Shown piece after piece: positions 1 to 64,000 of a DNA stretch of 64,000 nt. Made by a program: the position numbers and the translations under genes. Below the pieces are notes generated by a model. The model worked only from the letters and a program-made list of their open reading frames with translations, was not told the origin of the DNA and did no database searches. Each line of letters starts with the position of its first letter. Position 1 is the first letter of the stretch. The DNA is from Alphaproteobacteria bacterium (GTDB lineage: Bacteria; Pseudomonadota; Alphaproteobacteria; Rhizobiales; Rhizobiaceae), in NCBI GenBank assembly GCA_024742485.1, contig JANSYK010000001.1:868001-932000 (forward strand), read 5' to 3'.

Positions 1-611
1 CCCTGATGACCGTTTCGGCTCCGTCCTTTGTGTGGGCGGTGATCCTTGTTCTCCTGTTTTCCTATTATTTGCCGCTCTTTCCCATTGCCGGGCGAATCCA
101 CGAAACGATCATGATTCCTCCGGTCACCGGGTTCATGCTGATCGATACGATACTGGCCGGAAGCTGGGACGGATTCTGGTCGGCACTGCATCACCTCATT
201 CTCCCGGCTTTCGCGCTATCGCTCTCTGGGATTGGCCAAGCAGCACGGCTGACACGGTCGAATATGGTGGAGGTCTATGACCAACCCTACATCGAAATGG
301 CGCAATCCTATGGATTCCCCGAGGATCGCATCGCCCGCAAATATGCGTTTAAACCGTCCTTGATTCCGTCCCTGACGATTATCGGGCTCGATTTTGCCGC
401 CCTTCTTGGCAATGCATTTCTGGTCGAGACCATATTCGCCTGGCCAGGCATTTCCCGCTATGGCGTAGGCGTGATCCTGCAAAAGGACCTCAACGCCATC
501 GTCGGCACGGTCATGATCATCTCGGCCACCTTCCTCATCGCCAACATCATCGTCGATCTGCTGGTTGCCTACATCAATCCACGCATCCGCTACGCGGAGC
601 GCTCGAAATGA
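1..611 (+). CDS. Peptide/nickel-type ABC transporter permease (DppB-like), 5'-truncated by window edge
   Basis: This is an inner-membrane permease of a dipeptide/oligopeptide/nickel ABC importer. The reading frame is open at the left edge; the first Met codon at 6 is internal, because about 200 residues are visible against the usual 310-340 for DppB. The visible part has several hydrophobic segments and the EAA-type cytoplasmic loop (around ARLTRSNMVEVYDQPYIEMAQSYG), which docks the ATPase. It ends with the family-typical YINPRIRYAE tail. The stop overlaps the next start in an ATGA, so it is the upstream partner of the DppC-like gene. Its substrate cannot be told; the binding protein would lie outside the window. 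Confidence 0.9.
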   Translation, partial: LMTVSAPSFVWAVILVLLFSYYLPLFPIAGRIHETIMIPPVTGFMLIDTILAGSWDGFWSALHHLILPAFALSLSGIGQAARLTRSNMVEVYDQPYIEMAQSYGFPEDRIARKYAFKPSLIPSLTIIGLDFAALLGNAFLVETIFAWPGISRYGVGVILQKDLNAIVGTVMIISATFLIANIIVDLLVAYINPRIRYAERSK

Positions 612-1441
612 AGCGGGCTCTGACCATATTGTTGAGCAATCCGCTATCGGTTGTCGGACTGACGCTGGTGACGTTTGTTGTGCTGACGGCCCTGCTTGCG
701 GATTTCATTTCCCCCTATCCCGAACACGCGGGAGCGGTGGTGGATTTCCTCAATGCCAACAAGCCGCCTAGTGCCGAGTATTGGCTCGGCACCGACGTGG
801 TCGGGCGGGACCAGCTCTCACGCATATTCTACGCCTATCGGGTCTCCCTTGGGCTGGGCGTCGTCGTTCTCGCCATTGCCGTTCCCATCGGTGTCACGGT
901 CGGGCTTGTGGCCGGGTATCTGGGCGGATGGGCCGACTATGTCCTGATGCGGATCACGGATGTGTTTCTCTCCATTCCGCCGCTTGTGCTGGCACTGGCG
1001 ATCATGGGCCTGCTGGAGCCGACGCTGCTTAATGGCATGATTGCAGTGACCGCCATGTGGTGGCCATGGTATGCGCGGTTGGTCTACAACATCACGCGGG
1101 CGCAGAAAGTAGAAGGTTACGTCCTTGCCGCCGAGGTGATCGGTGCTGGAAAGCTACACATCATCTTCCGCGAAATCCTTCCCAACTGCATGCCCTCCAT
1201 CATCACCAAGATGACGCTGGATTTCGGCTTCGTCATCCTGATCGCCGCATCGCTTTCCTTCCTCGGCCTCGGTGTCCAGGCTCCCACGCCGGACCTTGGC
1301 TCCATGGTCTCCGAGGGAACCAGATATCTGCCGGACAGCTGGTGGCTGACGGTGTTTCCGGGCATTGCAATCCTGATTGCCGTGTTCGGCTTCAACCTGA
1401 TCGGCGATGTATTGCGTGAAGTTCTGGATCCGGACCTATGA
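608..1441 (+). CDS. Peptide/nickel-type ABC transporter permease (DppC-like)
   Basis: Second permease of the heterodimeric membrane channel of a peptide-family ABC importer, 277 residues, the normal DppC length. It has an N-terminal membrane segment, a periplasmic stretch with the DppC hallmark YWLGTDVVGRDQLSR, then about five more membrane segments. The EAA loop is around EGYVLAAEVIGAGKLHIIFREILPN. The ATG start sits in an ATGA overlap with the upstream permease, and its own stop overlaps the following ATPase start in the same way. The four genes are therefore translationally coupled. Confidence 0.93.
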   Translation: MKRALTILLSNPLSVVGLTLVTFVVLTALLADFISPYPEHAGAVVDFLNANKPPSAEYWLGTDVVGRDQLSRIFYAYRVSLGLGVVVLAIAVPIGVTVGLVAGYLGGWADYVLMRITDVFLSIPPLVLALAIMGLLEPTLLNGMIAVTAMWWPWYARLVYNITRAQKVEGYVLAAEVIGAGKLHIIFREILPNCMPSIITKMTLDFGFVILIAASLSFLGLGVQAPTPDLGSMVSEGTRYLPDSWWLTVFPGIAILIAVFGFNLIGDVLREVLDPDL

Positions 1442-2316
1442 GCGCTGACCTTGCCCTTTCCATACGCAATCTCGCACTGAGCTTCAAAAGCTGGTCGGGC
1501 ACGTCGCAAGTCCTGCACGGCATCGATCTGGAAATCAAACGGGGCGAGCGCGTCGCCCTGGTTGGCGAGAGCGGCTCCGGCAAATCCGTCACCGCACGCA
1601 TCATCCTCGGCACGTTGCATGAGCTCAAAAGCGCCAGAATTTCGGGAGAGGTCTGGGTTGCCGGCCGCGAAATGTCCAGCCTTTCGCAATCGGAGCGGCA
1701 AGCGCTGCGCGGCACGGACATATCGATGATCTTTCAGGACCCGACCACCGCGCTGAACCCTGTCTACACAATCCGGCAACAGTTCCACGAGGTCCTGATG
1801 CGCGGAGACCCGAAGATTTCCCTTTCAACGGCCGAGCAGCGCAGTGCGGACATTCTGCGTGAAGTCTCGATCACCGATACCGAGCGGGTTCTGGAAAGCT
1901 ACCCCTTCCAACTCTCGGGCGGCATGAACCAGCGTGTAATGATCGGGATGGCCCTGATCAATGAGCCGCAATTGTTGCTGGCCGACGAGCCGGGAACAGC
2001 ACTGGATGTCACGGTGCAGGCGCAGACGCTACGTCTCATGCGCGACCTTGTGCGCCAGCACGGGACCTCCGTCCTGTTCATCTCCCACAATCTGGGCGTC
2101 GTGCGGGAATTCGCCGACCGCATCTATGTCATCTACAAGGGAAGGATCGTTGAAACCGGGCCTGCGGCCTCGATATTCGATGATCCCCGGCATGCTTACA
2201 CAAAGGCGTTGCTTGCCGCCATCCCGCGGCTGACCGGTGGCGGCATTCCGGAAATACAGGAGGATTCTGAAGCCTTTTTTGATCCGATGGTCACCCATGA
2301 GGACGTCAGCGCATGA
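1438..2316 (+). CDS. Peptide ABC transporter ATP-binding protein (DppD-like)
   Basis: Cytoplasmic ATPase that powers the peptide importer. Walker A is GESGSGKS near residues 42-49. The signature is LSGGMNQRVMIGMAL, and Walker B ends in LLLADEPGTALD. The protein continues into the oligopeptide-transporter C-terminal region (HAYTKALLAAIP). The 292-residue length is a little short of many DppD proteins (about 320), because the cysteine-rich C-terminal extension is missing. It overlaps both neighbours by 4 nt. It is assigned as the DppD half because it precedes a second, DppF-like ATPase. Confidence 0.92.
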   Translation: MSADLALSIRNLALSFKSWSGTSQVLHGIDLEIKRGERVALVGESGSGKSVTARIILGTLHELKSARISGEVWVAGREMSSLSQSERQALRGTDISMIFQDPTTALNPVYTIRQQFHEVLMRGDPKISLSTAEQRSADILREVSITDTERVLESYPFQLSGGMNQRVMIGMALINEPQLLLADEPGTALDVTVQAQTLRLMRDLVRQHGTSVLFISHNLGVVREFADRIYVIYKGRIVETGPAASIFDDPRHAYTKALLAAIPRLTGGGIPEIQEDSEAFFDPMVTHEDVSA

Positions 2317-3152
2317 CAGCTCAACCCATTTTGTCAGCGCACAATCTGACCAGGGATTTTCGGGTCGGAAAACGCACGATCAGGGCGGTCGACGATATCT
2401 CGTTTGATGTTCAGAAAGGTGAGTGTCTCGCCATTGTCGGCGAAAGTGGCTCGGGCAAGAGCACGGTCGCCAACATGATCCTGGGTATCCATCCCCCGAC
2501 ATCCGGTACGCTGAGCTTTCACGGAGAAGAATTGCCGGTCAAACGGACACTGCTGCACCGGGAAAAAATCCAGCTGGTGCAGCAAAATCCGCTTTCGTCG
2601 CTCAATCCGCGACGTTCCATTGCCGCCTCGCTGCGGCTTGCACTCGATGTGCACAAACACGGTACCCGTGGCGAACGGCCCCAAATGGTCCAGAAACTTC
2701 TGGAGGAAGTCGGTCTGGACCCCAGTTTTGCAAACCGCAGCCCGTCGGCCCTGTCTGGTGGACAAAGGCAGCGGGTGGCCATTGCCCGTGCCTTGGCCTG
2801 TCAATCCGAAGTCGTCGTTCTGGACGAGCCGACCTCGGCGCTGGACGTGCTGGTCCAGGCGCGAATCCTGCGGCTCCTGGACGATCTCCGGACAATGCAT
2901 GGTCTGACCTTCATCTTCATTACCCACGACCTGTCCGTGGTGCGCAACATTGCCGACCGGGTAGCCGTGTTTCAGTACGGCAAACTGGTGGAACTTGCCG
3001 ACACAGAGGCACTTTTCGAAAATCCCACGGAAGAATACACTCGCAGCCTGATCAGCGCCGTACCAGTGGTCAGCACGGAAGAGGTTGAACTCCGCGGCAG
3101 ACTGTCAAAGACTGAAGCGGCCGACGGCGGGGTCGAGAGCCCGGGCGCATAG
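2313..3152 (+). CDS. Peptide ABC transporter ATP-binding protein (DppF-like)
   Basis: Second ATPase subunit of the same importer, 279 residues. Walker A is GESGSGKST, the Q-loop is VQQNPLSSLNPR, the signature is LSGGQRQRVAIARAL, and Walker B is VVVLDEPTSALD followed by the H-loop ITHDLSVV. It is the last gene of the visible operon; 134 bp separate it from the AraC regulator. No clear rho-independent terminator follows. Together with the DppD-like protein it would form the heterodimeric nucleotide-binding module. Confidence 0.92.
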   Translation: MTAQPILSAHNLTRDFRVGKRTIRAVDDISFDVQKGECLAIVGESGSGKSTVANMILGIHPPTSGTLSFHGEELPVKRTLLHREKIQLVQQNPLSSLNPRRSIAASLRLALDVHKHGTRGERPQMVQKLLEEVGLDPSFANRSPSALSGGQRQRVAIARALACQSEVVVLDEPTSALDVLVQARILRLLDDLRTMHGLTFIFITHDLSVVRNIADRVAVFQYGKLVELADTEALFENPTEEYTRSLISAVPVVSTEEVELRGRLSKTEAADGGVESPGA

Positions 3153-3202
3153 CTGGCCCACACACCGCGGGTTGCAGAACCGTTGCACACCATCTCAGAT
3201 GC

Positions 3203-3270
3203 GGGACGGCGGTGCCGACCCTTGATTTTGTTGATGCATTCCGTTTTTGCCGATACGCTCAAGACATGAA
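3203..3270. repeat. Diverged intergenic repeat, copy A
   Basis: About 68 bp in the gap before the AraC gene align without gaps to 32343-32410 at roughly three quarters identity by eye. The best-kept blocks are a TTGATT-TGTTGA stretch and TTTTGCCGAT. Both copies lie in short intergenic spaces far apart, so this looks like a dispersed intergenic element rather than a coding relic. No function is assigned. Confidence 0.5.
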
Positions 3271-3286
3271 CTGCTCCGAGGGCTGA

Positions 3287-4318
3287 ATGATGACCCCTGT
3301 CTCGACTGATGACAGCCATCCAGACAGGATGGTGAATGTGCTGCGCCACACCGTGACTCACCGGCAAGACGTTGCGGCGACGAATACGGTTGATCGGGAT
3401 GAAGCCCATCGGATCATGACCAGCCGATACAAGCGCCACAGCCTGAAATGTGTCAGTGAGGCGGCAAATTTTGATTTTCTGCACGCGAGCGCAAAGGTCT
3501 CGGTCGGAAGCTTCAATATCTTGCGTTACGGCGCGGGGGTAGAAATCGACCCGGGGAGCTTTGAAAACTTCTACATGCTGGAAATGCCGATCAGCGGCGG
3601 CACCGAGATAAGCATCGGTGACCGGACACTGCGGGCAAATCTTCGTCAGGCAACCGTCCTGTCTCCCGGTCAAGCGCTCAATTCCTTCTGGTACCCCGAC
3701 ACCACCCAGATGATGCTGAAGATCGACCGTAAGGCCGTCACCGACCGCTGGATGGCTCACCATGGGGCTGTGGAAGGACGCTGGCCGCTGTTTGAACAGA
3801 CATTGGACCTCACCTCCTCCATGGGGTGGCGGGTGAAAAACCTGATGCTGCTTCTCTTCGAAGATCTGAAGAAATCCATCGAAGACGACCAGTGGACGCT
3901 GCAGGACGAGACGATTTCCACCGCAATAGTTGATTCACTGCTCGCACATTTCGTGGCCGAGGGGTCCACAAGACTTGGCGGCAGGCAACATCAGGTTCTT
4001 CCGCATCACATCAGGCTTTGCACGCAATATGCTGAAAAGAATCTGCAATCCGAACTGACGATGGCCAAGTTTGCGGCGATTGCGGGGAGAAGCGAAAGGT
4101 CCGTTTTTGACGGCTTCAGACGGTTCACACAAAAGACACCGATGCAATACGTGCTTGATCTGCGCCTCGCAAAGGCACGCCAACTGCTCCAGGAATCCGG
4201 CCTTTCGGTTTCCGACGTCGCCAGACTTGTCGGGTGCCGCCATCTCGGCCGATTTGCTGGCCATTATGCCGAGCGCTTTGGCGAAACCCCGTCTCAAACC
4301 ATTGCGCGAGCCGCCTGA
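3287..4318 (+). CDS. AraC family transcriptional regulator
   Basis: DNA-binding transcription factor of 343 residues. The N-terminal half resembles the AraC-binding-like effector/cupin region (around GAGVEIDPGSFENFYMLEMPISGG). The last 100 residues are a standard AraC double helix-turn-helix (ELTMAKFAAIAGRSERSVF, then GLSVSDVARLVGCRHLGRFAGHY...FGETPSQ). It lies between the peptide ABC operon and the FGGY kinase/sugar ABC operon, all on the same strand. Repeats of AraC half-site style just downstream of its stop (4321-4357) and before the sugar-binding protein (6167-6182) make the sugar operon the better guess as target. The effector is unknown. ATG at 3287 or 3290 are both possible. Confidence 0.9.
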   Translation: MMTPVSTDDSHPDRMVNVLRHTVTHRQDVAATNTVDRDEAHRIMTSRYKRHSLKCVSEAANFDFLHASAKVSVGSFNILRYGAGVEIDPGSFENFYMLEMPISGGTEISIGDRTLRANLRQATVLSPGQALNSFWYPDTTQMMLKIDRKAVTDRWMAHHGAVEGRWPLFEQTLDLTSSMGWRVKNLMLLLFEDLKKSIEDDQWTLQDETISTAIVDSLLAHFVAEGSTRLGGRQHQVLPHHIRLCTQYAEKNLQSELTMAKFAAIAGRSERSVFDGFRRFTQKTPMQYVLDLRLAKARQLLQESGLSVSDVARLVGCRHLGRFAGHYAERFGETPSQTIARAA

Positions 4319-4696
4319 CACAATCCAGATCATGCAAGCCCTATCCAGATACCGCAATTTCCTGTTTGCAGCATGACATCAAGATGGATCGGCATGGTCG
4401 CGCATAGGCTGCTGGTTCGCGCCATGCAACAGGTGCAAACCCCGACCGGATTCAGCGAAATGGAAAGACAGGATGATGCCGAGAATCTGTGTTCCCATGG
4501 ATGGCGCGGCCAATATGCAAGGGAAAGGGCCGCGATATGGTTGATCTGGGGCTGCAGGTGTTCGACTCGAAAACCATCCCTGAATTCTGCTGCAATGGGC
4601 AGAGTTGGGCGACAGGCCGGTTTGAAGTGTCTTGACGGCCGGGCCGGTATCGCTGCTTATCTGTCGGGACTTGGAATTGTTCTTGGACCCTGACGC
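4319..4696. other. Intergenic region upstream of the FGGY kinase
   Basis: 378 bp between AraC and the kinase. It begins with the candidate AraC half-site pair. I see no convincing gene: the small plus-strand frame here has no family resemblance and the long opposite-strand frame is a shadow of the kinase. A TTGACG (near 4633) followed at 19 bp by TTATCT is a possible but weak promoter. Confidence 0.4.
4321..4357. promoter_or_regulatory. Candidate AraC-type tandem half-sites
   Basis: Two 17-bp units, CAATCCAGATCATGCAA and CTATCCAGATACCGCAA, repeat directly with a 20-bp period (13 of 17 positions equal). The second unit is nearly identical to 6167-6182 before the sugar-binding protein gene. 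AraC proteins typically bind direct half-sites about 20-21 bp apart. Assignment to the AraC protein encoded at 3287 is inference. Confidence 0.45.
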
Positions 4697-6133
4697 ATGA
4701 TTATCGGCATCGATGTTGGCACAACACGCGTCAAGGCGAGTCTCTTTTCGGTCGATGGCGAAATGTTGGAGCACTTTTCTTCGACTTATCCGACGGTTCG
4801 CCGCGAAAGCGGATGGGTGGAACAGGATCCGCAGGACTGGCTCGACCTCATATTGGAGAGCCTTCGCAGGTTTGCCGCTACGCATGATCTGGCCAAGGTT
4901 CAGTCCATCGGCATCTGCTCGCAGGTCAACACCCATGTGTTTGTTGGCGCGGACGGCAAAGCCCTGGCACCGGCTATCATTTGGCAGGATATCAGGGCGC
5001 ACGACGCCGCCGCGCAACTGAACAGTCAGATCAGCGATGACGACCGTATCCGATGGTGGGGCGCGCCCCTGCCGGTTGACGCCAGCCATTGCCTGAGCCG
5101 CATGAAATGGATGCACGACTCGCATCCGGACATCTGGCAGAAAACGCGATGGGTGATGCTGCCGAAGGACTATTGCATCCTCAATCTGACCGGTGCGATC
5201 ACATCCGATCCCATCGCGAATGTCGGACTGATTGACCAGAATCTCGATTATGCGACTGAACTGCTCACCCTGCTTCCGGGCGCCGCGGATAAGCTGGCAC
5301 CCATTCATGGAATGGCCACTGTCGCCGGAAAGATGAAACCGGGACTTCCGGCAGACGGGGCACCGGTTGCTGTCGGAACAATGGACGCATGGGGAGGAAT
5401 GCTGGGTGTTGGCGCAATTGAAAACGGCGTCGCGTTCTATCTCAGCGGAACCAGCGAGACATTGGGTATCCTCTCCGAAGACATCGAGCCAACGGAGGGG
5501 GTGATCGCGTTTCCGCAAGCCGAAAACATTCAGCTTCACGTGGCGCCGACACAATCCGGTGGCGCGTCCATACTCTGGTTCTGCAAGCTGTTCGATATGA
5601 CTCCCGAAGAGATGGCCAAAGCGGCGCAGGCCGTGTCGCATGCCGACAACATTCCACTCTTCCTGCCGCACCTCCAGGGAGAACGCGCACCCATCTGGGA
5701 TGCGACCGCGCGTGGCATGTTTTTGGAACTGGATGCCAACACCACCTCACAACATCTGGCGCGGGCCGTCTATGAGGGCGTTGCGTTTTCCGCCCGCTGG
5801 GTTTTCGACTCTCTACAACAATCCGCCAATCGCACGCCGCTTTCCCTGCGGTGCGGTGGCGGCGGCTTTCAGACCGATGTCTGGAACCAAGTTCGGGCTG
5901 ATATTCTGGGTGTCGAACTTCAACGCAATGCCATAGCCGATCCCGGCGTATTGGGTGCTGCCGGGCTGGCAAGCGTGGCCGCCGGCCTCTATCCGACCCT
6001 GGAAGCGGCATTCGGTGAACTTGTAGAAATCGACCGGACCTATGTTCCGTCGCCGGAAACGAAACCGCACTACGATGCGAAGTTCAACCGCTATAAACAG
6101 GCCTATTTCAACAATCGGCGCCAGGATCCGTAA
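4697..6133 (+). CDS. FGGY-family carbohydrate kinase (xylulokinase-like)
   Basis: Cytoplasmic ATP-dependent sugar kinase, 478 residues, normal for xylulokinase/glycerol-kinase relatives. It has the N-terminal phosphate motif IGIDVGTTRVKASLF, a WVEQDPQDW segment, the central catalytic-Asp region GTMDAWGGMLG, and the C-terminal FGGY signature region with GGGGFQTDVWNQVRADILGV and GVLGAAGLA. The substrate is not readable from sequence. Because it precedes a ribose-type ABC importer, it probably phosphorylates the imported sugar or polyol, or its keto derivative. Likely controlled by the AraC protein upstream. Confidence 0.9.
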   Translation: MIIGIDVGTTRVKASLFSVDGEMLEHFSSTYPTVRRESGWVEQDPQDWLDLILESLRRFAATHDLAKVQSIGICSQVNTHVFVGADGKALAPAIIWQDIRAHDAAAQLNSQISDDDRIRWWGAPLPVDASHCLSRMKWMHDSHPDIWQKTRWVMLPKDYCILNLTGAITSDPIANVGLIDQNLDYATELLTLLPGAADKLAPIHGMATVAGKMKPGLPADGAPVAVGTMDAWGGMLGVGAIENGVAFYLSGTSETLGILSEDIEPTEGVIAFPQAENIQLHVAPTQSGGASILWFCKLFDMTPEEMAKAAQAVSHADNIPLFLPHLQGERAPIWDATARGMFLELDANTTSQHLARAVYEGVAFSARWVFDSLQQSANRTPLSLRCGGGGFQTDVWNQVRADILGVELQRNAIADPGVLGAAGLASVAAGLYPTLEAAFGELVEIDRTYVPSPETKPHYDAKFNRYKQAYFNNRRQDP

Positions 6134-6166
6134 CGTGACTTCAATTCGCACGGCCCGGCAGGACTG

Positions 6167-6182
6167 CTATCCAGATTCCGCA
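6167..6182. promoter_or_regulatory. Candidate AraC half-site before the sugar-binding protein gene
   Basis: CTATCCAGATTCCGCA differs at one position from 4341-4356. It lies in the 152-bp gap between kinase and binding-protein gene, about 100 bp before the start. A well-matched second unit 20 bp away is not evident here, so this may be a single or degenerate site. Confidence 0.4.
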
Positions 6183-6285
6183 GAAAAACGACCGAACTTG
6201 CATAAATGCGCTTTATGGAGCGTCGATTTCAGACAGATTGGCCACAAGCAGCAATCATCAGACAAAATTCATGGGAGGAGTAACA

Positions 6286-7206
6286 ATGATTTCAACCAAA
6301 TGGAAAACGGCCGCACTGGCCCTGACTCTACTGGCAGCCACTGGCGTTCAGGCGCTCGCGGAAAAGGTGGTGGTCATCACGCCATTTCTGGCCCAGCCGG
6401 GCACCCAGTTCTACGTGGAGGGTTTCACGAAAGCGGCTGAGGAAAACAACTGGGATCTCAATGTCATTGATACGGCCGGTGACGTTGCCGCCGTTATCAG
6501 CCGCATCGAAGATGCGGTAACTCAAAACGTCGACGCCATTGTCATCAACGTCGACCCGGCACAAGTCGCCGCAGGCCTGGAAACGGCAAAGGCTGCGGGC
6601 ATTCCCGTTGTCGGCATGGATGCCGGTGCTGATCCACTTCTGGTGGCCAATGTAACCAGCAATGGCTATGGCATGGCCGCCGAGACATCTGTCTATGTCG
6701 CCAACCGGCTCAACGGCAAGGGCCGCGTTGTCATGTTTGTGCTCGACGCATTCCCGCCGGTTCAGATCCGGGGTGTGATTGCGGATGCCGTTTTCAAGAA
6801 CCACCCGGATATTGAGGTGATCGATCGCATCACGCCGGACGTTCAGGACGGAGGCGTTGCCGATTCCCGCGCCAAGATGGAAGCTCTCCTTGCCGCCAAC
6901 CCGGATGCAGGCAGCATCTCGGCAGTCTGGGCCGCCTGGGACCAGCCGGCACTTGGCGCCCTGCAGGCGATCGAGGATGCCGGCCGTTCCGATGAAGGCA
7001 TTGTCATCGTCGGCATCGACGCCAACCCGCAGGCCCGTGACGCTATCGCAACCGGCGGCAATTTCGAGGCGTCCGTGGCGCAGGATTTCGAGGGCATAGG
7101 CCGGGGTGCTGCCGATGTCGTTTCCCGCGCCCTCAAGGGCGATACAATCAAGGAGTCGGTGATCTACGTCCCAACGAAACTGATCACATCGGCCAACGCA
7201 AAATAA
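6286..7206 (+). CDS. Sugar ABC transporter periplasmic substrate-binding protein (RbsB-like)
   Basis: Periplasmic sugar-binding protein of the ribose/galactose type (Peripla_BP_4), 306 residues. ATG at 6286 is chosen over an upstream in-frame Met because a strong GGGAGGAG ribosome site lies 5 nt before it and a signal peptide follows directly (MISTKWKTAALALTLLAATGVQALA, cleavage after ALA). Mature features are VVITPFLAQPGTQFYVEGFTKAAEE, the VDAIVINVDPAQVAAGL hinge region, GIPVVGMDAGAD, and AVWAAWDQPALGALQAIEDAG. An 8-bp stem-loop follows the stop. First gene of the binding protein-ATPase-permease trio. Confidence 0.93.
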   Translation: MISTKWKTAALALTLLAATGVQALAEKVVVITPFLAQPGTQFYVEGFTKAAEENNWDLNVIDTAGDVAAVISRIEDAVTQNVDAIVINVDPAQVAAGLETAKAAGIPVVGMDAGADPLLVANVTSNGYGMAAETSVYVANRLNGKGRVVMFVLDAFPPVQIRGVIADAVFKNHPDIEVIDRITPDVQDGGVADSRAKMEALLAANPDAGSISAVWAAWDQPALGALQAIEDAGRSDEGIVIVGIDANPQARDAIATGGNFEASVAQDFEGIGRGAADVVSRALKGDTIKESVIYVPTKLITSANAK

Positions 7207-7224
7207 CGCGGCAATAATAATCGG

Positions 7225-7243
7225 GGTGCGCCGGTGGCGCACC
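7225..7243 (+). promoter_or_regulatory. Intercistronic stem-loop after the sugar-binding protein gene
   Basis: GGTGCGCC, loop GGT, GGCGCACC form a perfect 8-bp stem with no T-run, placed between the binding-protein stop and the ATPase start. Such hairpins usually protect the 3' end of the binding-protein message or limit read-through, so that it outnumbers the membrane subunits. That role is inferred from position. Confidence 0.6.
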
Positions 7244-7253
7244 TCCTTGCGCC

Positions 7254-8750
7254 ATGACACTGCTCGACCTCACTCACATTGCAAAATCCTACGGCAGGAC
7301 GGCCGCTCTGGCGGATGCTTCGATCGACATATTGCCGGGCGAAGTTCACGCCCTTATGGGCGAAAATGGCGCCGGAAAAAGCACCTTCATCAAGGTGCTT
7401 GCCGGCATTGTGAAATCCGACCGTGGCGAAATCAGGTTCCAGGGAAAACTGGCTACCATCGACAATCCGCAGGACGCCTTCGATCTGGGTTTCCGCTTCA
7501 TCCACCAGGAACTGAACGTGGTTCCCCAGATATCGGTCGCTGAAAACATCGCAATCGGCGGCCCCTACCCGACCCGTTTCGGCGCCATGGTCAATTGGAG
7601 GGAATTGAACCGGCGGGCGCGTGCCGCCCTTGCACGGCTGGGTATCGATACCATCGATCCAAGAACCAAAATCTCACGCCTGAGCGCCGGCGACCAGATG
7701 TTGGTGAAGATAGCAGGCACGCTCTCCGATACAGGGAACCCGGCCTGCCTGTTCGTCATGGATGAGCCAACGGCGTCCCTGACCGGAGAGGAATCCGAGC
7801 GGCTCTTCAAGGTGATTGCCGAACTCAAATCCGCCGGCGCATCCGTTCTCTATGTGTCCCATCGCATGGACGAAGTCATGCAAATCTGCGATCGCGTCAC
7901 GGTCTTTCGTGATGGCCGTTTTGTCGAGACCAAAAGAACGAACGATACGGACAAGGACGAAATCATACGGTTCATGACCGGCCGCGATGTCAAGGATGTC
8001 TATCCGGAGCGCACTTTCGATCTGGAGGAGCACCTTGTCTGTCGTGCTCAAGATGTATCGACCCGACGGATCAGGGGCCTGAGTTTCAATCTGCGCAAGG
8101 GAGAAGTTCTCGGCATCGGCGGCCTTTCGAATGCCGGACAAAGCGAGGTCATGCAGGCGTTGATGGGCCTGGATCGGATACTCGAAGGCACTTTGAAGAT
8201 CAGCGGAAAAGCGGCACCGCAAAATCCTGCGACCGCCTGGGAAGGAGGGATCGCCTATGTTCCGCGGGAACGCCGCCGTGAAGGATTGATGCTGACGCGC
8301 AGCATTCTGCAAAACACAGTGCTCCCGCATCTTCGGCATCTCAGCCGCCTGCTGGGCGTAGTCAACCGTCGCTCGGAACGTGATATGACCCAGCGCGTCG
8401 CAGACATTGTCCGTTTGAAAGCCGACAGCCTCAAGCAGCCCTGCTACCAGCTGAGCGGCGGCAACCAGCAAAAGGTGGTTTTCGCAAGAGCTGTCGGGGC
8501 GTCGCTTAATCTGTTGCTGCTGGATGAACCGACGCGCGGCGTGGATGTCGGCGCCAAGTTTGACATCTACACGCTGGTGCGCGAGCTGAGCGCCAGGGGG
8601 TGTGGCGTGGTTCTTACATCTTCCGACCTGCCGGAACTGCTTGGCATGTGTGATCGCATCCTCATCATGCAGGATGGCCGACAAACCGAAATTGTTGAAA
8701 CACGTGATCTCGACCCACACGGTCTCCTGAGCAGATTCTATGCTGCATAG
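7254..8750 (+). CDS. Sugar ABC transporter ATP-binding protein (RbsA/XylG-like, two NBDs)
   Basis: Cytoplasmic ATPase with two fused nucleotide-binding domains, 498 residues, the usual RbsA length. NBD1 has Walker A GENGAGKST, a somewhat divergent signature LSAGDQMLVKIAGTL, and Walker B CLFVMDEPTASLT. NBD2 has the degenerate Walker A typical of the family (GLSNAGQSEV) but a canonical signature LSGGNQQKVVFARAV and Walker B LLLLDEPTRGVDVGAK. The asymmetry is normal for this family. It sits between the binding protein and the permease. Confidence 0.94.
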   Translation: MTLLDLTHIAKSYGRTAALADASIDILPGEVHALMGENGAGKSTFIKVLAGIVKSDRGEIRFQGKLATIDNPQDAFDLGFRFIHQELNVVPQISVAENIAIGGPYPTRFGAMVNWRELNRRARAALARLGIDTIDPRTKISRLSAGDQMLVKIAGTLSDTGNPACLFVMDEPTASLTGEESERLFKVIAELKSAGASVLYVSHRMDEVMQICDRVTVFRDGRFVETKRTNDTDKDEIIRFMTGRDVKDVYPERTFDLEEHLVCRAQDVSTRRIRGLSFNLRKGEVLGIGGLSNAGQSEVMQALMGLDRILEGTLKISGKAAPQNPATAWEGGIAYVPRERRREGLMLTRSILQNTVLPHLRHLSRLLGVVNRRSERDMTQRVADIVRLKADSLKQPCYQLSGGNQQKVVFARAVGASLNLLLLDEPTRGVDVGAKFDIYTLVRELSARGCGVVLTSSDLPELLGMCDRILIMQDGRQTEIVETRDLDPHGLLSRFYAA

Positions 8751-8792
8751 AGCCGACACTGTGATCGAAGTTTGGAATTTGGGAACGTCAAA

Positions 8793-9755
8793 ATGGGCCT
8801 GATCTTGAGGCGGTATGGAACACTCCTGGGCTTTCTGGCCATCATCGTGTTCTTCTGGTCCCAATTGCCGGAAACGTTCCTGACGGCCCGCAACCTCATC
8901 AATATATCGCAACAGATCAGCATGCTGGCCGTTGTGGCATTCACCATGACCATCGTCATGGTGATGAACGATTTCGACCTCAGTGTCGGCTCGACCGCCA
9001 GTCTCGCCGGCGTAGTGGCCGCTTTCCTCTTCAGCCTCGGCTATCCCGTTTGGGCGGGCATATCCGTTGCCCTGTTGGTCGGGCTCCTTGGCGGTCTTTT
9101 CAATGGAATCCTGGTCAGTTTCTTCGGCATTCTGCCGTTTGTGGCAACACTTGGCACGCTGACAATGTTCAGCGGCACCGCCTTCTTGATCAGCGGCGGC
9201 AAAACGATCTTCGGACGCGATATTCCAGGCACCTTCAGCGGATTTGCCCGCAGCGGCGTTCCGCTTGACGGCATTGGTCTTGCGGGCGTGACAATGCCTT
9301 TCCTCAGCATCATGGCCGTCATCGTCCTGTTTCTGGTGTGGTTTGCGTTGGAGCAAACAACATTCGGTCGGCGCCTTTATGCCATTGGCGGCAATATGGA
9401 GGCGGCCAAACTTGCCGGCATACGGGTTCGCACTCTCAGAATGTCGGCCTTCGCGCTGACGGGTCTGGGCGCGGCCACTGCCGGGCTGATGTATGCAAGC
9501 CGCGTCGCATCCGCGAACCCGACCCAAGGCAGCGGCCTCATGCTGGATGCGATTGCCGCCGTGTTTCTGGGCATGACCATGAGCGAAGAGGGCGAACCGC
9601 GAGTTCTGGCCACGCTCGTTGGCGTCCTCATCCTGGGAATACTGGACAACGGCCTCACCCAACTCAGCGTCGACAGTTACATTCGGGAGATATTGGTCGG
9701 CGCCATCGTTGTCTCGGCCGTGGCGTTTTCCAGCATCAGCAAGCAAAAACGATGA
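8793..9755 (+). CDS. Sugar ABC transporter permease (RbsC-like)
   Basis: Inner-membrane permease of the ribose/xylose type (BPD_transp_2), 320 residues from ATG 8793; a TTG 21 bp earlier is a less likely start. There are about eight to ten hydrophobic segments. It carries the family motif TIVMVMNDFDLSVGSTASLAG and the conserved YAIGGNMEAAKLAGIRV loop that contacts the ATPase. A typical end region around GILDNGLTQL...REILVGAIVV follows. It completes the importer with the two upstream genes and ends 25 bp before the convergent sigma-factor gene. Confidence 0.92.
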   Translation: MGLILRRYGTLLGFLAIIVFFWSQLPETFLTARNLINISQQISMLAVVAFTMTIVMVMNDFDLSVGSTASLAGVVAAFLFSLGYPVWAGISVALLVGLLGGLFNGILVSFFGILPFVATLGTLTMFSGTAFLISGGKTIFGRDIPGTFSGFARSGVPLDGIGLAGVTMPFLSIMAVIVLFLVWFALEQTTFGRRLYAIGGNMEAAKLAGIRVRTLRMSAFALTGLGAATAGLMYASRVASANPTQGSGLMLDAIAAVFLGMTMSEEGEPRVLATLVGVLILGILDNGLTQLSVDSYIREILVGAIVVSAVAFSSISKQKR

Positions 9756-9780
9756 AGTCAGTGGCCGCGCCTTGCCGCTG

Positions 9781-11031
9781 TCAGCCGCGCTTCAATCCAG
9801 CGAGTTCCGAAAGCCGCCTTTGATAGAAGAGGCGCTGGCTTTGCGATGTTTCATCTTGCATGAGCGCTGCATAGACCGCTTCTGCAGCCTGCGACTGGCC
9901 GGCCCGTCGCAGTAAATCCGCACGTGTCGCACGGGTGTGTGGATAGTTTGCAAGGTTTGATTCCGTACCCAGTCGCTCCAGAAGATCGAGCCCTTCAGCC
10001 GGTGACCGGGCGTAGGAACGGGCCACGACCCAACCCAGCTCCGTCACCGGATTGCCGGTCAATTCAGCCAATGTCTCGTACAGCCGTTCAACCGAAATCC
10101 AGTCCGTTGCGCCAAACGTTTCCGCCCGGCAATGATGGGCTTCGATTTCCGCCTGGATGGCGTATGCACCAATCGCAGGTCCGCGGCGAGCCGCGGCAAT
10201 GGCCGAGGTGCGGAAACGTTCGCCTCGGGTGATTGCGACGCGGTCCCAGGCGCTCCTGTCCTGCTCATCGAGCGGCACCAGATGTCCGTTTGCGGTGATC
10301 CGGGCACCGGTTCGCGCCGTCTTGAATTGAATGAGTGACGCCAGACCCCAGGCTTCCGGATTGTCCGGCATGACTTCGCAGAGCTGCTGGGACAGCATGG
10401 CCGCCTCCCACAACAGCTCGCGTTTTATGGGCGCGTCAGCGCTGTCATTGAGGTAGCCGGCGTTGAAGATCAGGTAAATCACTTCCATGACGGCGCCTGA
10501 CCGTTCCGTCAGGTGATCCGGATTCAGTTCGGAAAACGGATTGGCAACGTCGCGCAATCGGCTCTTTGCCCTCGATATGCGCTGACCGATTGTCTTTTCG
10601 GGAATGACAAGCCCGCGGGCAATCTCCCGTGTGGAAAGACCACCGGCCAGTCGAAGTGTCAGCGTGACTCGGGAATCATGGCTGAGCGTGGGGTGGCAAC
10701 ACAAGAGCAGCAGGGTAAGCCGGTCATCCTGCGTGTCTTGAGGGGCGTCGGCATCGCCATTGGCGATTTCGATGCCGTCGGGCAAAGCTGTTTCTCGCCT
10801 TCGCTTGCGTCCGCGGAGAATATTGAGAGCCCGACGGCGTGTAACCGTCGTCAGCCATGCGCCAGGATTGGCAGGAATCCCATCGACCGGCCATTTCTCG
10901 GTTGCCACCAGCAACGCCTCCTGCGCTGCATCCTCTGCCAGATCAAGATCGTGGAGAATGCGCATGGCCGCCGAAACGATCCGGCTCCATTCGGTGCGAA
11001 CGACCCGCAGCGCCAGAACCGGATCAATCAT
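9781..11031 (-). CDS. ECF-type RNA polymerase sigma factor (ECF42-like, SnoaL-free long form)
   Basis: Extracytoplasmic-function sigma factor of 416 residues, much longer than ordinary ECFs. Residues 1-170 carry sigma region 2 (ILHDLDLAEDAAQEALLVATEKWP, GAWLTTVTRRRALNILRGRKRR) and region 4 (LTLRLAGGLSTREIARGLVIPEKTIGQRISRAKSRL). The remaining 240 residues form an alpha-helical, TPR-like domain (AWGLASLIQFKTARTGAR, RAGQSQAAEAVYAALM). This matches the ECF42 group, which is characteristically encoded next to DGPF/YCII proteins, exactly as here. The C-terminal domain is thought to regulate the sigma factor in place of an anti-sigma factor. Confidence 0.9.
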   Translation of the reverse strand: MIDPVLALRVVRTEWSRIVSAAMRILHDLDLAEDAAQEALLVATEKWPVDGIPANPGAWLTTVTRRRALNILRGRKRRRETALPDGIEIANGDADAPQDTQDDRLTLLLLCCHPTLSHDSRVTLTLRLAGGLSTREIARGLVIPEKTIGQRISRAKSRLRDVANPFSELNPDHLTERSGAVMEVIYLIFNAGYLNDSADAPIKRELLWEAAMLSQQLCEVMPDNPEAWGLASLIQFKTARTGARITANGHLVPLDEQDRSAWDRVAITRGERFRTSAIAAARRGPAIGAYAIQAEIEAHHCRAETFGATDWISVERLYETLAELTGNPVTELGWVVARSYARSPAEGLDLLERLGTESNLANYPHTRATRADLLRRAGQSQAAEAVYAALMQDETSQSQRLFYQRRLSELAGLKRG

Positions 11032-11037
11032 GACCTG

Positions 11038-11385
11038 TCAGCCCTGACCACGTGGCACCACCGGCATCACCACCACCGATCCGGTGTTCAGGTGCGGACA
11101 TTGCGCCGCGATGGCCTTGGCTTCCTCCATCGATTCCACCTCGAGTTCGAAGTAACCGCCGACAAGTTCCTTCAGTTCGGCATGGGGGCCGTCGATGATG
11201 CGCCCGACCTCCCCGTCCGAGGCAACCCGAAACCCCTCTTCCAACCCGCGCAGTTGCTGGCCGCCTTTCAGTTTTCCCTCCGACGCGAGCTTCATGGCAA
11301 AACCACCGATTTTCTGAACATCCTCCTTGGGCGCATTGTCACCGATCTTGTCATGCGTTCCGAGCAACATCATAACCACCTGCAT
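11038..11385 (-). CDS. YCII/DGPF-domain protein, partner of the ECF sigma factor
   Basis: Small cytoplasmic protein of 115 residues, read just upstream of and co-directional with the sigma-factor gene (6-bp gap). It contains the dimeric alpha-beta-barrel YCII-related fold with pattern MQVVMMLLGT...FELEVESMEEAKAIAAQCPH and the family-typical end VVMPVV. ECF42 sigma factors are nearly always paired with such proteins, often as their regulatory targets. Its biochemical role is unknown; earlier names for the family refer to transcription initiation without strong evidence. Confidence 0.85.
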   Translation of the reverse strand: MQVVMMLLGTHDKIGDNAPKEDVQKIGGFAMKLASEGKLKGGQQLRGLEEGFRVASDGEVGRIIDGPHAELKELVGGYFELEVESMEEAKAIAAQCPHLNTGSVVVMPVVPRGQG

Positions 11386-11942
11386 GGGTCTTCTCCTTTT
11401 GGTTCACCACCCTACGACACCGCGCAGCCATCAGTTTCGACAGGCAAGCATATTTTTTCTCTGAGCCACGGAATCTCGGGCGGACTCGTCCCACACTTCT
11501 GTATTGGCGAACGAGCGTAATCGATACTGTTCGACACCCGATGAAATGTCGACAATTCGGATGCGCTCGGTATCAACAGCCGGTATGGGGGATGAGTTTG
11601 ACGAGCCGGATTGCATCCATTGTGTATCCTTCGAAATGCGTCCGGACCACATCGGATTGGATCGAGATAAAAAGCAATTTATGTTGGCTTATGGTCTGAA
11701 ACCGGCGCGACATGCTGATGACGCATCATCTCGATTGTTCCAATAAATGAACGCTCCGCATCCGGAAATGTGTCAAAGGACCTGCTGTCCGTGTTCACGC
11801 CGATTGACGGCTGGAGCCTGCTATATTCATTCCCTGATGTTCCCATATCCGTGGCGAAACCGTCGACCGGCAATGCATGGGATGAATTCTGGGTTCGGTT
11901 TGCTATAAAGCGCAAGTAAGTCGAACGGGAACCATCACCACA
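11386..11942. other. 557-bp gap with a coding-like remnant
   Basis: The DGPF promoter side lies at the left. On the plus strand two short frames with protein-like composition adjoin: one to about 11746 and one at 11722-11919, separated by a frame change and TGA codons. This could be a decayed gene or genuine small genes. No family is recognised. The base composition looks less GC-rich than its surroundings. Confidence 0.35.
11770..11919 (+). CDS. Possible small ORF or gene remnant, function unknown
   Basis: Reading from GTG 11770 gives 49 residues beginning MSKDLLSVFTPIDGWSLLYS and ending in WVRFAIKRK. The frame is open from 11722, where it follows two TGA codons. Composition looks protein-like (Trp, Phe and Tyr spread, few Arg/Ser runs), unlike the shadow frames nearby. 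There is no good ribosome site and no recognised family. It may be the 3' end of a degraded gene. Confidence 0.25.
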   Translation: MSKDLLSVFTPIDGWSLLYSFPDVPISVAKPSTGNAWDEFWVRFAIKRK

Positions 11943-12722
11943 TTGGGCGCTTCCAGCAATCGGTTTTTCCACCACCCGGAACTCAGCGGTCTCATTTTGG
12001 ACCCGGCGACGTCATCATTTCGAAATATTGATGTGCGCGCAGTCCTGGAGCGGCAGCCCGAGCTCGCCTGGGTTCTTGATCTGCTTTATACCAAAGCCCA
12101 ACGCGATGAGTCTCGCCAACAGGCATTGTCTGCAAAGACCGGTGGCGATCTCTGGATCTTTGCCTACGGGTCCTTGATGTGGGACCCCGCCATGCACTTT
12201 CAGGAGGTGCGCCGCGCCCATGCCCTCGATTTTGAGCGCCGCTTCATTTTGAAGGATGTCTATGGCGGACGAGGCACCCGGGAGGCACCCGGCCTGATGG
12301 CCGCACTGGACCATGGAACAGGTTGTCACGGCCTTGCCTTTCGAGTTGCCGAGGCAGATCTCGAAACCGAGACGGAAATTCTCTGGCGTCGCGAAATGGC
12401 CGGCGACGCCTATATACCGACCTTCATCACGACAATAATCGACGGGAAGCCCGTGGACGCACTGACCTTTGTGGCCAATCGGGCCTCCGACTCCATCTGC
12501 AGGGAAATCACGCACCAGGATCAGATAAGCTTCATCTCGACCGGGTCCGGGTTCTTGGGAACAAGTCTGGAATATCTGGAAAACATCGTTCGCCAGTTCC
12601 ATGCACTCGGGATCTTCGACGAGGAGTGTTCGGCATTGCTCGCAGAAGTTCGCACCCATCGCAACGCAGGTGAAACAAATATGGCTGGTTCCGGAGCCAC
12701 AACGCAAGGATTGGCCAATTGA
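11943..12722 (+). CDS. ChaC-like gamma-glutamylcyclotransferase
   Basis: Cytoplasmic enzyme of the ChaC family, which splits glutathione (or related gamma-glutamyl peptides) into 5-oxoproline and Cys-Gly. The substrate-binding loop FAYGSLMW is at residues 73-80, followed by RRAHALDFERRFILKDVYGGRGTREAPGLM. The acidic helix has ETEILWRREM, the conserved RE-containing segment of the family. It is 259 residues with a 65-residue N-terminal extension. No ATG is available before the core, so a TTG at 11943 is used and the start is uncertain. The stop overlaps the M19 dipeptidase start. Confidence 0.85.
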   Translation: MGASSNRFFHHPELSGLILDPATSSFRNIDVRAVLERQPELAWVLDLLYTKAQRDESRQQALSAKTGGDLWIFAYGSLMWDPAMHFQEVRRAHALDFERRFILKDVYGGRGTREAPGLMAALDHGTGCHGLAFRVAEADLETETEILWRREMAGDAYIPTFITTIIDGKPVDALTFVANRASDSICREITHQDQISFISTGSGFLGTSLEYLENIVRQFHALGIFDEECSALLAEVRTHRNAGETNMAGSGATTQGLAN

Positions 12723-13792
12723 ACCCAAAGCGCGCCTTTTTTGACGGTCACAATGATTTTCTCCTGCGTCTGATGATGAGCCCGGCTCCCCGTGAGGAGA
12801 CCTGGCTTGGCACATCGAACAAAGGCCATCTTGATCTCCTCAGGATGAAGGAAAGCGGTTTTGCAGGCGGGCTGTTTGCCATATTTGTCCCACCCGTGTC
12901 CGATGGGCCGCCGCCGGATTTCATGAAAATGATGGCAACCCCGCCTTATGATGTGCCGCTGCCGCCACTCATGACCCATGACATCGCTCAGCCAAGCGCT
13001 CTGACCATGGCAGGATTGCTGCACTGGATGGAGCGGACGGCGCCGCAGGATTTCAGGGTCTGTCGTTCGGCATCAGATATCCGCTCCGCCATGGCGGGCG
13101 ATGCAATCGGAGGCGTGATGCATTTGGAGGGCGCCGAGGCCATCGGACCTGATCTCGACGCCCTCTACCTCTTTTACGAAATGGGTTTGCGGTCGCTTGG
13201 TCCCGTCTGGAGCCGTCCGACAATCTTCGGTCACGGTGTACCGATGAAGTTTCCAGGCTCTCCAGATACCGGCGACGGTTTGACAGAGCGGGGAAAGGAT
13301 CTGATCAGATTGTGTAACCGGTTGGGAATCCTGATTGATCTGTCACACATGAATGAGGCCGGTTTTGATGATGTGGCGGCACTTTCAAAAGCTCCCCTGG
13401 TGGCCACCCATTCGAACGCCTTCGAATTGAGCGCCACGCCCCGCAATCTGACCGACCGCCAATTGGCGCGAATTCGCGATACGGAGGGAATGGTCGGTGT
13501 CAATTTCGCAACGTTCTATTTACGCGAGGATGGAAAGTCCGCACCCGATATGGGTTGGGACCCGCTGCTTCGCCACATTGACCATCTGGTTGAGAAGGTC
13601 GGCGAGGACCATGTCGGGCTCGGGTCGGATTTCGATGGATGCGTGGTTCCCGACGTGATTGGGGACGTCACGGGTGTTCCGGACCTGTTCGACGCGCTGG
13701 CAGCTCATGGTTATGACGAAACCCTGCTTGCAAAGATTGCACGCGACAACTGGATCAACTGCCTGGACCGATGCCTGGCTCCTCAACCCTGA
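12719..13792 (+). CDS. Membrane-dipeptidase family (M19) zinc dipeptidase
   Basis: Zinc dipeptidase of the renal-dipeptidase family, 357 residues. Motifs are FFDGHNDFLLRL near the N-terminus (the H-x-D metal ligands), HLEGAEAIG (bridging Glu), LIDLSHMNEAGF, VATHSNAFEL, and VGLGSDFDGCVVP near the C-terminus. The start is a TTG overlapping the stop of the upstream ChaC gene, and the downstream ChaC gene starts inside its last codons. M19 enzymes hydrolyse Cys-Gly, the product of ChaC. The tight three-gene overlap therefore argues for stepwise glutathione degradation (inference). No signal peptide is evident, so it is probably cytoplasmic. Confidence 0.88.
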   Translation: MNPKRAFFDGHNDFLLRLMMSPAPREETWLGTSNKGHLDLLRMKESGFAGGLFAIFVPPVSDGPPPDFMKMMATPPYDVPLPPLMTHDIAQPSALTMAGLLHWMERTAPQDFRVCRSASDIRSAMAGDAIGGVMHLEGAEAIGPDLDALYLFYEMGLRSLGPVWSRPTIFGHGVPMKFPGSPDTGDGLTERGKDLIRLCNRLGILIDLSHMNEAGFDDVAALSKAPLVATHSNAFELSATPRNLTDRQLARIRDTEGMVGVNFATFYLREDGKSAPDMGWDPLLRHIDHLVEKVGEDHVGLGSDFDGCVVPDVIGDVTGVPDLFDALAAHGYDETLLAKIARDNWINCLDRCLAPQP

Positions 13793-14520
13793 ATAACCGG
13801 CAAACCGCACAAATGCAGGCAGAACCGAAGAAAACGAACCTTCGACTAACCCGCGAACTGGTCGATCGTCTGCCGGCGCGGGTCGATGAACGCGGTCCGG
13901 ATCAATTGTTCGCGCCCGATCCCGACTATCATGAACGAACCGCCAGGTCCGTTATCGAGGAATTGGGAGCGGACAATGAATTGTGGGTCTTCGCCATCGG
14001 TTCGCTGATCTGGAACCCGCGTTTTGAAGTCGTTGAACGTCGGGTTGCGTCAGCCAGCGGCTGGAAACGATCCTTTTGCTACGGTCCGGAAACGCGCTAT
14101 CGCGGCAGTCCGGCGGCACCCGGCTATATGCTCTCCATGGACCGTGGAGAAGGCCAATGCTGGGGTGTGGCATTGCGCATGGCTCCGAAAGAGATCACGG
14201 CGGCGTTGACCGAACTGTTGAAGCAGGAACCGCCCTTTCCGCCGGAGTGGATAGAGATCGAAACCGAAGACGGTCCTATGCAGGCAATCGCCTTCACGGC
14301 ATTTCGTGATTTTTTCGGCTACCAGCCCGAACCGCCGGAACACGAATTGGCCGACATTCTTGCATCGGCGGTCGGCCATGTCGGCTCCATGGCAGACTAC
14401 CTTCTGAACACCGTCACCCAGCTTGAAGCGGCCGGAATACACGACCCGCATCTTTGGCGATTGCAGGAACTGGTTGCCCGGCGGCTAGAAAAACTGCCGC
14501 CACAAACTCAACCGGACTAA
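13771..14520 (+). CDS. Second ChaC-like gamma-glutamylcyclotransferase
   Basis: A paralogous ChaC-type protein of 249 residues with core motif VFAIGSLIWNPRF. The Tyr found in the loop of the first copy is Ile here, and the usual LWRREM segment reads LLKQEPPF, keeping only the acidic residue. Other family features remain (GWKRSFCYGPETRYRGSPAAPGYMLSM). Starts at ATG 13771, overlapping the dipeptidase stop by 22 nt; ATG 13813 is an alternative. The motif changes suggest a different gamma-glutamyl substrate or reduced activity compared with the first copy. Confidence 0.82.
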   Translation: MPGSSTLNNRQTAQMQAEPKKTNLRLTRELVDRLPARVDERGPDQLFAPDPDYHERTARSVIEELGADNELWVFAIGSLIWNPRFEVVERRVASASGWKRSFCYGPETRYRGSPAAPGYMLSMDRGEGQCWGVALRMAPKEITAALTELLKQEPPFPPEWIEIETEDGPMQAIAFTAFRDFFGYQPEPPEHELADILASAVGHVGSMADYLLNTVTQLEAAGIHDPHLWRLQELVARRLEKLPPQTQPD

Positions 14521-14553
14521 AGTCCAGTGATTGGGTGCCGGGACGCGAATGGC

Positions 14554-15003
14554 TCATTTTGCCAAAATCTTGCGCATGGAAACGGTGTTCCCTGCCCTGG
14601 AAATCTCTTCCCACCCGAGATGCACATACAGTCGGACATTCTCCGGCATCGCCACATGCGTGTTCAGACGCAACTCGCCAAAACCCTGGCGCACAGCCTC
14701 GCTCTCTGAAAGGGAAATCAACGCACGTCCGAGCCCCTTGCCACCGTGCTGCGGGTGCACTGCGACATTGGCAAGCTTCATCGAACCTTCCTGCACAACA
14801 AGTATGAGCCCGGCAACAATCTGGTCGCCTTCAACAGCAACCCAGACCTGATCGTTTGCGATGGCCGCATCGAGACCGTCTGCGACATCGGGCAGATCCG
14901 CAATGCGTTCGGCATGGGGAGCGTAGGCAGCGCGTATGCAGCCGGCCAACGGTTTGGCATCTGTCGCGACTGCCCTTCGTATGTGCCAATGGTGTTCGGT
15001 CAG
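14554..15003 (-). CDS. GNAT family N-acetyltransferase, probable CTG start
   Basis: Acetyl-CoA-dependent acyltransferase of about 149 residues. The acetyl-CoA loop is VAVHPQHGGKGLGRALI and the C-terminal motif is NVRLYVHLGWEEISRAGN. From the first ATG/GTG/TTG (TTG at 14949) the protein would lack its first beta strand. The frame is open upstream to a TAG and reads LTEHHWHIRRAVATDAKPLAGCI, a normal GNAT beginning. The only plausible initiator there is CTG at 15003, preceded at 7 nt by AAGGGG. The acceptor substrate is unknown. It is convergent with the ChaC operon. Confidence 0.8.
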   Translation of the reverse strand: MTEHHWHIRRAVATDAKPLAGCIRAAYAPHAERIADLPDVADGLDAAIANDQVWVAVEGDQIVAGLILVVQEGSMKLANVAVHPQHGGKGLGRALISLSESEAVRQGFGELRLNTHVAMPENVRLYVHLGWEEISRAGNTVSMRKILAK

Positions 15004-15030
15004 TGTGGCGCCCCTTTCCGGCCCGATGCT

Positions 15031-16014
15031 CTAGCCCCTGCAATGTGCTTCCCATTCATTGAGGAATGCCATGATTTCGAGCGAATCCTCAAGTCGCGGA
15101 GACGGCCGGCGGGCTTCCTTCAAATCATTGTCCAGCGCATCTTCGACCAGTTTGATCTGGTGAAAAAAGGCGTTGTGGTCGTCATCGACGAAGATGTCCT
15201 CCACATCCCCGCCATGGGGGCACCATTGCAAATGGTTGCGCCCGGCCAGCGGATGCCAGGGGTTTGTGACGAAACGCAGAGTACCCTTTTCACCAACGAT
15301 GACGAAGCCATGGGTCATGCCGTAACTGTCAGTCGACTGCAGATTGGCCAGCACACCATTGTCGAAACGGACCGAGACGGCCGCGTCGCATATATTGCCA
15401 TCATCGTTGAGATTGCCTTCAGCCCCTATTCGTCGTGATGCAAAGGCACCTTCGCCACACATCGTCTGTACAACGAGGTGGAGCAGAGATGCCGGATAGC
15501 AGCCGAGATTGTAAAGCGTACCCTTGCCTTCCGGGTTGACGACCTCCCAGATATTGGCAGCGTAAAAACCATTGATGGACCGCAACGTTCCGAGCCGACC
15601 ATCGGTCATGAGTTCGGTCAGCCTGCGATACAGCGGGTGTGCCAGATACATCAATCCTTCGACAAAAAACACGTCATTGCCGCGCACACTGGCGACCAGG
15701 GCGTGAGCTTCCTCCATCGTGGTTGTCAGAGATTTTTCCGACAGCACAGCCTTACCCTTTTCGGCCGCGCCGATGGTCAGGACATGATGCATATGGTTGG
15801 GCAGGCCGATATAGACCACATCAACCGCCGGGTCCTCGAATACGGCATCATAGCCTATCGATTGGCGCGGAATTCCATGGGCGCCCTGGAATTCGGACAA
15901 CCGTTCCGGATTGCGTCCGGCAACAATCTCGATGCGCGATCCGTCGCTTGCCTTGATCGCATCTGCGACCGTCCCGGTGATGAATCCGGTCCCCAGCAAT
16001 CCCCAATTCAGCAT
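15031..16014 (-). CDS. Gfo/Idh/MocA family oxidoreductase
   Basis: NAD(P)-dependent sugar/polyol dehydrogenase family protein, 327 residues from ATG 16014, chosen because a GGAGAGGCGG site precedes it and the Rossmann motif follows immediately (MLNWGLLGTGFITGTVADAI). Conserved LSEKSLTTTMEEAHALV contains the family EK-x-P-like segment with Ser in place of Pro. FFVEGLMYLAHPLYRRL resembles the dihydrodiol-dehydrogenase/xylose-dehydrogenase subgroup. Substrate unknown. It is monocistronic or coupled to the GNAT gene, whose CTG start lies 28 bp downstream. Confidence 0.88.
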   Translation of the reverse strand: MLNWGLLGTGFITGTVADAIKASDGSRIEIVAGRNPERLSEFQGAHGIPRQSIGYDAVFEDPAVDVVYIGLPNHMHHVLTIGAAEKGKAVLSEKSLTTTMEEAHALVASVRGNDVFFVEGLMYLAHPLYRRLTELMTDGRLGTLRSINGFYAANIWEVVNPEGKGTLYNLGCYPASLLHLVVQTMCGEGAFASRRIGAEGNLNDDGNICDAAVSVRFDNGVLANLQSTDSYGMTHGFVIVGEKGTLRFVTNPWHPLAGRNHLQWCPHGGDVEDIFVDDDHNAFFHQIKLVEDALDNDLKEARRPSPRLEDSLEIMAFLNEWEAHCRG

Positions 16015-16101
16015 CTGCCGCCTCTCCCGAAAATGAACCTTCAATCTATCCGACCGTACCGCCGCCACACCGCAGGACGACAACCCGATATACGGGACAC
16101 A

Positions 16102-16959
16102 TCACGCCCCGATCCTGTCTGCAATCGCCAGGATACGTCTCATTTCGCGAAGCACCGGCTTCTCGATCAGTTTGCCGTCGATAACCACGAGACCGGTATC
16201 GGCCGCCTCGAATTCGCGAATGATTCGGCGCGCGCGCGTGATCTCGTCGGCCGACGGGGTAAACACCCCGTTCAGTGTAGCGATCTGTTTGGGGTGAATC
16301 GCGCCCTTCCCTGAAAATCCCAACTCTTGCGCACGAATGGCTGCGCGTTCCATTCCGTCAGGGTCTTCAAGATCCAGATATGGCACATCAACGACATCCA
16401 GTCCGGCACTTGCAGCGGCGTGTACGACGCGTGATCGGGCATAGAGCAAGGGTTCCCAGGCATTCCTGCAGCGCAATTCGGCGGCCATGTCGACGCCGCC
16501 AAAGAACATGGCATCGATGCGATCGCTGCAGTGAGCGATGTCATGGGCGGCTTCCAGCCCGGCATTGGTTTCGATGATCACATGCAGGCGTGTTGCATGG
16601 CCCCGCTCGGTCAGCAGGGTGTCCAGCATCACCACCTCGTCGGGTGTTTGCAGCTTTGGCATCATGAGGGCCGGTGGCGGTGTATCCGTTGCCAACACGG
16701 CCTGAACATCGTCCAGGCCAAACCTCTCGCGCATCGAATTGATGCGGACAATTCTCTCGACACCGTCATCAGCCTGCTCGGTTTCAAACAGTTTCAAAGC
16801 GTGGGCGCGCGCGGCCGGCTTGTCCCTTGGCGCAATGCCGTCTTCCAGTTCGACGCAGACGATATCAGCGCCGCTCGCCAGCGCCTTTGGATACATTTCA
16901 GGCTTCAGGCCCGGCGTGAAGATAAACGACCGGCGTGGACGGACAGTTGCTTGTGACAT
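16102..16959 (-). CDS. HpcH/HpaI aldolase / CitE-like lyase
   Basis: Divalent-metal-dependent C-C lyase of the CitE/L-malyl-CoA lyase group, 285 residues. ATG 16959 is chosen for its GAAGGG site and family-typical beginning (RRSFIFTPGLKPEMYPKAL); an upstream Met adds an unrelated extension. Motifs are IVCVELEDGIAPRDKPAAR, the catalytic RINS, PKLQTPDEV, VIIETNAGLEAAHDIA, and GFSGKGAIHPKQIATLN. Possible reactions are cleavage of malyl-CoA, beta-methylmalyl-CoA or citramalyl-CoA, which cannot be distinguished here. It is divergent from the M20 peptidase across a 223-bp gap. Confidence 0.88.
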   Translation of the reverse strand: MSQATVRPRRSFIFTPGLKPEMYPKALASGADIVCVELEDGIAPRDKPAARAHALKLFETEQADDGVERIVRINSMRERFGLDDVQAVLATDTPPPALMMPKLQTPDEVVMLDTLLTERGHATRLHVIIETNAGLEAAHDIAHCSDRIDAMFFGGVDMAAELRCRNAWEPLLYARSRVVHAAASAGLDVVDVPYLDLEDPDGMERAAIRAQELGFSGKGAIHPKQIATLNGVFTPSADEITRARRIIREFEAADTGLVVIDGKLIEKPVLREMRRILAIADRIGA

Positions 16960-17182
16960 GATGGACCCTTCAAATTCATGCGCCCCGATTACCGTGCCAC
17001 ACAACAATTTGCTCAATTGCGGCATCACAGACGCATATCCGCCCCTCGCCTCTTATAGGGTGTAAAACTCGACAACGGAAAGTGTTTCACTTCGCTGTCA
17101 CGTTCACAAAGGGAGTGGGTCATTTTCCGTTTCGTTTGATATAGCTTGGTCATTTCGGTCTGGCAGATGAAAGGCAACATCC

Positions 17183-18607
17183 ATGTCCACTCGCCAAGGT
17201 GCCATTGAAGGCGCACAAACCTATTTTGACGACGGTGTGTTTCTCAGGGACCTGGACAGGCTGGTGTCCATCGAAACGGAAAGCCAGAATCCGGACCAAC
17301 GGGCTGAACTCTATCGCTATCTGAACAAAGCCATGCGACCGCTCCTGTCCGATCTCGGTTTCAGCTGTGAGATTTTTAATAATCCGGATGCTTCCGGAGG
17401 GCCCTTTCTGGTTGGATCTCGCATCGAGAATCCGGATTATCCGACAATCCTGACCTACGGTCATGGTGACGTCATCCGTGCCCAGACCGACCAGTGGCGC
17501 GAAGGCCTGCATCCGTTCCGGGTGACGGTCGAGGGAGATCGAATTTATGGACGCGGAACGGCCGACAACAAGTCGCAGCACCTGATCAATCTGATGGCCA
17601 TGTCAGCCGTTCTGAAGGAACGCGGATCACTCGGATACAATGTCAAGATCGTCGTTGAAACCTCCGAGGAAACCGGTTCCGCCGGGCTGGGTGAGTTTTT
17701 TCGGACCCACCGGGATCTCTTGCATGCGGATGTTCTGATCGCTTCCGACGGTCCACGATTGCAACCCGACATTCCCACCGTCTTTATGGGCACGCGAGGT
17801 GGCTACAATTTCGACATGGATGTGTATCTTCGCGACGGGGCCAATCATTCAGGCAATTGGGGTGGTCTGCTGGCTGATCCCGCGGTGATTCTGGCCCATG
17901 CCATCGCCTCCATTACCGATGCGCGCGGCCAGATACAGGTTCCCGAATGGCGGCCAACCAGCCTCACGCCTGATATCCGAGAGACCCTTAACGGCCTGCC
18001 GGTCGGAGGTGGCGGTCCCGCCATCAGCGACAATTGGGGCGAAGAAGACCTTGATCCGGCTGAACGCGCCTTCGGCTGGAATTCCTTCGCGGTTCTGGCG
18101 ATGAAAAGCGGTGTGCCCGAGGCGCCCGTCAATGCCATCAGCGGCCATGCATCGGCCCGATGCCAGCTCCGCTATGTTGTCGGAACGAAGGAAGCCGACA
18201 TCCTGCCGGCTTTGCGGCGGCATCTGGACGCGAGCGGGTTTTCAGACGTGGCGCTGAAACCGGCCGAAGGAGAACCCTTTCGTGCAACACGGCTCAATCC
18301 TGATCATCCCTGGGTCACCTTCGTGGCTGCATCGCTGAAAAGAACCGGCGATCGCGACCCGCATATTCTGCCGAATCTGGCCGGTTCGCTGCCCAACGAC
18401 AAATTCACCGAAATCCTGGATTTGCCGACCATCTGGGTGCCCCATTCCTATGGCGGCTGCTCACAGCACGCGCCGAACGAACATATCCTCAAGCCTGTCA
18501 TCCGCGATGCGCTGGGTCTGATGACCGGCTTGTTCTGGGACATTGGAGACCCCGATACGCCGACCCCCGAAGCTGACAACCAGCAACGAAAGGAAGTGAA
18601 CCCGTGA
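17183..18607 (+). CDS. M20-family metallopeptidase
   Basis: Zinc-dependent exopeptidase/amidohydrolase, 474 residues, of the dipeptidase/carnosinase-like subgroup. The first metal motif is TYGHGDVI (His94, Asp96). GRGTADNKSQHL supplies the bridging Asp128, and VVETSEETGSAGL the catalytic/ligand Glu pair 162-163. The late His is in WVPHSYGGCSQHAPNEH. A central dimerisation domain is present. The ATG start has GAAAGG upstream. Its stop overlaps the GFA gene start (ATGA-style), so the two are co-translated. Confidence 0.9.
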   Translation: MSTRQGAIEGAQTYFDDGVFLRDLDRLVSIETESQNPDQRAELYRYLNKAMRPLLSDLGFSCEIFNNPDASGGPFLVGSRIENPDYPTILTYGHGDVIRAQTDQWREGLHPFRVTVEGDRIYGRGTADNKSQHLINLMAMSAVLKERGSLGYNVKIVVETSEETGSAGLGEFFRTHRDLLHADVLIASDGPRLQPDIPTVFMGTRGGYNFDMDVYLRDGANHSGNWGGLLADPAVILAHAIASITDARGQIQVPEWRPTSLTPDIRETLNGLPVGGGGPAISDNWGEEDLDPAERAFGWNSFAVLAMKSGVPEAPVNAISGHASARCQLRYVVGTKEADILPALRRHLDASGFSDVALKPAEGEPFRATRLNPDHPWVTFVAASLKRTGDRDPHILPNLAGSLPNDKFTEILDLPTIWVPHSYGGCSQHAPNEHILKPVIRDALGLMTGLFWDIGDPDTPTPEADNQQRKEVNP

Positions 18608-19095
18608 AACTGGAAGGATCCTGCCAATGCGGCGACGTCAGGTTCAGCGTTGAAAGTGACTACCCCTATCCGTTCAACCTTTGCTATTGCTCGATCTGCC
18701 GCAAATCGGCCGGCAGCGGCGGTTATGCCATTAATCTGAGTGCCCGCTTCGAAACTTTACAGATTGAGGGCGCGGACAACATCCGCACCTATAGTGCGAT
18801 CACCACTAACCCGGAAACAGGTTCCGCTGCCCGAAGCCAGGCAGAACGCAGTTTTTGCGGCACCTGTGGAAGCGCGCTCTGGGTATGGGATCCCCGGTGG
18901 CCCGAGCTCCTGCATCCGCTGGCTTCTGTTATTGACACCGAACTGCCAACGCCGCCGGAACGGACACATCTGATGCTCGGAAGCAAGGCTAGCTGGGTCG
19001 AACCGGACATCCGGCCGGGTGACAAGACATTCGAGAATTATCCGGATGAAAGTATCGCCGCATGGCACGAGAGGCTCGGCCTGAAAACGAAATAG
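18604..19095 (+). CDS. GFA family zinc-binding protein (CENP-V/GFA domain)
   Basis: Small zinc protein of 163 residues related to glutathione-dependent formaldehyde-activating enzyme. The cysteine ligands are at CQC (7, 9), CYCSIC (27, 29, 32) and FCGTCGS (85, 88), the complete seven-Cys set. Most family members have no proven reaction, so a role in formaldehyde detoxification should not be assumed. It overlaps the M20 peptidase stop by 4 nt. Confidence 0.88.
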   Translation: MKLEGSCQCGDVRFSVESDYPYPFNLCYCSICRKSAGSGGYAINLSARFETLQIEGADNIRTYSAITTNPETGSAARSQAERSFCGTCGSALWVWDPRWPELLHPLASVIDTELPTPPERTHLMLGSKASWVEPDIRPGDKTFENYPDESIAAWHERLGLKTK

Positions 19096-19171
19096 TCACC
19101 GCTCCAAACTCGAAAGTGGACCATGCGGGCTGGCCGCGTGTCGGGCACCCCAGGGTCAACCCAATTCTGAT

Positions 19172-19543
19172 TCAAACATGCTGATCGATCAGGATCGGAT
19201 TGCCATCCGGGTCCAGAACCATGCAACTGGCCGGCCCGGATGTGGTCTCATCGGCCTCGCTGAGAATTGCGATACCATCGGTCCGGAGGTTCCTTTGAAT
19301 CTCGCGGACATCCGTAAAGGTCTCGAGTGCTTGCCCGGATGCATCCCAGCCCGGGTTGAACGTCAGGGTGTTCTTTTCGAACATTCCCTGAAACAGGCCG
19401 ATAACGCAGGACGGATTCTTCATGATCAGCCAGCCCTGATCGGCATCGCCGCCGATCGCCTCAAATCCCAATTTCTCGTAAAATTCCCGCGAGGCGGATA
19501 AATCCTTGACCGCAAGGCTGACGGAAAAATTTCCCAGATCCAT
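19172..19543 (-). CDS. VOC/glyoxalase-fold protein
   Basis: Single vicinal-oxygen-chelate-type protein of 123 residues (SVSLAVKDLSASREFYEKLGFE ... MVLDPDGNPILID). This family includes glyoxalases, dioxygenases and resistance proteins. The metal ligands are not clear: the first strand has no His and the last motif has Asp-Gln rather than Glu. A non-enzymatic or non-metal role is possible. It stands 35 bp downstream of the deacetylase gene on the same strand. Confidence 0.85.
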   Translation of the reverse strand: MDLGNFSVSLAVKDLSASREFYEKLGFEAIGGDADQGWLIMKNPSCVIGLFQGMFEKNTLTFNPGWDASGQALETFTDVREIQRNLRTDGIAILSEADETTSGPASCMVLDPDGNPILIDQHV

Positions 19544-19578
19544 GTCTCAACTCCTGTTGTGCAGCTCCAGTGAGCCGG

Positions 19579-20496
19579 TCATGTGTTGTCTTTGCAATAT
19601 TGGGCTATCTCGGCATGGGTGGCGAACCAGACGCCCTTATGGGATTTGATATAGTCCAGCAATTCATCCACCAGCATCATCCGCGACCGGTGACCAATGA
19701 TCGGTGGATGGAGTGTCAGCAGGAACAAACCGTCTTCCGCATAGGCGCCATCGAACTCCCGCTTGAAGATATCCAGTACACCGGACAGCGGCGTATAGGG
19801 ACGCAAACCGGCAAAACGGTCCATGGCCAGATAAACCGCATCGTCTCGGATCCATTCGACCGGAAGTTCAACCATGCCCGTCGGCTCGCCGTTTTCGAGG
19901 AGTTCATAGGGTTCGTCATCGGCCATCATCGAGGAATCGTAGAGCAGGCCCATTTCCCGGCTGATCGACAATGTGTGTGGGCTGAAGTCCCACGAGGGAG
20001 TGCGGATGCCGACCGGACGAACGCCGGTGATCTTTTCCAGCGTGTCGGCCGAACGCATCTGCAGGTCGCGCTCAACCTCATAACCAAGCCGGCTGTTGAG
20101 TTCATGGATCCAGCCATGGATTCCGACTTCATGGCCCTCCGCCACGACCCGGCGCTGTTCGTCCGGATGAAGTTCCGCGACAACCGCCGGCACGAAGAAC
20201 GTCGCCGGGACATCATGCCGTTGGAGCATTTTCAGGATCCTTGGCATGCCCGCACGCGCCGCATATTCGCCCTGGGAGAGCCGACCCGGTGAATCGTCAC
20301 CCCACCGAAGCGTCAACGATTCATGATCGGAATCGAAAGACATCGCGACTGCGACCTTGGCGCCCGATTTCCATTTGTCTGGTTTCATCGACCGGCCGGC
20401 GCGCACCCGGTTGACAATCTCACGCCACTTTTCTTCGGGCCAGTCCCAGGGTCGTGCCTCGTCGCCCGCAAGACGAATATCGGATGTATCATTCAT
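19579..20496 (-). CDS. NodB-type polysaccharide deacetylase / PuuE-like amidohydrolase
   Basis: Metal-dependent deacylase of carbohydrate esterase 4 fold, 305 residues without signal peptide. Motif 1 is SFDSDHES (catalytic Asp and metal Asp), motif 2 HGWIHELN (metal His pair), motif 3 RTPSWDFSPHTL, and LLTLHPPIIGH lies near the C-terminus. Cytoplasmic members with this layout include PuuE allantoinases and peptide/imide deacylases. Its position facing a polyamine-type ABC operon fits amide rather than polysaccharide substrates (inference). Confidence 0.86.
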   Translation of the reverse strand: MNDTSDIRLAGDEARPWDWPEEKWREIVNRVRAGRSMKPDKWKSGAKVAVAMSFDSDHESLTLRWGDDSPGRLSQGEYAARAGMPRILKMLQRHDVPATFFVPAVVAELHPDEQRRVVAEGHEVGIHGWIHELNSRLGYEVERDLQMRSADTLEKITGVRPVGIRTPSWDFSPHTLSISREMGLLYDSSMMADDEPYELLENGEPTGMVELPVEWIRDDAVYLAMDRFAGLRPYTPLSGVLDIFKREFDGAYAEDGLFLLTLHPPIIGHRSRMMLVDELLDYIKSHKGVWFATHAEIAQYCKDNT

Positions 20497-20799
20497 CGTA
20501 ATTGCTCCTTCGCACGACTTGCAGCCATCAAACTGAGATCAGGCCGTCTGACGCGATTCCCCTGAAATGATAGGCCATCCACCACGCGTCTACCAAGCAT
20601 TGGAAGGTCAACCGCACCAAAGCACACAAACCTATCCATCTGATCCCCGCACCTATCCACCTCCAAGGTTGTCACCATCGGGCGAACGCACAATGCTGTT
20701 GGTGAGACCAGAATGACGACGTCTGCGGTGGGAGCTTGCGCAAGATGCGGAAGCGGGTTGTGACCCGGAGCGTATGCTTGTCCACCGGAAGGAAACGGT
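20497..20799. other. Divergent intergenic region, deacetylase/ABC operon
   Basis: 303 bp containing the two divergent promoters. The notable content is a direct repeat at 20631-20658. No gene is seen; the opposite-strand frame that covers it is a shadow extension. Confidence 0.4.
20631..20658. promoter_or_regulatory. Tandem CCTATCCA repeats, candidate LAL-regulator site
   Basis: CCTATCCA occurs twice with a 21-bp period (starts 20631 and 20652; GGATAGG on the other strand), about 140 bp before the ABC operon. The same motif pair with the same period occurs at 29552-29580 before the hydantoinase gene. MalT-type LuxR regulators bind tandem GGA-rich boxes. The one encoded between these two places (25940-28597) is the natural candidate. 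Confidence 0.45.
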
Positions 20800-21699
20800 T
20801 TGAGCAACGATCACCTCCTCGCTTCGCCTTTGCATAAATTGGGCAAGACTGGTCGCGCCTGGCTTCTGGCGACACCTGGCATCGTTTATTTTTTGATCTT
20901 CTTTGCGGTCCCGTTGGCCGGGCTGTTCCTGATCTCCTTCGACAAGCCGACTGCCGGCGTGGTCGAGGTGCAATGGATGTTTCGCCTCGACAATTTTGTC
21001 CGCTTCTTTACCCGGTCCCTCTATTACGAAGCCGCCATTCGATCCGCCGGTCTAGCGGCTTTGGTCTCGGCGATTACGCTGTTTCTGGGCTATCCGCTGG
21101 CCTATGTGATTGCCAAAACGCTCAATCCGGGACGAAACACGCTATTGATGATCCTCGTCCTGTGCGCCATGCAACTGGACATGGTGATCCGCCTGTTCGG
21201 ATTGATGGTGCTGATGGGTGACAATGGCCTGATCAACGAATTCCTGCGTTGGACGGGCTTCATCGGCGAAACGCCGCTGCCCCTGATGTACAATTTCTTC
21301 GGCGTCGTGGTCGGGCTGGTACAGTTTTCCCTGCCCTTCATGGTGTTGTCGCTGGTCGGTGTCATCCAGGGCATCAACCCGTCGCTTGAGGAAGCCGCCC
21401 GCAGTCTGGGCGCGCGCCGTTGGCAGACATTCTGGAAAATTACCATTCCAATGAGCATGCCCGGCATTCTGGCCGGTATGCTGCTGGTTTTCGCGATCTC
21501 GTTTTCTTCCTATGTGGTGCCGACCCTGATGGGCGGATGGAAGGTCGTCGTCCTGCCGATCCACATTTATCAGCAGATTGCCGAACTCGGTAAGTGGCAG
21601 TTCGGCGCGACGGTCGCGGTCGTCATGTTTGCCATCAGCCTCCTGTCGATGCTTGTCTATCAACGTGCGGCGGCCAAGGCATCGGGAGGGCGCGCCTGA
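20800..21699 (+). CDS. Polyamine-type ABC transporter permease (PotB-like)
   Basis: First membrane subunit of a spermidine/putrescine-family importer, 299 residues, six transmembrane segments. The EAA loop reads SLEEAARSLGARRWQTFWKITIPMSMPGI. The start is TTG at 20800, supported by GGAAGGAAA seven nucleotides before it; no ATG is near. Its stop overlaps the next start (TGATG). The substrate is not determined: this family also carries opines, amino acid derivatives and phosphonates. Confidence 0.92.
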   Translation: MSNDHLLASPLHKLGKTGRAWLLATPGIVYFLIFFAVPLAGLFLISFDKPTAGVVEVQWMFRLDNFVRFFTRSLYYEAAIRSAGLAALVSAITLFLGYPLAYVIAKTLNPGRNTLLMILVLCAMQLDMVIRLFGLMVLMGDNGLINEFLRWTGFIGETPLPLMYNFFGVVVGLVQFSLPFMVLSLVGVIQGINPSLEEAARSLGARRWQTFWKITIPMSMPGILAGMLLVFAISFSSYVVPTLMGGWKVVVLPIHIYQQIAELGKWQFGATVAVVMFAISLLSMLVYQRAAAKASGGRA

Positions 21700-22541
21700 T
21701 GGCGACAAACCCGACTCCCGCCCGCAGGAAACGACGTGAAGCCGCCGTCCCGCTCGTCATTCGCTCATTGGCCGGTCTGACACTGCTGATCCTGCTTGCG
21801 CCCATGGTCATTGTCATCCTGGCGGGATTGAATTCGGGTGATCATCTGAGCTTTCCACCGGAGGGTCTCTCCTTTCGCTGGATTATCGCCTTTCTCAATT
21901 CCGATATTTTTCTGCCGGCCTATGGGTTCAGCCTGGTTGTCGCGCTCATCACCATGGTGTTCTCAACCATTTTGGGAACCACCATCAGCATCTTTCTGGT
22001 CCGAACCCGCTTTGTCGGCCGCGAATTCATGCGCGCCTTTTTCATGTCGCCGCTGATGCTGCCCGGGATTGTACTGGGATTGGCGCTCTATCTCTTCTAC
22101 ATCTCGTCTGGGATCGGACTGATCCGGACCATCCCCGGGCTCATCGTTGGCCATATCCTTGTCACCTGCCCCTATGTGATCGGAACCGTCAGCGCGGCAC
22201 TGGTCGGCTTTGATACCTCTCTCGAGGAGGCCGCCCGCAGCCTCGGTGCCGGGCGCCTGCAAACGTTTCGCAAAATCACACTCCCGGTGATTGCGCCTGG
22301 CATCGTTGCCGGCTCGGTGTTCTCGTTCATCGTGTCTTTTGGCCAGTTCGATGTGTCGTTGTTTCTGACGCCACCCAATTCAACGCCGCTGCCGATGGCC
22401 CTGTATATTTCGCTGCGATACACATTTGAGCCGACAGCGGCCGCTGCCGGAATTTTCGCAATCTTTCTTGTCGTCGTTTCGATGCTGATCACCGCCAAGC
22501 TCACCAATCTCAAGCGCCTGGCAAATGTCAATTTCTCGTAA
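21699..22541 (+). CDS. Polyamine-type ABC transporter permease (PotC-like)
   Basis: Second membrane subunit, 280 residues. ATG 21699 is chosen because it overlaps the stop of the first permease (TGATG); the upstream frame only shadows that gene. Six hydrophobic segments. The EAA loop SLEEAARSLGAGRLQTFRKITLPVIAPGI is very similar to that of its partner, and GQFDVSLFLTPPNSTPLPMALY is typical of PotC. Confidence 0.92.
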   Translation: MATNPTPARRKRREAAVPLVIRSLAGLTLLILLAPMVIVILAGLNSGDHLSFPPEGLSFRWIIAFLNSDIFLPAYGFSLVVALITMVFSTILGTTISIFLVRTRFVGREFMRAFFMSPLMLPGIVLGLALYLFYISSGIGLIRTIPGLIVGHILVTCPYVIGTVSAALVGFDTSLEEAARSLGAGRLQTFRKITLPVIAPGIVAGSVFSFIVSFGQFDVSLFLTPPNSTPLPMALYISLRYTFEPTAAAAGIFAIFLVVVSMLITAKLTNLKRLANVNFS

Positions 22542-22574
22542 GAACCATCAGACCTGACACAAAGGAGACGCAAA

Positions 22575-23696
22575 ATGTCGAATGTCAAAACCAACAAACA
22601 GGGGCTCAGCCGCCGCAACCTGCTCAAGGGTGCGGCCGGTACCGGTGCGCTGGCGGGAACAGCGACACTCTTCAATATCAATCATGTCTGGTCACAGGAC
22701 GTGACGTGGGACGGCCAGCCCTTCGATGCCGGCGGCGCAACCCTCCGGATCAACGAATGGGGCGGATTCTGGCAGGAGTTCATGCAGGCCAATGTGCTGG
22801 ATGAATTCGAGAAAACCTACAACTGCAAGGTCGCCTACGATTCTTCCTTCCCCTGGTTTCCGAAATATGTCGCCAGCGGTCCCAAGGACCCGGCCTTCAA
22901 TGTCGGCAACTGGAACCTCAATGAAATCATCAAGCTGAGCCGCATCGGCGACTTCTTCCTCGGAACCGATGAGATGAAGGAAAATATTCCCAACACCGCA
23001 GATTGCTGGGACTTCGCCTTTGGCAGCGGCCTCGGCGTAACCTGGGGTTTCGGACAATATGCCTATGCTTACCGGACCGACCTGCTGGACCCGGCACCGG
23101 TCGGTTTCAAGTCGTTCTGGGAAGACCGCCTTGCCGGCAAGAGGGCGACCTACATTACGTCGAATGGCCTGCAGCAGGTGTTCTTCATGACTTCCAGTGC
23201 CGAATTCGGCAGCGGGCAGACCGACATGGAAGCCGGTTTCGACGCCATGCGGCGCGCAATGCCGATGAAGATCAGCGACTTCACCGGAAACATGCAGACG
23301 CTGGTCGAGCGCGGCGAAGTGGAAATGGGTGTCCAGTGGGAAGGAGAAATCTTCCTGCAGATGGACAAGGGCATCAAGGTTGCGCCACTGACCTGGGACC
23401 GCAAACCGATCTTGACCCAGACCCACACCGTTTCGCGTTATTCGGAGCCGATGCAAAAGAAGCTGTCGCTGGCACTGGTCAATGCCAAGCTCGATCCGAA
23501 ATTCCAGAACCTGGCAGCCGAAACATTCTATGTGCGACCGTCCAACAAGGAAGCTGTTCTGCCCGCACGGCTCACGGACAAGGGTGTGACCAACACGGCC
23601 TCGGCGCTGGATGGGCTGTGGATTCCCGACTGGAACTGGTATCTCGACAATGAGGACGAGATCACCGAGACCGTCAACGAGATCTTTGCTGGATAA
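22575..23696 (+). CDS. Polyamine-type ABC substrate-binding protein with twin-arginine signal
   Basis: Periplasmic binding protein of the PotD/PotF fold, 373 residues, exported as a folded protein: SRRNLLKGAAGTGALAGTATLF is a twin-arginine signal. The mature part has INEWGGFWQEFMQANVLDEFEKTYNCKVAYDSSFPWF and GLGVTWGFGQYAYAYRTDLL. A GGAGACG ribosome site precedes ATG 22575. A stem-loop follows the stop. Expected to define substrate specificity, which I cannot read from sequence. Confidence 0.9.
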   Translation: MSNVKTNKQGLSRRNLLKGAAGTGALAGTATLFNINHVWSQDVTWDGQPFDAGGATLRINEWGGFWQEFMQANVLDEFEKTYNCKVAYDSSFPWFPKYVASGPKDPAFNVGNWNLNEIIKLSRIGDFFLGTDEMKENIPNTADCWDFAFGSGLGVTWGFGQYAYAYRTDLLDPAPVGFKSFWEDRLAGKRATYITSNGLQQVFFMTSSAEFGSGQTDMEAGFDAMRRAMPMKISDFTGNMQTLVERGEVEMGVQWEGEIFLQMDKGIKVAPLTWDRKPILTQTHTVSRYSEPMQKKLSLALVNAKLDPKFQNLAAETFYVRPSNKEAVLPARLTDKGVTNTASALDGLWIPDWNWYLDNEDEITETVNEIFAG

Positions 23697-23708
23697 AACA
23701 GCAAATCC

Positions 23709-23735
23709 GGCTCCGGCGGCTTGATCGCCGGCGCC
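23709..23735 (+). promoter_or_regulatory. Intercistronic stem-loop after the binding-protein gene
   Basis: CCGGCG and CGCCGG pair over a 7-nt loop, extended by an outer GGC/GCC after one mismatch. It has no T-run and lies between binding protein and ATPase genes, the same position as the hairpin at 7225. Confidence 0.45.
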
Positions 23736-23760
23736 TTCGACTTCCTGGGACTGATAGTGA

Positions 23761-24831
23761 ATGGCAAATGTGAAGCTCTCGGAGCTCAGCAAATATTACG
23801 GCAAGAACCTGGCGGTCGATAACATCTCCGTCGAAATTATGGAGGGAGAGTTCTTCTCCCTGCTCGGACCGTCGGGATGTGGAAAATCCACAACCTTGCG
23901 AATGATCGCCGGCTTCGAGGAAACCGAAATCGGTTCGATCGAAATCGATGGCGTCGATGTTTCCGGCCTCCTTCCGGAACAGCGTGAGATCGGCTTCGTC
24001 TTTCAGAACTACGCGATTTTCCCGCACATGAATGTTTATGACAATATCGCGTTCGGGTTGCGCCTGCGTAAGCTGTCGGCCAACGAGATCGACAGCCGCG
24101 TGCGCGCTGCCCTCGAACAGGTCGGCATGACCGGTTTTGAGAACCGCTACCAAAAGGAGATGTCCGGCGGACAGCAACAACGCGTCGCTCTTGCCCGGGT
24201 CCTGGTCACCGAACCGCGCATCCTGCTGCTGGATGAACCACTGTCAGCACTCGACAAGAATCTGCGCGAAGAAATGAAATTCTGGATCAAGGACCTCCAG
24301 AGCTCACTCGGCATAACCACGATCTATGTAACCCATGACCAGGGCGAAGCCCTGACCATGAGCGACCGGATCGCTGTGATGAACGAAGGACGCATCGCCC
24401 AGATTGGAACACCCGAGGAGATCTACGAACATCCGACGGATCGGTTCGTCACCGAATTTATCGGCGAGTCCAACATCTTGCGGGCAAAGGTCGCAGCGGT
24501 ATCTGACACCGGATGCGAGCTGGACATCGATGGCCAGACCGTATCGGCACCGGTGCGCGACGGAATTTTGGTTAGCGCAGATACCATTCTGGCCCTGCGG
24601 CCCGAACGGGTATTGGTCGGCGAGAAAGCTGACAAGGAGGGTTGGAACAGCTTCGAATTACCGATCAAGAAAGTGACCTATCAGGGCCCCTTTGTTCGCT
24701 TTCTCTTTGCCCTTGGCACGCAGGAACTCATTGCAGAAGTCGCCAACCGTCAGGATATGGAAAAACCGGACCCGGGCACCAAGGCCTGGGTGTCCTGGCA
24801 ATCAGACAGCGGTCGGATCATCGCCGAATAG
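23761..24831 (+). CDS. Polyamine-type ABC transporter ATP-binding protein (PotA-like)
   Basis: ATPase of the importer, 356 residues. Walker A is GPSGCGKSTT, the Q-loop VFQNYAIFPHMNVYDNIAFGL, the signature MSGGQQQRVALARVL, and Walker B ILLLDEPLSALD. The H-loop is YVTHDQGEALTMSDRIAVMNEGRIAQIGTPEEIYEHP. The last 110 residues form a TOBE-type regulatory domain (ALRPERVLVGE). Fourth gene of the permease-permease-binding protein-ATPase operon. Confidence 0.94.
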   Translation: MANVKLSELSKYYGKNLAVDNISVEIMEGEFFSLLGPSGCGKSTTLRMIAGFEETEIGSIEIDGVDVSGLLPEQREIGFVFQNYAIFPHMNVYDNIAFGLRLRKLSANEIDSRVRAALEQVGMTGFENRYQKEMSGGQQQRVALARVLVTEPRILLLDEPLSALDKNLREEMKFWIKDLQSSLGITTIYVTHDQGEALTMSDRIAVMNEGRIAQIGTPEEIYEHPTDRFVTEFIGESNILRAKVAAVSDTGCELDIDGQTVSAPVRDGILVSADTILALRPERVLVGEKADKEGWNSFELPIKKVTYQGPFVRFLFALGTQELIAEVANRQDMEKPDPGTKAWVSWQSDSGRIIAE

Positions 24832-24860
24832 ATGCGCACTCGACACGGGACCAACGCCAA

Positions 24861-25832
24861 ATGCTGACAACGCTGCGGGCAAATCTCGCACTGGCACGCA
24901 ACGCGTATTACGACTATCGCCGTTACGCAAAAGCCAGTTTTGCCGTCAGGTCCGCCGGTCGTGAAAACCGTCGCGCGATTATCCGGATTCTGACTCACTA
25001 TATTGAAGGCGGAATGAGTTTTCCGGATGTGCGTCTCGGGTATGGCCAGGAAAAAATCCAGTCGATCATCGCCAAACTGCGCAGCTACGTGGCCGATTAC
25101 GAGGTTGATGAGACAGTTCTCTGGTCTCTCGCAACGCTGCAGAATTATCTTGATTATCATCGCTCTGCGGGCAACGTGCCACCTGGGTTGGAAGAAGAGG
25201 TGTCGCAACTGCGCACGTCTTTTGGCCTGAGTGAAGCCACGGAGGGCGGCGGATCGGAAATCGTCAGGGCCGAAGAGATCCAGCGAGCCGTTGATTTCGA
25301 CTTTGCATCCTTCCTGCAAAATCGCCACAGCGTGAGACAGTACCGGCCGGGTCCGGTTGATGATGAGACGATCCGCCGGGTGGTGGCCAATGCCCAGCAA
25401 TCGCCGAATGTATGCAATCGTCAGACCTGCAAGGTCTATGCGCTGAACAGGCGCGACGACGTTCAGGCCATTCTCGAATACCAGGCCGGAAATGCCGGGT
25501 TTCGGCAGGAAATCGAGACGGTCTTTGTCATCACAGCCAATATGGAACATCTCAACCTTATCGGCGAACGGTACCAAGGCTGGATTGATGGCGGCATTTT
25601 TGCCATGACGCTGGCCCTTTCGCTGCATGCCGAGGGACTTGGGGCCTGTTTTCTCAATTGGAGCGTCGAACTGGAACAGGACCGCGCCCTGCGCGATCGC
25701 CTGAAAATCCCCGATGGTGAGCTGGTCATCACCATGATGTCGGCCGGTCATTTGAAGGATGAATTCCGTGTCCCCGTCTCGCAACGCAAGCCGCTGGATG
25801 ATGTTCTGGTGCTCAATCCACCCCTCGACTGA
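24861..25832 (+). CDS. Nitroreductase-family protein with N-terminal helical extension
   Basis: FMN-dependent oxidoreductase of 323 residues from ATG 24861, 29 bp after the PotA-like gene. The nitroreductase core starts near residue 140 (FLQNRHSVRQYRPGPVDDETIRRVVANAQQSPNVCNRQTCKVYAL) and includes WIDGGIFAMTLALSLHAEGLGACFLNWS. The first 135 residues are helical, with an FPDVRLGYGQEKIQSII segment, and I do not assign them to a family. Such extended proteins are often named LPS-biosynthesis nitroreductases. Context suggests a reductive step on the compound imported by the upstream ABC system (inference). Confidence 0.85.
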   Translation: MLTTLRANLALARNAYYDYRRYAKASFAVRSAGRENRRAIIRILTHYIEGGMSFPDVRLGYGQEKIQSIIAKLRSYVADYEVDETVLWSLATLQNYLDYHRSAGNVPPGLEEEVSQLRTSFGLSEATEGGGSEIVRAEEIQRAVDFDFASFLQNRHSVRQYRPGPVDDETIRRVVANAQQSPNVCNRQTCKVYALNRRDDVQAILEYQAGNAGFRQEIETVFVITANMEHLNLIGERYQGWIDGGIFAMTLALSLHAEGLGACFLNWSVELEQDRALRDRLKIPDGELVITMMSAGHLKDEFRVPVSQRKPLDDVLVLNPPLD

Positions 25833-25939
25833 CGGCCAATGGTCACGGCGCCGAGGTCCGCGGCGCGGTTGACACCACGTCCCGTGGTCCGTTGAATGAA
25901 GCGTTGGAGTGAGCCCCAAGGCCGCGCAATGAAGCGAAC

Positions 25940-28597
25940 ATGACAGAGAACCAGCAGCGCACGCAAATCATCAACCGTCCACCTCTGATGCGCCGTTTTC
26001 TGGCACAACAGGACCGGAAACTGACGCTGGTTGAAGCACCAGCCGGTTACGGCAAAACCACCTTGATGAAGTCATGGATGCAGCAGCTCGAAGCCATGGG
26101 GGCGGCAACCGCCTGGGTTTCTGTCAGCACCGACGATGGAGAAACCCAAAATCTGTTCGAAGGTCTGCTGACGCACCTGAACCGCGATGATCCAGGCGGA
26201 CCGGTCAACAAGGGTCCACCCATGGCGTCGAAGGCAGCCGGGCTCGACAACGAAGCAGCGCGGTCAATCTTCCGGATCCTCAACGACAATAGCCATGATC
26301 GTTTCCTTTTCATCGACGACTTTCACGAAGCCGGTCCCCTTGATACGGAATTCGTCACCCGATTGACGCAACGGAGCAGCGAGCGCCTGCATCTTGTTTT
26401 GGGAACCCGCGAAGCGCCGGATTTTCCGCTGGCCAAATTGCGTGTCGACAATCAGGTTTCCGATTTCAGCCTCGAAGATCTGAAGTTCGACCGGTCCGAA
26501 ACCGAGCAATTGCTGTCGGGTGTCGTATCGCACGAGTTGATCGAGCGTTACTTTGAGTATTCGGAAGGCTGGGTCGCTGCATTGCAATTGCTGCGCCAGT
26601 CCGCCTGGAGCAGCGAGCCGATCGACCTCCAGCAGCGAGGCGCATTCGGTCAGCACTCGGACATCGCTAACTACCTCAACGAGCAGTTTTTCCTGCAGTT
26701 GTCCGACGATCAGCGCGCCTTCCTGCTCGACACCGCCCATCTGAAATCCGTCAATGGCGATCTGACGGACCATATCCGGGAACGCACTGATAGCTGGCGG
26801 ATTTTGTCTGAACTCTCGGAATCACACTCGCTGGTCTTCGAGCACCCCTCCCGGGGTGGTCTGTGGTACCGTTATCACCAGCTTCTGCGGGACTTTCTGA
26901 TCAAGAAACAAAACCTGTTCGGCGAGGCGGTGCTGTCAAAACTGCACATACGCGCCGCCGAATGGCTCTATCAAAACGACCGGCTGAGTTCGGCCATTCG
27001 CCACGCCAACCGGGCCGGTGCGCCTGACATGGCAGCGCAGATGATCCTCGATGCCGGCGGTCTCCAGATCGGCATACGAGAAGGCTCGTTGAAGCTGGCG
27101 GCATGCATGGAGCAAATCCCGCTACGGCTGGTCAACAATTCACCTCGCCTGAGCATTGCCCGCGCCTATCTCCTGCTCAAGGGCGCGCGCGTCCAGGAGG
27201 CTATTCTCCATATCACGGAGGTGCGAGAAAATGCCGACCCGGCCGACGAGGCGCTGACACGCGAATTGGTGATGGTGGAAGCCCATCTGCGGCTCTATGA
27301 GGATCGCCATTTGTCCCGGGCCCAACTTGCCGCGTTGGAGCACACCGCCAAAACAACGCCGGTCAAATATCAGCTGATGCGGGGCGTGTTGTTCAATTTT
27401 CTCTGCGTATTCTACCTGCAGTCGGGAGAGCTGAAAAAGGCCTGGATGGCCGGTGAATCCGCCATGGCGCTATACGAAGATTTGGGAATCGCCCACCTCA
27501 AATTCTTCATGTACCTGCATCTGAGTGTCATCGACCTGGATCTTGGACGTTACGCAAGCGCGCTTGAAGCACGCAAAACGGCTTGCGACGTCACGCGCGA
27601 CCACTTCAGTTTCGACCCGGCCCTGCTGGCATTGTCGGATATTTTCTACAGCGAGATCGCGCTGGAGGGCAATGATGTCGAGCAATTGGAAGACCGGATC
27701 AGCCATGCCCTCGAACAGGCAGACCGGAGCGAATCCTGGAGCGAGGCCTTCCTTGCCGGATATCAGACCTGTCTGGCCCTGTGTTTTCGCCGCAATGACT
27801 TTAGCGCGGCGGTCGAGTATGTGTCACGTGCTGAAACCATGATTGCCCGGCGCGGCATGTGGCGCTTCTCCCGTCAAATCAAGATGTTGCAGCTGGAACT
27901 TGCGGTGCGGTCCGAACAGGAAACCGAAGCCCGTCGCCTTGCGTCGGGAATCAGGGCGATGCTCCTTGAAAAGGATCAGGACAAGAATCTGCGGTGGCGC
28001 GGCAATATCCTCGCCCGCCTCGCGCTGGCACGTTTCGAAGCGCGCTTTGGGACGCCGGATGAGGCCTTGCGTATCATCGGGACAGTCGAGACGGATTGCG
28101 AGGCTGGTGCACTGGTGCGTTACCTGTTGCGCGCGCGCCTTCTCAAACTCATCGTCGCGGTGCAAACCGATGACCGGGAAACCGCCTCGGCGAGCTTGAA
28201 ATCAGCGCTTTCCCTTGTGGACGATCACCGGTTTGTCGGCGCGTTCCTCAATGAAGGTGACGCCTTTGCCGACGCTGCGCGCCAGACGGTTCGCCAGACC
28301 GGCGTGACCGGTTTCAACACACAGGAACTGGCCTTTCTGGCAAAGATCCTGTGGACCCATGCCAATGATGCGGACGCCTCACAGGCAACGATCTTGATGG
28401 AGATCCTCACCGAGCGGGAACTGGCGGTCCTGCGGCAACTGGCCGAAGGCCACTCCAACAAGGTCATTGCCCGGCATTTCAGCCTCAGCGAGCCGACCGT
28501 CAAATTCCACGTCAAGAACATCTTTGGCAAGCTTGGAGTCAATTCCCGCAAAATGGCGGCCAATCTGGCGATCAGTCACGGGCTTGGCGCCGGCTGA
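25940..28597 (+). CDS. Large ATP-binding LuxR-family regulator (LAL, MalT-like)
   Basis: Transcriptional activator of 885 residues with STAND-ATPase architecture. Walker A is APAGYGKTT (33-41), Walker B RFLFIDDFHEA (121-131), and the winged-helix/NB-ARC region follows. A long TPR-like helical sensor covers roughly 330-800. The C-terminal LuxR HTH is at 820-885 (LTERELAVLRQLAEGHSNKVIARHFSLSEPTVKFHVKNIFGKLGVNSR). It is flanked by the polyamine-type ABC operon and by the flavodoxin/hydantoinase genes. Direct GGATAGGT doublets precede the ABC operon and the hydantoinase gene, so it is the probable regulator of the whole 20800-32336 cluster. Confidence 0.92.
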   Translation: MTENQQRTQIINRPPLMRRFLAQQDRKLTLVEAPAGYGKTTLMKSWMQQLEAMGAATAWVSVSTDDGETQNLFEGLLTHLNRDDPGGPVNKGPPMASKAAGLDNEAARSIFRILNDNSHDRFLFIDDFHEAGPLDTEFVTRLTQRSSERLHLVLGTREAPDFPLAKLRVDNQVSDFSLEDLKFDRSETEQLLSGVVSHELIERYFEYSEGWVAALQLLRQSAWSSEPIDLQQRGAFGQHSDIANYLNEQFFLQLSDDQRAFLLDTAHLKSVNGDLTDHIRERTDSWRILSELSESHSLVFEHPSRGGLWYRYHQLLRDFLIKKQNLFGEAVLSKLHIRAAEWLYQNDRLSSAIRHANRAGAPDMAAQMILDAGGLQIGIREGSLKLAACMEQIPLRLVNNSPRLSIARAYLLLKGARVQEAILHITEVRENADPADEALTRELVMVEAHLRLYEDRHLSRAQLAALEHTAKTTPVKYQLMRGVLFNFLCVFYLQSGELKKAWMAGESAMALYEDLGIAHLKFFMYLHLSVIDLDLGRYASALEARKTACDVTRDHFSFDPALLALSDIFYSEIALEGNDVEQLEDRISHALEQADRSESWSEAFLAGYQTCLALCFRRNDFSAAVEYVSRAETMIARRGMWRFSRQIKMLQLELAVRSEQETEARRLASGIRAMLLEKDQDKNLRWRGNILARLALARFEARFGTPDEALRIIGTVETDCEAGALVRYLLRARLLKLIVAVQTDDRETASASLKSALSLVDDHRFVGAFLNEGDAFADAARQTVRQTGVTGFNTQELAFLAKILWTHANDADASQATILMEILTERELAVLRQLAEGHSNKVIARHFSLSEPTVKFHVKNIFGKLGVNSRKMAANLAISHGLGAG

Positions 28598-28830
28598 GCT
28601 TTTATCTGCTGACACCAGACAACCCTTGATCGAACACGACCCCGCCAGGCAGCCTGTCGAAGGATCACTTCACTTGTCCGGCAACCCATTCGGCTTTCCA
28701 CATCGTATCACCGCAAATCCATTGACTGCCTCACCATCAGGTGTGACGCTTCCCTCGGTCTGCCCGTTCCTGTTTGTCGCCTGTGCGAAAAAACGGACCA
28801 GGGGCATCAGGTTTAGCGTGTGAGGTTATT

Positions 28831-29475
28831 GTGAGACACGATCAGAACGGCACAAAACCCATCCTCATTGCACTGTCACTGATCTTGGCCTTGATTTTGC
28901 CGCCGCCGGCGGAGGCCGAACGAGCAAAACCGGTCGTCAGTGTTCTGATTGCCTATCACAGTGTCGGCGGGCACACGCGGTCCATGGCTGAAGCGGTGCA
29001 GACCGGCGCGCAATCCGTCAAAGGCGTTGATGTTATCCTGCGCTCTGTTGCGGATGCGACGAATGAGGAGGTTCTGGCGGCGGACGCCATCATCATCGGC
29101 TCACCGGTTTACAACGCCAATGTCGCACCGGAGGTCCAGATGTTCATCAACAGTTGGCCCTTCGAGGGAGCGCCGCTCAAAAACCGGTTGGGTGCAGCCT
29201 TCGTCTCTGCGGGCGGCATCTCTGCTGGCGAAGAGACAACCCAGCTCAGCATTCTTCGTTCCATGCTGATCTATGGCATGATCGTGGTTGGCGGGCCGGA
29301 CTGGAAACAGGCTTTCGGTGCATCCGGCATTGTCTCCGAAAAACCGTTTCGCTCCGGCAAGGGCACCGTCAATGAGCAGTTTCTGACAAAGGCGGAAGCC
29401 CTTGGTCGGCGGGTGGCCGAATTGGCGCTTGAGTGGAGCCGTGATGCCGACCCTTCCGGTGGGGTGGACGACTGA
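28831..29475 (+). CDS. Exported flavodoxin-like protein
   Basis: Flavodoxin/WrbA-like fold, 214 residues from GTG 28831 (GAGG site upstream). The FMN phosphate loop is AYHSVGGHTRSMAEAV. ADAIIIGSPVYNANVAPEVQMFINSW and FVSAGGISAGEETTQLSILRSMLIYGMIVVGG complete the flavin site. It begins with an apparent Sec signal peptide (GTKPILIALSLILALILPPPAEA), which is unusual because flavodoxins are normally cytoplasmic. The earlier Met frame at 28774 would destroy the signal. It lies between the LAL regulator and the hydantoinase pair on the same strand. Confidence 0.82.
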   Translation: MRHDQNGTKPILIALSLILALILPPPAEAERAKPVVSVLIAYHSVGGHTRSMAEAVQTGAQSVKGVDVILRSVADATNEEVLAADAIIIGSPVYNANVAPEVQMFINSWPFEGAPLKNRLGAAFVSAGGISAGEETTQLSILRSMLIYGMIVVGGPDWKQAFGASGIVSEKPFRSGKGTVNEQFLTKAEALGRRVAELALEWSRDADPSGGVDD

Positions 29476-29551
29476 TCCGTTCCCGACGCGGTCTGCAACA
29501 AGGCATCTGACCCCTTCCCCACGGCGCCGACAGCCCCGGGAGGGCAGGCGA

Positions 29552-29580
29552 ACTATCCGAATGACACCGCAACCTATCCG
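29552..29580. promoter_or_regulatory. Tandem CTATCC repeats, candidate LAL-regulator site
   Basis: AACTATCCG and AACCTATCCG repeat with a 21-bp period (CTATCC starts 29553 and 29574), about 80 bp before the hydantoinase gene. It matches the doublet at 20631-20658 in sequence, orientation and spacing. Confidence 0.45.
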
Positions 29581-29658
29581 TTGCAGCGCTTGCGATAATC
29601 CGGACAGAAAACGGATAATCCACAAGACGAGGAGCGCTGCAAACAGGGAGTGATGCAA

Positions 29659-31218
29659 ATGCACATTGGCGTGGATGTCGGCGGTACGAACACCGACGCG
29701 GCCCTGCTGGACGGCAACAAGGTTCTGTCGTCGATCAAGTCGCCGACAACCGATGATGTCGGGCTTGGCGTTGTCGGCGCCATCGGACAGGTCATGCAAC
29801 AATCCGGTTGCAAGGTTTCGGATATCTCCAGCGTGATGATCGGCACAACGCAATTCACCAATGCCTTTGTCGAGGGCAAGAAACTGGTTCCCGTTGCCAC
29901 TTTCCGGGCCGCCCTGCCCGCAACCCGAGATGTCATGCCGATGGTGGAATTTCCGCCGCATCTCAAGAAACCGATCGGTGACCTGTCCTACCTGGTATCC
30001 GGTGGCTATGAATTTGACGGGCGTCACATCGCCCCGCTGGACGAATTGGCCGTTGCCAAAGGTGCCAGGGACATGAAGGCGAGAGGCGTCAACTCCGTTG
30101 CCGTATCGAGCGTCTTTGCGCCGATCAATGACCAAATGGAAAAAAGGATGGCGGAGATCATCCTGAATGAAGCACCGGACGCCGAACTGACACTTTCAAG
30201 CGAAATCGGGCGCGTCGGACTGATTGAACGGGAAAATGCCACCATCATGAATGCCTCGCTCGCCGCCCTGTCGAGGACGGTGGTCAACGCCTTTCGCTCG
30301 GCGCTTGCAGAGCTGGACATCACCTGCCCGTTCTATATCAGCCAGAATGACGGTACCCTGATGACCGCGGAGTTTGCCGAAAAATACCCGGTGCTGACGT
30401 TTGCCTCGGGGCCGACCAATTCCATGCGGGGCGCGGCCTTCTTGTCCGGAATTGAAGACGGGATCGTCGTGGATATCGGTGGAACGACCTCCGATGTCGG
30501 CGTTCTGAAGGGCGGCTTTCCACGGGAGTCCGCCATCTCGGTTGATATTGGCAGTGTTCGGACGAATTTCCGTATGCCGGATGTGCTGGCCATCGGGCTT
30601 GGCGGTGGCAGCATTGTGCGGGGGAATAGCGACAATGTACGGGTCGGACCCGACTCTGTCGCGCTCAATCTGACCAACAAGGCACTGGTCTTTGGCGGCG
30701 ATACGCTGACCAGCACGGATATCGCAGTGGCCGCCGGCTATGCCGACATCGGAGACAAATCCCTGGTCAGTCACCTGGACCCGGCGCTGGTCGAGGCTGC
30801 GGTCGATTGCATTCATGCTCTGATCGAAGATGCGGTGGATCGCGTCAAATCAAGCAAGGGAAACGTTCCGGTCGTGCTGGTTGGCGGCGGCAGCGTCCTG
30901 CTCAATCGACCGATCAAGGGTGCATCGGAGGCGATCAAGCCGGAACTGTCGGGCGTCGCCAATGCCATCGGCGCCGGACTGGCCCAGGTGGGTGGCGAGG
31001 TCGATAGGGTCTATTCCTATGGCGATCTCGGCCGCGACGGCGCACTGGACCATGCCCGCAAGGAAGCAACCGACAGGGCCGTCAATGCCGGCGCCAGCGC
31101 CGATACGGTGTCCATTGTCAGTATTGAGGAGGTGCCGTTGACCTACCTTCCGGCAGGCGCCGTGCGCGTCAAGGTCAAGGCCATCGGTGATCTTGGACCG
31201 CAGGAGCATGCAGCATGA
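29659..31218 (+). CDS. Hydantoinase/oxoprolinase family protein (HyuA-like, short form)
   Basis: Sugar-kinase/actin-fold protein related to N-methylhydantoinase subunit A, 519 residues. It is shorter than classical HyuA or 5-oxoprolinase (about 690) and lacks the separate HyuB partner. The N-terminal phosphate motif is IGVDVGGTNTDAALLDG and the second IVVDIGGTTSDVGVLKGG; GLGGGSIVRG and VVLVGGGSVLLNRP follow. ATG 29659 fits the GGGAG site 8 nt upstream better than the GTG at 29650 or ATG 29653. It overlaps the DUF917 gene start (ATGA). It probably acts with DUF917 in ATP-dependent opening of a cyclic imide/lactam (inference). Confidence 0.88.
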   Translation: MHIGVDVGGTNTDAALLDGNKVLSSIKSPTTDDVGLGVVGAIGQVMQQSGCKVSDISSVMIGTTQFTNAFVEGKKLVPVATFRAALPATRDVMPMVEFPPHLKKPIGDLSYLVSGGYEFDGRHIAPLDELAVAKGARDMKARGVNSVAVSSVFAPINDQMEKRMAEIILNEAPDAELTLSSEIGRVGLIERENATIMNASLAALSRTVVNAFRSALAELDITCPFYISQNDGTLMTAEFAEKYPVLTFASGPTNSMRGAAFLSGIEDGIVVDIGGTTSDVGVLKGGFPRESAISVDIGSVRTNFRMPDVLAIGLGGGSIVRGNSDNVRVGPDSVALNLTNKALVFGGDTLTSTDIAVAAGYADIGDKSLVSHLDPALVEAAVDCIHALIEDAVDRVKSSKGNVPVVLVGGGSVLLNRPIKGASEAIKPELSGVANAIGAGLAQVGGEVDRVYSYGDLGRDGALDHARKEATDRAVNAGASADTVSIVSIEEVPLTYLPAGAVRVKVKAIGDLGPQEHAA

Positions 31219-32336
31219 GCGCGATCAATCTCGATAACCTGGCAGATTTCATTCGCGGCACGGCCATATTGGGCACCGGCGGCGGCGGCGATCCCTATAT
31301 CGGCCGTTTGATGTTGCAGCAGGAACTGGAAAAATGCGGCGAAATCAGGCTGATCGATCCGGACGATGTGGGTGACGATATTTTCACCGTCACGGTGGCC
31401 TGCATGGGTGCTCCGACCGTTTTCGGTGAGAAGCTCCCCAATGCCACCACTGCCATTGAAGGCATCCGGCGGATCGAAAAGGAAGTCGGCAGATCCGTCA
31501 ACGCCATCATGCCGCTGGAAGCCGGCGGCGTGAACGCGACTTTGCCATTGACCGTTGCCGCCCGCATGGGCTTGCCGGTGATCGACGGCGATGGCATGGG
31601 CCGGGCCTTTCCGGAGTTCCAGATGACCACTTTCAATATCTGCGGCGTCGATTGCAGCCCATTCGTGATGTCCGATGATTTCGGCAATACGGTGCTTCTG
31701 GAAACCGACAGTGCACTGCGTACGGAGACCTATGGCCGAGCCGTCTGCGTCAAGATGGGCGGCATCGCCCAGGTTGCGAGCTATGCGATGACCGGCGAGG
31801 AAGCCAGGAAATCCTGCGTGGCACGAACCGTCTCGCTTGCCAGGGAAATCGGCCAGACCGTGCGCGAAGCCCGCATCGCCGGCGAAAAGGATATTTGTGA
31901 TGCGCTTGTCGACTATTTCGAGACCTCCAATCCACCACGCTTTTCGCAGATCCTGTTCGACGGCAAGGTGCAGGACATCGTCCGCGAAACCCGCGACGGC
32001 TGGACCCACGGGCAGGTCTTCCTCGAGGGTTTGGACGAAGCCGATGGCGAGATGCTGATCACATTCCGCAACGAATACTCCCAGGCAACCGTCAACGGAA
32101 AAACCGTGGCCATCGTCCCCGACCTCATTTCGGTTCTCGACCGCGAAACCGGCGAACCAATCACCACCGAGACGCTGCGTTATGGCCAGCGCGTCAAGGT
32201 GTTGGGCGTTGCCGCATTGCCGGTAATGCGCACCAGGGAAGCCGTCGAAATCTTCGGTCCACGGGCATTTGCCATCGATGAAGAGTTCCAGTCGCTCGAA
32301 ACCCTGGCCTGGGGAGAAGCCGAAGCCGTCGGTTAG
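31215..32336 (+). CDS. DUF917 family protein
   Basis: 373-residue protein of the DUF917 (S-Me-THD-type) family: FIRGTAILGTGGGGDPYIGRLML near the N-terminus, INAIMPLEAGGVNATLPLTVAARMGLPVIDGDGMGRAFPEFQMTTFNICG, and a C-terminal domain with PDLISVLDRETGEPITTETLRYGQRVKVLGVAALPVM. DUF917 proteins are commonly coded next to short hydantoinase/oxoprolinase proteins, as here by ATGA overlap, which suggests a two-subunit or two-step enzyme. The reaction is not established. Confidence 0.88.
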   Translation: MSAINLDNLADFIRGTAILGTGGGGDPYIGRLMLQQELEKCGEIRLIDPDDVGDDIFTVTVACMGAPTVFGEKLPNATTAIEGIRRIEKEVGRSVNAIMPLEAGGVNATLPLTVAARMGLPVIDGDGMGRAFPEFQMTTFNICGVDCSPFVMSDDFGNTVLLETDSALRTETYGRAVCVKMGGIAQVASYAMTGEEARKSCVARTVSLAREIGQTVREARIAGEKDICDALVDYFETSNPPRFSQILFDGKVQDIVRETRDGWTHGQVFLEGLDEADGEMLITFRNEYSQATVNGKTVAIVPDLISVLDRETGEPITTETLRYGQRVKVLGVAALPVMRTREAVEIFGPRAFAIDEEFQSLETLAWGEAEAVG

Positions 32337-32342
32337 GGCAAC

Positions 32343-32410
32343 GGGACAACGGTGGCGGCATTTGATTGTGTTGAGGCATTCAGCTTTTGCCGATTCCCTA
32401 AAAATCTGAA
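32343..32410. repeat. Diverged intergenic repeat, copy B
   Basis: Partner of 3203-3270 (about three quarters identity by eye over 68 bp). It lies in the 79-bp gap between the convergent DUF917 and SDR genes. The conserved CATTC-TTTTGCCGAT block is the best-preserved part. Confidence 0.5.
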
Positions 32411-32415
32411 TTTCA

Positions 32416-33216
32416 CTAGCGAAGGGATGTCGCCATCCCTCCGCCATCGACCGTCAGAACGGCAGCGTTGACTTTGTCCAATTGCGCCAGATGCACAAAC
32501 GCATCCGCGACATCTGAAGCAAACACCTCGACACCGAGAAGGTTGCCGGACATGTACTGTTTCGGCGTGACACCCCGCGCTGCAGCCCGCTCATCAATAA
32601 CCTTGTCGGTCATCAGATCGCTTCGAATACGCCCTGCATTCACTCCATTCGCGCGGATGCCGTCCGCCGCATGGTCGAGGGCATACTGTTTCATCAGGGC
32701 CAATGTCGCCGCCTTCGGGATCCCATAGGGGCCAAAATCCTTGCCCGGATTGATTGATTGATTTGAAATATTGAACAGGATCGTGCCGCCACCCCCCTGT
32801 TTGCGAAAGAGCTTGAGTGCCGCCTGGCAAGCATTTTGGTGTCCGAAGAAGTTGAGATCGAAGCTCCTTCGAAGCACATCCGCCGGCACATCGCCAATTG
32901 GTCCCTGATGCGCCGCACCTGCATTCGAAACCAGAATATCCAGCGGCACACCGAATTCGGCAATTGTCTGAAATACGGCATCCACCGACGCAGAATCCGT
33001 GACGTCACAAAGAAATGTCCGACAGGCCAGTTCCTCCCTGAGCGCGCAAAGTCCGGGTTCATTGATATCAAGAGCAACGACGGACGCACCATTTCGGCAG
33101 AATGCCCGCGCGGTTTCGCGTCCAATGCCACTCGCGGCACCGGTGACCACAACCAATTGGCCGGATAGTGTTCCCTGGTTCAAATCAGCACCTCTCCTTG
33201 CCGCCTGATCAGTCAT
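32416..33216 (-). CDS. SDR-family dehydrogenase
   Basis: NAD(P)-dependent short-chain dehydrogenase/reductase, 266 residues. ATG 33216 is chosen because it follows the LsrF stop by one base and gives a normal N-terminus (cofactor motif VVTGAASGIGRE). LVSNAGAAH contains the NAG motif. The active-site segment is NISNQSINPGKDFGPYGIPKAA with a YxxxK of YGIPK. It resembles the dehydrogenase domain of rhamnulose-1-phosphate aldolase/alcohol dehydrogenase fusions. Last gene of the minus-strand operon; likely a polyol or ketose oxidoreduction step. Confidence 0.87.
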   Translation of the reverse strand: MTDQAARRGADLNQGTLSGQLVVVTGAASGIGRETARAFCRNGASVVALDINEPGLCALREELACRTFLCDVTDSASVDAVFQTIAEFGVPLDILVSNAGAAHQGPIGDVPADVLRRSFDLNFFGHQNACQAALKLFRKQGGGGTILFNISNQSINPGKDFGPYGIPKAATLALMKQYALDHAADGIRANGVNAGRIRSDLMTDKVIDERAAARGVTPKQYMSGNLLGVEVFASDVADAFVHLAQLDKVNAAVLTVDGGGMATSLR

Positions 33217-33217
33217 G

Positions 33218-34105
33218 TCAAGCTGCTTTCTCAAGTTCGAGCTCACGGAACAGCTGGTATGCGGTTTCCCCTGTTTCACCGTGATGCACGACGCGGCGCA
33301 GCGCTTGCAGCATTGCTGCAGGCGAAGTGGATTGAAAAACATTGCGTCCCATGTCGACACCGGACGCACCCTGGTCGATGGCTCGGTACGCCATCTCCAG
33401 AGCCTCCCGCTCGGGCAATTTCTTTCCGCCAGCTATGACGATGGGAACCGGACAACCAGCGGTGATTTTCTCAAAACCATCGTCCACATAGTAGGTCTTG
33501 ACCAAATGTGCGCCAACTTCCGCAGCAATTCGAGACGCCAAGCCGAAATAGCGGGCATCGCGCGCCATGCTTTTGCCGACACCGGTTACCGCCATTGTCG
33601 GTAGACCGTAGCGCGCGCCGGTATCAATGAGTTGCACCACATTGGAAATGGATTTGTGCTCATACTCGGCGCCGATATAGACCTGTGCAGCCATGCCACA
33701 CACTCCAAGCCGCAGGGCATCATCAATGTCCACCGCGACCAGTTCATTCGACAATTCGGTCAGGATGCTGTTTCCGCCGCTGCAGCGTAACACCACTGGC
33801 TTGTTGATCTCCGGCCTGATGGAGGTGCGAAGCGCACCACGCGTGCACATGAGAACATCCGCATGCCGCGCCAGAGGCGAGATGGACAGATCGATACGTT
33901 CAAGCCCGGTGGTCGGCCCTTGAAAGTAGCCGTGGTCGAATGCCAGCATCACCGTGTTTCCACTGGCGGGATTGAAGATGCGTGAAAGGCGCGCCTTCAT
34001 TCCCCAATCATAGTCGGCCGAACCCTTTAGGAAAAATCGACTGGTATCGGCCGGCTGGCCGGTGCCAAAATCCTTGCCATCCTTGATGTCGTCGAGATCT
34101 GCCAT
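33218..34105 (-). CDS. lsrF: LsrF-type class I aldolase/thiolase
   Basis: Very close to Escherichia coli LsrF throughout: N-terminus [40 protein letters not shown], and [16 protein letters not shown] are recognisable. Lys203 in LVKTYYV coincides with the LsrF Schiff-base lysine. LsrF transfers the acetyl group of the phosphorylated autoinducer-2 derivative 3-hydroxy-5-phosphonooxypentane-2,4-dione to CoA. Here there is no LsrK or LsrG; instead a DhaKL kinase and polyol importer lie upstream in the same operon. The reaction may be the same on AI-2, or a related phospho-ketose cleavage. 24-bp gap from DhaL. Confidence 0.85.
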
Positions 34106-34129
34106 CGTCTGGACCTTCCTGTTGATCGT

Positions 34130-34765
34130 TCACGTCGTTTTCGCGAAATCGCGCATTGCTTCGATGATTAGACATATGGACAGCGCACCGGGATCGATAT
34201 GCCCGATACTGCGCTCACCAAGGGATCTGGCCTTGCCGGTGGTCGCCACCATGGCTCGTGTCTTTTCAAGCCCGTTGACCGCGCTCGCATGGGCCGCATC
34301 CAGGGCAGCGTACAAGCCATCCGGTGCATGTTTCCTTGCGGCTTCGGCCGCCGGCGCAAGTGCATCAAGCATGGTCTTTTGACCTGGAGCTGCGCCACCG
34401 CGCTTCGCCGCTGCCGCACACCCATCGGAAAGGAAATCGCCCAGTGACGCCGCATCAATAGTGGCTACGCCCGCCAGTGCCTTGGAACCCGAGCGAAAGA
34501 CCGTGCCGAAAACCGCACCGGCGGCACCGCCGGTCTTCGACATGATTGCCATGCCCGATTGCTTCATCACAGCCTCCGGGCTTTCCGGTTCCCAGTCCGA
34601 CAGCTGTTGAAGAACCGCCTCGAATCCTCGACGCATGCCAATGCCATGATCGCCGTCGCCAATGGCAAGATCGGCATCCGTCAGTGCGTCGGTGTTTGCG
34701 ATGACATGAAGGGAGACCGCTTGCATCATGGCGCTCACAGCCTGTGCATTCAATTCGTTTTTCAT
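34130..34765 (-). CDS. dhaL: Dihydroxyacetone kinase-type subunit L (ADP/ATP-binding)
   Basis: 211-residue all-helical nucleotide-binding subunit. The Mg-ADP site has LAIGDGDHGIGMRRGF with its three-Asp cluster, GGAAGAVFGTVFR, GQKTMLDAL, and a C-terminal DPGALS segment. The start overlaps the DhaK stop by 4 nt (ATGA). No DhaM phosphotransferase gene is present, so this is expected to be an ATP-dependent two-gene kinase like those acting on dihydroxyacetone or erythrulose, rather than a PTS-fed enzyme. Confidence 0.92.
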   Translation of the reverse strand: MKNELNAQAVSAMMQAVSLHVIANTDALTDADLAIGDGDHGIGMRRGFEAVLQQLSDWEPESPEAVMKQSGMAIMSKTGGAAGAVFGTVFRSGSKALAGVATIDAASLGDFLSDGCAAAAKRGGAAPGQKTMLDALAPAAEAARKHAPDGLYAALDAAHASAVNGLEKTRAMVATTGKARSLGERSIGHIDPGALSICLIIEAMRDFAKTT

Positions 34766-35763
34766 GGCTGTTTGAAACCGAAGGAGTCACAGGGAAGGTC
34801 GAGAAAATGTTTGAGCTCTGCGTCGAGCTTCATCAGCGTGATGGAAAATCCGGCCATTTCCTGCACCGTCAGATAGGTGCCGACATCCGAGCGGTGAACC
34901 GAGATGTTTCGATCAGCCAGGATCTGTCGAATGCGGCGGTTGACGATCAACATTTCCATCATTGTTGTCGCTCCCAGATTGTTGATCAACAACGCCACTT
35001 CATCACCGCCATGAAAGGGCAAATCCCTCAGCAGCGCATCTGCAAGTTGATCGGCAACATCATCAGCAGGCGCAAGCTTCTGTCGGGAAACACCAGCTTC
35101 ACCATGGGCACCCATGCCAACTTCGATTTCGTCCTCACCCAGTTCGAAGGTCAGCTTGCCCGTTTCGGGAATGGACCCGGGTGAGACCGCAACGCCTATC
35201 GAGCGGATGGCCGCTTCGGCTTTGCGCGCGACCCGTTCGACCTCGTCAATATCCGTGAGCTCCGTTGCTGCACCACCCACAATCTTGATCATGTACAGAT
35301 CGCCCGCAACACCGCGGCGGTCGTCCATTCGTTCCGGCGGCGCTGCGGCAACGTCATCACGCACGCGTATGGTGCGCACATCGATACCGTCATCCTCGAG
35401 CATCTCTGACGCGATATCGAAATTCATGTTGTCGCCAGCGTAATTTCCGTAGAGGAACACGATACCATTGCCACGATGCACCGCCTTGGCGGCTTCATAG
35501 ACAATCTCCGGTGAGGGAGCGGCAAAAACCTGACCACAGGCGGCTCCGTCAGCCATGTTCGCACCGACAAATCCGTGAAAAACGGGTTCATGTCCGCTGC
35601 CACCGCCAATCAGCAATGCAACCTTTCCGGCCGGCAGGTCGGTCCGGACGATTGCATCGACACCGTCGAGCTTCCGCACGCGGCCATCATTGGCCAGTAC
35701 CAGACCCTCGATCATTTCGCTGACAACATTTCTCGGGTCGTTCAGTATCTTCTTTGCGGCCAT
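34762..35763 (-). CDS. dhaK: Dihydroxyacetone kinase-type subunit K (substrate-binding)
   Basis: 333-residue substrate subunit: LIGGGSGHEPVFHGFVG, FLYGNYAGDNMNFD, and the covalent-hemiaminal histidine in GMGAHGE (His220) correspond to the DhaK active site. Substrates of this family are short ketoses (dihydroxyacetone, L- or D-erythrulose and related 2-keto polyols). Placement behind a GlpSTPQV-like importer and ahead of aldolase and SDR genes suggests phosphorylation of an imported or oxidised polyol. Confidence 0.92.
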   Translation of the reverse strand: MAAKKILNDPRNVVSEMIEGLVLANDGRVRKLDGVDAIVRTDLPAGKVALLIGGGSGHEPVFHGFVGANMADGAACGQVFAAPSPEIVYEAAKAVHRGNGIVFLYGNYAGDNMNFDIASEMLEDDGIDVRTIRVRDDVAAAPPERMDDRRGVAGDLYMIKIVGGAATELTDIDEVERVARKAEAAIRSIGVAVSPGSIPETGKLTFELGEDEIEVGMGAHGEAGVSRQKLAPADDVADQLADALLRDLPFHGGDEVALLINNLGATTMMEMLIVNRRIRQILADRNISVHRSDVGTYLTVQEMAGFSITLMKLDAELKHFLDLPCDSFGFKQP

Positions 35764-35805
35764 AATCTGCTTCTCCCAACTAATCGGTGCACAGGCTCCC
35801 GCCGA

Positions 35806-35985
35806 TCACTCCTGCGCTTTACCGGGCAAGTGATCGAGCACGATATAGATCACAATGCCAACGATCATCACAGGCAAGCCCCAACTGAAAGCATCCATCC
35901 ACAATGGCTGAATGAGCATGACGAAGCCCAGGAGGATGATGCCTGTCGCAACGCGATAGATGTTTTTCATCATCATGAGTTTCAC
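35806..35985 (-). CDS. 59-residue two-helix membrane protein of the polyol ABC operon
   Basis: Short gene not long enough for usual ORF cut-offs. GTG at 35985 overlaps the stop of the upstream ATPase (GTGA); three ATG codons at 35976-35968 are alternatives. It encodes two hydrophobic stretches, VATGIILLGFVMLIQPLW and WGLPVMIVGIVIYIVL, joined by a short loop, then a polar tail DHLPGKAQE. It sits between the ATPase pair and DhaK. GlpSTPQV-type operons also carry a small membrane protein (DUF2160) in the transporter block, so an accessory transporter role is plausible. I do not assign a family. Confidence 0.7.
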   Translation of the reverse strand: MKLMMMKNIYRVATGIILLGFVMLIQPLWMDAFSWGLPVMIVGIVIYIVLDHLPGKAQE

Positions 35986-37067
35986 GCTTGCCCCGTGTCA
36001 TTTTTGATGGTCTCACCAGTCTCGTAATCAAAGTGAAATGCCTGCTTTTCCGGCAGTGCAAACCAGCACTGATCCCCCTCGACGAGATCAAAATCGAGAG
36101 GCACAACTTTTCGCAAGCCATGACCGCCAAAGCGTATCTGCAGCGTGCGATCGACACCTCGAAAATCCGTGGCATAGATTTCAGCCTGCTGATACCCATC
36201 CAGTTTTTGCTTGGATATCTCAATATCCTCTGGCCACCAGCCAATCCGGATTCGACCGGGCGAAAATCCCGACGGGCAGGCAATAGTGAAATCATACCCA
36301 TCAATGGCCAATTGCGATCCGGAGACGGTGCCCTCGAACAGAGCCATGGCGGGACTGCCGATCAGCTTGCCCACCGAAACATGGTTGGGATGGGCAATCA
36401 GTTCATCAAGTGTTCCGATCTGTAGAATTCTCCCGCCCTCGATCAGAGCAATCCTGTCGGCAATGGCTGCCGCCCCATGATAATCGTGCGTCGCATAGAG
36501 AATGGTGGCGGATTTCTCACGCTGCAGGTTACCCAGTTCGGCCCGCAGGCTTTCACGCAGTTTGAGGTCAAGGGCACTCAGCGGTTCGTCCAACAGATAG
36601 ATCTGCGGATCGCGCACAAGCGCCCGTGCGATGGCAACACGCTGGCGTTCGCCACCACTTAGCTGATCGACATGGCGTTCAAGCAGGTGATCGATCTTCA
36701 GGTCCCCTGCCGCCTTGCGCACCCGCTCGTCAACCACACCATCATCCACACGGTAGGCCGGTGAGCGCAGTGGCATCGCAATATTGTCATAGGCGTTAAG
36801 CGTCGGCAGAAGATTGAAGCCCTCGAAGACAATCGCCACGTCTCGCAGACGGGGATCAGATCGGCTGACCTCCTGCCCGGCTATTTCAATTCGACCGGCC
36901 TGCTGGTCGGTCAATCCGGCAATAGACATCAATGTGGATGTCTTGCCAGCTCCGGTTGGACCAAGCAGTGCAAGCACTTCGCCCCTTTCGACATGCAGCG
37001 AAATGTCATCGAGCGCTTGCAACGCACCGTAGGATTTTGACAATCCTTCAACGTTCAGCACGGTCAT
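35982..37067 (-). CDS. Polyol-type ABC transporter ATPase (second NBD, canonical signature)
   Basis: 361-residue ATPase: Walker A GPTGAGKTST, signature LSGGERQRVAIARAL, Walker B IYLLDEPLSALD, H-loop ATHDYHGAAAIADR. A C-terminal TOBE/MalK-like region (RIRIGWWPEDIEISKQ) follows. The start overlaps the stop of the first ATPase (ATGA). The Q-loop segment reads VFEGFNLLPTLNAYDN, with Glu where Gln is usual. It is the catalytically conventional partner of the upstream ATPase in an obligate heterodimer. Confidence 0.92.
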   Translation of the reverse strand: MTVLNVEGLSKSYGALQALDDISLHVERGEVLALLGPTGAGKTSTLMSIAGLTDQQAGRIEIAGQEVSRSDPRLRDVAIVFEGFNLLPTLNAYDNIAMPLRSPAYRVDDGVVDERVRKAAGDLKIDHLLERHVDQLSGGERQRVAIARALVRDPQIYLLDEPLSALDLKLRESLRAELGNLQREKSATILYATHDYHGAAAIADRIALIEGGRILQIGTLDELIAHPNHVSVGKLIGSPAMALFEGTVSGSQLAIDGYDFTIACPSGFSPGRIRIGWWPEDIEISKQKLDGYQQAEIYATDFRGVDRTLQIRFGGHGLRKVVPLDFDLVEGDQCWFALPEKQAFHFDYETGETIKNDTGQA

Positions 37068-38149
37068 GATCGGTCCTCCCCGCGCAAACGCTCGCCCTTC
37101 AGGTCAAACACATGCAAATGCTCAACATCGAGCCGCGCGATGATTTCTCCAGTTCCCTGGGCAACCCTCGATTGCGACATGCCCTTGATGGTCGTATCGC
37201 CAAGCTGAAAGTCGAACCAATGCTCGCGTCCAACGGAATTGACCTGGCTTGGCGTGGTGCGAACACATCCGAATTCCGCTTCCCGATCGATGGTAGCGAC
37301 ATGTTGTGGTCGTATCCCCAGAAGCACCTCTTGGTCGCCCATAAGCTGCATCACATTGTCAGGTAACGCGATCGTCGCTGCCCCTTCGGCCAGTGCGGCC
37401 TTTTCACCTTTGCGTCGCGCCCTGACAAAATTCATGGCTGGTGATCCGATGAAAAACCCGGAGAACTGGTTTGTGGGATCATTGAACAATTCGGCAGGTG
37501 CACCGACCTGCACGATCTTTCCCTCATTCATCAAGACGATGCGATCAGCCAATGACATCGCTTCCCGCTGGTCATGGGTCACGTAGATCGACGTCACACC
37601 AAGCTCCTTCTGCAAATGGCGCAACTCCCAGCGCATTTCCTCTCTGAACTGCTCGTCGATCGCGGAAAGCGGCTCGTCAAGAAGCAGAACATTGGGATCA
37701 CGCACGACCGAGCGAGCGAGGGCAGCTTTTTGCCGCGCGCCAGGTGGCAGTCTTCCCGGGCGAAGGTCGAGAATCTCGGCGAGATCGAAGATGCGAGAAA
37801 CCCATTGAATTTTTTCTTCGATGACCGCCTTCGGCAGGCGCCGTGCCTTGAGCGGAAAGGCAATATTCTGACGCACGGTCAAATGCGGATAGAGCGATAT
37901 GAACTGAAACACCATCGCGACGTTGCGGTTCATCGAATCGAGCTGGGTGACCGTCTTGCCGTCAAAGAGGATTTCACCTGACGTCGGGGATTCCAGACCG
38001 GCCACGCATCTCAGCGTGGTGGTCTTGCCGCATCCGGATGGGCCGAGAAAGACAACGAATTCGCCATCTTCAACATCCAGATTGACACCGTCAACCGCGA
38101 TGACATCGCCAAAATGGACCCTCAGATCGCGGATTTCGACACGGGCCAT
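37064..38149 (-). CDS. Polyol-type ABC transporter ATPase (first NBD, degenerate signature)
   Basis: 361-residue MalK/UgpC-like ATPase from ATG 38149, 2 nt after the permease stop; upstream Met codons would overlap the permease. Walker A is GPSGCGKTTT and Walker B VLLLDEPLSAID, with H-loop YVTHDQREAMSLADR and TOBE-type C-terminus. The signature motif, normally LSGGQ, reads LPPGARQKAALARS, so the conserved Ser is lost. With the second ATPase this suggests one functional and one altered ATP site. Confidence 0.92.
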   Translation of the reverse strand: MARVEIRDLRVHFGDVIAVDGVNLDVEDGEFVVFLGPSGCGKTTTLRCVAGLESPTSGEILFDGKTVTQLDSMNRNVAMVFQFISLYPHLTVRQNIAFPLKARRLPKAVIEEKIQWVSRIFDLAEILDLRPGRLPPGARQKAALARSVVRDPNVLLLDEPLSAIDEQFREEMRWELRHLQKELGVTSIYVTHDQREAMSLADRIVLMNEGKIVQVGAPAELFNDPTNQFSGFFIGSPAMNFVRARRKGEKAALAEGAATIALPDNVMQLMGDQEVLLGIRPQHVATIDREAEFGCVRTTPSQVNSVGREHWFDFQLGDTTIKGMSQSRVAQGTGEIIARLDVEHLHVFDLKGERLRGEDRS

Positions 38150-38150
38150 C

Positions 38151-39053
38151 CTATTGTTCCTTCCCGACATTGTTGAGATAGCGAACAAACACCATGGAAA
38201 GGCCAACGATGATGATCAACAGGATCACCGCGAGTGCCGATGCCTGGCCAGTGTAGAAATACTTGAATGCGATCTTTCCGACTTCAAAAGACACCGTCAT
38301 CGTCTCTGCGCCGGGCCCGCCACCCGTGAGCGCGAAAAACAGATCATATTGCTTGAAGGCGTCGATCAGCCTCAGCAATAACGCAATCAACAGGATGGGC
38401 ATCGACAGGGGCAGCGTGATGCGGAAAAACCGATAGGCTGCGGAAACACCATCGATACTCGCAGCCTCATGCAGATTTTTCGGAATACCGCGGAAAGCAG
38501 CGGTTGCCAGCAAGATGACAAAGGGCGTCCACATCCATGCATCGGCAATGACAACCGCAATGATGGCGTTGTCAGCTACGCCAAGCCAATCAAGCTTGGT
38601 GCCGCCGAACGCCGCAATAATGACATTCACGATACCCCACTCGGAATTGAACATGTAGCGCCAGAGGAAGCCCACCACGATCGGGCAGAGCATCATAGGA
38701 AGCATGAAAAGCGTGAAGATGAAATCCCGGGCTCGAAAGTCTCTCTGGAGGTAGTAGGCAACTGTTATGCCGAGTATGAACTGGACGGTAACGGTCAGGA
38801 ACACAAACTTGCCGGTGAATATGAAGCGTTGCCACAAATCCGGATCGGTCAGCAACAGTTCGTAATTGAGCAGACCCATGTCCCGCGCCGGCACCAGAGG
38901 GCGCAACACGGAAAACGACAACGAACTGTAGTAAAGCAGCGAAATGAACGGATAGGCGACCATCAGCAACAGCACACCCAATGTCGGCATGATGAAAATG
39001 CCGCAAAGGACGCGGTCGGACAATTCACGGGGCATCTGGGGTGTATTCGACAT
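38151..39053 (-). CDS. Sugar/polyol ABC transporter permease (MalF-like)
   Basis: Inner-membrane subunit of 300 residues with six transmembrane segments. The EAA loop is AAFRGIPKNLHEAASIDGVSAAYRFFRITLPLSMPI. ATG 39053 starts one base after the stop of the partner permease and gives a normal N-terminus; the frame upstream only shadows that gene. FALTGGGPGAETMTVSFEVGKIAFKYF is typical of the family. Confidence 0.92.
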   Translation of the reverse strand: MSNTPQMPRELSDRVLCGIFIMPTLGVLLLMVAYPFISLLYYSSLSFSVLRPLVPARDMGLLNYELLLTDPDLWQRFIFTGKFVFLTVTVQFILGITVAYYLQRDFRARDFIFTLFMLPMMLCPIVVGFLWRYMFNSEWGIVNVIIAAFGGTKLDWLGVADNAIIAVVIADAWMWTPFVILLATAAFRGIPKNLHEAASIDGVSAAYRFFRITLPLSMPILLIALLLRLIDAFKQYDLFFALTGGGPGAETMTVSFEVGKIAFKYFYTGQASALAVILLIIIVGLSMVFVRYLNNVGKEQ

Positions 39054-39054
39054 G

Positions 39055-39918
39055 TTAATGGCCCGCTTTGCCCAACACGCCAAAGGTCATTCCCATCAGG
39101 ATGTGCCGGCGTATGAGATAAAAGAAAATGGCGACAGGAACGATAAGCACAACCCCGGCCGCGCAGATTTGCGTCCACTCAATTCCCGTTGACCCCATGG
39201 CAGACGACAAGCGCACTGGAAGCGTTTTTGCCTTGGTGGTGGAGAGGATCGAGGAGAACGCGAATTCGTTCCAGGCAAAGATAAAGCAGAAGCCGGCCGT
39301 GGCAGCGATGCCACCTCGTACCATCGGCAACACGAATTTTCGAAACGCATAGAAGCGCGAATATCCGTTGACCTTCGCAATGCTCTCCACTGCCGTGGGC
39401 ACACCGTCGAAAAATCCCTTCATGATCCATGTGGCAAGGCCAAGATTGATGAAGGTGGTAACAATGATCAGTCCAGACACTGTGTCGGACAGACCCATTT
39501 TCGCGAACATGACGTGGTAGAAAACAAGCACCGCAGTGGGCGGAATCATGCGGGTCGACAATGCGAAGAACATGAAGTCATCCCGCCCGACAAACCGAAA
39601 CCGCGAACACGCATAGCCAGCCAGTGTTCCCAGAATTGTTGCAAGCGCGGTGCCGGCAATCGAAACGATAATGGAGTTGTAAAGCGACTGTACCAGTCCA
39701 ATCGCTGCCGCAGAATCCTTCGCGGCGCCGATGCCGAATACCGCCTCGTAACCTGACAGGTCCGGCGTAAAGAACAGTTTGGGCGGTAAGGTAAACAGAT
39801 CCTGCCGGCTTTTCAGCGAAGACAGCACCAGCCAGAAAATCGGGCCTAGGCTGTAAATCATGTAGATTCCCAGGACGATGGCGGGAATTAGAAAAGGTGA
39901 GTTCCGTTTGAGAATCAC
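39055..39918 (-). CDS. Sugar/polyol ABC transporter permease (MalG-like)
   Basis: Inner-membrane subunit of 287 residues, six transmembrane segments, EAA loop FFDGVPTAVESIAKVNGYSRFYAFRKFVLPMVRGGI (central Glu present). It has the MalG-type ending RRHILMGMTFGVLGKAGH. Unusually for this superfamily, the MalG-like gene precedes the MalF-like gene. It follows the binding-protein gene by 143 bp containing a strong hairpin. Confidence 0.92.
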   Translation of the reverse strand: MILKRNSPFLIPAIVLGIYMIYSLGPIFWLVLSSLKSRQDLFTLPPKLFFTPDLSGYEAVFGIGAAKDSAAAIGLVQSLYNSIIVSIAGTALATILGTLAGYACSRFRFVGRDDFMFFALSTRMIPPTAVLVFYHVMFAKMGLSDTVSGLIIVTTFINLGLATWIMKGFFDGVPTAVESIAKVNGYSRFYAFRKFVLPMVRGGIAATAGFCFIFAWNEFAFSSILSTTKAKTLPVRLSSAMGSTGIEWTQICAAGVVLIVPVAIFFYLIRRHILMGMTFGVLGKAGH

Positions 39919-39992
39919 TGGATCTTGTTCCGCTGGTTGCGTTGCGTCACGCGAGCTGGATCAACCCGCCCTTGATCGGATGGTTTGAGAGA

Positions 39993-40025
39993 CCGGGGCG
40001 GTAGTCCGCTGGACGTCCGCCCCGG
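39993..40025 (-). promoter_or_regulatory. Strong intercistronic hairpin after the binding-protein gene
   Basis: CCGGGGCGG and CCGCCCCGG pair perfectly (9 bp). Inside, GTCC-GCT-GGAC adds four more pairs after a 2x2 internal loop. It lies just downstream of the binding-protein stop and has no U-tract, which suits 3'-end protection of the binding-protein message rather than termination. Confidence 0.65.
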
Positions 40026-40061
40026 CTCGGTCACTGGTCTTGGGTTCCCAATGGCGCCGTG

Positions 40062-41483
40062 TCAGTCGAATGCCAGGGGAACGACCTTGTCCATTCCAAC
40101 CGGATCGATCATCTGGTCAGGCACCTCCGGCGAATTGTCCGAGCGTTTGATCTCGTAGCCGGCTGCCATCAGGGTTCGCTCATGCTTTTGAGCGGCGTCC
40201 TGAAGAGCCTGTTTCACCGTTTTCTTCCCCGAAACCGCATTGGAGATTTCCTCCTGCAATTGATCAAGAAGAATGGCGTATTCAGGCAGGTGCCAATAGT
40301 CATTGGTGTATTGCAGCGCCTGGGCAAATTGCTTGTTATAGGAATTCAGACCCTGCCATTCCGGACTTTCCAGGACTTCCTTCAGGCCTGTCTGGCACAC
40401 CGCGGCATAGCGTTTCTGCTGGGCCGGTTGAAAGTACCATTCCATGAATTTGGTGAGTTCATCAATTTTCTTCGAATAGGTGTTGATGCCCATACCCTGA
40501 CCGCCAACGCTGAATTGGCGACGGAACTTGCCGTCTCTTCCAATGGCGCCAGGCAGATTTCCGAAGCCCGTCTTGTCAGCGAACTTGTTGACGCTTGGGT
40601 CCGAATTGGAGCCGTTGAAATAGTACCATTGCATGGCCATGGCGAGTTTGCCTTGCTGGAATGCAGCATTGACTTCGTCCCAGCCCCAGTTTCCCGATCC
40701 TTTCGGACCATAGTCGAACATGTCCACATAGAACTGGACGCCATCAATCGAAGCCGGCGAATCCAGGTAACCCTTCACTTCATAAGTCTCAGGATTGTAG
40801 AGCTCACCACCAAAGGACCACATGAAACTGTTGGAAGCAGTGGTTGCAAAATCATAGTCACGGCCACCCATCTGGCCCCAGCCATATAGCCCTTCATCCG
40901 GCCGAGTGAAAAACTCGGCAATATCGCGGGCGTCCTGATAGGTCTGCGGAGGCGCCAGTTCCTTCCCATATTTCGCTTTGAACGCCGCCTTCTCTTCGGG
41001 ATCCTCAAACAGATCCTTTCGATACATGAAACCATAGGCATCCTGGTTGACGGGAAGCCCCCAGAATTTTCCGGACCCGTCGGGGTATTCTCCATATCGG
41101 GCCAGCGATGCGGGCTTGAAGAGGTCCTTGTTCAAAATGTCAGAGCTGGAGAAGATGTCATTGACCGAGTGAGCGTGACCACCACCGGCGAACTCCGCGG
41201 TCGACTGACTGTCCCACATGGCAAAATCGAAGCCATCCCCCTGGATTGCAAATTCTGCAGCAATCTTGCCGTGCCACTCAGGTCCGTATGGCACAAGGGC
41301 CGGAACAATCTTCACACTCTTGTCCGGATAATCCTTGGCAATGTCGACAATCGCGTCGGCACAGGTTCCTGCATGCCACACAAATGTCAGTTCGGTTTCG
41401 GCCTTTGCCGCGCCGGTCATCATCAACACGGACGACGCCAGCATTGTTGTCGCCGCTAAATGTGAGCGAATACCCATTTTCAT
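40062..41483 (-). CDS. Polyol/sugar ABC transporter substrate-binding protein
   Basis: Periplasmic binding protein of family 1 (MalE/UgpB type), 473 residues. ATG 41483 follows a near-perfect GGGAGGAGG site by 4 nt and is followed by a signal peptide (HLAATTMLASSVLMMTGAAKA). The mature protein begins ETELTFVWHAGTCADAIVDIAKDYP. Later motifs include WGLPVNQDAYGFMYRKDLFEDP and GRDYDFATTASNSFMWSFGGELY. First gene of the minus-strand operon; it should set the specificity of the whole catabolic cluster. Confidence 0.9.
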   Translation of the reverse strand: MKMGIRSHLAATTMLASSVLMMTGAAKAETELTFVWHAGTCADAIVDIAKDYPDKSVKIVPALVPYGPEWHGKIAAEFAIQGDGFDFAMWDSQSTAEFAGGGHAHSVNDIFSSSDILNKDLFKPASLARYGEYPDGSGKFWGLPVNQDAYGFMYRKDLFEDPEEKAAFKAKYGKELAPPQTYQDARDIAEFFTRPDEGLYGWGQMGGRDYDFATTASNSFMWSFGGELYNPETYEVKGYLDSPASIDGVQFYVDMFDYGPKGSGNWGWDEVNAAFQQGKLAMAMQWYYFNGSNSDPSVNKFADKTGFGNLPGAIGRDGKFRRQFSVGGQGMGINTYSKKIDELTKFMEWYFQPAQQKRYAAVCQTGLKEVLESPEWQGLNSYNKQFAQALQYTNDYWHLPEYAILLDQLQEEISNAVSGKKTVKQALQDAAQKHERTLMAAGYEIKRSDNSPEVPDQMIDPVGMDKVVPLAFD

Positions 41484-41653
41484 AGAACCTCCTCCCAATC
41501 TGTTTTCCAAATTTCGCTGGGAAAACTGCCCAGCCTCCACATCAGGACGCTAATCAGGTTTGAAAAAAATATCAATATAAAAGTTATTTTTCACAAAATT
41601 TATGTTGAAATGTGCGTTGAGACGTATAGCCTACCCAGTGAAAAATCCGCAAT

Positions 41654-41674
41654 TATTCGCAAAATACGCGAATA
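41654..41674. promoter_or_regulatory. Inverted repeat in divergent control region
   Basis: TATTCGC and GCGAATA form a perfect 7-bp dyad around a 7-bp spacer. Possible operator for the adjacent DeoR protein or another regulator; assignment is by location only. Confidence 0.4.
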
Positions 41675-41751
41675 TCGTACCGATTTTCATCAAATTTGGC
41701 GATTTCGAAAATGTTAGCTGAGAGAGAAATTTAACAATTTTGAACAATATT

Positions 41752-41775
41752 TGTTATCATTTTGATATGATAACA
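41752..41775. promoter_or_regulatory. Perfect 9-bp inverted repeat, candidate DeoR operator
   Basis: TGTTATCAT, spacer TTTGAT, ATGATAACA: a perfect dyad 37-60 bp before the DeoR-family start. It is a likely autoregulatory and shared operator for the divergent operons. Confidence 0.55.
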
Positions 41776-41811
41776 TTTTTGACACCGGGCGCTGAAAAAT
41801 GATGTAGTTGG

Positions 41812-42627
41812 ATGGTGGACACGGGATGGCGGAACAGCATGCAGAATTCGCGAAACAACAAGGCGTATTCGAAATCAGAGCGCAGACAGGCGGAAATCCT
41901 GCGTGGCCTGATGGACAATGGCGATACCCAGATAAAGGAGCTGGCCGCACGTTACGGCGTCAGCCTCATGACCATTCATCGCGACCTGACGACGTTGCAG
42001 GACCAAGGCCTGATACGTCGCATCCGTGGAACGGTATCTGCCGAAAAGTCACTCGTCTTCGAGTCCAGCTATCTGTTCCGATCTCGCCAGCATGTCGAAG
42101 AAAAACAACGGCTGGCGAAGGCCGCGATCGAACATATCGAGCCGGGGAACGCAATCATCTGGGACGACAGTTCGACGACATACCAGGTGTGCGATTACAT
42201 CGACACGGTAACTCCGGTAACCGTCATCACCAATGCCCTTCCCGTGATCAATCGACTGCACAACACACCGGATATCGAGCTGATTGCTGTGGGAGGCAAA
42301 TACAACCGAAGCTATGGCGGCTTCTTTGGTCTCGCCACAGAGAACGCGTTCCGATCGGTTCATGTGGATGTCGCCCTGCTGTCGACCACCACGATTCAGG
42401 GTCTTTCGATGTACACTCAGGACGAGCAGGTGGTTCGGGCCAAACGGGCCATGATCGATATCGCGACCAAAAAAATACTGCTGGTGGATTCCAGCAAATT
42501 CCACTTCACCGCGCTCAACTATGTCGCCGATCTGACAGTGTTCGATACCGTTTTGCTTCCAAGAGAGACGGAAAAGGAACTGACCGACCGCATGATCAAC
42601 GGCGGCGTCTCGGTACAGCTGGTCTGA
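41812..42627 (+). CDS. DeoR-family transcriptional repressor
   Basis: 271-residue sugar-metabolism repressor. The N-terminal winged HTH is ERRQAEILRGLMDNGDTQIKELAARYGVSLMTIHRDLTTLQDQGLIRRIRG. The C-terminal phospho-sugar sensing (DeoRC) domain has AIIWDDSSTTYQVCDYI, VITNALPVIN, and VGGKYNRSYGGFFGLAT. ATG 41812 or 41839 (better ribosome site, GGGATGGCGG) may be the start. Divergent from the polyol ABC/kinase operon and co-directional with the second aldolase, so it probably controls both sides in response to a phosphorylated intermediate. Confidence 0.9.
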   Translation: MVDTGWRNSMQNSRNNKAYSKSERRQAEILRGLMDNGDTQIKELAARYGVSLMTIHRDLTTLQDQGLIRRIRGTVSAEKSLVFESSYLFRSRQHVEEKQRLAKAAIEHIEPGNAIIWDDSSTTYQVCDYIDTVTPVTVITNALPVINRLHNTPDIELIAVGGKYNRSYGGFFGLATENAFRSVHVDVALLSTTTIQGLSMYTQDEQVVRAKRAMIDIATKKILLVDSSKFHFTALNYVADLTVFDTVLLPRETEKELTDRMINGGVSVQLV

Positions 42628-42661
42628 AGCACAAAACACCGCCAACTCAAGGAGACGCCTG

Positions 42662-43447
42662 ATGTCAGAAATCGGCAAGGCGCGCCGACTCGCGCATATG
42701 TTCAATCCAAAATCGAACAGAATGTTCTGCCTGCCCATGGATCATGGCATGCAGGTCGGGCCGCTCGATGGTATTCGAGACCCGGGCCCCCTGCTCGACC
42801 TGGCGGTCGATGCCGGTGTCGATTCCGTGATTGTCACGCCCGGAATCCTGGCTCGCTATTATCATCGCTTCTCTGGAGGTCCTTCGGTCATCCTGCGCAT
42901 TGACCAGTCAACAAACTGGCGCTTCGAAACGAAAACCGGCTACCCCGATGCACATATTCGCCTGGTGGCAACTGCCGAGGAGGCAGTGCAAATGGGATGC
43001 GAGGCGGTCATCACCTATCTGTTCACTTGCAACAACCGGCCGGATGAAGAATCGAGGTCCTTCGAGATCAATGGCCGTGTGGCTACCGAATGCCGCAAAT
43101 GGGGTCTTGTTCACGTTATCGAAGCCATGGCAGCAAAGGGCGGTTTCGTTGATGCTGAAGATCCCGATGTCGTCGCCATGAATTGCCGTATTGCAGGTGA
43201 ACTGGGAGCCGATATCATCAAGACTGACTGGTGCGCACCCGAGCGGTTCAAGGACATTGCGAAACAATCACTTGCACCCGTGGCGGCTGCCGGGGGGCCT
43301 GCCCTGCCTTCACTCGACGCAACCACAGAATTTGCCAGAACAGCCATCGAGGCTGGATCGGCTGGTCTGATCTTCGGACGGAATGTATTTCTCCAGGACG
43401 ACATCGGTGCGGCAATGAAGACACTTGGTGAAATTATCCACGGCTGA
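42662..43447 (+). CDS. Class I aldolase of the DeoC/LacD/FbaB family
   Basis: 261-residue Schiff-base aldolase; MFCLPMDHGMQVGP near the N-terminus and Lys187 in GADIIKTDWC match the catalytic positions of LsrF-type enzymes. VAAAGGPALPSLDATTEF and GSAGLIFGRNVFL bind phosphate. GGAGACG precedes ATG 42662. It is a distant paralogue of the LsrF-like gene in the divergent operon, so the cluster has two class I aldolases. It probably cleaves the phospho-ketose made by DhaKL, or its isomer (inference). Confidence 0.88.
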   Translation: MSEIGKARRLAHMFNPKSNRMFCLPMDHGMQVGPLDGIRDPGPLLDLAVDAGVDSVIVTPGILARYYHRFSGGPSVILRIDQSTNWRFETKTGYPDAHIRLVATAEEAVQMGCEAVITYLFTCNNRPDEESRSFEINGRVATECRKWGLVHVIEAMAAKGGFVDAEDPDVVAMNCRIAGELGADIIKTDWCAPERFKDIAKQSLAPVAAAGGPALPSLDATTEFARTAIEAGSAGLIFGRNVFLQDDIGAAMKTLGEIIHG

Positions 43448-43743
43448 TGCAGTTTTCGGGCACGGATTTGTGTTCTGCTCCGGAATCCTTGCTGACGCGC
43501 ATGGGTCCTGACTGTTGGGCCGTGCCCCCACTCGAAGCGGCGACTGGACCTCGGCAGAAGCCAGACTCGGAGGTGTGAAATGGCCTCGCGCTGTTTCAAA
43601 GTTGTTTCCAGCCACTGGAACAGCTTGCACAACCCCGCACGGCGAGCCAATGTGAAGAACGGGCGGATTTCATGACGTTTGTCAGCACTGCTGACCAGAC
43701 AGATTTTCCGATCGCACCGTCATGATCATGTGGGGGCCGCAAA

Positions 43744-44511
43744 ATGTTCACGCTTGAGGGGCATACGGCCATTGTCACGGGCGGCGCCAGTGGCATAGGC
43801 CTGGCAACAGTCGAAATGCTGGCAAAACTGGGCGCCAACGTCGTTGTCGCAGATGTCAATACGGATGCCGGGAACGCAGTCGCACAACGCCTGAAGGAAG
43901 CCGGTGGCCAGGCAATATTTGTCTCCACGGACGTCTCCAGTTCTTATGACGTCGAGGCCTTGGTCAATCAAGCCGTGCAGGCCTTCGGCTCACTTGAGAT
44001 ATTGATGCATTTTGCCGGGATTGGTCTTGAACAGCATGCACTGGACACAACCCGGGAGAATTGGGACCGGATCATCGGCATCAATCTGACCGGCAGCTTT
44101 CTGATGATGCAGGCGGCGGGCCGTGAAATGGTCAAGAGAGGCTATGGCCGGATTGTTGCGATGTCCTCCATGGCCGGTGTGCGCGGCGGCACCGGGCGAA
44201 CGGCCTATGGCGCCTCAAAGGGCGGCGTCGCCGCCATGATGCGGGTCATGGCGGTCGAATGGGCGAAAAGCGGCGTTACCGTCAATGCGCTGTCACCAGG
44301 CGGAATCGAAACCGCTCTGGTCAAGAAGATGCACGATGATGAAACGCGCCGCGCCTATCTGGCCGGCATCCCGATGGATCGATATGGAACGCCGGAGGAA
44401 GTTGCGGCGGCCGCGGTCTGTCTGGCCTTGCCGCAATCGGCATACATCACCGGTGTCAATCTCCCGGTCGACGGCGGATTTGACGCGGCGGGCGTGATCA
44501 AGGACAGCTAA
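43744..44511 (+). CDS. SDR-family dehydrogenase (classical)
   Basis: 255-residue NAD(P)-dependent dehydrogenase: cofactor motif TGGASGIG, acidic VVADVNTD after strand 2 suggesting NAD preference, HFAGIG in place of the usual NNAG, active-site SSMAGVRGGTGRTAYGASKGG. The end is GVNLPVDGGFDAAG. 296 bp separate it from the aldolase; that gap holds nothing I can identify. Likely a polyol or ketose oxidoreductase of the same pathway, but it may be independently transcribed. Confidence 0.87.
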   Translation: MFTLEGHTAIVTGGASGIGLATVEMLAKLGANVVVADVNTDAGNAVAQRLKEAGGQAIFVSTDVSSSYDVEALVNQAVQAFGSLEILMHFAGIGLEQHALDTTRENWDRIIGINLTGSFLMMQAAGREMVKRGYGRIVAMSSMAGVRGGTGRTAYGASKGGVAAMMRVMAVEWAKSGVTVNALSPGGIETALVKKMHDDETRRAYLAGIPMDRYGTPEEVAAAAVCLALPQSAYITGVNLPVDGGFDAAGVIKDS

Positions 44512-44552
44512 AGCCTTCCCGGTATTATCCGATAGGGCCCGTGGCTAGCAAC

Positions 44553-44963
44553 TCAATCAGGCTGTGTCTCAATGGCCTCCATATCATCATCGGAAAGGCC
44601 GAAATGATGGCCAATCTCGTGAATCAGCACATGGCGGATGATGGCGCCGAGTGTTTCCTCATGAAGGACCCAATAATCCAGGATCGCCCGGCGGTAGAGC
44701 CAGATCCGGTTCGGCATCTGGCCGGTCTGCACCTCCGTTGCACCCTGCGCCATGCCGACACCCTCGAAGAGGCCGAGCAACTCATAGGGATTTGAAAGTC
44801 CGAGCGACCGCAAGACCTCCTTATCCGCATAATCAGCGATGGAGATCTGAATATCTCCGCATAGGTCACGGAACGCATCGGGAAGCGTATCGAATACCGC
44901 ACGCCCCATCACCTCGAAATCCTCAAGCGCCGGTGAATGGCGGTCGGTCCAGGGCGAATTCAT
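44553..44963 (-). CDS. Zincin-like metallopeptidase family protein
   Basis: 136-residue cytoplasmic protein of the MMP-like/zincin_1 family: the zinc motif HEIGHHFG at 115-122 in HVLIHEIGHHFGLSDDDME, preceded by PNRIWLYRRAILDYW. The ATG 44963 start has AGGAGAG 8 nt upstream. Members are widespread in Alphaproteobacteria; substrates are unknown. Convergent with the SDR gene (41-bp gap). Confidence 0.88.
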   Translation of the reverse strand: MNSPWTDRHSPALEDFEVMGRAVFDTLPDAFRDLCGDIQISIADYADKEVLRSLGLSNPYELLGLFEGVGMAQGATEVQTGQMPNRIWLYRRAILDYWVLHEETLGAIIRHVLIHEIGHHFGLSDDDMEAIETQPD

Positions 44964-45064
44964 GAATTCATCTCTCCTGATCGCGGCGAAGGTTGCTTTT
45001 TTTTAGCCGGATTTTCATTCGGCGTCGCCTTGAGATAGTGCCGCAGCACGCCGGAAACGAGCAT
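44960..45064 (-). CDS. Possible 34-residue ORF coupled to the metallopeptidase
   Basis: From ATG 45064 a frame encodes MLVSGVLRHYLKATPNENPA..., rich in Lys/Pro, and ends in an ATGA overlap with the metallopeptidase start. The frame is also open further upstream. It contains an A8 run. The overlap hints at translational coupling, but the ribosome site is weak and no homologue is known to me. Confidence 0.25.
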   Translation of the reverse strand: MLVSGVLRHYLKATPNENPAKKKQPSPRSGEMNS

Positions 45065-45178
45065 CAAAAGTGACGGCGCGCCGGAAAGTCCACTTTTGCA
45101 ACCAACTTGGATATTGCGCCTGCCCCATTTCTGGCCGATCAAGTTACCGCGTGCAGCGATCCAACAGCGGAGGTTCTC

Positions 45179-46261
45179 ATGTCCGAAACCGAACGATCCA
45201 CCGAGGGCATGGTTGACTACGGTAAAAACTCGGCGATGCAGCAACAACTGGTCAACTATCATGCCGAACGAATTCGCGATCTTGTGCAGCGTCTGGGTCT
45301 GGTTCAACCGGAACTCAGGATCGTCGACTATGGCTGCGGCCCGGGGCAAAGCGCCATAGACGCTGTTGCCCCGGCCGTTGAAGCCTACCGCGCCCGCTTT
45401 GCCGATGCGACTGTCTCCGTTTGTCATGCCGATCAACCCGGCAATGACTGGAACAGCCTGTTCCAGCTGATATCAAGTCCCCGCGGGTATGCCGCGCCGG
45501 GCATCCGCACAGCCGCGGCCATTGGCAGCTTTTACGGCCAGATGGTTGCGAACAATTCGGTGGATCTCGGAACCTGCTTCATGGCAAGCCACTGGCTGAG
45601 CCATGCCGTTCACCTTGACGCGCCCGGCTCCGTCTGGTTCGGCGACCTGCGCGGCGCGGCCAGAGTGGAACTGGCAGCGCGCGCGCAAAGCGATTGGAAG
45701 CAATTCCTGCAATGCCGAGCGCGGGAATTGCGAAGCGGTGGTTGCCTGCTGGTATCCTGCCTTGGCGCCGTACCACAGGTGGGCGAAATCAACGGCCAGG
45801 CGGCATCCGGTCGTGGCGTCTACCGGGCCATGCAAAAGGTGGCGCAGGAGCTCGCCGATGAAGGATGGATCAAGGAATCCGTTCTCGACCGGTTTGTTTT
45901 CGGGGTGTGGTTCATGACGGATGATGAAGCACGCGCGCCACTGGAAACGGATCCGGTACTGAAACAAGCGTTCGACATTGAAGACATTTCAGTCGTCCCC
46001 GCACCATACAATCCAACGGATGTCTATGCTGATTACATCGATGATCCGGACGAATATGCCAGGCTCTATGTGGGCTATATTCGCGGTTTCGCGCATTCGG
46101 CCCTGAGCACGCAATTGTTCACACCCGGCGCAAAAAATGGCCGCGATGGTCCAGAAATAGCCGCCGAATTCTACCGCCGTCTACATGAACATTACCGGTC
46201 GCAACCGGGAAAATATGCGGGTGAAAACTGGTATTTGACAGTCGTCCTGCGCAAAACGTGA
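45179..46261 (+). CDS. SABATH-type SAM-dependent carboxyl methyltransferase
   Basis: 360-residue methyltransferase resembling the plant SABATH family (salicylate/jasmonate carboxyl methyltransferases). It has MVDYGKNSAMQQQL at the N-terminus, SAM motif RIVDYGCGPGQSA, VCHADQPGNDWNSLFQLI, and the diagnostic AAIGSFYGQMVANNSVDLGTCFMASHWLS. A later helical cap follows with VDLGTCF...PGAKNG. ATG 45179 has GGAGG 6 nt upstream; the earlier frame is not needed. Bacterial relatives are known but rarely characterised. The product would be a small-molecule methyl ester. No pathway partners are adjacent. Confidence 0.85.
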   Translation: MSETERSTEGMVDYGKNSAMQQQLVNYHAERIRDLVQRLGLVQPELRIVDYGCGPGQSAIDAVAPAVEAYRARFADATVSVCHADQPGNDWNSLFQLISSPRGYAAPGIRTAAAIGSFYGQMVANNSVDLGTCFMASHWLSHAVHLDAPGSVWFGDLRGAARVELAARAQSDWKQFLQCRARELRSGGCLLVSCLGAVPQVGEINGQAASGRGVYRAMQKVAQELADEGWIKESVLDRFVFGVWFMTDDEARAPLETDPVLKQAFDIEDISVVPAPYNPTDVYADYIDDPDEYARLYVGYIRGFAHSALSTQLFTPGAKNGRDGPEIAAEFYRRLHEHYRSQPGKYAGENWYLTVVLRKT

Positions 46262-46299
46262 CCTCGGGGAGAGTATTTGCCGAGGCCGTGTTCGCCGTC

Positions 46300-47253
46300 C
46301 TATCCATTGACGACTGAATTCCGGACGTTTGCAAATGGTTCACATGGCGCCCTTTCCCACGGCGGAACAAGTCCGATGATCGCCACCATGTGGTCGATGA
46401 ACGCGCGGATCTTGGGGGAAAGGTTTTTCTTCTCCGAATAGATCGCCACAATATCAGAGCGGTCATCCTCGTAATCGGGAAAAAGATGAACCAGCCGCCC
46501 TGTGCGAATGTCGTCATTGATCAGATAGGTCGAAAGTCGTGCGATGCCCGCGCCGGCAAGTGCTGCATGATAGATTCCGTCTGCGCTGTTGACCTCGACA
46601 TTGCCGTTCAAGGAAACGGTTCGACCATTTTTGGGGTCGCTGATCCGCCAATCATTCCAGCTGTTTACAGTCGATAGCTGCAGGCAGTTGTGCGTTTCCA
46701 GTTCGGTCAGCCGGGTGGGTGTTCCGTATCGATCGAGATAGGCCGGAGCCGCACAGATCAGTCGGCGGTTCCGCGCAAGTTTTCGAGCAATCACCCGGTC
46801 ATCCTCCACCTGCTCGCTGAAGCGGATCGCCAGATCCACATCCTCTTCAAAGAGGTCGACTTTTCGGTCGGTCAGTTCCAGAGACACGGTAACGTCGCCA
46901 TAGCGCGCCAGGAACGCTGGAATGACCGGCAGCAATTGGGATTTACCGAAAGCCACCGTGGACACGAGCTTCAGGCGTCCCCTCGGATGCCCGTTCATGG
47001 CACTGGCAAAGGTTTCGGCTTCGAAGACCCGGTCGGAAATTTCAACGCAACGCTGGAGAAAGGCCTGCCCCTCCTCGGTGATCACCAGACCATGATTGGA
47101 CCGATTGACAAGCCGAACGCCCACACGGTCTTCCAGATGGCCGATCTGACGGCTCACGGCCGACGGCGTCAGGTCGAGTGTGCGGGCCGCCGCAGAAAAA
47201 CTGCCGGCCTTTGCGACCCGGGCAAACAAGATCATCTGGCTCGAAAGGTCCAT
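46300..47253 (-). CDS. LysR-family transcriptional regulator
   Basis: 317-residue LTTR from ATG 47253 (the upstream extension shadows nothing useful and lacks LTTR features). The N-terminal winged HTH is MDLSSQMILFARVAKAGSFSAAARTLDLTPSAVSRQIGHLEDRVGVRLVNRS. The effector domain has GRLKLVSTVAFGKSQLLP, VDLAIRFSEQVEDDRVIARKLA and a C-terminal AIYSEKKNLSPKIRAFIDHMVA. It is convergent with the methyltransferase; its regulatory target is not evident. Confidence 0.9.
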   Translation of the reverse strand: MDLSSQMILFARVAKAGSFSAAARTLDLTPSAVSRQIGHLEDRVGVRLVNRSNHGLVITEEGQAFLQRCVEISDRVFEAETFASAMNGHPRGRLKLVSTVAFGKSQLLPVIPAFLARYGDVTVSLELTDRKVDLFEEDVDLAIRFSEQVEDDRVIARKLARNRRLICAAPAYLDRYGTPTRLTELETHNCLQLSTVNSWNDWRISDPKNGRTVSLNGNVEVNSADGIYHAALAGAGIARLSTYLINDDIRTGRLVHLFPDYEDDRSDIVAIYSEKKNLSPKIRAFIDHMVAIIGLVPPWERAPCEPFANVRNSVVNG

Positions 47254-47620
47254 TGGTCTGCAACCTGCTTTGCGTTTTCCGCACAACCCCTTTGACCCGG
47301 GAACGGGTTTCGAATCTCCCCCACCGACGTATATGTTGCATTGCACCATGAATGTTGCGTTGCGTCAATTCCGAGTTCGAAGCCCGTCAAACTGTAAATG
47401 GGGCCAATACACCGGCACCGGGAACACGATGATGAATTGCAAGAAGCCAAACGAGACCACGACCACGGACCGGCACGGCGCAGCATTCAAGCAGAGAGCG
47501 TTACCAATCGGGATTTTGGAATCCACCCCACGGCGTCGGCTTAAAATCTGCCACGCTCACGAACCTAAATCGGCGATCGATCTGACACCGCCAAACTCAA
47601 CACAAACAGGAGTGTGAAAC
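47254..47620. other. 367-bp intergenic region, LysR/DUF1127
   Basis: Holds the LysR promoter side, a 12-bp direct repeat (47333-47363) and the leader of the DUF1127 gene. Frames across it have no family resemblance. Confidence 0.4.
47333..47363. repeat. 12-bp direct repeat upstream of the LysR gene
   Basis: ATGTTGCATTGC and ATGTTGCGTTGC, offset by 19 bp, about 80-110 bp before the LysR start. Possible recognition or autoregulatory site; not a classical T-N11-A dyad. Confidence 0.35.
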
Positions 47621-47776
47621 ATGAACCTTTTCAAACCTCTCCGACGATGGAACCGCTACCGCAATACGCGTTTTGAACTCACCAGCAAGACAGATCGCGA
47701 ATTGCACGATATGGGAATTGCACGCGATGAGATTTCAGCCCTGGCTCGGGCTGCTGCAAAAAAATCAATATTCTGA
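47621..47776 (+). CDS. DUF1127 (YjiS-like) small protein
   Basis: 51-residue basic protein, MNLFKPLRRWNRYRNTRFEL, followed by the family core TDRELHDMGIARDEI and ending AAAKKSIF. It fits the short Arg-rich DUF1127 family of Alphaproteobacteria, several members of which bind RNA and affect phosphate/carbon metabolism. An AACAGGAGTGTGAAAC leader gives an AGGAG site 8 nt before ATG. Followed by a strong terminator, so it is probably monocistronic. Confidence 0.85.
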   Translation: MNLFKPLRRWNRYRNTRFELTSKTDRELHDMGIARDEISALARAAAKKSIF

Positions 47777-48163
47777 CTCGGCAAAACCCACCTCCTCCCG
47801 GGTTTTATCGATAGTGTCCGGTGACATCCTCCTCCCGTCACCGACCGCAACAGAAGCGCCCACCGGATTTGCTCCGGTGGGCGTTTTTGCTTCGGTTTGG
47901 CTGGCTTGCGTCCGGCAGAGCCGCGCAGGACAGATTTGGAGGATTGGGCAGGTCTTCGGGATGATCTGGCAGGCACATCGAACGATCTCAGACTACGTTC
48001 GAGACCGTCAGGTGTGCCAAAAGGCTTTACGGCTCTGAAATCACGCCTATATCCTGAACCCAAGCGACGAACCGTCGATCACGCCAGATTGCCGACATTG
48101 GCACTGCACGTTGGGAGATGCGGCCCAAACGCCGCGGGGAGCCGAAAAGACAGGGGGGCTTCA
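47777..48163. other. 387-bp intergenic region, DUF1127/Mo-hydroxylase operon
   Basis: Contains the DUF1127 terminator at the left and the promoter side of the molybdenum hydroxylase operon at the right. Frames reading through it lack family resemblance. Confidence 0.4.
47857..47888 (+). terminator. Rho-independent terminator of the DUF1127 gene
   Basis: CGCCCACCGGA, loop TTTGC, TCCGGTGGGCG: a perfect 11-bp GC-rich stem, directly followed by TTTTT. It lies 80 bp after the DUF1127 stop. The clearest intrinsic terminator in the window. Confidence 0.9.
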
Positions 48164-48625
48164 ATGGCGATTACGCTGAATGTCAACAAAACCGAGCATT
48201 CCGTTCACGCCCCTCCAGACACCCCGCTTCTGTGGGTATTGCGCGATGAACTCAAGCTGACCGGAACCAAATATGGCTGCGGCATCGCCCATTGTGGCGC
48301 CTGCACGGTGCATCTGGATGGCGGCCCTGTCCGATCCTGCCAGGTGGCGGTTGGCGATATTGGCACCTCACCAATCACCACAATCGAAGCTGTTGAAGGT
48401 CCTGAAGCTGACGCCGTACGGCAGGCCTGGAAAGAACTCGATGTCGTACAATGCGGATTCTGCCAGTCCGGCCAGATCATGCAGGCAATCGATCTTCTGA
48501 CCTTCGAGCCGACCCCGACCGATGGCCTGATCGACTCGGTGATGGGCGGCAATGCGTGCCGCTGCGCGACCTATGTGCGCATCCGCGCGGGTATTCACCG
48601 CGCAGCCGAAATCCTGGCGAGCTAA
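48164..48625 (+). CDS. Molybdenum hydroxylase 2Fe-2S subunit (IorA/XdhC-type small subunit)
   Basis: 153-residue electron-transfer subunit with all eight cluster cysteines: plant-ferredoxin-type cluster at 39, 44, 47 and 59 (YGCGIAHCGACTVHLDG), and the second cluster at 97, 100, 132 and 134 (CGFCQSGQ, NACRC). ATG 48164 is preceded by GGGGGG and begins a normal protein; the longer frame upstream is non-coding. Two-gene hydroxylases without an FAD subunit (isoquinoline 1-oxidoreductase type, aldehyde oxidoreductases) use this arrangement. Confidence 0.92.
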   Translation: MAITLNVNKTEHSVHAPPDTPLLWVLRDELKLTGTKYGCGIAHCGACTVHLDGGPVRSCQVAVGDIGTSPITTIEAVEGPEADAVRQAWKELDVVQCGFCQSGQIMQAIDLLTFEPTPTDGLIDSVMGGNACRCATYVRIRAGIHRAAEILAS

Positions 48626-48628
48626 ATC

Positions 48629-50806
48629 ATGAGTGCAAACCTCTCTCGCCGCGGCTTCTTGAAAACCGCTACCGCTGCCGCGCTGATCGTCGGTTTCAAT
48701 CCGGGCGGCGCTCTTGCGACGGGCACCGGGCCTGGTGTTGATCTGTCGCCTTTCGTCAAGGTTTTCCCCGATGGCCGTGTGGTCGCCATTGTCAAACATT
48801 TCGAGGGTGGTCAGGGTACCGCAACCGGGCTCTCGGCACTTGTTGCCGAGGAGTTGAACATGAGGCTGCAGGATATTGGTTTCGAAATGGCGCCCTTCGA
48901 CAATGCGCGCTATGCCCACCTCTTTTTCGGCCTGCAGGCGACCGGTGGCTCGTCGTCAATGGCCAATTCCTATCTGCAGTACAGGACGGCGGCGGCCGCC
49001 ACGCGCGAAATGCTGATCGCAGCGGCTGCAAAAGAATGGGACCTCCAGGCGGACACATTGACCTTGCGCGACGGCACGATCTCGGGTGGAGGCCGATCCG
49101 ATAACATCGGCGCCTTTGTCGAGGCGGCATCGAGAGTGCCAGTCCCGGATCAGCCGGCTCTGAAGGATCCGTCTGATTGGCGGGTATTGGGAGTCGACCA
49201 GAAGTCCCGGCTCGATACACCCGCCAAGCTCGATGGCAGTGCCCGGTTTTCGATGGATCTGCAACTCGACAACCAGATGGTTGTCGCCATACGGCGCACG
49301 CCTCGACTCGGCGGCCGGCTGGCCTGGTTCGACGCCGCTGCCGCCGAAGCAATACCTGGTTTCATCATGGCCAAACCGCTTCCCGATGGCAAAGGGGTCA
49401 TGGTCTATGCCGAGACAACCTGGGCCGCTTTCCAGGCACGTGATGCTCTCTCGGTCGAGTGGGATCTTTCATCTGCTGAATCCCGCAGCCACGACGCGCT
49501 GAAAGAAGAACTTCTGTCGATGGTTCGTGCCGAACCGGAATTTCAGGCTTCCGAAACCGACCTCGAAACCACATCGGCCGCCCTCGAAGGAGCGGCGCAG
49601 ATCATCGAGCGCGAGTTCTACTTCCCGATACTGGCCCACGGTCCGATGGAGCCCGTCGGCGCTGCGATCGAGCCGCTTGCCGATGGCGGCGTTGTGCTGC
49701 ACGACGGCGCGCAGGCCCCTGCCGCCGGCAATATGATGGTCAGCCAGATTCTGGATCTTCCGGCCGAAAAGGTACAGATCAACACGCTTTACGCCGGTGG
49801 CTTCTTCGGTCGCCGTTCCACCCCGGATTTCGACTATCTGGTGGAAACCGCGCAGGCCTTCGCAGCAACAGACCGGACGCGGCCCGTCAAGCTGCAGTGC
49901 ACCCGTGAAGATGACATTACCGGCGGGTACTACCGTCCGGCATACGCCCACAGGGTTCGGGTCGGCCTTGATGACGATGGCAACATCATCGGCTGGGACC
50001 ATCGCCTGGCCGGCCAGTCGATTTTCAAGGATACGCCCATGGAACAGTTTCTGGTGCGTGGTGGTGTCGACGCGACGTCCGTCGAAGGGGTGCATGACAC
50101 GCCCTACCGGATTCCGGTGCTACATGTTGGATTGACCGACCAGAAGGGGCCGACAACGGCCAATTGGTGGCGGTCGGTCGGACACAGCCACACCGGCTAT
50201 GTGATGGAGTGCATGATGGATGAATGCGCCCGCGTCACCAATCAGGACCCCGTAGCCTTCCGCCTGAACCATTTGACCGGCAATGATCCCGACCAGGCCC
50301 GGATGGCCGGTGTCATCCGTCTCGTGTCCGACAAGGCCCGATGGGGCAAGCCCCTGCCCGATGGCCATTTTCATGGAGTTGCCGCCCATAAGTCCTTCAA
50401 CACCTATGTGGCCCAGATTTGCGAGATATCCGTCGATGAAGACAACGTGATCACCATCGAAAGGGTCACCGCGGCCGTGGATTGCGGCGTACCGGTCACG
50501 CCGGACATCATCCGGGCGCAGATCGAAGGCGGGATCGGCTATGGCTTCGGCCATGTCATGCGTGCTGGCATAACGCTGACCAATGGCGAGGTGGACCAGA
50601 GCAATTTCCATGATTTCGAAACATTGCGCATCTACGATCTCAGCAAGATCGACGTCCATATCGTACCATCTGCGGCGCCACCAACGGGCGTCGGCGAGCC
50701 GGGCACGCCACCCGCCGGGCCGGCTCTCGCCAACGCCATCGCTGCATCCGGGCAACCTCTGGTAACCCATCTTCCCATGACGGCAAGCGGCATCAAGTTT
50801 TCATGA
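48629..50806 (+). CDS. Molybdopterin-binding subunit of aldehyde/isoquinoline-type oxidoreductase, Tat-exported
   Basis: 725-residue catalytic subunit. It starts with a twin-arginine signal (SRRGFLKTATAAALIVGFNPGGALA), so the enzyme is periplasmic. It contains the first hammerhead domain (LDGSARFSMDLQLDNQMVVAIRRTPRLGGR), ILAHGPMEPVGAAIEPL, FGRRSTPDFDYLVETA, and the catalytic-Glu region TGVGEPGTPPAGPALANAI. The layout matches IorB-like proteins. The substrate (aldehyde or N-heterocycle) is open. Start 3 nt after the small subunit; stop overlaps the cytochrome gene. Confidence 0.92.
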   Translation: MSANLSRRGFLKTATAAALIVGFNPGGALATGTGPGVDLSPFVKVFPDGRVVAIVKHFEGGQGTATGLSALVAEELNMRLQDIGFEMAPFDNARYAHLFFGLQATGGSSSMANSYLQYRTAAAATREMLIAAAAKEWDLQADTLTLRDGTISGGGRSDNIGAFVEAASRVPVPDQPALKDPSDWRVLGVDQKSRLDTPAKLDGSARFSMDLQLDNQMVVAIRRTPRLGGRLAWFDAAAAEAIPGFIMAKPLPDGKGVMVYAETTWAAFQARDALSVEWDLSSAESRSHDALKEELLSMVRAEPEFQASETDLETTSAALEGAAQIIEREFYFPILAHGPMEPVGAAIEPLADGGVVLHDGAQAPAAGNMMVSQILDLPAEKVQINTLYAGGFFGRRSTPDFDYLVETAQAFAATDRTRPVKLQCTREDDITGGYYRPAYAHRVRVGLDDDGNIIGWDHRLAGQSIFKDTPMEQFLVRGGVDATSVEGVHDTPYRIPVLHVGLTDQKGPTTANWWRSVGHSHTGYVMECMMDECARVTNQDPVAFRLNHLTGNDPDQARMAGVIRLVSDKARWGKPLPDGHFHGVAAHKSFNTYVAQICEISVDEDNVITIERVTAAVDCGVPVTPDIIRAQIEGGIGYGFGHVMRAGITLTNGEVDQSNFHDFETLRIYDLSKIDVHIVPSAAPPTGVGEPGTPPAGPALANAIAASGQPLVTHLPMTASGIKFS

Positions 50807-51420
50807 GAGGCACCATGCGAAAACTACTCATGGCATCTATGATCGCCACAGCCGCCAGCATCGTTGCTGCCGCAGCTCTGACCTCCGACTACCCAAAACC
50901 CGGCAGCGTCGACCGCGCCACCGGGCTGGAAGCCTGGGCACGCATTTATGAAGTTGCGTCACACCCCCGGTGTTCCAATTGCCATGTTGGTGAATCGGGT
51001 ATTCCCATGTGGTCCGGGCCAAGCTATGGCGAAACACGCCCGCACGGCATGAAAATCGTGGCCGGTGAAAGCCGCATCGGGAACGAAACGCTGCCCTGCG
51101 GCACCTGCCACGTCAAATCGGACCGTCCGCAGACCATTCCGCACGCCGCCCCTCGCGCCAATGGGGACTGGCAATTGGCGCCGGCCGGTGCCGGCTGGTT
51201 CGGCCGTTCCAGCAACTGGATTTGCGAACAATTGCGCGATCCCGCGCGCAATGGCGGTATGGACTATCTCAAACTCGCCAATCATGCTGGCCATGATGTC
51301 ATTTTGCTGTGGGCCTGGTCCCCCGGCCCGGGGCGCGAGCCGGCCCCCTACTCCAATGCCGAACATCGCATGGACATTCACACCTGGGGTGCAGCCGGAC
51401 AGCCCTGTCCCCCAGAGTAG
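50803..51420 (+). CDS. Periplasmic diheme c-type cytochrome-like protein
   Basis: 205-residue exported protein with signal peptide (LLMASMIATAASIVAAAALT) and two CxxCH heme motifs, CSNCH (57-61) and CGTCH (99-103). Further conserved-looking histidines (MDIHTWG, LANHAGHD) may be axial ligands. ATGA overlap with the molybdenum subunit; ATG 50815 is an alternative start. Likely accepts electrons from the periplasmic Mo hydroxylase, replacing an FAD subunit (inference). Not a standard cytochrome c4/c5 by sequence. Confidence 0.8.
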   Translation: MRGTMRKLLMASMIATAASIVAAAALTSDYPKPGSVDRATGLEAWARIYEVASHPRCSNCHVGESGIPMWSGPSYGETRPHGMKIVAGESRIGNETLPCGTCHVKSDRPQTIPHAAPRANGDWQLAPAGAGWFGRSSNWICEQLRDPARNGGMDYLKLANHAGHDVILLWAWSPGPGREPAPYSNAEHRMDIHTWGAAGQPCPPE

Positions 51421-51475
51421 GCGCAGCAGTTCAACAGGGTACGATCGGTTTGGGCGCAGTGCTGCTTGCACGACA

Positions 51476-51745
51476 TCAATGCACAGGACCGTTTGCAACA
51501 AAACTGCTGATATCGGCTTGAATGCGTTCCTCGTCCAACAGGAGACCCGTGTCTTTTTCAAGATGGACGATGTGGTGACCGGATGTCGTCACAATGACAA
51601 TGGCGACCGGTTGCCTTTGGGCCATGAAACCGAGGCCGGAGCACCCGGAGGTGCTGCGAATGGTCTGCCTGATGAGAACGGCTATCTTCATCTCCCCTGT
51701 CTGCAACTGGGGTTGGAGACAATATTTCACGTTGCTCGTTTTCAT
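51476..51745 (-). CDS. Hypothetical protein coupled to DUF2953
   Basis: 89 residues from ATG 51745, which overlaps the DUF2953 stop in ATGA; this coupling is the main evidence for a real gene. It reads MKTSNVKYCLQPQLQTGEMK, then a central GFMAQRQPVAIVIVTTSGHHIVHLEKDTGLLLDEERIQAD. I recognise no family and no signal peptide. It may be the third member of the GerW-DUF2953 operon. Confidence 0.5.
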   Translation of the reverse strand: MKTSNVKYCLQPQLQTGEMKIAVLIRQTIRSTSGCSGLGFMAQRQPVAIVIVTTSGHHIVHLEKDTGLLLDEERIQADISSFVANGPVH

Positions 51746-52293
51746 GTCCGGGATCGAAAAATGTTGCGTGACGCATAACGCCACAACGGCGGGACAAGCC
51801 GGACCGGTACGAGATCGACGGCTGCGTCGATCTTCCCGGCGAGGCGAGTACCGCTGAAATCCGGACGGATGTCGAGGTTGAAGCCCGCCCAGTGTCGGCC
51901 GGTGTGAATGATTGGGGCAAGCGCTCCGTAAAGCGCGCCGGTATCCGCCGGATCGTCCAGACCGATTTCGGCCTCAACACGTATCCAGACGATCCTGATC
52001 TGCCTGATCAGTTCGACAATCAGCCGCACAACATCACCCTCGGCCAATCGGGATGCCGATTTTGCCTTGCGCACTGGTTTCCGCTTGTCAGACCCTGTTG
52101 ACTGCCTCTTGCTTTTGCGGGCGGTATCGACAACCGGAATTGCCGGAATGACACCACCAAGCACCGAGACATCGAGCCGGACCCGGGACCTCCGATCGGC
52201 CTGACCCCGCAACCTCAACCGGAGCGGTAGCAGGACAACCGCAATTACAAGAACAACCGGGACAGCAACGATGACAAGAAGCCAGATTGCCAT
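51742..52293 (-). CDS. DUF2953 family protein
   Basis: 183-residue membrane-anchored protein: an N-terminal hydrophobic helix (WLLVIVAVPVVLVIAVVLL), a Lys/Arg/Ser-rich linker, then LAEGDVVRLIVELIRQIRIVWIRVEAEIGLDDPADTGALYGALAPI, the DUF2953 hallmark. It starts directly after the GerW-like stop. In Firmicutes DUF2953 and GerW/YtfJ genes are also neighbours and linked to sporulation; here the role must be different. Confidence 0.85.
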   Translation of the reverse strand: MAIWLLVIVAVPVVLVIAVVLLPLRLRLRGQADRRSRVRLDVSVLGGVIPAIPVVDTARKSKRQSTGSDKRKPVRKAKSASRLAEGDVVRLIVELIRQIRIVWIRVEAEIGLDDPADTGALYGALAPIIHTGRHWAGFNLDIRPDFSGTRLAGKIDAAVDLVPVRLVPPLWRYASRNIFRSRT

Positions 52294-52671
52294 CTATGTC
52301 GCCGTTTCGCCTCCGCCGTCACCGGGTGCCTGGGATTTCTGTTTCTCCCGGGCTTCCATGGCTCGTCCGGCCGTTTCACCGACAATCTCGGCAATACTGG
52401 ATGCCGCGCCCTTGACCGCTTCAACGCGGGGACCATCCTTGTCAAAGATGATCGCACCAACCGGTTTGATGCCGCCGCCTCCGCCGGTGCCACCGCCATC
52501 TCCGGATTTGCCGCCCGTCGACCCGCCTGCACCGAAGCCGAACCCATAGCTGACGATTGGTATGACGGTCGCACCATCTTTTTCGATCGGCGCACCGAGC
52601 ACATTCTTCGCGTTGAGGAGCTTGTCCAGTTCCTCAACAGTGCCTTTGAGCAGCTTTTCCACATTGTCCAT
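52294..52671 (-). CDS. GerW/YtfJ-family protein
   Basis: 125-residue protein matching the GerW (YtfJ) family: NVLGAPIEKDGATVIPIVSYGFGFGAGG, a glycine-rich stretch, then GGGIKPVGAIIFDKDGPRVEAVKG. The C-terminal 30 residues are acidic/polar. Family members are sporulation proteins in Bacillus but occur widely in non-sporulating bacteria beside DUF2953. First gene of a three-gene minus-strand operon. Confidence 0.87.
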   Translation of the reverse strand: MDNVEKLLKGTVEELDKLLNAKNVLGAPIEKDGATVIPIVSYGFGFGAGGSTGGKSGDGGGTGGGGGIKPVGAIIFDKDGPRVEAVKGAASSIAEIVGETAGRAMEAREKQKSQAPGDGGGETAT

Positions 52672-53163
52672 CAGATTTATCTCCCATCATCGGTTCGGCA
52701 CCGTCGATAGCATCGCGGTACCGGCCGATTTTGATGCAGGTCAATCCGGTCCAGGGCCGATGACCGTTTTATCGCTTCGGTCGAAAGGCACATCTTGCAG
52801 ATGGCGATTTCTGGTGAGGTGAGTGCCACGGGAAGTATCGAACCCGCCGAAGTCCAATTCAAAAACTGGAAGGTCTTGCCACTAAACGACCAGGGCGTTG
52901 ACGGCATTGAATTGTCAAATGACAATCGTCGCCTGTCTGGGGATGATAGGCGATCATGGATATTTTGCCGAAGCAACAATGACCCCTCGCCTCGAAGCAG
53001 TTCAGCCGCGTTTTCGCGTTTTCTTGGGACGTGAGGATGGTTTCTGCTTTCCGATATACATGCCTTTGAAGTAACCACACTGGCGTATCTGATGTGAACG
53101 TGGAAAAACATCTCGAAGCGAGTATGATGGTCAGGTATCAAACAGGACCGCGAGGTTGGGGGA
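52672..53163. other. 492-bp intergenic region before the peroxidase cassette
   Basis: Divergent space between GerW (minus) and peroxidase (plus). Frames on both strands are short or Ser/Arg/Pro-rich shadows without family resemblance. No short Cys/Ser/Thr-rich precursor-like peptide gene stood out. GTTGGGGGA close to 53154-53162 is the ribosome site for the peroxidase. Confidence 0.4.
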
Positions 53164-54852
53164 ATGGCTTTACACGGTGATGGCATCAGGTTCGTCAACC
53201 GTGACGGGCAAAACGACGGCGAAGGTGTCTATGTTGCCTTTGACCTCAATGGAAAAGCGCTGTTTGACGGCTTGCCAGTTTTTGTTGCCGTAACACCAGG
53301 CGAAGACGCATCCCGCATTGGCAGGTCGATCCCGATAAATGTCAGAATCGGTCCGCATGAAGAAAGGCTAGCTGATGTCGATCCGGACAAACCGGCATCC
53401 GATTCAGACGGACTACAGGGTCTCAGGGACATTTTCGCCAAGTCGAGATTGTATGACCGGCTGATCAAGAATTCTACATCGAATTACAATCCAGCTGCCG
53501 AAGATTTGGATTTACTCGCGTCATCCATGAAAGGCGACAAGTCTGCGGTATCCGGCATTCCGGCTGCCTATACCTACTTTGGTCAATTTGTCGCGCATGA
53601 CGTAACCCACACAAAGAAGAATCCGAACGATCCCAAAGAACCGATCAACTATCGCACGCACGCCTTCGATCTGGACTCGATTTTTGGCGCCATAACCAAT
53701 GGAGCAGTGGTCAACGCACCTCATGCCTGTGCGGGAAATGCGTGTTTTGGCCTCACCTGGGCGGATGCGCCAAAACAGCCTTCATTCAATGACTTGGCGC
53801 GATCGGTGAAAGGAACACCCAGAATTGCGGATCCGCGTCACGACAACAATTTGGCGATTGCCCAATTGACCGTCGCCATCATGAAGTTCCATTGGCTGAT
53901 TTCCTTCAGGGAGCCAGACCAGACCGCCGCACAACGGATCACACGCCGCCACCTCCAATCCATCGTGTTACATGACTTCGCCAAGCGTCTGGTTGATAAA
54001 ACGACTTATGACGATGTGATGCAAAATGGTCGCAAAGTTGTATTGCCCGGCTTTTCTGCCGGAAATTTCCGGGTTCCGACCGAGTTTTCTACGGCGTGTT
54101 ACCGTTATGGGCATTCGATGGTCCGCGAGGAATACAATTGGAGCTCGGAGGCCCCGGGAGACAAGTTGCGGATCGCGAGCCTGCTCAACTATACGCATCT
54201 TGGATGGATCAGGCAGTATTCAGACAGCGATGTTGCAAGAATCCGGGAACGCTGGATTCCCGAGTGGTCTCGTTTACTCGACCCGCAATCACCAGGTGAC
54301 ACAAAACATCTGGCCGCTGCCATAGACCTGCAAATTGGCAGCAAATTGCGAAAACTACCGAGGGCGTGGTTCGAGGAGAAACTGCTGCCCGTTCCCGACA
54401 AAGAACTGGATCTCGCTGCAATAACACTTCGTCGGGGGCGCTCACAGGGTCTCCCAACCGGCCAGGAGATGTATCAGCACCTCTCGACCATCCTGACCGG
54501 CCAGGCCAAAAACGAACTCAAACTTGTTTCACCGTCTGATCTTCGCGGTGAGAATGACGTGTATGGTCCGAAATCACAAATGTGGACCGATACTCCGCTG
54601 TGGTTCTATATCCTGCGCGAGGCAACACTGAATGGCCACGGTCGGCTTGGTCCGCTGGCCGGCAGGATCGTCATGGAGACGCTTCACGCTGCATGTGCTG
54701 CCGGAGATAACACGATCGTTGTCGATGGCGGCACCAGCTTTGACGTTCAACCCGAAATTGTGCAGCCGGACGAGAAAACCGATGAATATTCACTGCCGCG
54801 TCTTTTGGAATATGTTGAGCAAAACTCGGCGATCTTCGCCGCTAATGCCTGA
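53164..54852 (+). CDS. Animal-type heme peroxidase
   Basis: 562-residue peroxidase of the myeloperoxidase/cyclooxygenase superfamily. GQFVAHDVTHT (140-150) carries distal His145 and Ca-ligand Asp146; DPRHDNNLAIAQLTVAIMKFHW has the catalytic-Arg position (Arg225); YRYGHSMVR carries proximal His317; RGRSQGLPTGQEM is the conserved late motif. There is no signal peptide and no repeat-toxin export region, so it appears cytoplasmic, unlike secreted bacterial peroxicins. The 90-residue N-terminal region is distinct. First gene of a co-directional set with an unknown protein (11-bp gap) and a YcaO protein. Confidence 0.88.
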   Translation: MALHGDGIRFVNRDGQNDGEGVYVAFDLNGKALFDGLPVFVAVTPGEDASRIGRSIPINVRIGPHEERLADVDPDKPASDSDGLQGLRDIFAKSRLYDRLIKNSTSNYNPAAEDLDLLASSMKGDKSAVSGIPAAYTYFGQFVAHDVTHTKKNPNDPKEPINYRTHAFDLDSIFGAITNGAVVNAPHACAGNACFGLTWADAPKQPSFNDLARSVKGTPRIADPRHDNNLAIAQLTVAIMKFHWLISFREPDQTAAQRITRRHLQSIVLHDFAKRLVDKTTYDDVMQNGRKVVLPGFSAGNFRVPTEFSTACYRYGHSMVREEYNWSSEAPGDKLRIASLLNYTHLGWIRQYSDSDVARIRERWIPEWSRLLDPQSPGDTKHLAAAIDLQIGSKLRKLPRAWFEEKLLPVPDKELDLAAITLRRGRSQGLPTGQEMYQHLSTILTGQAKNELKLVSPSDLRGENDVYGPKSQMWTDTPLWFYILREATLNGHGRLGPLAGRIVMETLHAACAAGDNTIVVDGGTSFDVQPEIVQPDEKTDEYSLPRLLEYVEQNSAIFAANA

Positions 54853-54863
54853 AAGGAAAAACA

Positions 54864-55394
54864 ATGGGATCGATCATCGTTTACAAGGGAACGCATGAGA
54901 CTGACGCTGCACGTCTCGAAGGCATGAGTGAATTCGGTGCTAGTATACGCGACGAGTTTGAACATTTCGCAACGACGTCCGGGACGACAAAGCTGACGAT
55001 TGTTGAAGCACAGGACATTCTAAAGACTATTTTGGATGACTACATCAGTCGCAAGGATACCAACAATAACAGGGTCTACACGCTGAAATTTCTTTACCCC
55101 GGCAGCGAATCTTACGTGACGGGCACTCGTTTGAGGGTGGCACCTAACGGCGTACGGAAACTCAGGCTCCGCCTGTCCGACACAGTCAATGGTCCGACAA
55201 ACAAACGTGTTTGGCTGGCGCTCACCGTTGATGATCTCGAAAGCGGAGACAAGAGAATGAACATCGCTATTCCACACAAGACCAGTGGTGGATCATTCGA
55301 TTATCTGGACGAGATCATTAGTGATGTGAAAGCAAACAATCACGACGAAAACGGTTACATGGTCGCGGCCTCGCTTTTCAATCGCTGCCAGTAG
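54864..55394 (+). CDS. Unrecognised 176-residue protein with single penultimate Cys
   Basis: No family recognised. MGSIIVYKGTHETDAARLEGMSEFGASIRDEFEHFATTSG is mainly helical and acidic. The middle part (YTLKFLYPGSESYVTGTRLRVAPNGVRKLRLRLSD, KRVWLALTVDDLESGDKRMNIAIP) looks like beta strands. The end is ENGYMVAASLFNRCQ. The sole cysteine is residue 175 of 176. No signal peptide or membrane segment. It is sandwiched between peroxidase and YcaO genes with gaps of 11 and 4 bp, after an AAAGGAAAAAC leader, so it is probably part of the same functional unit and possibly the substrate protein. Confidence 0.8.
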   Translation: MGSIIVYKGTHETDAARLEGMSEFGASIRDEFEHFATTSGTTKLTIVEAQDILKTILDDYISRKDTNNNRVYTLKFLYPGSESYVTGTRLRVAPNGVRKLRLRLSDTVNGPTNKRVWLALTVDDLESGDKRMNIAIPHKTSGGSFDYLDEIISDVKANNHDENGYMVAASLFNRCQ

Positions 55395-55398
55395 CCAA

Positions 55399-56625
55399 TT
55401 GAGGGTCTCAAGAGGAGACAAACTCAGTCGCCTGAGCAGCTTTTTTCGGCAGGTACGATTCGGTGCCCCGGATATCGCAGCGTACTGCACGGTTCTTGAG
55501 CTGACGGACGCAGCCTTTGCTCAATGGCCGAATTTTCCAGCTGCCGCGAGATCGGCTGTACGGCCAAATGGGCGGGGCCTGGATCTGGAGCAATGCACCC
55601 GGTCGGGTGTTGGGGAAGCCGTTGAACGTGCCAGCTGCGCTGAATGGGGCGACGAAGAAGTGCTGCAGGCCAGCATTGAATCCGTTGGCTCGTCGAGTTT
55701 GTCTCCTGGCTTGCTGAATGGACTCGCACCAAACCAAATCGAGCAACGACACACCTGGAACGAAGCTCTGCTTGGACTTGATCTGGTACCAAAATCAATC
55801 CGTGATCATCAGACCGTCGAATGGGTCAAGGTCATTTCAGCCCATGACGGTGGCAAAGTATTCGCCCCTGCCGACCATGTGTTTCTTGGCAGGCATCTCC
55901 AGATGGGTGATGGGGCCTGCAGCATTGGTGACAGTAATGGATGTGCTGCCGAAGAAAGCGAAGAAACAGCTTGCATAGCAGCCCTACTGGAATTGGTTGA
56001 GCGTGATGCAACCGGCTTGTGGTGGTATGGTGGTATTCAAGGGGTGGAGTGTCCACCATCAGTATTCGACCTGTCCGATGATCTGGTTGGCAGCCTGAGC
56101 GTTCGTGAGCGCGAAACCATCCTGATTTCCCTCAAGGCGGCCATCGGCGTGCCGGTCATCGCAGCGGTATCTGCCGATCCCGAAGGCACAGCAATTGCGT
56201 TTGGAGTCTCTGCAAGTCTCGATGCAAACTTGGCTGCAACAGGTGCCATATTGGAAATGTACCAGTGTGAGCTTTCCATCCACTACGCACGAAAGAGCGG
56301 AGCAGCCACTCCGTTGCTTGCGAGATGGTTGAAGACCGCCAGTTTAGAATCCGAAGTTCTCAGCAGAATCTCTGCCGACCATGGCGTTGCTCAAGCCGGC
56401 TCGGCTAACTGGACTCTGACTGATTGCATTTCGCATTGCGCCGATGCTGGTATCAATCTTTACTTTCGGGATATGACACGGGCCGAGTTCAATGTACCGG
56501 TCTGGCGCGCCATATCGCCAGAGCTCTGCCACTTCAAACCCCGGTTTGGGAAAACGCGCATGCTTGCTGCAAATCCCGGATTGAGCAAGGCCGACCCCAG
56601 AAAACTAAAATTTCTTTCCGTTTAA
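55399..56625 (+). CDS. YcaO-domain protein
   Basis: 408-residue YcaO-family ATP-dependent backbone-modification-type protein. Nucleotide-binding motifs are SGVGEAVERAS (69-79), SNGCAAEESEETACIAALLELVERDA (179-204) with the Glu ladder, and an ISADPEG-like segment near AAVSADPEGTAIAFGVSAS. The C-terminus (KADPRKLKFLSV) lacks the PxPxP tail of azoline cyclodehydratases, and no ThiF/E1-like or TfuA partner is adjacent. Start codon uncertain: TTG 55399 is the first available and lies 4 bp after the upstream stop. Less GC-rich by eye than the ABC operons. Confidence 0.85.
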   Translation: MRVSRGDKLSRLSSFFRQVRFGAPDIAAYCTVLELTDAAFAQWPNFPAAARSAVRPNGRGLDLEQCTRSGVGEAVERASCAEWGDEEVLQASIESVGSSSLSPGLLNGLAPNQIEQRHTWNEALLGLDLVPKSIRDHQTVEWVKVISAHDGGKVFAPADHVFLGRHLQMGDGACSIGDSNGCAAEESEETACIAALLELVERDATGLWWYGGIQGVECPPSVFDLSDDLVGSLSVRERETILISLKAAIGVPVIAAVSADPEGTAIAFGVSASLDANLAATGAILEMYQCELSIHYARKSGAATPLLARWLKTASLESEVLSRISADHGVAQAGSANWTLTDCISHCADAGINLYFRDMTRAEFNVPVWRAISPELCHFKPRFGKTRMLAANPGLSKADPRKLKFLSV

Positions 56626-56714
56626 CCGGATGGGACTGCCACATCCGAGCATCGAAATCGTCAGGTTTTTGGGTTACTCTGCGCGACATTAACGGTTGGC
56701 TATAGTGGGATTTA

Positions 56715-59267
56715 TTGATCGCTAGTTCAGCAAAAAACAGTGTTTTGGCCAGAAGTAACGAATTCGGCAGACGAATTCAGGTCCGTACGATCCTGTTTGT
56801 TGACCTCGTCGGATATAGCAGCCGAATGAGTCATGATGAGCTGGGCACGCTCGATCTTATGTCAACATGTTTTGACACATTGCGAGTCCTGACCCGGCGC
56901 TTTGACGGCGAACTGGTGAAGACAATCGGAGATGGCGCGCTTATCCTGTTCAAGGAGCCATCCAACGCTGTTCGTTGCAGCATTGAATTTCACCGTATTG
57001 TTGATCGCCTCAACACCGCATCGGACGAACCAGCAGCCTTTCGTATCGGCGTTCATTCCGGTGAAGTTATCCGGCAGGATGGTGATGCTTTTGGACACGC
57101 CGTCAACATCGCGTCCAGGCTTGAAGTGGCATCCAATCCAGGAACATGCACTGTTTCACTGCAGGTCTATGAACAACTTGCCCAGGACCCGGAATTCGCA
57201 TTCGAACCCCTCGGCAAACATGAGCTGAAGAACATCTCCGAGCAGGTGACGCTTTTTCGGGTCATGGACGAGCGGCAGTCCCTCTATCATGAGAAGTCGG
57301 AGCCTGTTCGCATCCGCACAATCGGAGCGCTCTCCATTTCGAACTCGTCGAATTCAACGACTTCACCAATGGGTCGAGTTCCGTCCGCCATATTGGGCTA
57401 CCTGGCACTGACACACGGTCAAAGTGAAACGCATAAACGTCTGGCAACGTTGCTGTGGCCAGACCGCGAGGAAAAGAGTGCGGAGCGATCCCTGAAACGC
57501 AGCGTCAGGCAACTTCGCGAATTCGCTGCGGAATCTGCGGATGATATCGTACAGTCCGACCGGGTTGGGGTCAGCTTGAAAACCGCACAGATAGAAACGG
57601 ACCTCGATACAATAGAACGCGTAATTCGCGCCAGTTCAGTACCCGAACTATTGTCATCAGAACCATCCTGGAGCCAGATGATATTGGTCGGGTTGGAGGG
57701 GTTGAGCCCGCTGCTTGATTCCTGGATCCAGGTAATCCGTGAGAAATGGCGGGACCGGATTTTGCGATCACTGGAGAGTCTCCTTCAAAGCAGCGCCTCG
57801 GACTCAACTGTGATATCGGAGGCTGCACAGGTAATTCTGGTCAGTGAGCCCGGCAACGAGATGGCATCTCTGGCGCTCATGCGTCATCTGGCAGCACGGG
57901 AAAACAGAGCCGCTGCAATCGCGGAATATGACCGACTGTGCGATTATCTCGCTGACAAATTTGGCATTGAGCCAAGTGCATCCACTCAACGCGCAATCGA
58001 CGAGATTCGTGTTGCCTCCGGTAAATCCCGTGCAGAGTTTGCCGCCACTGCCCCACGGCGCCGAATTTCGCGGATCGCGATTTCACCGTTTCGGTCACAA
58101 GATGATCATTCGGCAACCCTGGAAGAAATCTTCCGCAGCGAACTCATCGGCAATCTCGCCCGGTTTCGTGAATGGTCTGTTATTGACGGTCTGAGTCACC
58201 GGACAAACCGCCAGCGCGATGATGAAGGGATTGCAGACTACCGAATTGACGGTGCCGCTGATGACGGTGCAGCAGGACGGCGGCTGTTATTGACACTACA
58301 CGATAATCGAGTGGGAAGAGTGCTCTGGCGCACGGAAATCGCCTTTGATCCCAGGGATTGGCTTGACCAACAACGGTTGGTCATTGCGAAGATCGCCTCA
58401 GAGGTCGACACCTACGTTTCCGCCGACAGGCTCGCCCGAACGATTGGTGGCCAGATTGTGGAAATCAACAGCCACGACCAATGGCTGAAGGGGCAGCAAA
58501 ACTTCATGCGATGGACACCGGATTCCGCAGAGGACGCCATACGCATTTTCAAGAAGCTCATTAGCCAGGATCCCGATTTTGCCCCCGCATTTTCCAGTCT
58601 GGCTGGCATCAACAACGTCCAGCATATTATCTGGCCGGGACGTCTTCGTGATATGAATGGAGCACTGGTGGCAGACCAGCTGGCGTCACAGGCGGCCAAA
58701 CTCGATCCGATGGACTCGCGCATTCATCGCGCCGTAGCCTGGTCGGCTGCGATGACCGGATCATTTGACCGAGCATCTCTGCATTTGGATCTGTGCCTGA
58801 ACCTGAACTCCAACAGCCCGGCTGATCTTGCATCGTGCGCCATGGGATTTTCCTGGTTCGGGGAACATGACAGGGCCGAAGCACTTGTCACGCGACTGCT
58901 CGCCATAACGCCAAATCTGCCCGGATGGATATGGTGTTACTTGGCCTCCGTGTATTTTTTCTCCAATCGCCTCGAAGACGCGTTGAGAGCAGCCGAGCTA
59001 TCCGGCGATTCGATCATTGACAACCAGGGCTGGATGGCGGCAATTCTCGCCCGTATGGGGCGCAAAATCGAAGCAGGCCAAGCGTTCTGCAGACTTGTCG
59101 ACGATGTCTCGCCAAATTGGACCGGAGCCGAACCCATCAGCCATGAATCCGTGTGGCAGTGGTTTGTACAGGCTTACCCAATCCGATATGATTCTGATCT
59201 GAAGTTGTTGTCTGAGGCGCTCGCAAGTGCGCGGCGTGCAGCCAGCCAAGTTCAGAAAAAACCGTGA
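56715..59267 (+). CDS. Class III nucleotidyl cyclase-SARP-TPR fusion regulator
   Basis: 850-residue multidomain protein. Residues 20-175 are a class III cyclase with both metal Asp residues (Asp30 in FVDLVGYSS, Asp73 in TIGDGALILF), Lys69, and transition-state Asn131/Arg135 (VNIASRL), so it should be active. Residues about 200-430 form a SARP-like winged HTH plus BTAD region (TIGALSI, KRLATLLWPDREEKSAERSLKRSVRQLREF, YDRLCDYLADKFGIEPSASTQRAI). Then come a TolB/FlgO-like segment (RRISRIAISPFRSQ) and C-terminal TPRs (NFMRWTPDSAEDAIRIFKKLISQDPDFAPAFSSLAGI). Start TTG 56715 uncertain. Same strand, 90 bp after YcaO; a probable regulator of the cassette. Confidence 0.87.
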   Translation: MIASSAKNSVLARSNEFGRRIQVRTILFVDLVGYSSRMSHDELGTLDLMSTCFDTLRVLTRRFDGELVKTIGDGALILFKEPSNAVRCSIEFHRIVDRLNTASDEPAAFRIGVHSGEVIRQDGDAFGHAVNIASRLEVASNPGTCTVSLQVYEQLAQDPEFAFEPLGKHELKNISEQVTLFRVMDERQSLYHEKSEPVRIRTIGALSISNSSNSTTSPMGRVPSAILGYLALTHGQSETHKRLATLLWPDREEKSAERSLKRSVRQLREFAAESADDIVQSDRVGVSLKTAQIETDLDTIERVIRASSVPELLSSEPSWSQMILVGLEGLSPLLDSWIQVIREKWRDRILRSLESLLQSSASDSTVISEAAQVILVSEPGNEMASLALMRHLAARENRAAAIAEYDRLCDYLADKFGIEPSASTQRAIDEIRVASGKSRAEFAATAPRRRISRIAISPFRSQDDHSATLEEIFRSELIGNLARFREWSVIDGLSHRTNRQRDDEGIADYRIDGAADDGAAGRRLLLTLHDNRVGRVLWRTEIAFDPRDWLDQQRLVIAKIASEVDTYVSADRLARTIGGQIVEINSHDQWLKGQQNFMRWTPDSAEDAIRIFKKLISQDPDFAPAFSSLAGINNVQHIIWPGRLRDMNGALVADQLASQAAKLDPMDSRIHRAVAWSAAMTGSFDRASLHLDLCLNLNSNSPADLASCAMGFSWFGEHDRAEALVTRLLAITPNLPGWIWCYLASVYFFSNRLEDALRAAELSGDSIIDNQGWMAAILARMGRKIEAGQAFCRLVDDVSPNWTGAEPISHESVWQWFVQAYPIRYDSDLKLLSEALASARRAASQVQKKP

Positions 59268-59330
59268 TATCACCGAAAAAGCGGGTGGCATACGCGTTCC
59301 GATGCTGACAACCTGCGAGGATTGGTCTGT

Positions 59331-60227
59331 TCAGGTTTTGACCTCTTCTCCTTCGCCCGCCAACCAGTCCAACACCGATGCCACGCTGCTATCCGTGCGC
59401 CGCGTCGCATTGCTTCGGGCATAATAGACCCAGTCGCGATCGGTCGTTACTGTTGAAAGCTGAACCAGCCGGCCGGCCTGCAAATTCTCCTGCATCAGCG
59501 CCAGGCGACACAGAGCCACGCCGTGGCCGGCCAGCGCGGCTGACTTCATCAGGCTTGAGCCCTCCAGGTAGATCTGCGGCTGCGGGGCCTCGGCGTTGGG
59601 GCGCAGATCGGCCGCATCCATCCAGTCTGGCCACATGCGCAAATCCTCGTCATGCAGATGCGGCCCGAATTGCAGCGCCTGCACAGGATCCCGCCCGTAG
59701 CGCTCGAGAAAGGCAGGAGCACAGACCGGCGCCGCATCACCGGCCAGCAATGGCAGGTCATCCGGTCCAAGGCTCTCGCGCAATCCGAACAGGATGGCAA
59801 TATCGGGTTCGGACTGAAGGGGTCGGTCCGACAGGGCATAGGAAAGATGCACGCTGACATCGGTGTCGCTTTGCAGCAGGTCCGGCAACCTGGGCATCAG
59901 CCATTCCGCGGCAACAATGGGCAGCGCCGCGATCGATACCGGCCGTCTCGTGCGAAGCGGGAGACGGTCGACCTCGTGGCGAATGGCGTCGAATGCTTCC
60001 CGGGCGACCCGGGCAAGGCTCTCTCCCTCCTCCGTGAGCCGGGATTGCCGCCCTACCCGCCGCACCATGGTCCGGCCCGACCATGCTTCGATCTGCCGGA
60101 TCTGCTGGCTGACCGCCGAATGGGTCACGTTCAAATGATCGGCTGCGCGGGTGACGGAACCCGTCAGATAGAGCGCCTCCAGCACCCGCAGCGAATGAAG
60201 GGGCGGTAGTCTGCGTGTGTTTGCCAT
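59331..60227 (-). CDS. LysR-family transcriptional regulator (GcvA-like)
   Basis: 298-residue LTTR: HTH RRLPPLHSLRVLEALYLTGSVTRAADHLNVTHSAVSQQIRQIEAWSGRTMVRRVGRQSRLTEEG, GcvA-like in its N-terminal pattern. The effector domain has the conserved SSLMKSAALAGHGVALCRLALMQENLQAGRLVQL. Divergent from the Nit-type hydrolase across 110 AT-rich bp, so it probably controls the hydrolase/peptide ABC genes and itself. Convergent with the cyclase gene (63-bp gap, no terminator seen). Confidence 0.9.
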   Translation of the reverse strand: MANTRRLPPLHSLRVLEALYLTGSVTRAADHLNVTHSAVSQQIRQIEAWSGRTMVRRVGRQSRLTEEGESLARVAREAFDAIRHEVDRLPLRTRRPVSIAALPIVAAEWLMPRLPDLLQSDTDVSVHLSYALSDRPLQSEPDIAILFGLRESLGPDDLPLLAGDAAPVCAPAFLERYGRDPVQALQFGPHLHDEDLRMWPDWMDAADLRPNAEAPQPQIYLEGSSLMKSAALAGHGVALCRLALMQENLQAGRLVQLSTVTTDRDWVYYARSNATRRTDSSVASVLDWLAGEGEEVKT

Positions 60228-60337
60228 GACCGATCATGTAAGTATCTCTAACGTTTTGCAAGAATATCGAACTTTACCTGGCCCGAATGCCTGATTATCG
60301 TTCATTCTGATTACGCAACAAGGATCAGGACCCGCTG

Positions 60338-61207
60338 ATGAATCAACCCGAAGGCGCCCGTCATTTGCGCCTCTGCGTCGCCCAGACCTGTTCAACCAAT
60401 GCCCATGAGGGCAATGTCGCCGCGCTGCGGGCAATTGCCGAACGGGCTGCAGTGCAGGAGTGCCAGTTGCTGTGCCTGCCGGAGGCAGCAGGTTTGATGA
60501 ACCGCGATGTCGAAAGCGCCCGGAAAATCATCACGCGTGAGGAGGATGATCCCTATCTCGCCGCCTGTCGGGAGATGGCTGCCAAATACGGCATCTGGGT
60601 CCACAGCGGCTCAACGCCAATCCGCGCCGCCGCAGACCTTCCGGTCAACCGAACGCATCTGATCGACAGCGCCGGCGAGATTGTCGCCCGTTATGACAAG
60701 ATCCACCTCTTCGACGTCTGTCTGGCGGACGGGATCGAGCGGCTGGAATCGAAACGCTATACCCCCGGTGACCAGTCAGTCCTGGTGGACACACCCTGGG
60801 GGCCCTTCGGCTTGTCCATCTGCTACGATCTGCGCTTCCCTCATCTTTACAGGGAATACGCCAAGGAGGGAGCGACACTGTTGTTCGCACCTTCGGCCTT
60901 CACCCGCCCGACCGGCAAGGCCCATTGGGAAATGCTGCTGCGGACCCGCGCCGTCGAAAACGGATGTTTCATGGTGGCGGCGGCCCAGACCGGCGAACAT
61001 GATGACGGCCGCAAGACCTATGGGCACTCGATGGTGGTCCATCCCTGGGGCAATATCATGATGGATCTCGGCGACGCGGTCCAGGAAGGCATTCTCGATA
61101 TCGATCTGACCGATGTCGAGACGACACGGCAGCAGATTCCGTCGCTCAACAATGAGCGGGACTACCGGATGCACCACACCGGTTCTAACGACCAAATGTC
61201 AGCGTAG
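60338..61207 (+). CDS. Carbon-nitrogen hydrolase (Nit1/Nit2-type omega-amidase or deaminated glutathione amidase)
   Basis: 289-residue nitrilase-superfamily amidase with intact triad: Glu49 (CLPEA), Lys121 (YDKIHLFD) and Cys162 (SICYDLRFP). RTRAVENGCFMVAAAQTGEH and SMVVHPWGNIMMDLGD are characteristic of the Nit branch, which hydrolyses deaminated glutathione or alpha-keto-glutaramate-type amides. The assignment to this branch is by motif; the substrate is not proven. It precedes the peptide-binding protein gene by 13 bp, suggesting one operon. Confidence 0.9.
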   Translation: MNQPEGARHLRLCVAQTCSTNAHEGNVAALRAIAERAAVQECQLLCLPEAAGLMNRDVESARKIITREEDDPYLAACREMAAKYGIWVHSGSTPIRAAADLPVNRTHLIDSAGEIVARYDKIHLFDVCLADGIERLESKRYTPGDQSVLVDTPWGPFGLSICYDLRFPHLYREYAKEGATLLFAPSAFTRPTGKAHWEMLLRTRAVENGCFMVAAAQTGEHDDGRKTYGHSMVVHPWGNIMMDLGDAVQEGILDIDLTDVETTRQQIPSLNNERDYRMHHTGSNDQMSA

Positions 61208-61220
61208 AAGGAATGGGGAA

Positions 61221-62801
61221 ATGAAACCAATTCGCACTCTCTTTTTGGCAGCGGTTTTTGCGACCGCATCAACGCTCGGCGCAGGCATTGCCGGCGCCCA
61301 GGACCGGCCGTCAATGACCTTCGCCGTTGACAATCTCTGGCCCACAATGGATCCGGTTGCCGGTATTTCGACCACCGGAGGTCGGGTTCACTGGAACCTG
61401 TTCGACACATTGTTGCGCCGCAATCTTCACGCCGATGAAAACGGCACGGAACTGATCCCGTGGCTTGCCACAAAGTGGGAGCGCACCTCTCCGACGGTGT
61501 GGACCATCACGCTGCGCGACGATGTCACCTTCCACGACGGCAAGCCGATGACCGCCGAGGATGTGGCCTTTTCCATGTCCGAGAAGCGGATCTGGGGCGA
61601 CAAGCCCGAAGCGCCGCGTGGCAAGCGCTATGCACGAGGCATTGTGCGCGTCGAGGCGACAGGACCGCACACGGTTGAAATCGAGACCGCGAGCCCGGAT
61701 CCAGCCTTTGCCAATCGATTGGTCACACCTCTCGGCTTCGTTTTGCCCAAACACTATTACGAGGAAGTCGGTGCCGATGCCTTTGGACAGTCGCCGATGG
61801 GAACGGGCCCCTACAAATTGGTCAGCTTCGATCCCTCCGACAAGCTGGTGGCCGTCGCCAACGACAATTGGTGGGCCGGCAAGCCACCGGCATCCGAGAT
61901 CACCTGGAAGGTGGTGCCGGAATACTCCACACGATTTGCCGGTCTGGCGGCCGGTGAATTCGACATGATTGTCGGCGTCCCGACCGACCAGGTCCCCGTG
62001 GTTGAAAACACACCGGGTGTAAAAGTGCTGTCGCAATCCATCGAAAATTATCCGATGTTCGCCTTCAACATGATGGCAACAGAAGAGCTGCCCGATAATC
62101 CGCTGCAGGATGTCAATCTGCGCAAGGCGATGGTCACGGCGATTGATCGCGACGCCATCACCGAGGCGCTGTGGGGTGGCGCAACCTTCACACCGGCGCC
62201 ATTCAACTTTCCCGAATACGGCGCCTATTACGATCCGGACCGCAAATCCCGCTACAGCTACAACCCGGAAATGGCCAAGGAGCTTTTGGCCAAGAGTGGT
62301 TATGACGGCCGGGAACTTGTCTGGCACATCACCCGTGGCTTCTATCCCAACTATGAAACCGCTGCCGAGATCATGATCGAGCAATGGCGGGATGTTGGTA
62401 TCAATGTGCGCATGAAGGTGGTCGACAATTTCTCCTTGGCCTACAAGCGCCCGTTCCATTTGTTGAACATGTCCATGTCGAGCGAGTTTTCCGGTGATCC
62501 CTATCGCCCGCTCTGGCTTGACTGGGGTCCCAATTCCAGCCGGGTAAACGCCAAACACAAGACCTGGGCCGCCACGCCGAAATTCTACGAGCTTGGCGAG
62601 GCGTTTGAATCCGCCGAGGATTTTGACAGCCGCAAAGCCGCCTATCTGGCGCTGGTCGATGAGTGGGAAAATGTCACGCCAGGCATGTATCTATGGCGCA
62701 ACGTCATCACCTATGCCTATCGCGACAATTGGGATTTCACCACGGGATCGGTCGCCCGCACACTGTTCGATCATCTGCATCTGCAGCCGTCCGGACAGTA
62801 A
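61221..62801 (+). CDS. Peptide-family ABC transporter substrate-binding protein
   Basis: Periplasmic binding protein of family 5 (DppA/OppA fold), 526 residues. ATG 61221 is supported by a GGAATGGGGAA site and a Sec signal peptide (TLFLAAVFATASTLGAGIAGA, then QDRPSMTF); upstream in-frame Met only overlaps the hydrolase. Motifs are MDPVAGISTTGGRVHWNLFDTLLRR, WTITLRDDVTFHDGKPMTAEDVAFS, MGTGPYKLVSF, and LRKAMVTAIDRDAI. Likely binds a peptide or other amide compound processed by the adjacent Nit hydrolase (inference). Confidence 0.92.
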   Translation: MKPIRTLFLAAVFATASTLGAGIAGAQDRPSMTFAVDNLWPTMDPVAGISTTGGRVHWNLFDTLLRRNLHADENGTELIPWLATKWERTSPTVWTITLRDDVTFHDGKPMTAEDVAFSMSEKRIWGDKPEAPRGKRYARGIVRVEATGPHTVEIETASPDPAFANRLVTPLGFVLPKHYYEEVGADAFGQSPMGTGPYKLVSFDPSDKLVAVANDNWWAGKPPASEITWKVVPEYSTRFAGLAAGEFDMIVGVPTDQVPVVENTPGVKVLSQSIENYPMFAFNMMATEELPDNPLQDVNLRKAMVTAIDRDAITEALWGGATFTPAPFNFPEYGAYYDPDRKSRYSYNPEMAKELLAKSGYDGRELVWHITRGFYPNYETAAEIMIEQWRDVGINVRMKVVDNFSLAYKRPFHLLNMSMSSEFSGDPYRPLWLDWGPNSSRVNAKHKTWAATPKFYELGEAFESAEDFDSRKAAYLALVDEWENVTPGMYLWRNVITYAYRDNWDFTTGSVARTLFDHLHLQPSGQ

Positions 62802-62819
62802 ACGCACCGGGCAGAAGGG

Positions 62820-64000
62820 GTGAGTGAATCGGCAGCGCCTTCGACAGCGCCAGTCATCGAGGTCAGCGATCTTTCGGTAAAACTGCCGGAAGGCGCTGAC
62901 CGGACCTTTGCGGTCGAGGGCGCCAATTTCTCCATTCGCGAAGGTGAAACCCTTTGCCTGGTCGGAGAATCCGGATCGGGCAAGTCGGTCCTCGCGCAAA
63001 CAATCATGGGCATGTTGCCGCCGCAGCTGAACCTCTCAGAGGGCGACATTCGTTTTTGTGGCGACCCACTGCCCCCACAGCGCTCTTCAGCGTTCGAAAC
63101 GCTGCGCAGTCGTCGCCTGGCGATGATCTTTCAGGATGCCGCCGCCAGCCTCGATCCAATCCAGAGAGTCGGTCATCAGCTTGAGGAAATCCTGCAGGTT
63201 CATGGGATCACGGACCGCAGGGAGCGAAACAGGCGGGTCATGGACCTCCTGGATGCGGTTCAACTGCCCGACCCCGAACGGATTTACCGGTCCTATCCCC
63301 ACCAGATCTCGGGCGGTCAGGCCCAGCGGATCGTTATCGCCGGCGCCTTGGCACTCGGGCCCGAATTGTTGATTGCCGATGAGCCGACAACCGCGCTGGA
63401 TGTCACAACCCAGGCGGAAATTCTTCACCTGGTGGCGCAGTTGGCGAAAACCCGCAACGCTGCCGTCATGTTCATCACACACGATATCGGAGTCGTTGCG
63501 GAGATCGCTGATACAGTGGCCGTGATGTGCGAGGGAAAAATTGTTGAAACAGGGTCACGGGACGCAGTTCTGACCCAGCCGCAACATCCCTATACGCGCA
63601 GGTTACTGGACGCCGTACCCAAGCCGGCTGAAGCCGGTTCCATGAAGGTTCGGGAGCCGGTTCTTACCGTAGATGGTCTTTCTCGCATTTATCACATCAA
63701 GACCGGCCCCTTCTCACACGCGCCCCTGAAAGCGCTGCGGGACGTTTCGTTTTCACTTGGCCCGGCGGAAACGTTGGGTGTCGTTGGAGAGTCCGGGTCC
63801 GGCAAATCGACCCTCGCCCGCTGTCTATTGCGCCTGGAAGAGCCAGACAGCGGCCGCATCCTCTTTGAGGGCTCGGATATCATGACCGCGCGCGGTTCGC
63901 AGATGCAGAATCTGCGGGCGAAATTGCAAATCGTCCTGCAGGACCCCTATTCAGCCCTCGATCCGCGCCAGAGCATCGGCAGCGCCATCGCCGAGGGGCC
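62820..64000 (+). CDS. Fused double-NBD peptide ABC transporter ATPase (GsiA/DppDF-like), 3'-truncated by window edge
   Basis: Open frame to the window end, from GTG 62820 with an AGAAGGGG site overlapping it. NBD1: Walker [11 protein letters not shown]-loop [18 protein letters not shown], signature [15 protein letters not shown], Walker [13 protein letters not shown], then the oligopeptide C-terminal [15 protein letters not shown]2 begins about residue 280: Walker [32 protein letters not shown], and is cut off. Such fusions run 500-620 residues, so about a third is missing. Permeases are expected beyond the right edge. Confidence 0.9.

Follow-up and report, generated by a model that had tools for sequence, protein, structure and literature searches.

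Several described pathways come close to the locus analysed here. The MprE/MprC/MprD system (PMC12455567) is an NHLP/proteusin azole pathway in which a thiazole is formed. In bottromycin biosynthesis a P450 stands in for the flavin dehydrogenase, and YcaO enzymes as a group carry out several reactions, amidine formation among them (both PMC5103208). Full-text searches of an open-access library returned no description of a system that pairs a YcaO enzyme with a heme peroxidase.

Such a pairing is found in the window, by which we mean the whole 64,000-nucleotide stretch of Rhizobiaceae DNA that was analysed. The features of the locus are as follows:

53164..54852, forward strand: peroxidase ORF, animal-type heme peroxidase of 562 residues, with a PF03098 match and conserved Q/H, R and R..H positions
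54864..55394, forward strand: small-protein ORF, 176 residues ending in NRCQ, likely substrate, with the tail Cys and tail motif
55386..55388, forward strand: codon of Cys175, candidate modification site, placed from the translation and with a putative function
55399..56625, forward strand: stand-alone YcaO ORF, 408 residues from a TTG whose use as start is uncertain, with a PF02624 match and alignment to LynD, MusD and TruD
56715..59267, forward strand: regulator ORF, 850 residues, with a nucleotide-cyclase domain, a BTAD domain and TPR-like repeats

The initial annotation had described three tightly spaced genes on one strand, and the ORF coordinates agree, with 11 bp separating the peroxidase from the 176-residue protein and 4 bp separating the latter from YcaO; the set also includes a fourth gene, the regulator, which starts 89 bp after the YcaO gene. 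The YcaO start (TTG 55399) is uncertain because an AGGAG-like site lies just inside the ORF, downstream of this codon.

A neighbourhood search for the triad of peroxidase, 176-residue protein and YcaO, which the initial annotation had put forward as the principal check, found these genes recurring together and accompanied by the fourth; the proposal survived its main refutation test, and we rejected chance neighbourhood on the strength of this co-conservation. The loci collected for peroxidase plus small protein number 30, the window included and many of them from close relatives (one contributing genome scan comprised the best 80 of 571 matches, and the SMMA_5 copy, hit H65, was left out). 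A YcaO of about full length is present at 26 of the 30 and the regulator at 28, and gene order varies among lineages with content remaining constant; two loci (L152 and L054) keep the peroxidase and small protein but not an intact YcaO, a point against the cassette reading given below. On a wider scale, of 31 genomes of the class that carry a peroxidase, 6 have a YcaO no more than about 5 kb away from it; in a phylum sample, which also includes the genome of the window, 5 of 47 peroxidase genomes do (41 of the 47 were searched there, the other six already in the class search). No fifth gene recurs widely among ORFs of at least 100 residues within 8 kb at 23 of the 30 loci. One further candidate, L068, was not counted as a cassette: its YcaO match is weaker (E 1.7e-20 with the profile, 8e-8 with a single sequence), its peroxidase is not followed by a Cys-tailed small protein, and the gene adjoining its YcaO appears TfuA-like by eye.

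The window peroxidase matches PF03098 with an E-value of 1.1e-13 (51.1 bits, Pfam gathering cut-off 25) and carries no signal peptide apparent by eye. Columns invariant across 12 cassette peroxidases include the Q and H of QFxxHD, the R of DPRND and the R..H of RFGH, and the DPRND and RFGH stretches align with a lactoperoxidase; this agrees with the earlier description of an animal-type heme peroxidase with both His residues and the catalytic Arg intact, the QFxxHD stretch having been compared by eye only. On a tree that includes 25 cassette peroxidases (of the 30, P. aminovorans BM109 and four found later are omitted), the cassette sequences cluster: the label changes number 2, compared with 22.8 on average after shuffling, a contrast to which long-branch warnings apply. 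This clustering, and the constancy of content as gene order shifts between lineages, argue against a peroxidase that stands outside the modification, serving oxidative-stress defence or signalling and merely co-regulated with the YcaO unit. Such an arrangement would fit a second locus in the window's genome (G000:C44), which has a YcaO, the regulator and a Cys-tailed small protein without a peroxidase, and would also fit the finding that the closest peroxidase to the window's by identity (34%) is the non-cassette L063; we regard it as very improbable. Under the reading we prefer, with the peroxidase acting within the modification, the peroxidase-less locus provides a natural comparison.

The window YcaO matches PF02624 with an E-value of 3.3e-50 (171.7 bits, Pfam gathering cut-off 25.7) and can be aligned with LynD, MusD and TruD, the closest solved YcaO sequences. 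Residues E73, E76, E198, E201, R202 and E286, which we take to be the ATP/Mg ligands, are invariant across 11 cassette YcaOs and alignable with LynD, so that alignment upholds the intact ATP site first proposed for this protein; the window translation likewise has no PxPxP at the C-terminus, as had been noted. The best NCBIfam match is TIGR03604 (SagD family), at 140.9 bits against a cut-off of 219.25. The usual YcaO partners had been reported absent, and indeed a scan of 11 proteins encoded from 48.6 to 62.8 kb of the window recognised no C protein/E1-like protein, ocin-ThiF, flavin dehydrogenase or TfuA; nor was a C-protein domain fused to or neighbouring YcaO recognised in the window. At the 23 loci, no C-protein, E1-like, ocin-ThiF or flavin dehydrogenase family recurs within 8 kb among ORFs of at least 100 residues, as judged by recurrence rather than by profile.

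The 176-residue protein contains a single Cys, residue 175, the second from the C-terminus. Across 31 small proteins (30 from the peroxidase loci and one from the peroxidase-less second locus), a Cys falls within the last four residues in all 31 and is second-last in 27, compared with 56 and 15, respectively, of 1131 other ORFs, a background that is slightly too high because it contains the small proteins of at least 150 residues; since nine of the 31 are Mesorhizobium and five Paracoccus/Phaeobacter sequences, the counts are not independent events. In the four tails that do not end in C-x, the anchor Cys was picked manually at -3 or -4. The tail is better conserved than the remainder (0.43 versus 0.25) and is the best-conserved part of families that can barely be aligned to each other: profile comparison of the window+QY30 pair covers no more than 10 columns of the tail with the Mesorhizobium type (E 0.057) and 14 columns with a third group (E 0.31), and that of the Paracoccus/Phaeobacter type covers 18 tail columns (E 0.4). 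A tail Cys in 31 of 31, from families that are barely alignable, points to the middle protein as the probable substrate. The initial annotation had offered either the middle protein or an external one as substrate, of which the tail Cys favours the former as the putative target; its remark that no short precursor peptide was to be seen probably misses the point, for the best precursor candidate is the middle protein.

In calling this protein unrecognised the annotation was correct, as it has no Pfam match and only a sub-threshold NCBIfam one. A search with the sequence alone matched nothing outside the window in 41 relatives (including 7 other members of its genus), 385 class genomes and plasmids, and the best E-value against PDB chains was 0.5. 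Its AlphaFold model (pLDDT 38) is unusable; that of an L055-type small protein (pLDDT 82.7) predicts a mostly well-defined fold, for which a fold search gave no match (best E 9.6). When Mesorhizobium is compared with L055, the small protein does not exceed the peroxidase in variability (63% and 51%, respectively, the peroxidase figure drawn from the best 80 of 571 matches), which counts against the cassette reading given below. The small protein could instead serve YcaO as an activating partner or carrier, in the manner of C proteins or TfuA, with another protein as the true substrate; its size (130–243 residues), the fold predicted for the L055 type and a leader/core cleavage site that is not obvious would all suit this. 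Nonetheless, what the families all have in common is a Cys close to the end of a conserved tail, which better suits a modification site, and no other candidate substrate gene recurs (ORFs of at least 100 residues within 8 kb, 23 of 30 loci), making a partner role quite unlikely in our judgement.

A different chemistry on the small protein as substrate can also be considered. Of the 31 tails, 26 have a Tyr five positions ahead of the Cys, and peroxidases are able to generate Tyr radicals. Instead of an azoline, YcaO might make, for example, an amidine or a thioamide close to the tail, with the peroxidase oxidising the Cys sulfur or the tail Tyr, for example by radical cross-linking; the diversity of YcaO reactions, as represented by amidine formation (PMC5103208), is compatible with this. 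However, the Tyr is not essential, since it is replaced by Ser in the window protein and by H, F or I in four others, in contrast to a Cys in all 31, and nothing resembling TfuA was recognised next to the cassette in the window. We view non-azoline chemistry as unlikely.

Our preferred reading, whose chances we judge to be evenly balanced, is a four-gene maturation cassette in which cyclisation by YcaO turns the tail Cys into a thiazoline, which the heme peroxidase then oxidises. Co-conservation, the content of the cassette, the tail Cys with its motif and the catalytic positions conserved in alignments are established from the sequences; the substrate role of the small protein, azoline formation, the part played by the peroxidase, the target of the regulator and the use of the product are inferred. 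The small protein would be synthesised as a folded substrate whose C-terminal tail is fixed; YcaO would bind it and use ATP to activate the backbone amide preceding the tail Cys, whose thiol would close on the activated amide to leave a thiazoline adjacent to the C-terminus; the heme peroxidase, acting in the cytosol, would then oxidise the site, most likely from thiazoline to thiazole, and the cyclase/BTAD/TPR-like protein would control expression of the cassette. Given a conserved tail, and no protease or exporter that recurs beside the genes (ORFs of at least 100 residues within 8 kb, 23 of 30 loci), the product may act as a protein-bound group, cofactor or metal ligand, or may be released by a host protease. 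A more specific version, which we advance only tentatively, would make an intracellular peroxidase of the myeloperoxidase superfamily a dedicated YcaO azoline oxidase, yielding a thiazole or other oxidised heterocycle at a C-terminal Cys whose position is fixed in a conserved, folded protein; the product would be an unvarying cofactor or metal ligand derived from a protein or peptide and not a variable antibiotic. Peroxidases of this type are familiar from mammalian defence and thyroid chemistry; were the proposal true, the family would gain a bacterial role in peptide maturation, and a set of unnamed proteins would gain a common function with one testable residue, the tail Cys.

The regulator scores above cut-off for PF00211 and PF03704 and below it for TPR models. 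Membership of a TIGR04509/TIGR04510 system was considered and rejected: the regulator reaches 20.5 bits against the TIGR04510 cut-off of 400, none of the four TIGR04510 loci matches the cassette YcaO, peroxidase or small protein (there is one regulator match, at 4e-9), and TIGR04509 has no match among 19 small proteins at E-values up to 1.

In comparison with known systems, sequence features suggest that the cassette is probably a variant of YcaO-dependent peptide or protein maturation. It would share with MprE–MprC–MprD a folded precursor, a YcaO, an oxidase and the conversion of a Cys near the C-terminus to a thiazole; that pathway differs in having an FMN enzyme as the oxidase and an RRE in MprC (PMC12455567). 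Relative to the NHLP/proteusin pathway the tail is conserved here and NHLP similarity is weak, with the precursor family TIGR03793 matching one of 19 small proteins (E 0.01) and not the window protein, and two of the small-protein families giving a weak alignment to each other across an NHLP-like stretch (E 3e-4, probability 39%). TOMM/LAP cyclodehydratases (SagD family, LynD, TruD) include the closest solved YcaOs and the best NCBIfam match, but the window YcaO falls below the TIGR03604 cut-off, lacks the PxPxP end and has no C-protein domain recognised in the window; YcaO–TfuA thioamide systems differ in their adjacent TfuA, which was not seen among the 11 window proteins scanned. TIGR04510, a "putative peptide modification system cyclase", offers a nucleotide-cyclase protein tied by name to peptide modification, yet the regulator lies far below its cut-off and none of the four loci matched the other cassette proteins. 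Unlike classic RiPPs, the cassette has no recurrent protease or exporter beside it (23 of 30 loci) and shows no hypervariability in the tail. Bottromycin is alike in a stand-alone YcaO without a C protein and in a heme enzyme replacing the flavin dehydrogenase, and differs in using a P450 rather than a peroxidase, a short precursor with an N-terminal core, and two YcaOs plus other enzymes (PMC5103208, PMC4603692). By analogy, the peroxidase would most likely take the oxidation step that is performed elsewhere by flavin enzymes or by the bottromycin P450.

The cassette in the window consists of four genes on the forward strand:

53164-54852, +, peroxidase gene (open reading frame)
54864-55394, +, gene for the 176-aa protein (open reading frame)
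55399-56625, +, YcaO gene (open reading frame)
56715-59267, +, regulator gene; nucleotide-cyclase and BTAD domains plus TPR-like repeats (Pfam; the repeats score below its cut-off)

Gaps of 11 bp (peroxidase/176-aa gene) and 4 bp (176-aa gene/YcaO) separate the first three genes, and 89 bp lie between the end of YcaO and the start of the regulator. The left flank holds a GerW/YtfJ-like gene and a DUF2953 gene, both pointing away from the cassette; the former (51742-52671, -), adjoining the latter, belongs to a sporulation family in an apparently non-sporulating lineage. The right-flank genes encode a LysR regulator, a carbon-nitrogen hydrolase and a solute-binding protein. A scan of 11 proteins between 48.6 and 62.8 kb of the window recognised neither an E1-like protein nor TfuA nor a flavin dehydrogenase.

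Plasmid CP023455.1 (strain QY30) was the top tblastn match among plasmids in all three lists, for peroxidase, YcaO and regulator alike. Reading of the loci placed the four-gene set in QY30, Mesorhizobium huakuii, Paroceanicella, Paracoccus and Phaeobacter, with varying orders and orientations (the regulator of Paracoccus SMMA_5_TC lies apart from the other cassette genes). An animal-type peroxidase occurs in 31 of the 385 sampled genomes of the class, 12 of which carry a YcaO; in six it is no more than about 5 kb from the peroxidase. The phylum sample gave 47 peroxidase genomes out of 398, five with a YcaO sequence within about 5 kb, a count that includes the window's own genome again and one genome with only a sub-cut-off YcaO piece; we estimate the chance expectation for such proximity at well under 1%, given 1-3 YcaO genes per ~5 Mb. 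The pair was found in 0/15 peroxidase genomes of that sample classed as "same phylum" only, and all cassettes located in these searches are from Alphaproteobacteria.

A peroxidase-alignment scan of one genome per species (84,980 species) gave 571 loci, of which the best 80 were kept; 11 of these 80 have a YcaO ORF (10 accepted as cassettes), and at L054 and L105 a peroxidase and a small protein occur but YcaO is absent or cut by the contig end, respectively. A lack of co-conservation of peroxidase, 176-aa-type protein and YcaO in other genomes would have refuted the idea of the initial annotation, which withstood this test: peroxidase and small protein are paired at 30 loci in total, with YcaO approximately full length in 26 (reaching the contig end in L118), cut by the contig end in two (L105, L050), in fragments in one (L152) and absent from one (L054). 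The regulator accompanies 28 of the 30; none stands beside L009, and L054 has only a remnant. Counting neighbouring ORFs of at least 100 aa within 8 kb at 23 of the 30 loci, the only widely recurring families were the peroxidase (23), YcaO (22), the regulator (22) and the small proteins. The next commonest, opposite-strand shadows of cassette genes aside, occurs at 5/23, and one of its members carries the annotation ABC transporter ATP-binding protein. Some loci carry additional genes: a second YcaO ORF close to the cassette (L010, 9509-10819; L060, 17662-18918) or a second peroxidase ORF past its YcaO (L150, 10092-11858). At L068 (13205-15237), a divergent YcaO with a neighbour TfuA-like by eye and a BTAD-type regulator stands at a distance of a few kb from another type of peroxidase.

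On a tree of 112 peroxidases (25 cassette rows), the cassette label requires 2 changes, against a shuffled mean of 22.8 (0/500 shuffles as low), and 21 of the 25 form a single clade without non-cassette members. The window peroxidase groups with that of QY30. The tree program flags long branches, including that of the window, and the window enzyme shares its highest identity (34%) with the non-cassette peroxidase L063. The G391/G314 pair is placed among non-cassette peroxidases and may represent a separate recruitment. Twelve aligned cassette peroxidases keep distal-type Gln/His, an Arg and proximal-type Arg/His positions, which we take to be catalytic. Inspection by eye of the window peroxidase shows no apparent signal peptide, and the enzyme should therefore meet its substrate in the cytosol. 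The same genome also encodes a 2914-aa open frame (G000:C113:1525-7698) with several separate animal-peroxidase matches, which differs from the cassette enzyme. The window YcaO aligns with LynD, MusD and TruD, and the Glu/Arg positions are invariant among 11 aligned cassette YcaOs.

The small protein has no Pfam match and no NCBIfam match above cut-off. Its families are nearly unalignable: across 19 members, invariance is confined to Met1, a single Pro and the Cys of the tail. A clear relationship exists between two of the groups (hhalign E 1e-23), and profile comparison of the window+QY30 pair with the Mesorhizobium type matched only 10 tail columns, insignificantly. Across 31 small proteins (30 from the above loci, one from a peroxidase-less locus), Cys lies within the last four residues in all and second from the end in 27, counts that are not independent events because the sequences fall in related clusters; the background in non-overlapping ORFs of at least 150 aa from the same DNA is 56/1131 and 15/1131, respectively. 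No Cys occurs outside the last six residues in 19/31. Relative to the tail Cys, position -7 is G, A or S throughout and position -5 is Tyr in 26/31 (Ser in the window protein). Mean pairwise identity is 0.43 in the last 16 columns versus 0.25 elsewhere (15 aligned members, Mesorhizobium-like groups). To judge from these sequences the tail is a fixed signature, and its conservation suggests one constant product, not a library of variable cores. The QY30 protein (L002, 14536-15087) has an EF-hand-like stretch by eye (DQDGDG), and 1/19 small proteins gave a weak EF-hand match.

The window's genome provides a natural control in a second locus (L149, G000:C44:52000-64000, 3081-6612), which comprises a YcaO, a regulator of the cassette type (E 1.8e-113 to that of G271) and a small protein ending CSQCL. 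No peroxidase lies beside them; the genome's seven peroxidase matches sit on two other contigs, C113 and C154. In the 385 class genomes, a profile built from 14 small proteins matched four places only, each beside a YcaO and a regulator; since all four were in the model, this shows that the small protein was not found elsewhere, not predictive power. The pattern fits a core of YcaO, small protein and regulator to which the peroxidase adds a tailoring step. Two loci speak against this reading, as their peroxidase and small protein persist although YcaO is not intact: L152 (8707-9303), with YcaO in fragments, and L054 (after 12145), where YcaO is absent and a remnant of the regulator is left.

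The best-supported reading, which we consider about evenly poised between right and wrong, is that YcaO would form a thiazoline at the tail Cys of the small protein, which the heme peroxidase would then oxidise. Because one residue usually follows this Cys (the G391 and G314 proteins, ending in Cys, are exceptions), simple aromatisation is a better fit than an oxidative decarboxylation. Conceivable alternative chemistries are thioamide formation, oxidation of the sulfur or a Tyr-Cys linkage.

We found no paper pairing YcaO with a heme peroxidase, or an animal haem peroxidase with a RiPP, in 5.39 million open full-text papers, outside which most subscription journals lie; among the listed papers there that mention both YcaO and peroxidase, none was relevant by title. 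Each enzyme type is already known; the novelty lies in bringing them together, in a Cys tail that stays constant and in the absence of the usual partners. The system is probably one of YcaO-dependent maturation, for which the label RiPP would exceed the evidence. Thiazoline formation followed by peroxidase oxidation would have two parallels. In MprE/MprC/MprD, as described in PMC12455567, a YcaO and an FMN enzyme convert a site close to the C-terminal end of an NHLP precursor into a thiazole; the pairing of YcaO with an oxidising enzyme and the proposed site are alike, whereas the oxidase there uses FMN and here is proposed to be a heme peroxidase. Bottromycin, whose pathway has a stand-alone YcaO (PMC4603692), likewise lacks a flavin dehydrogenase, and another enzyme acts on the thiazoline: a P450 there (PMC5103208), the proposed peroxidase here.
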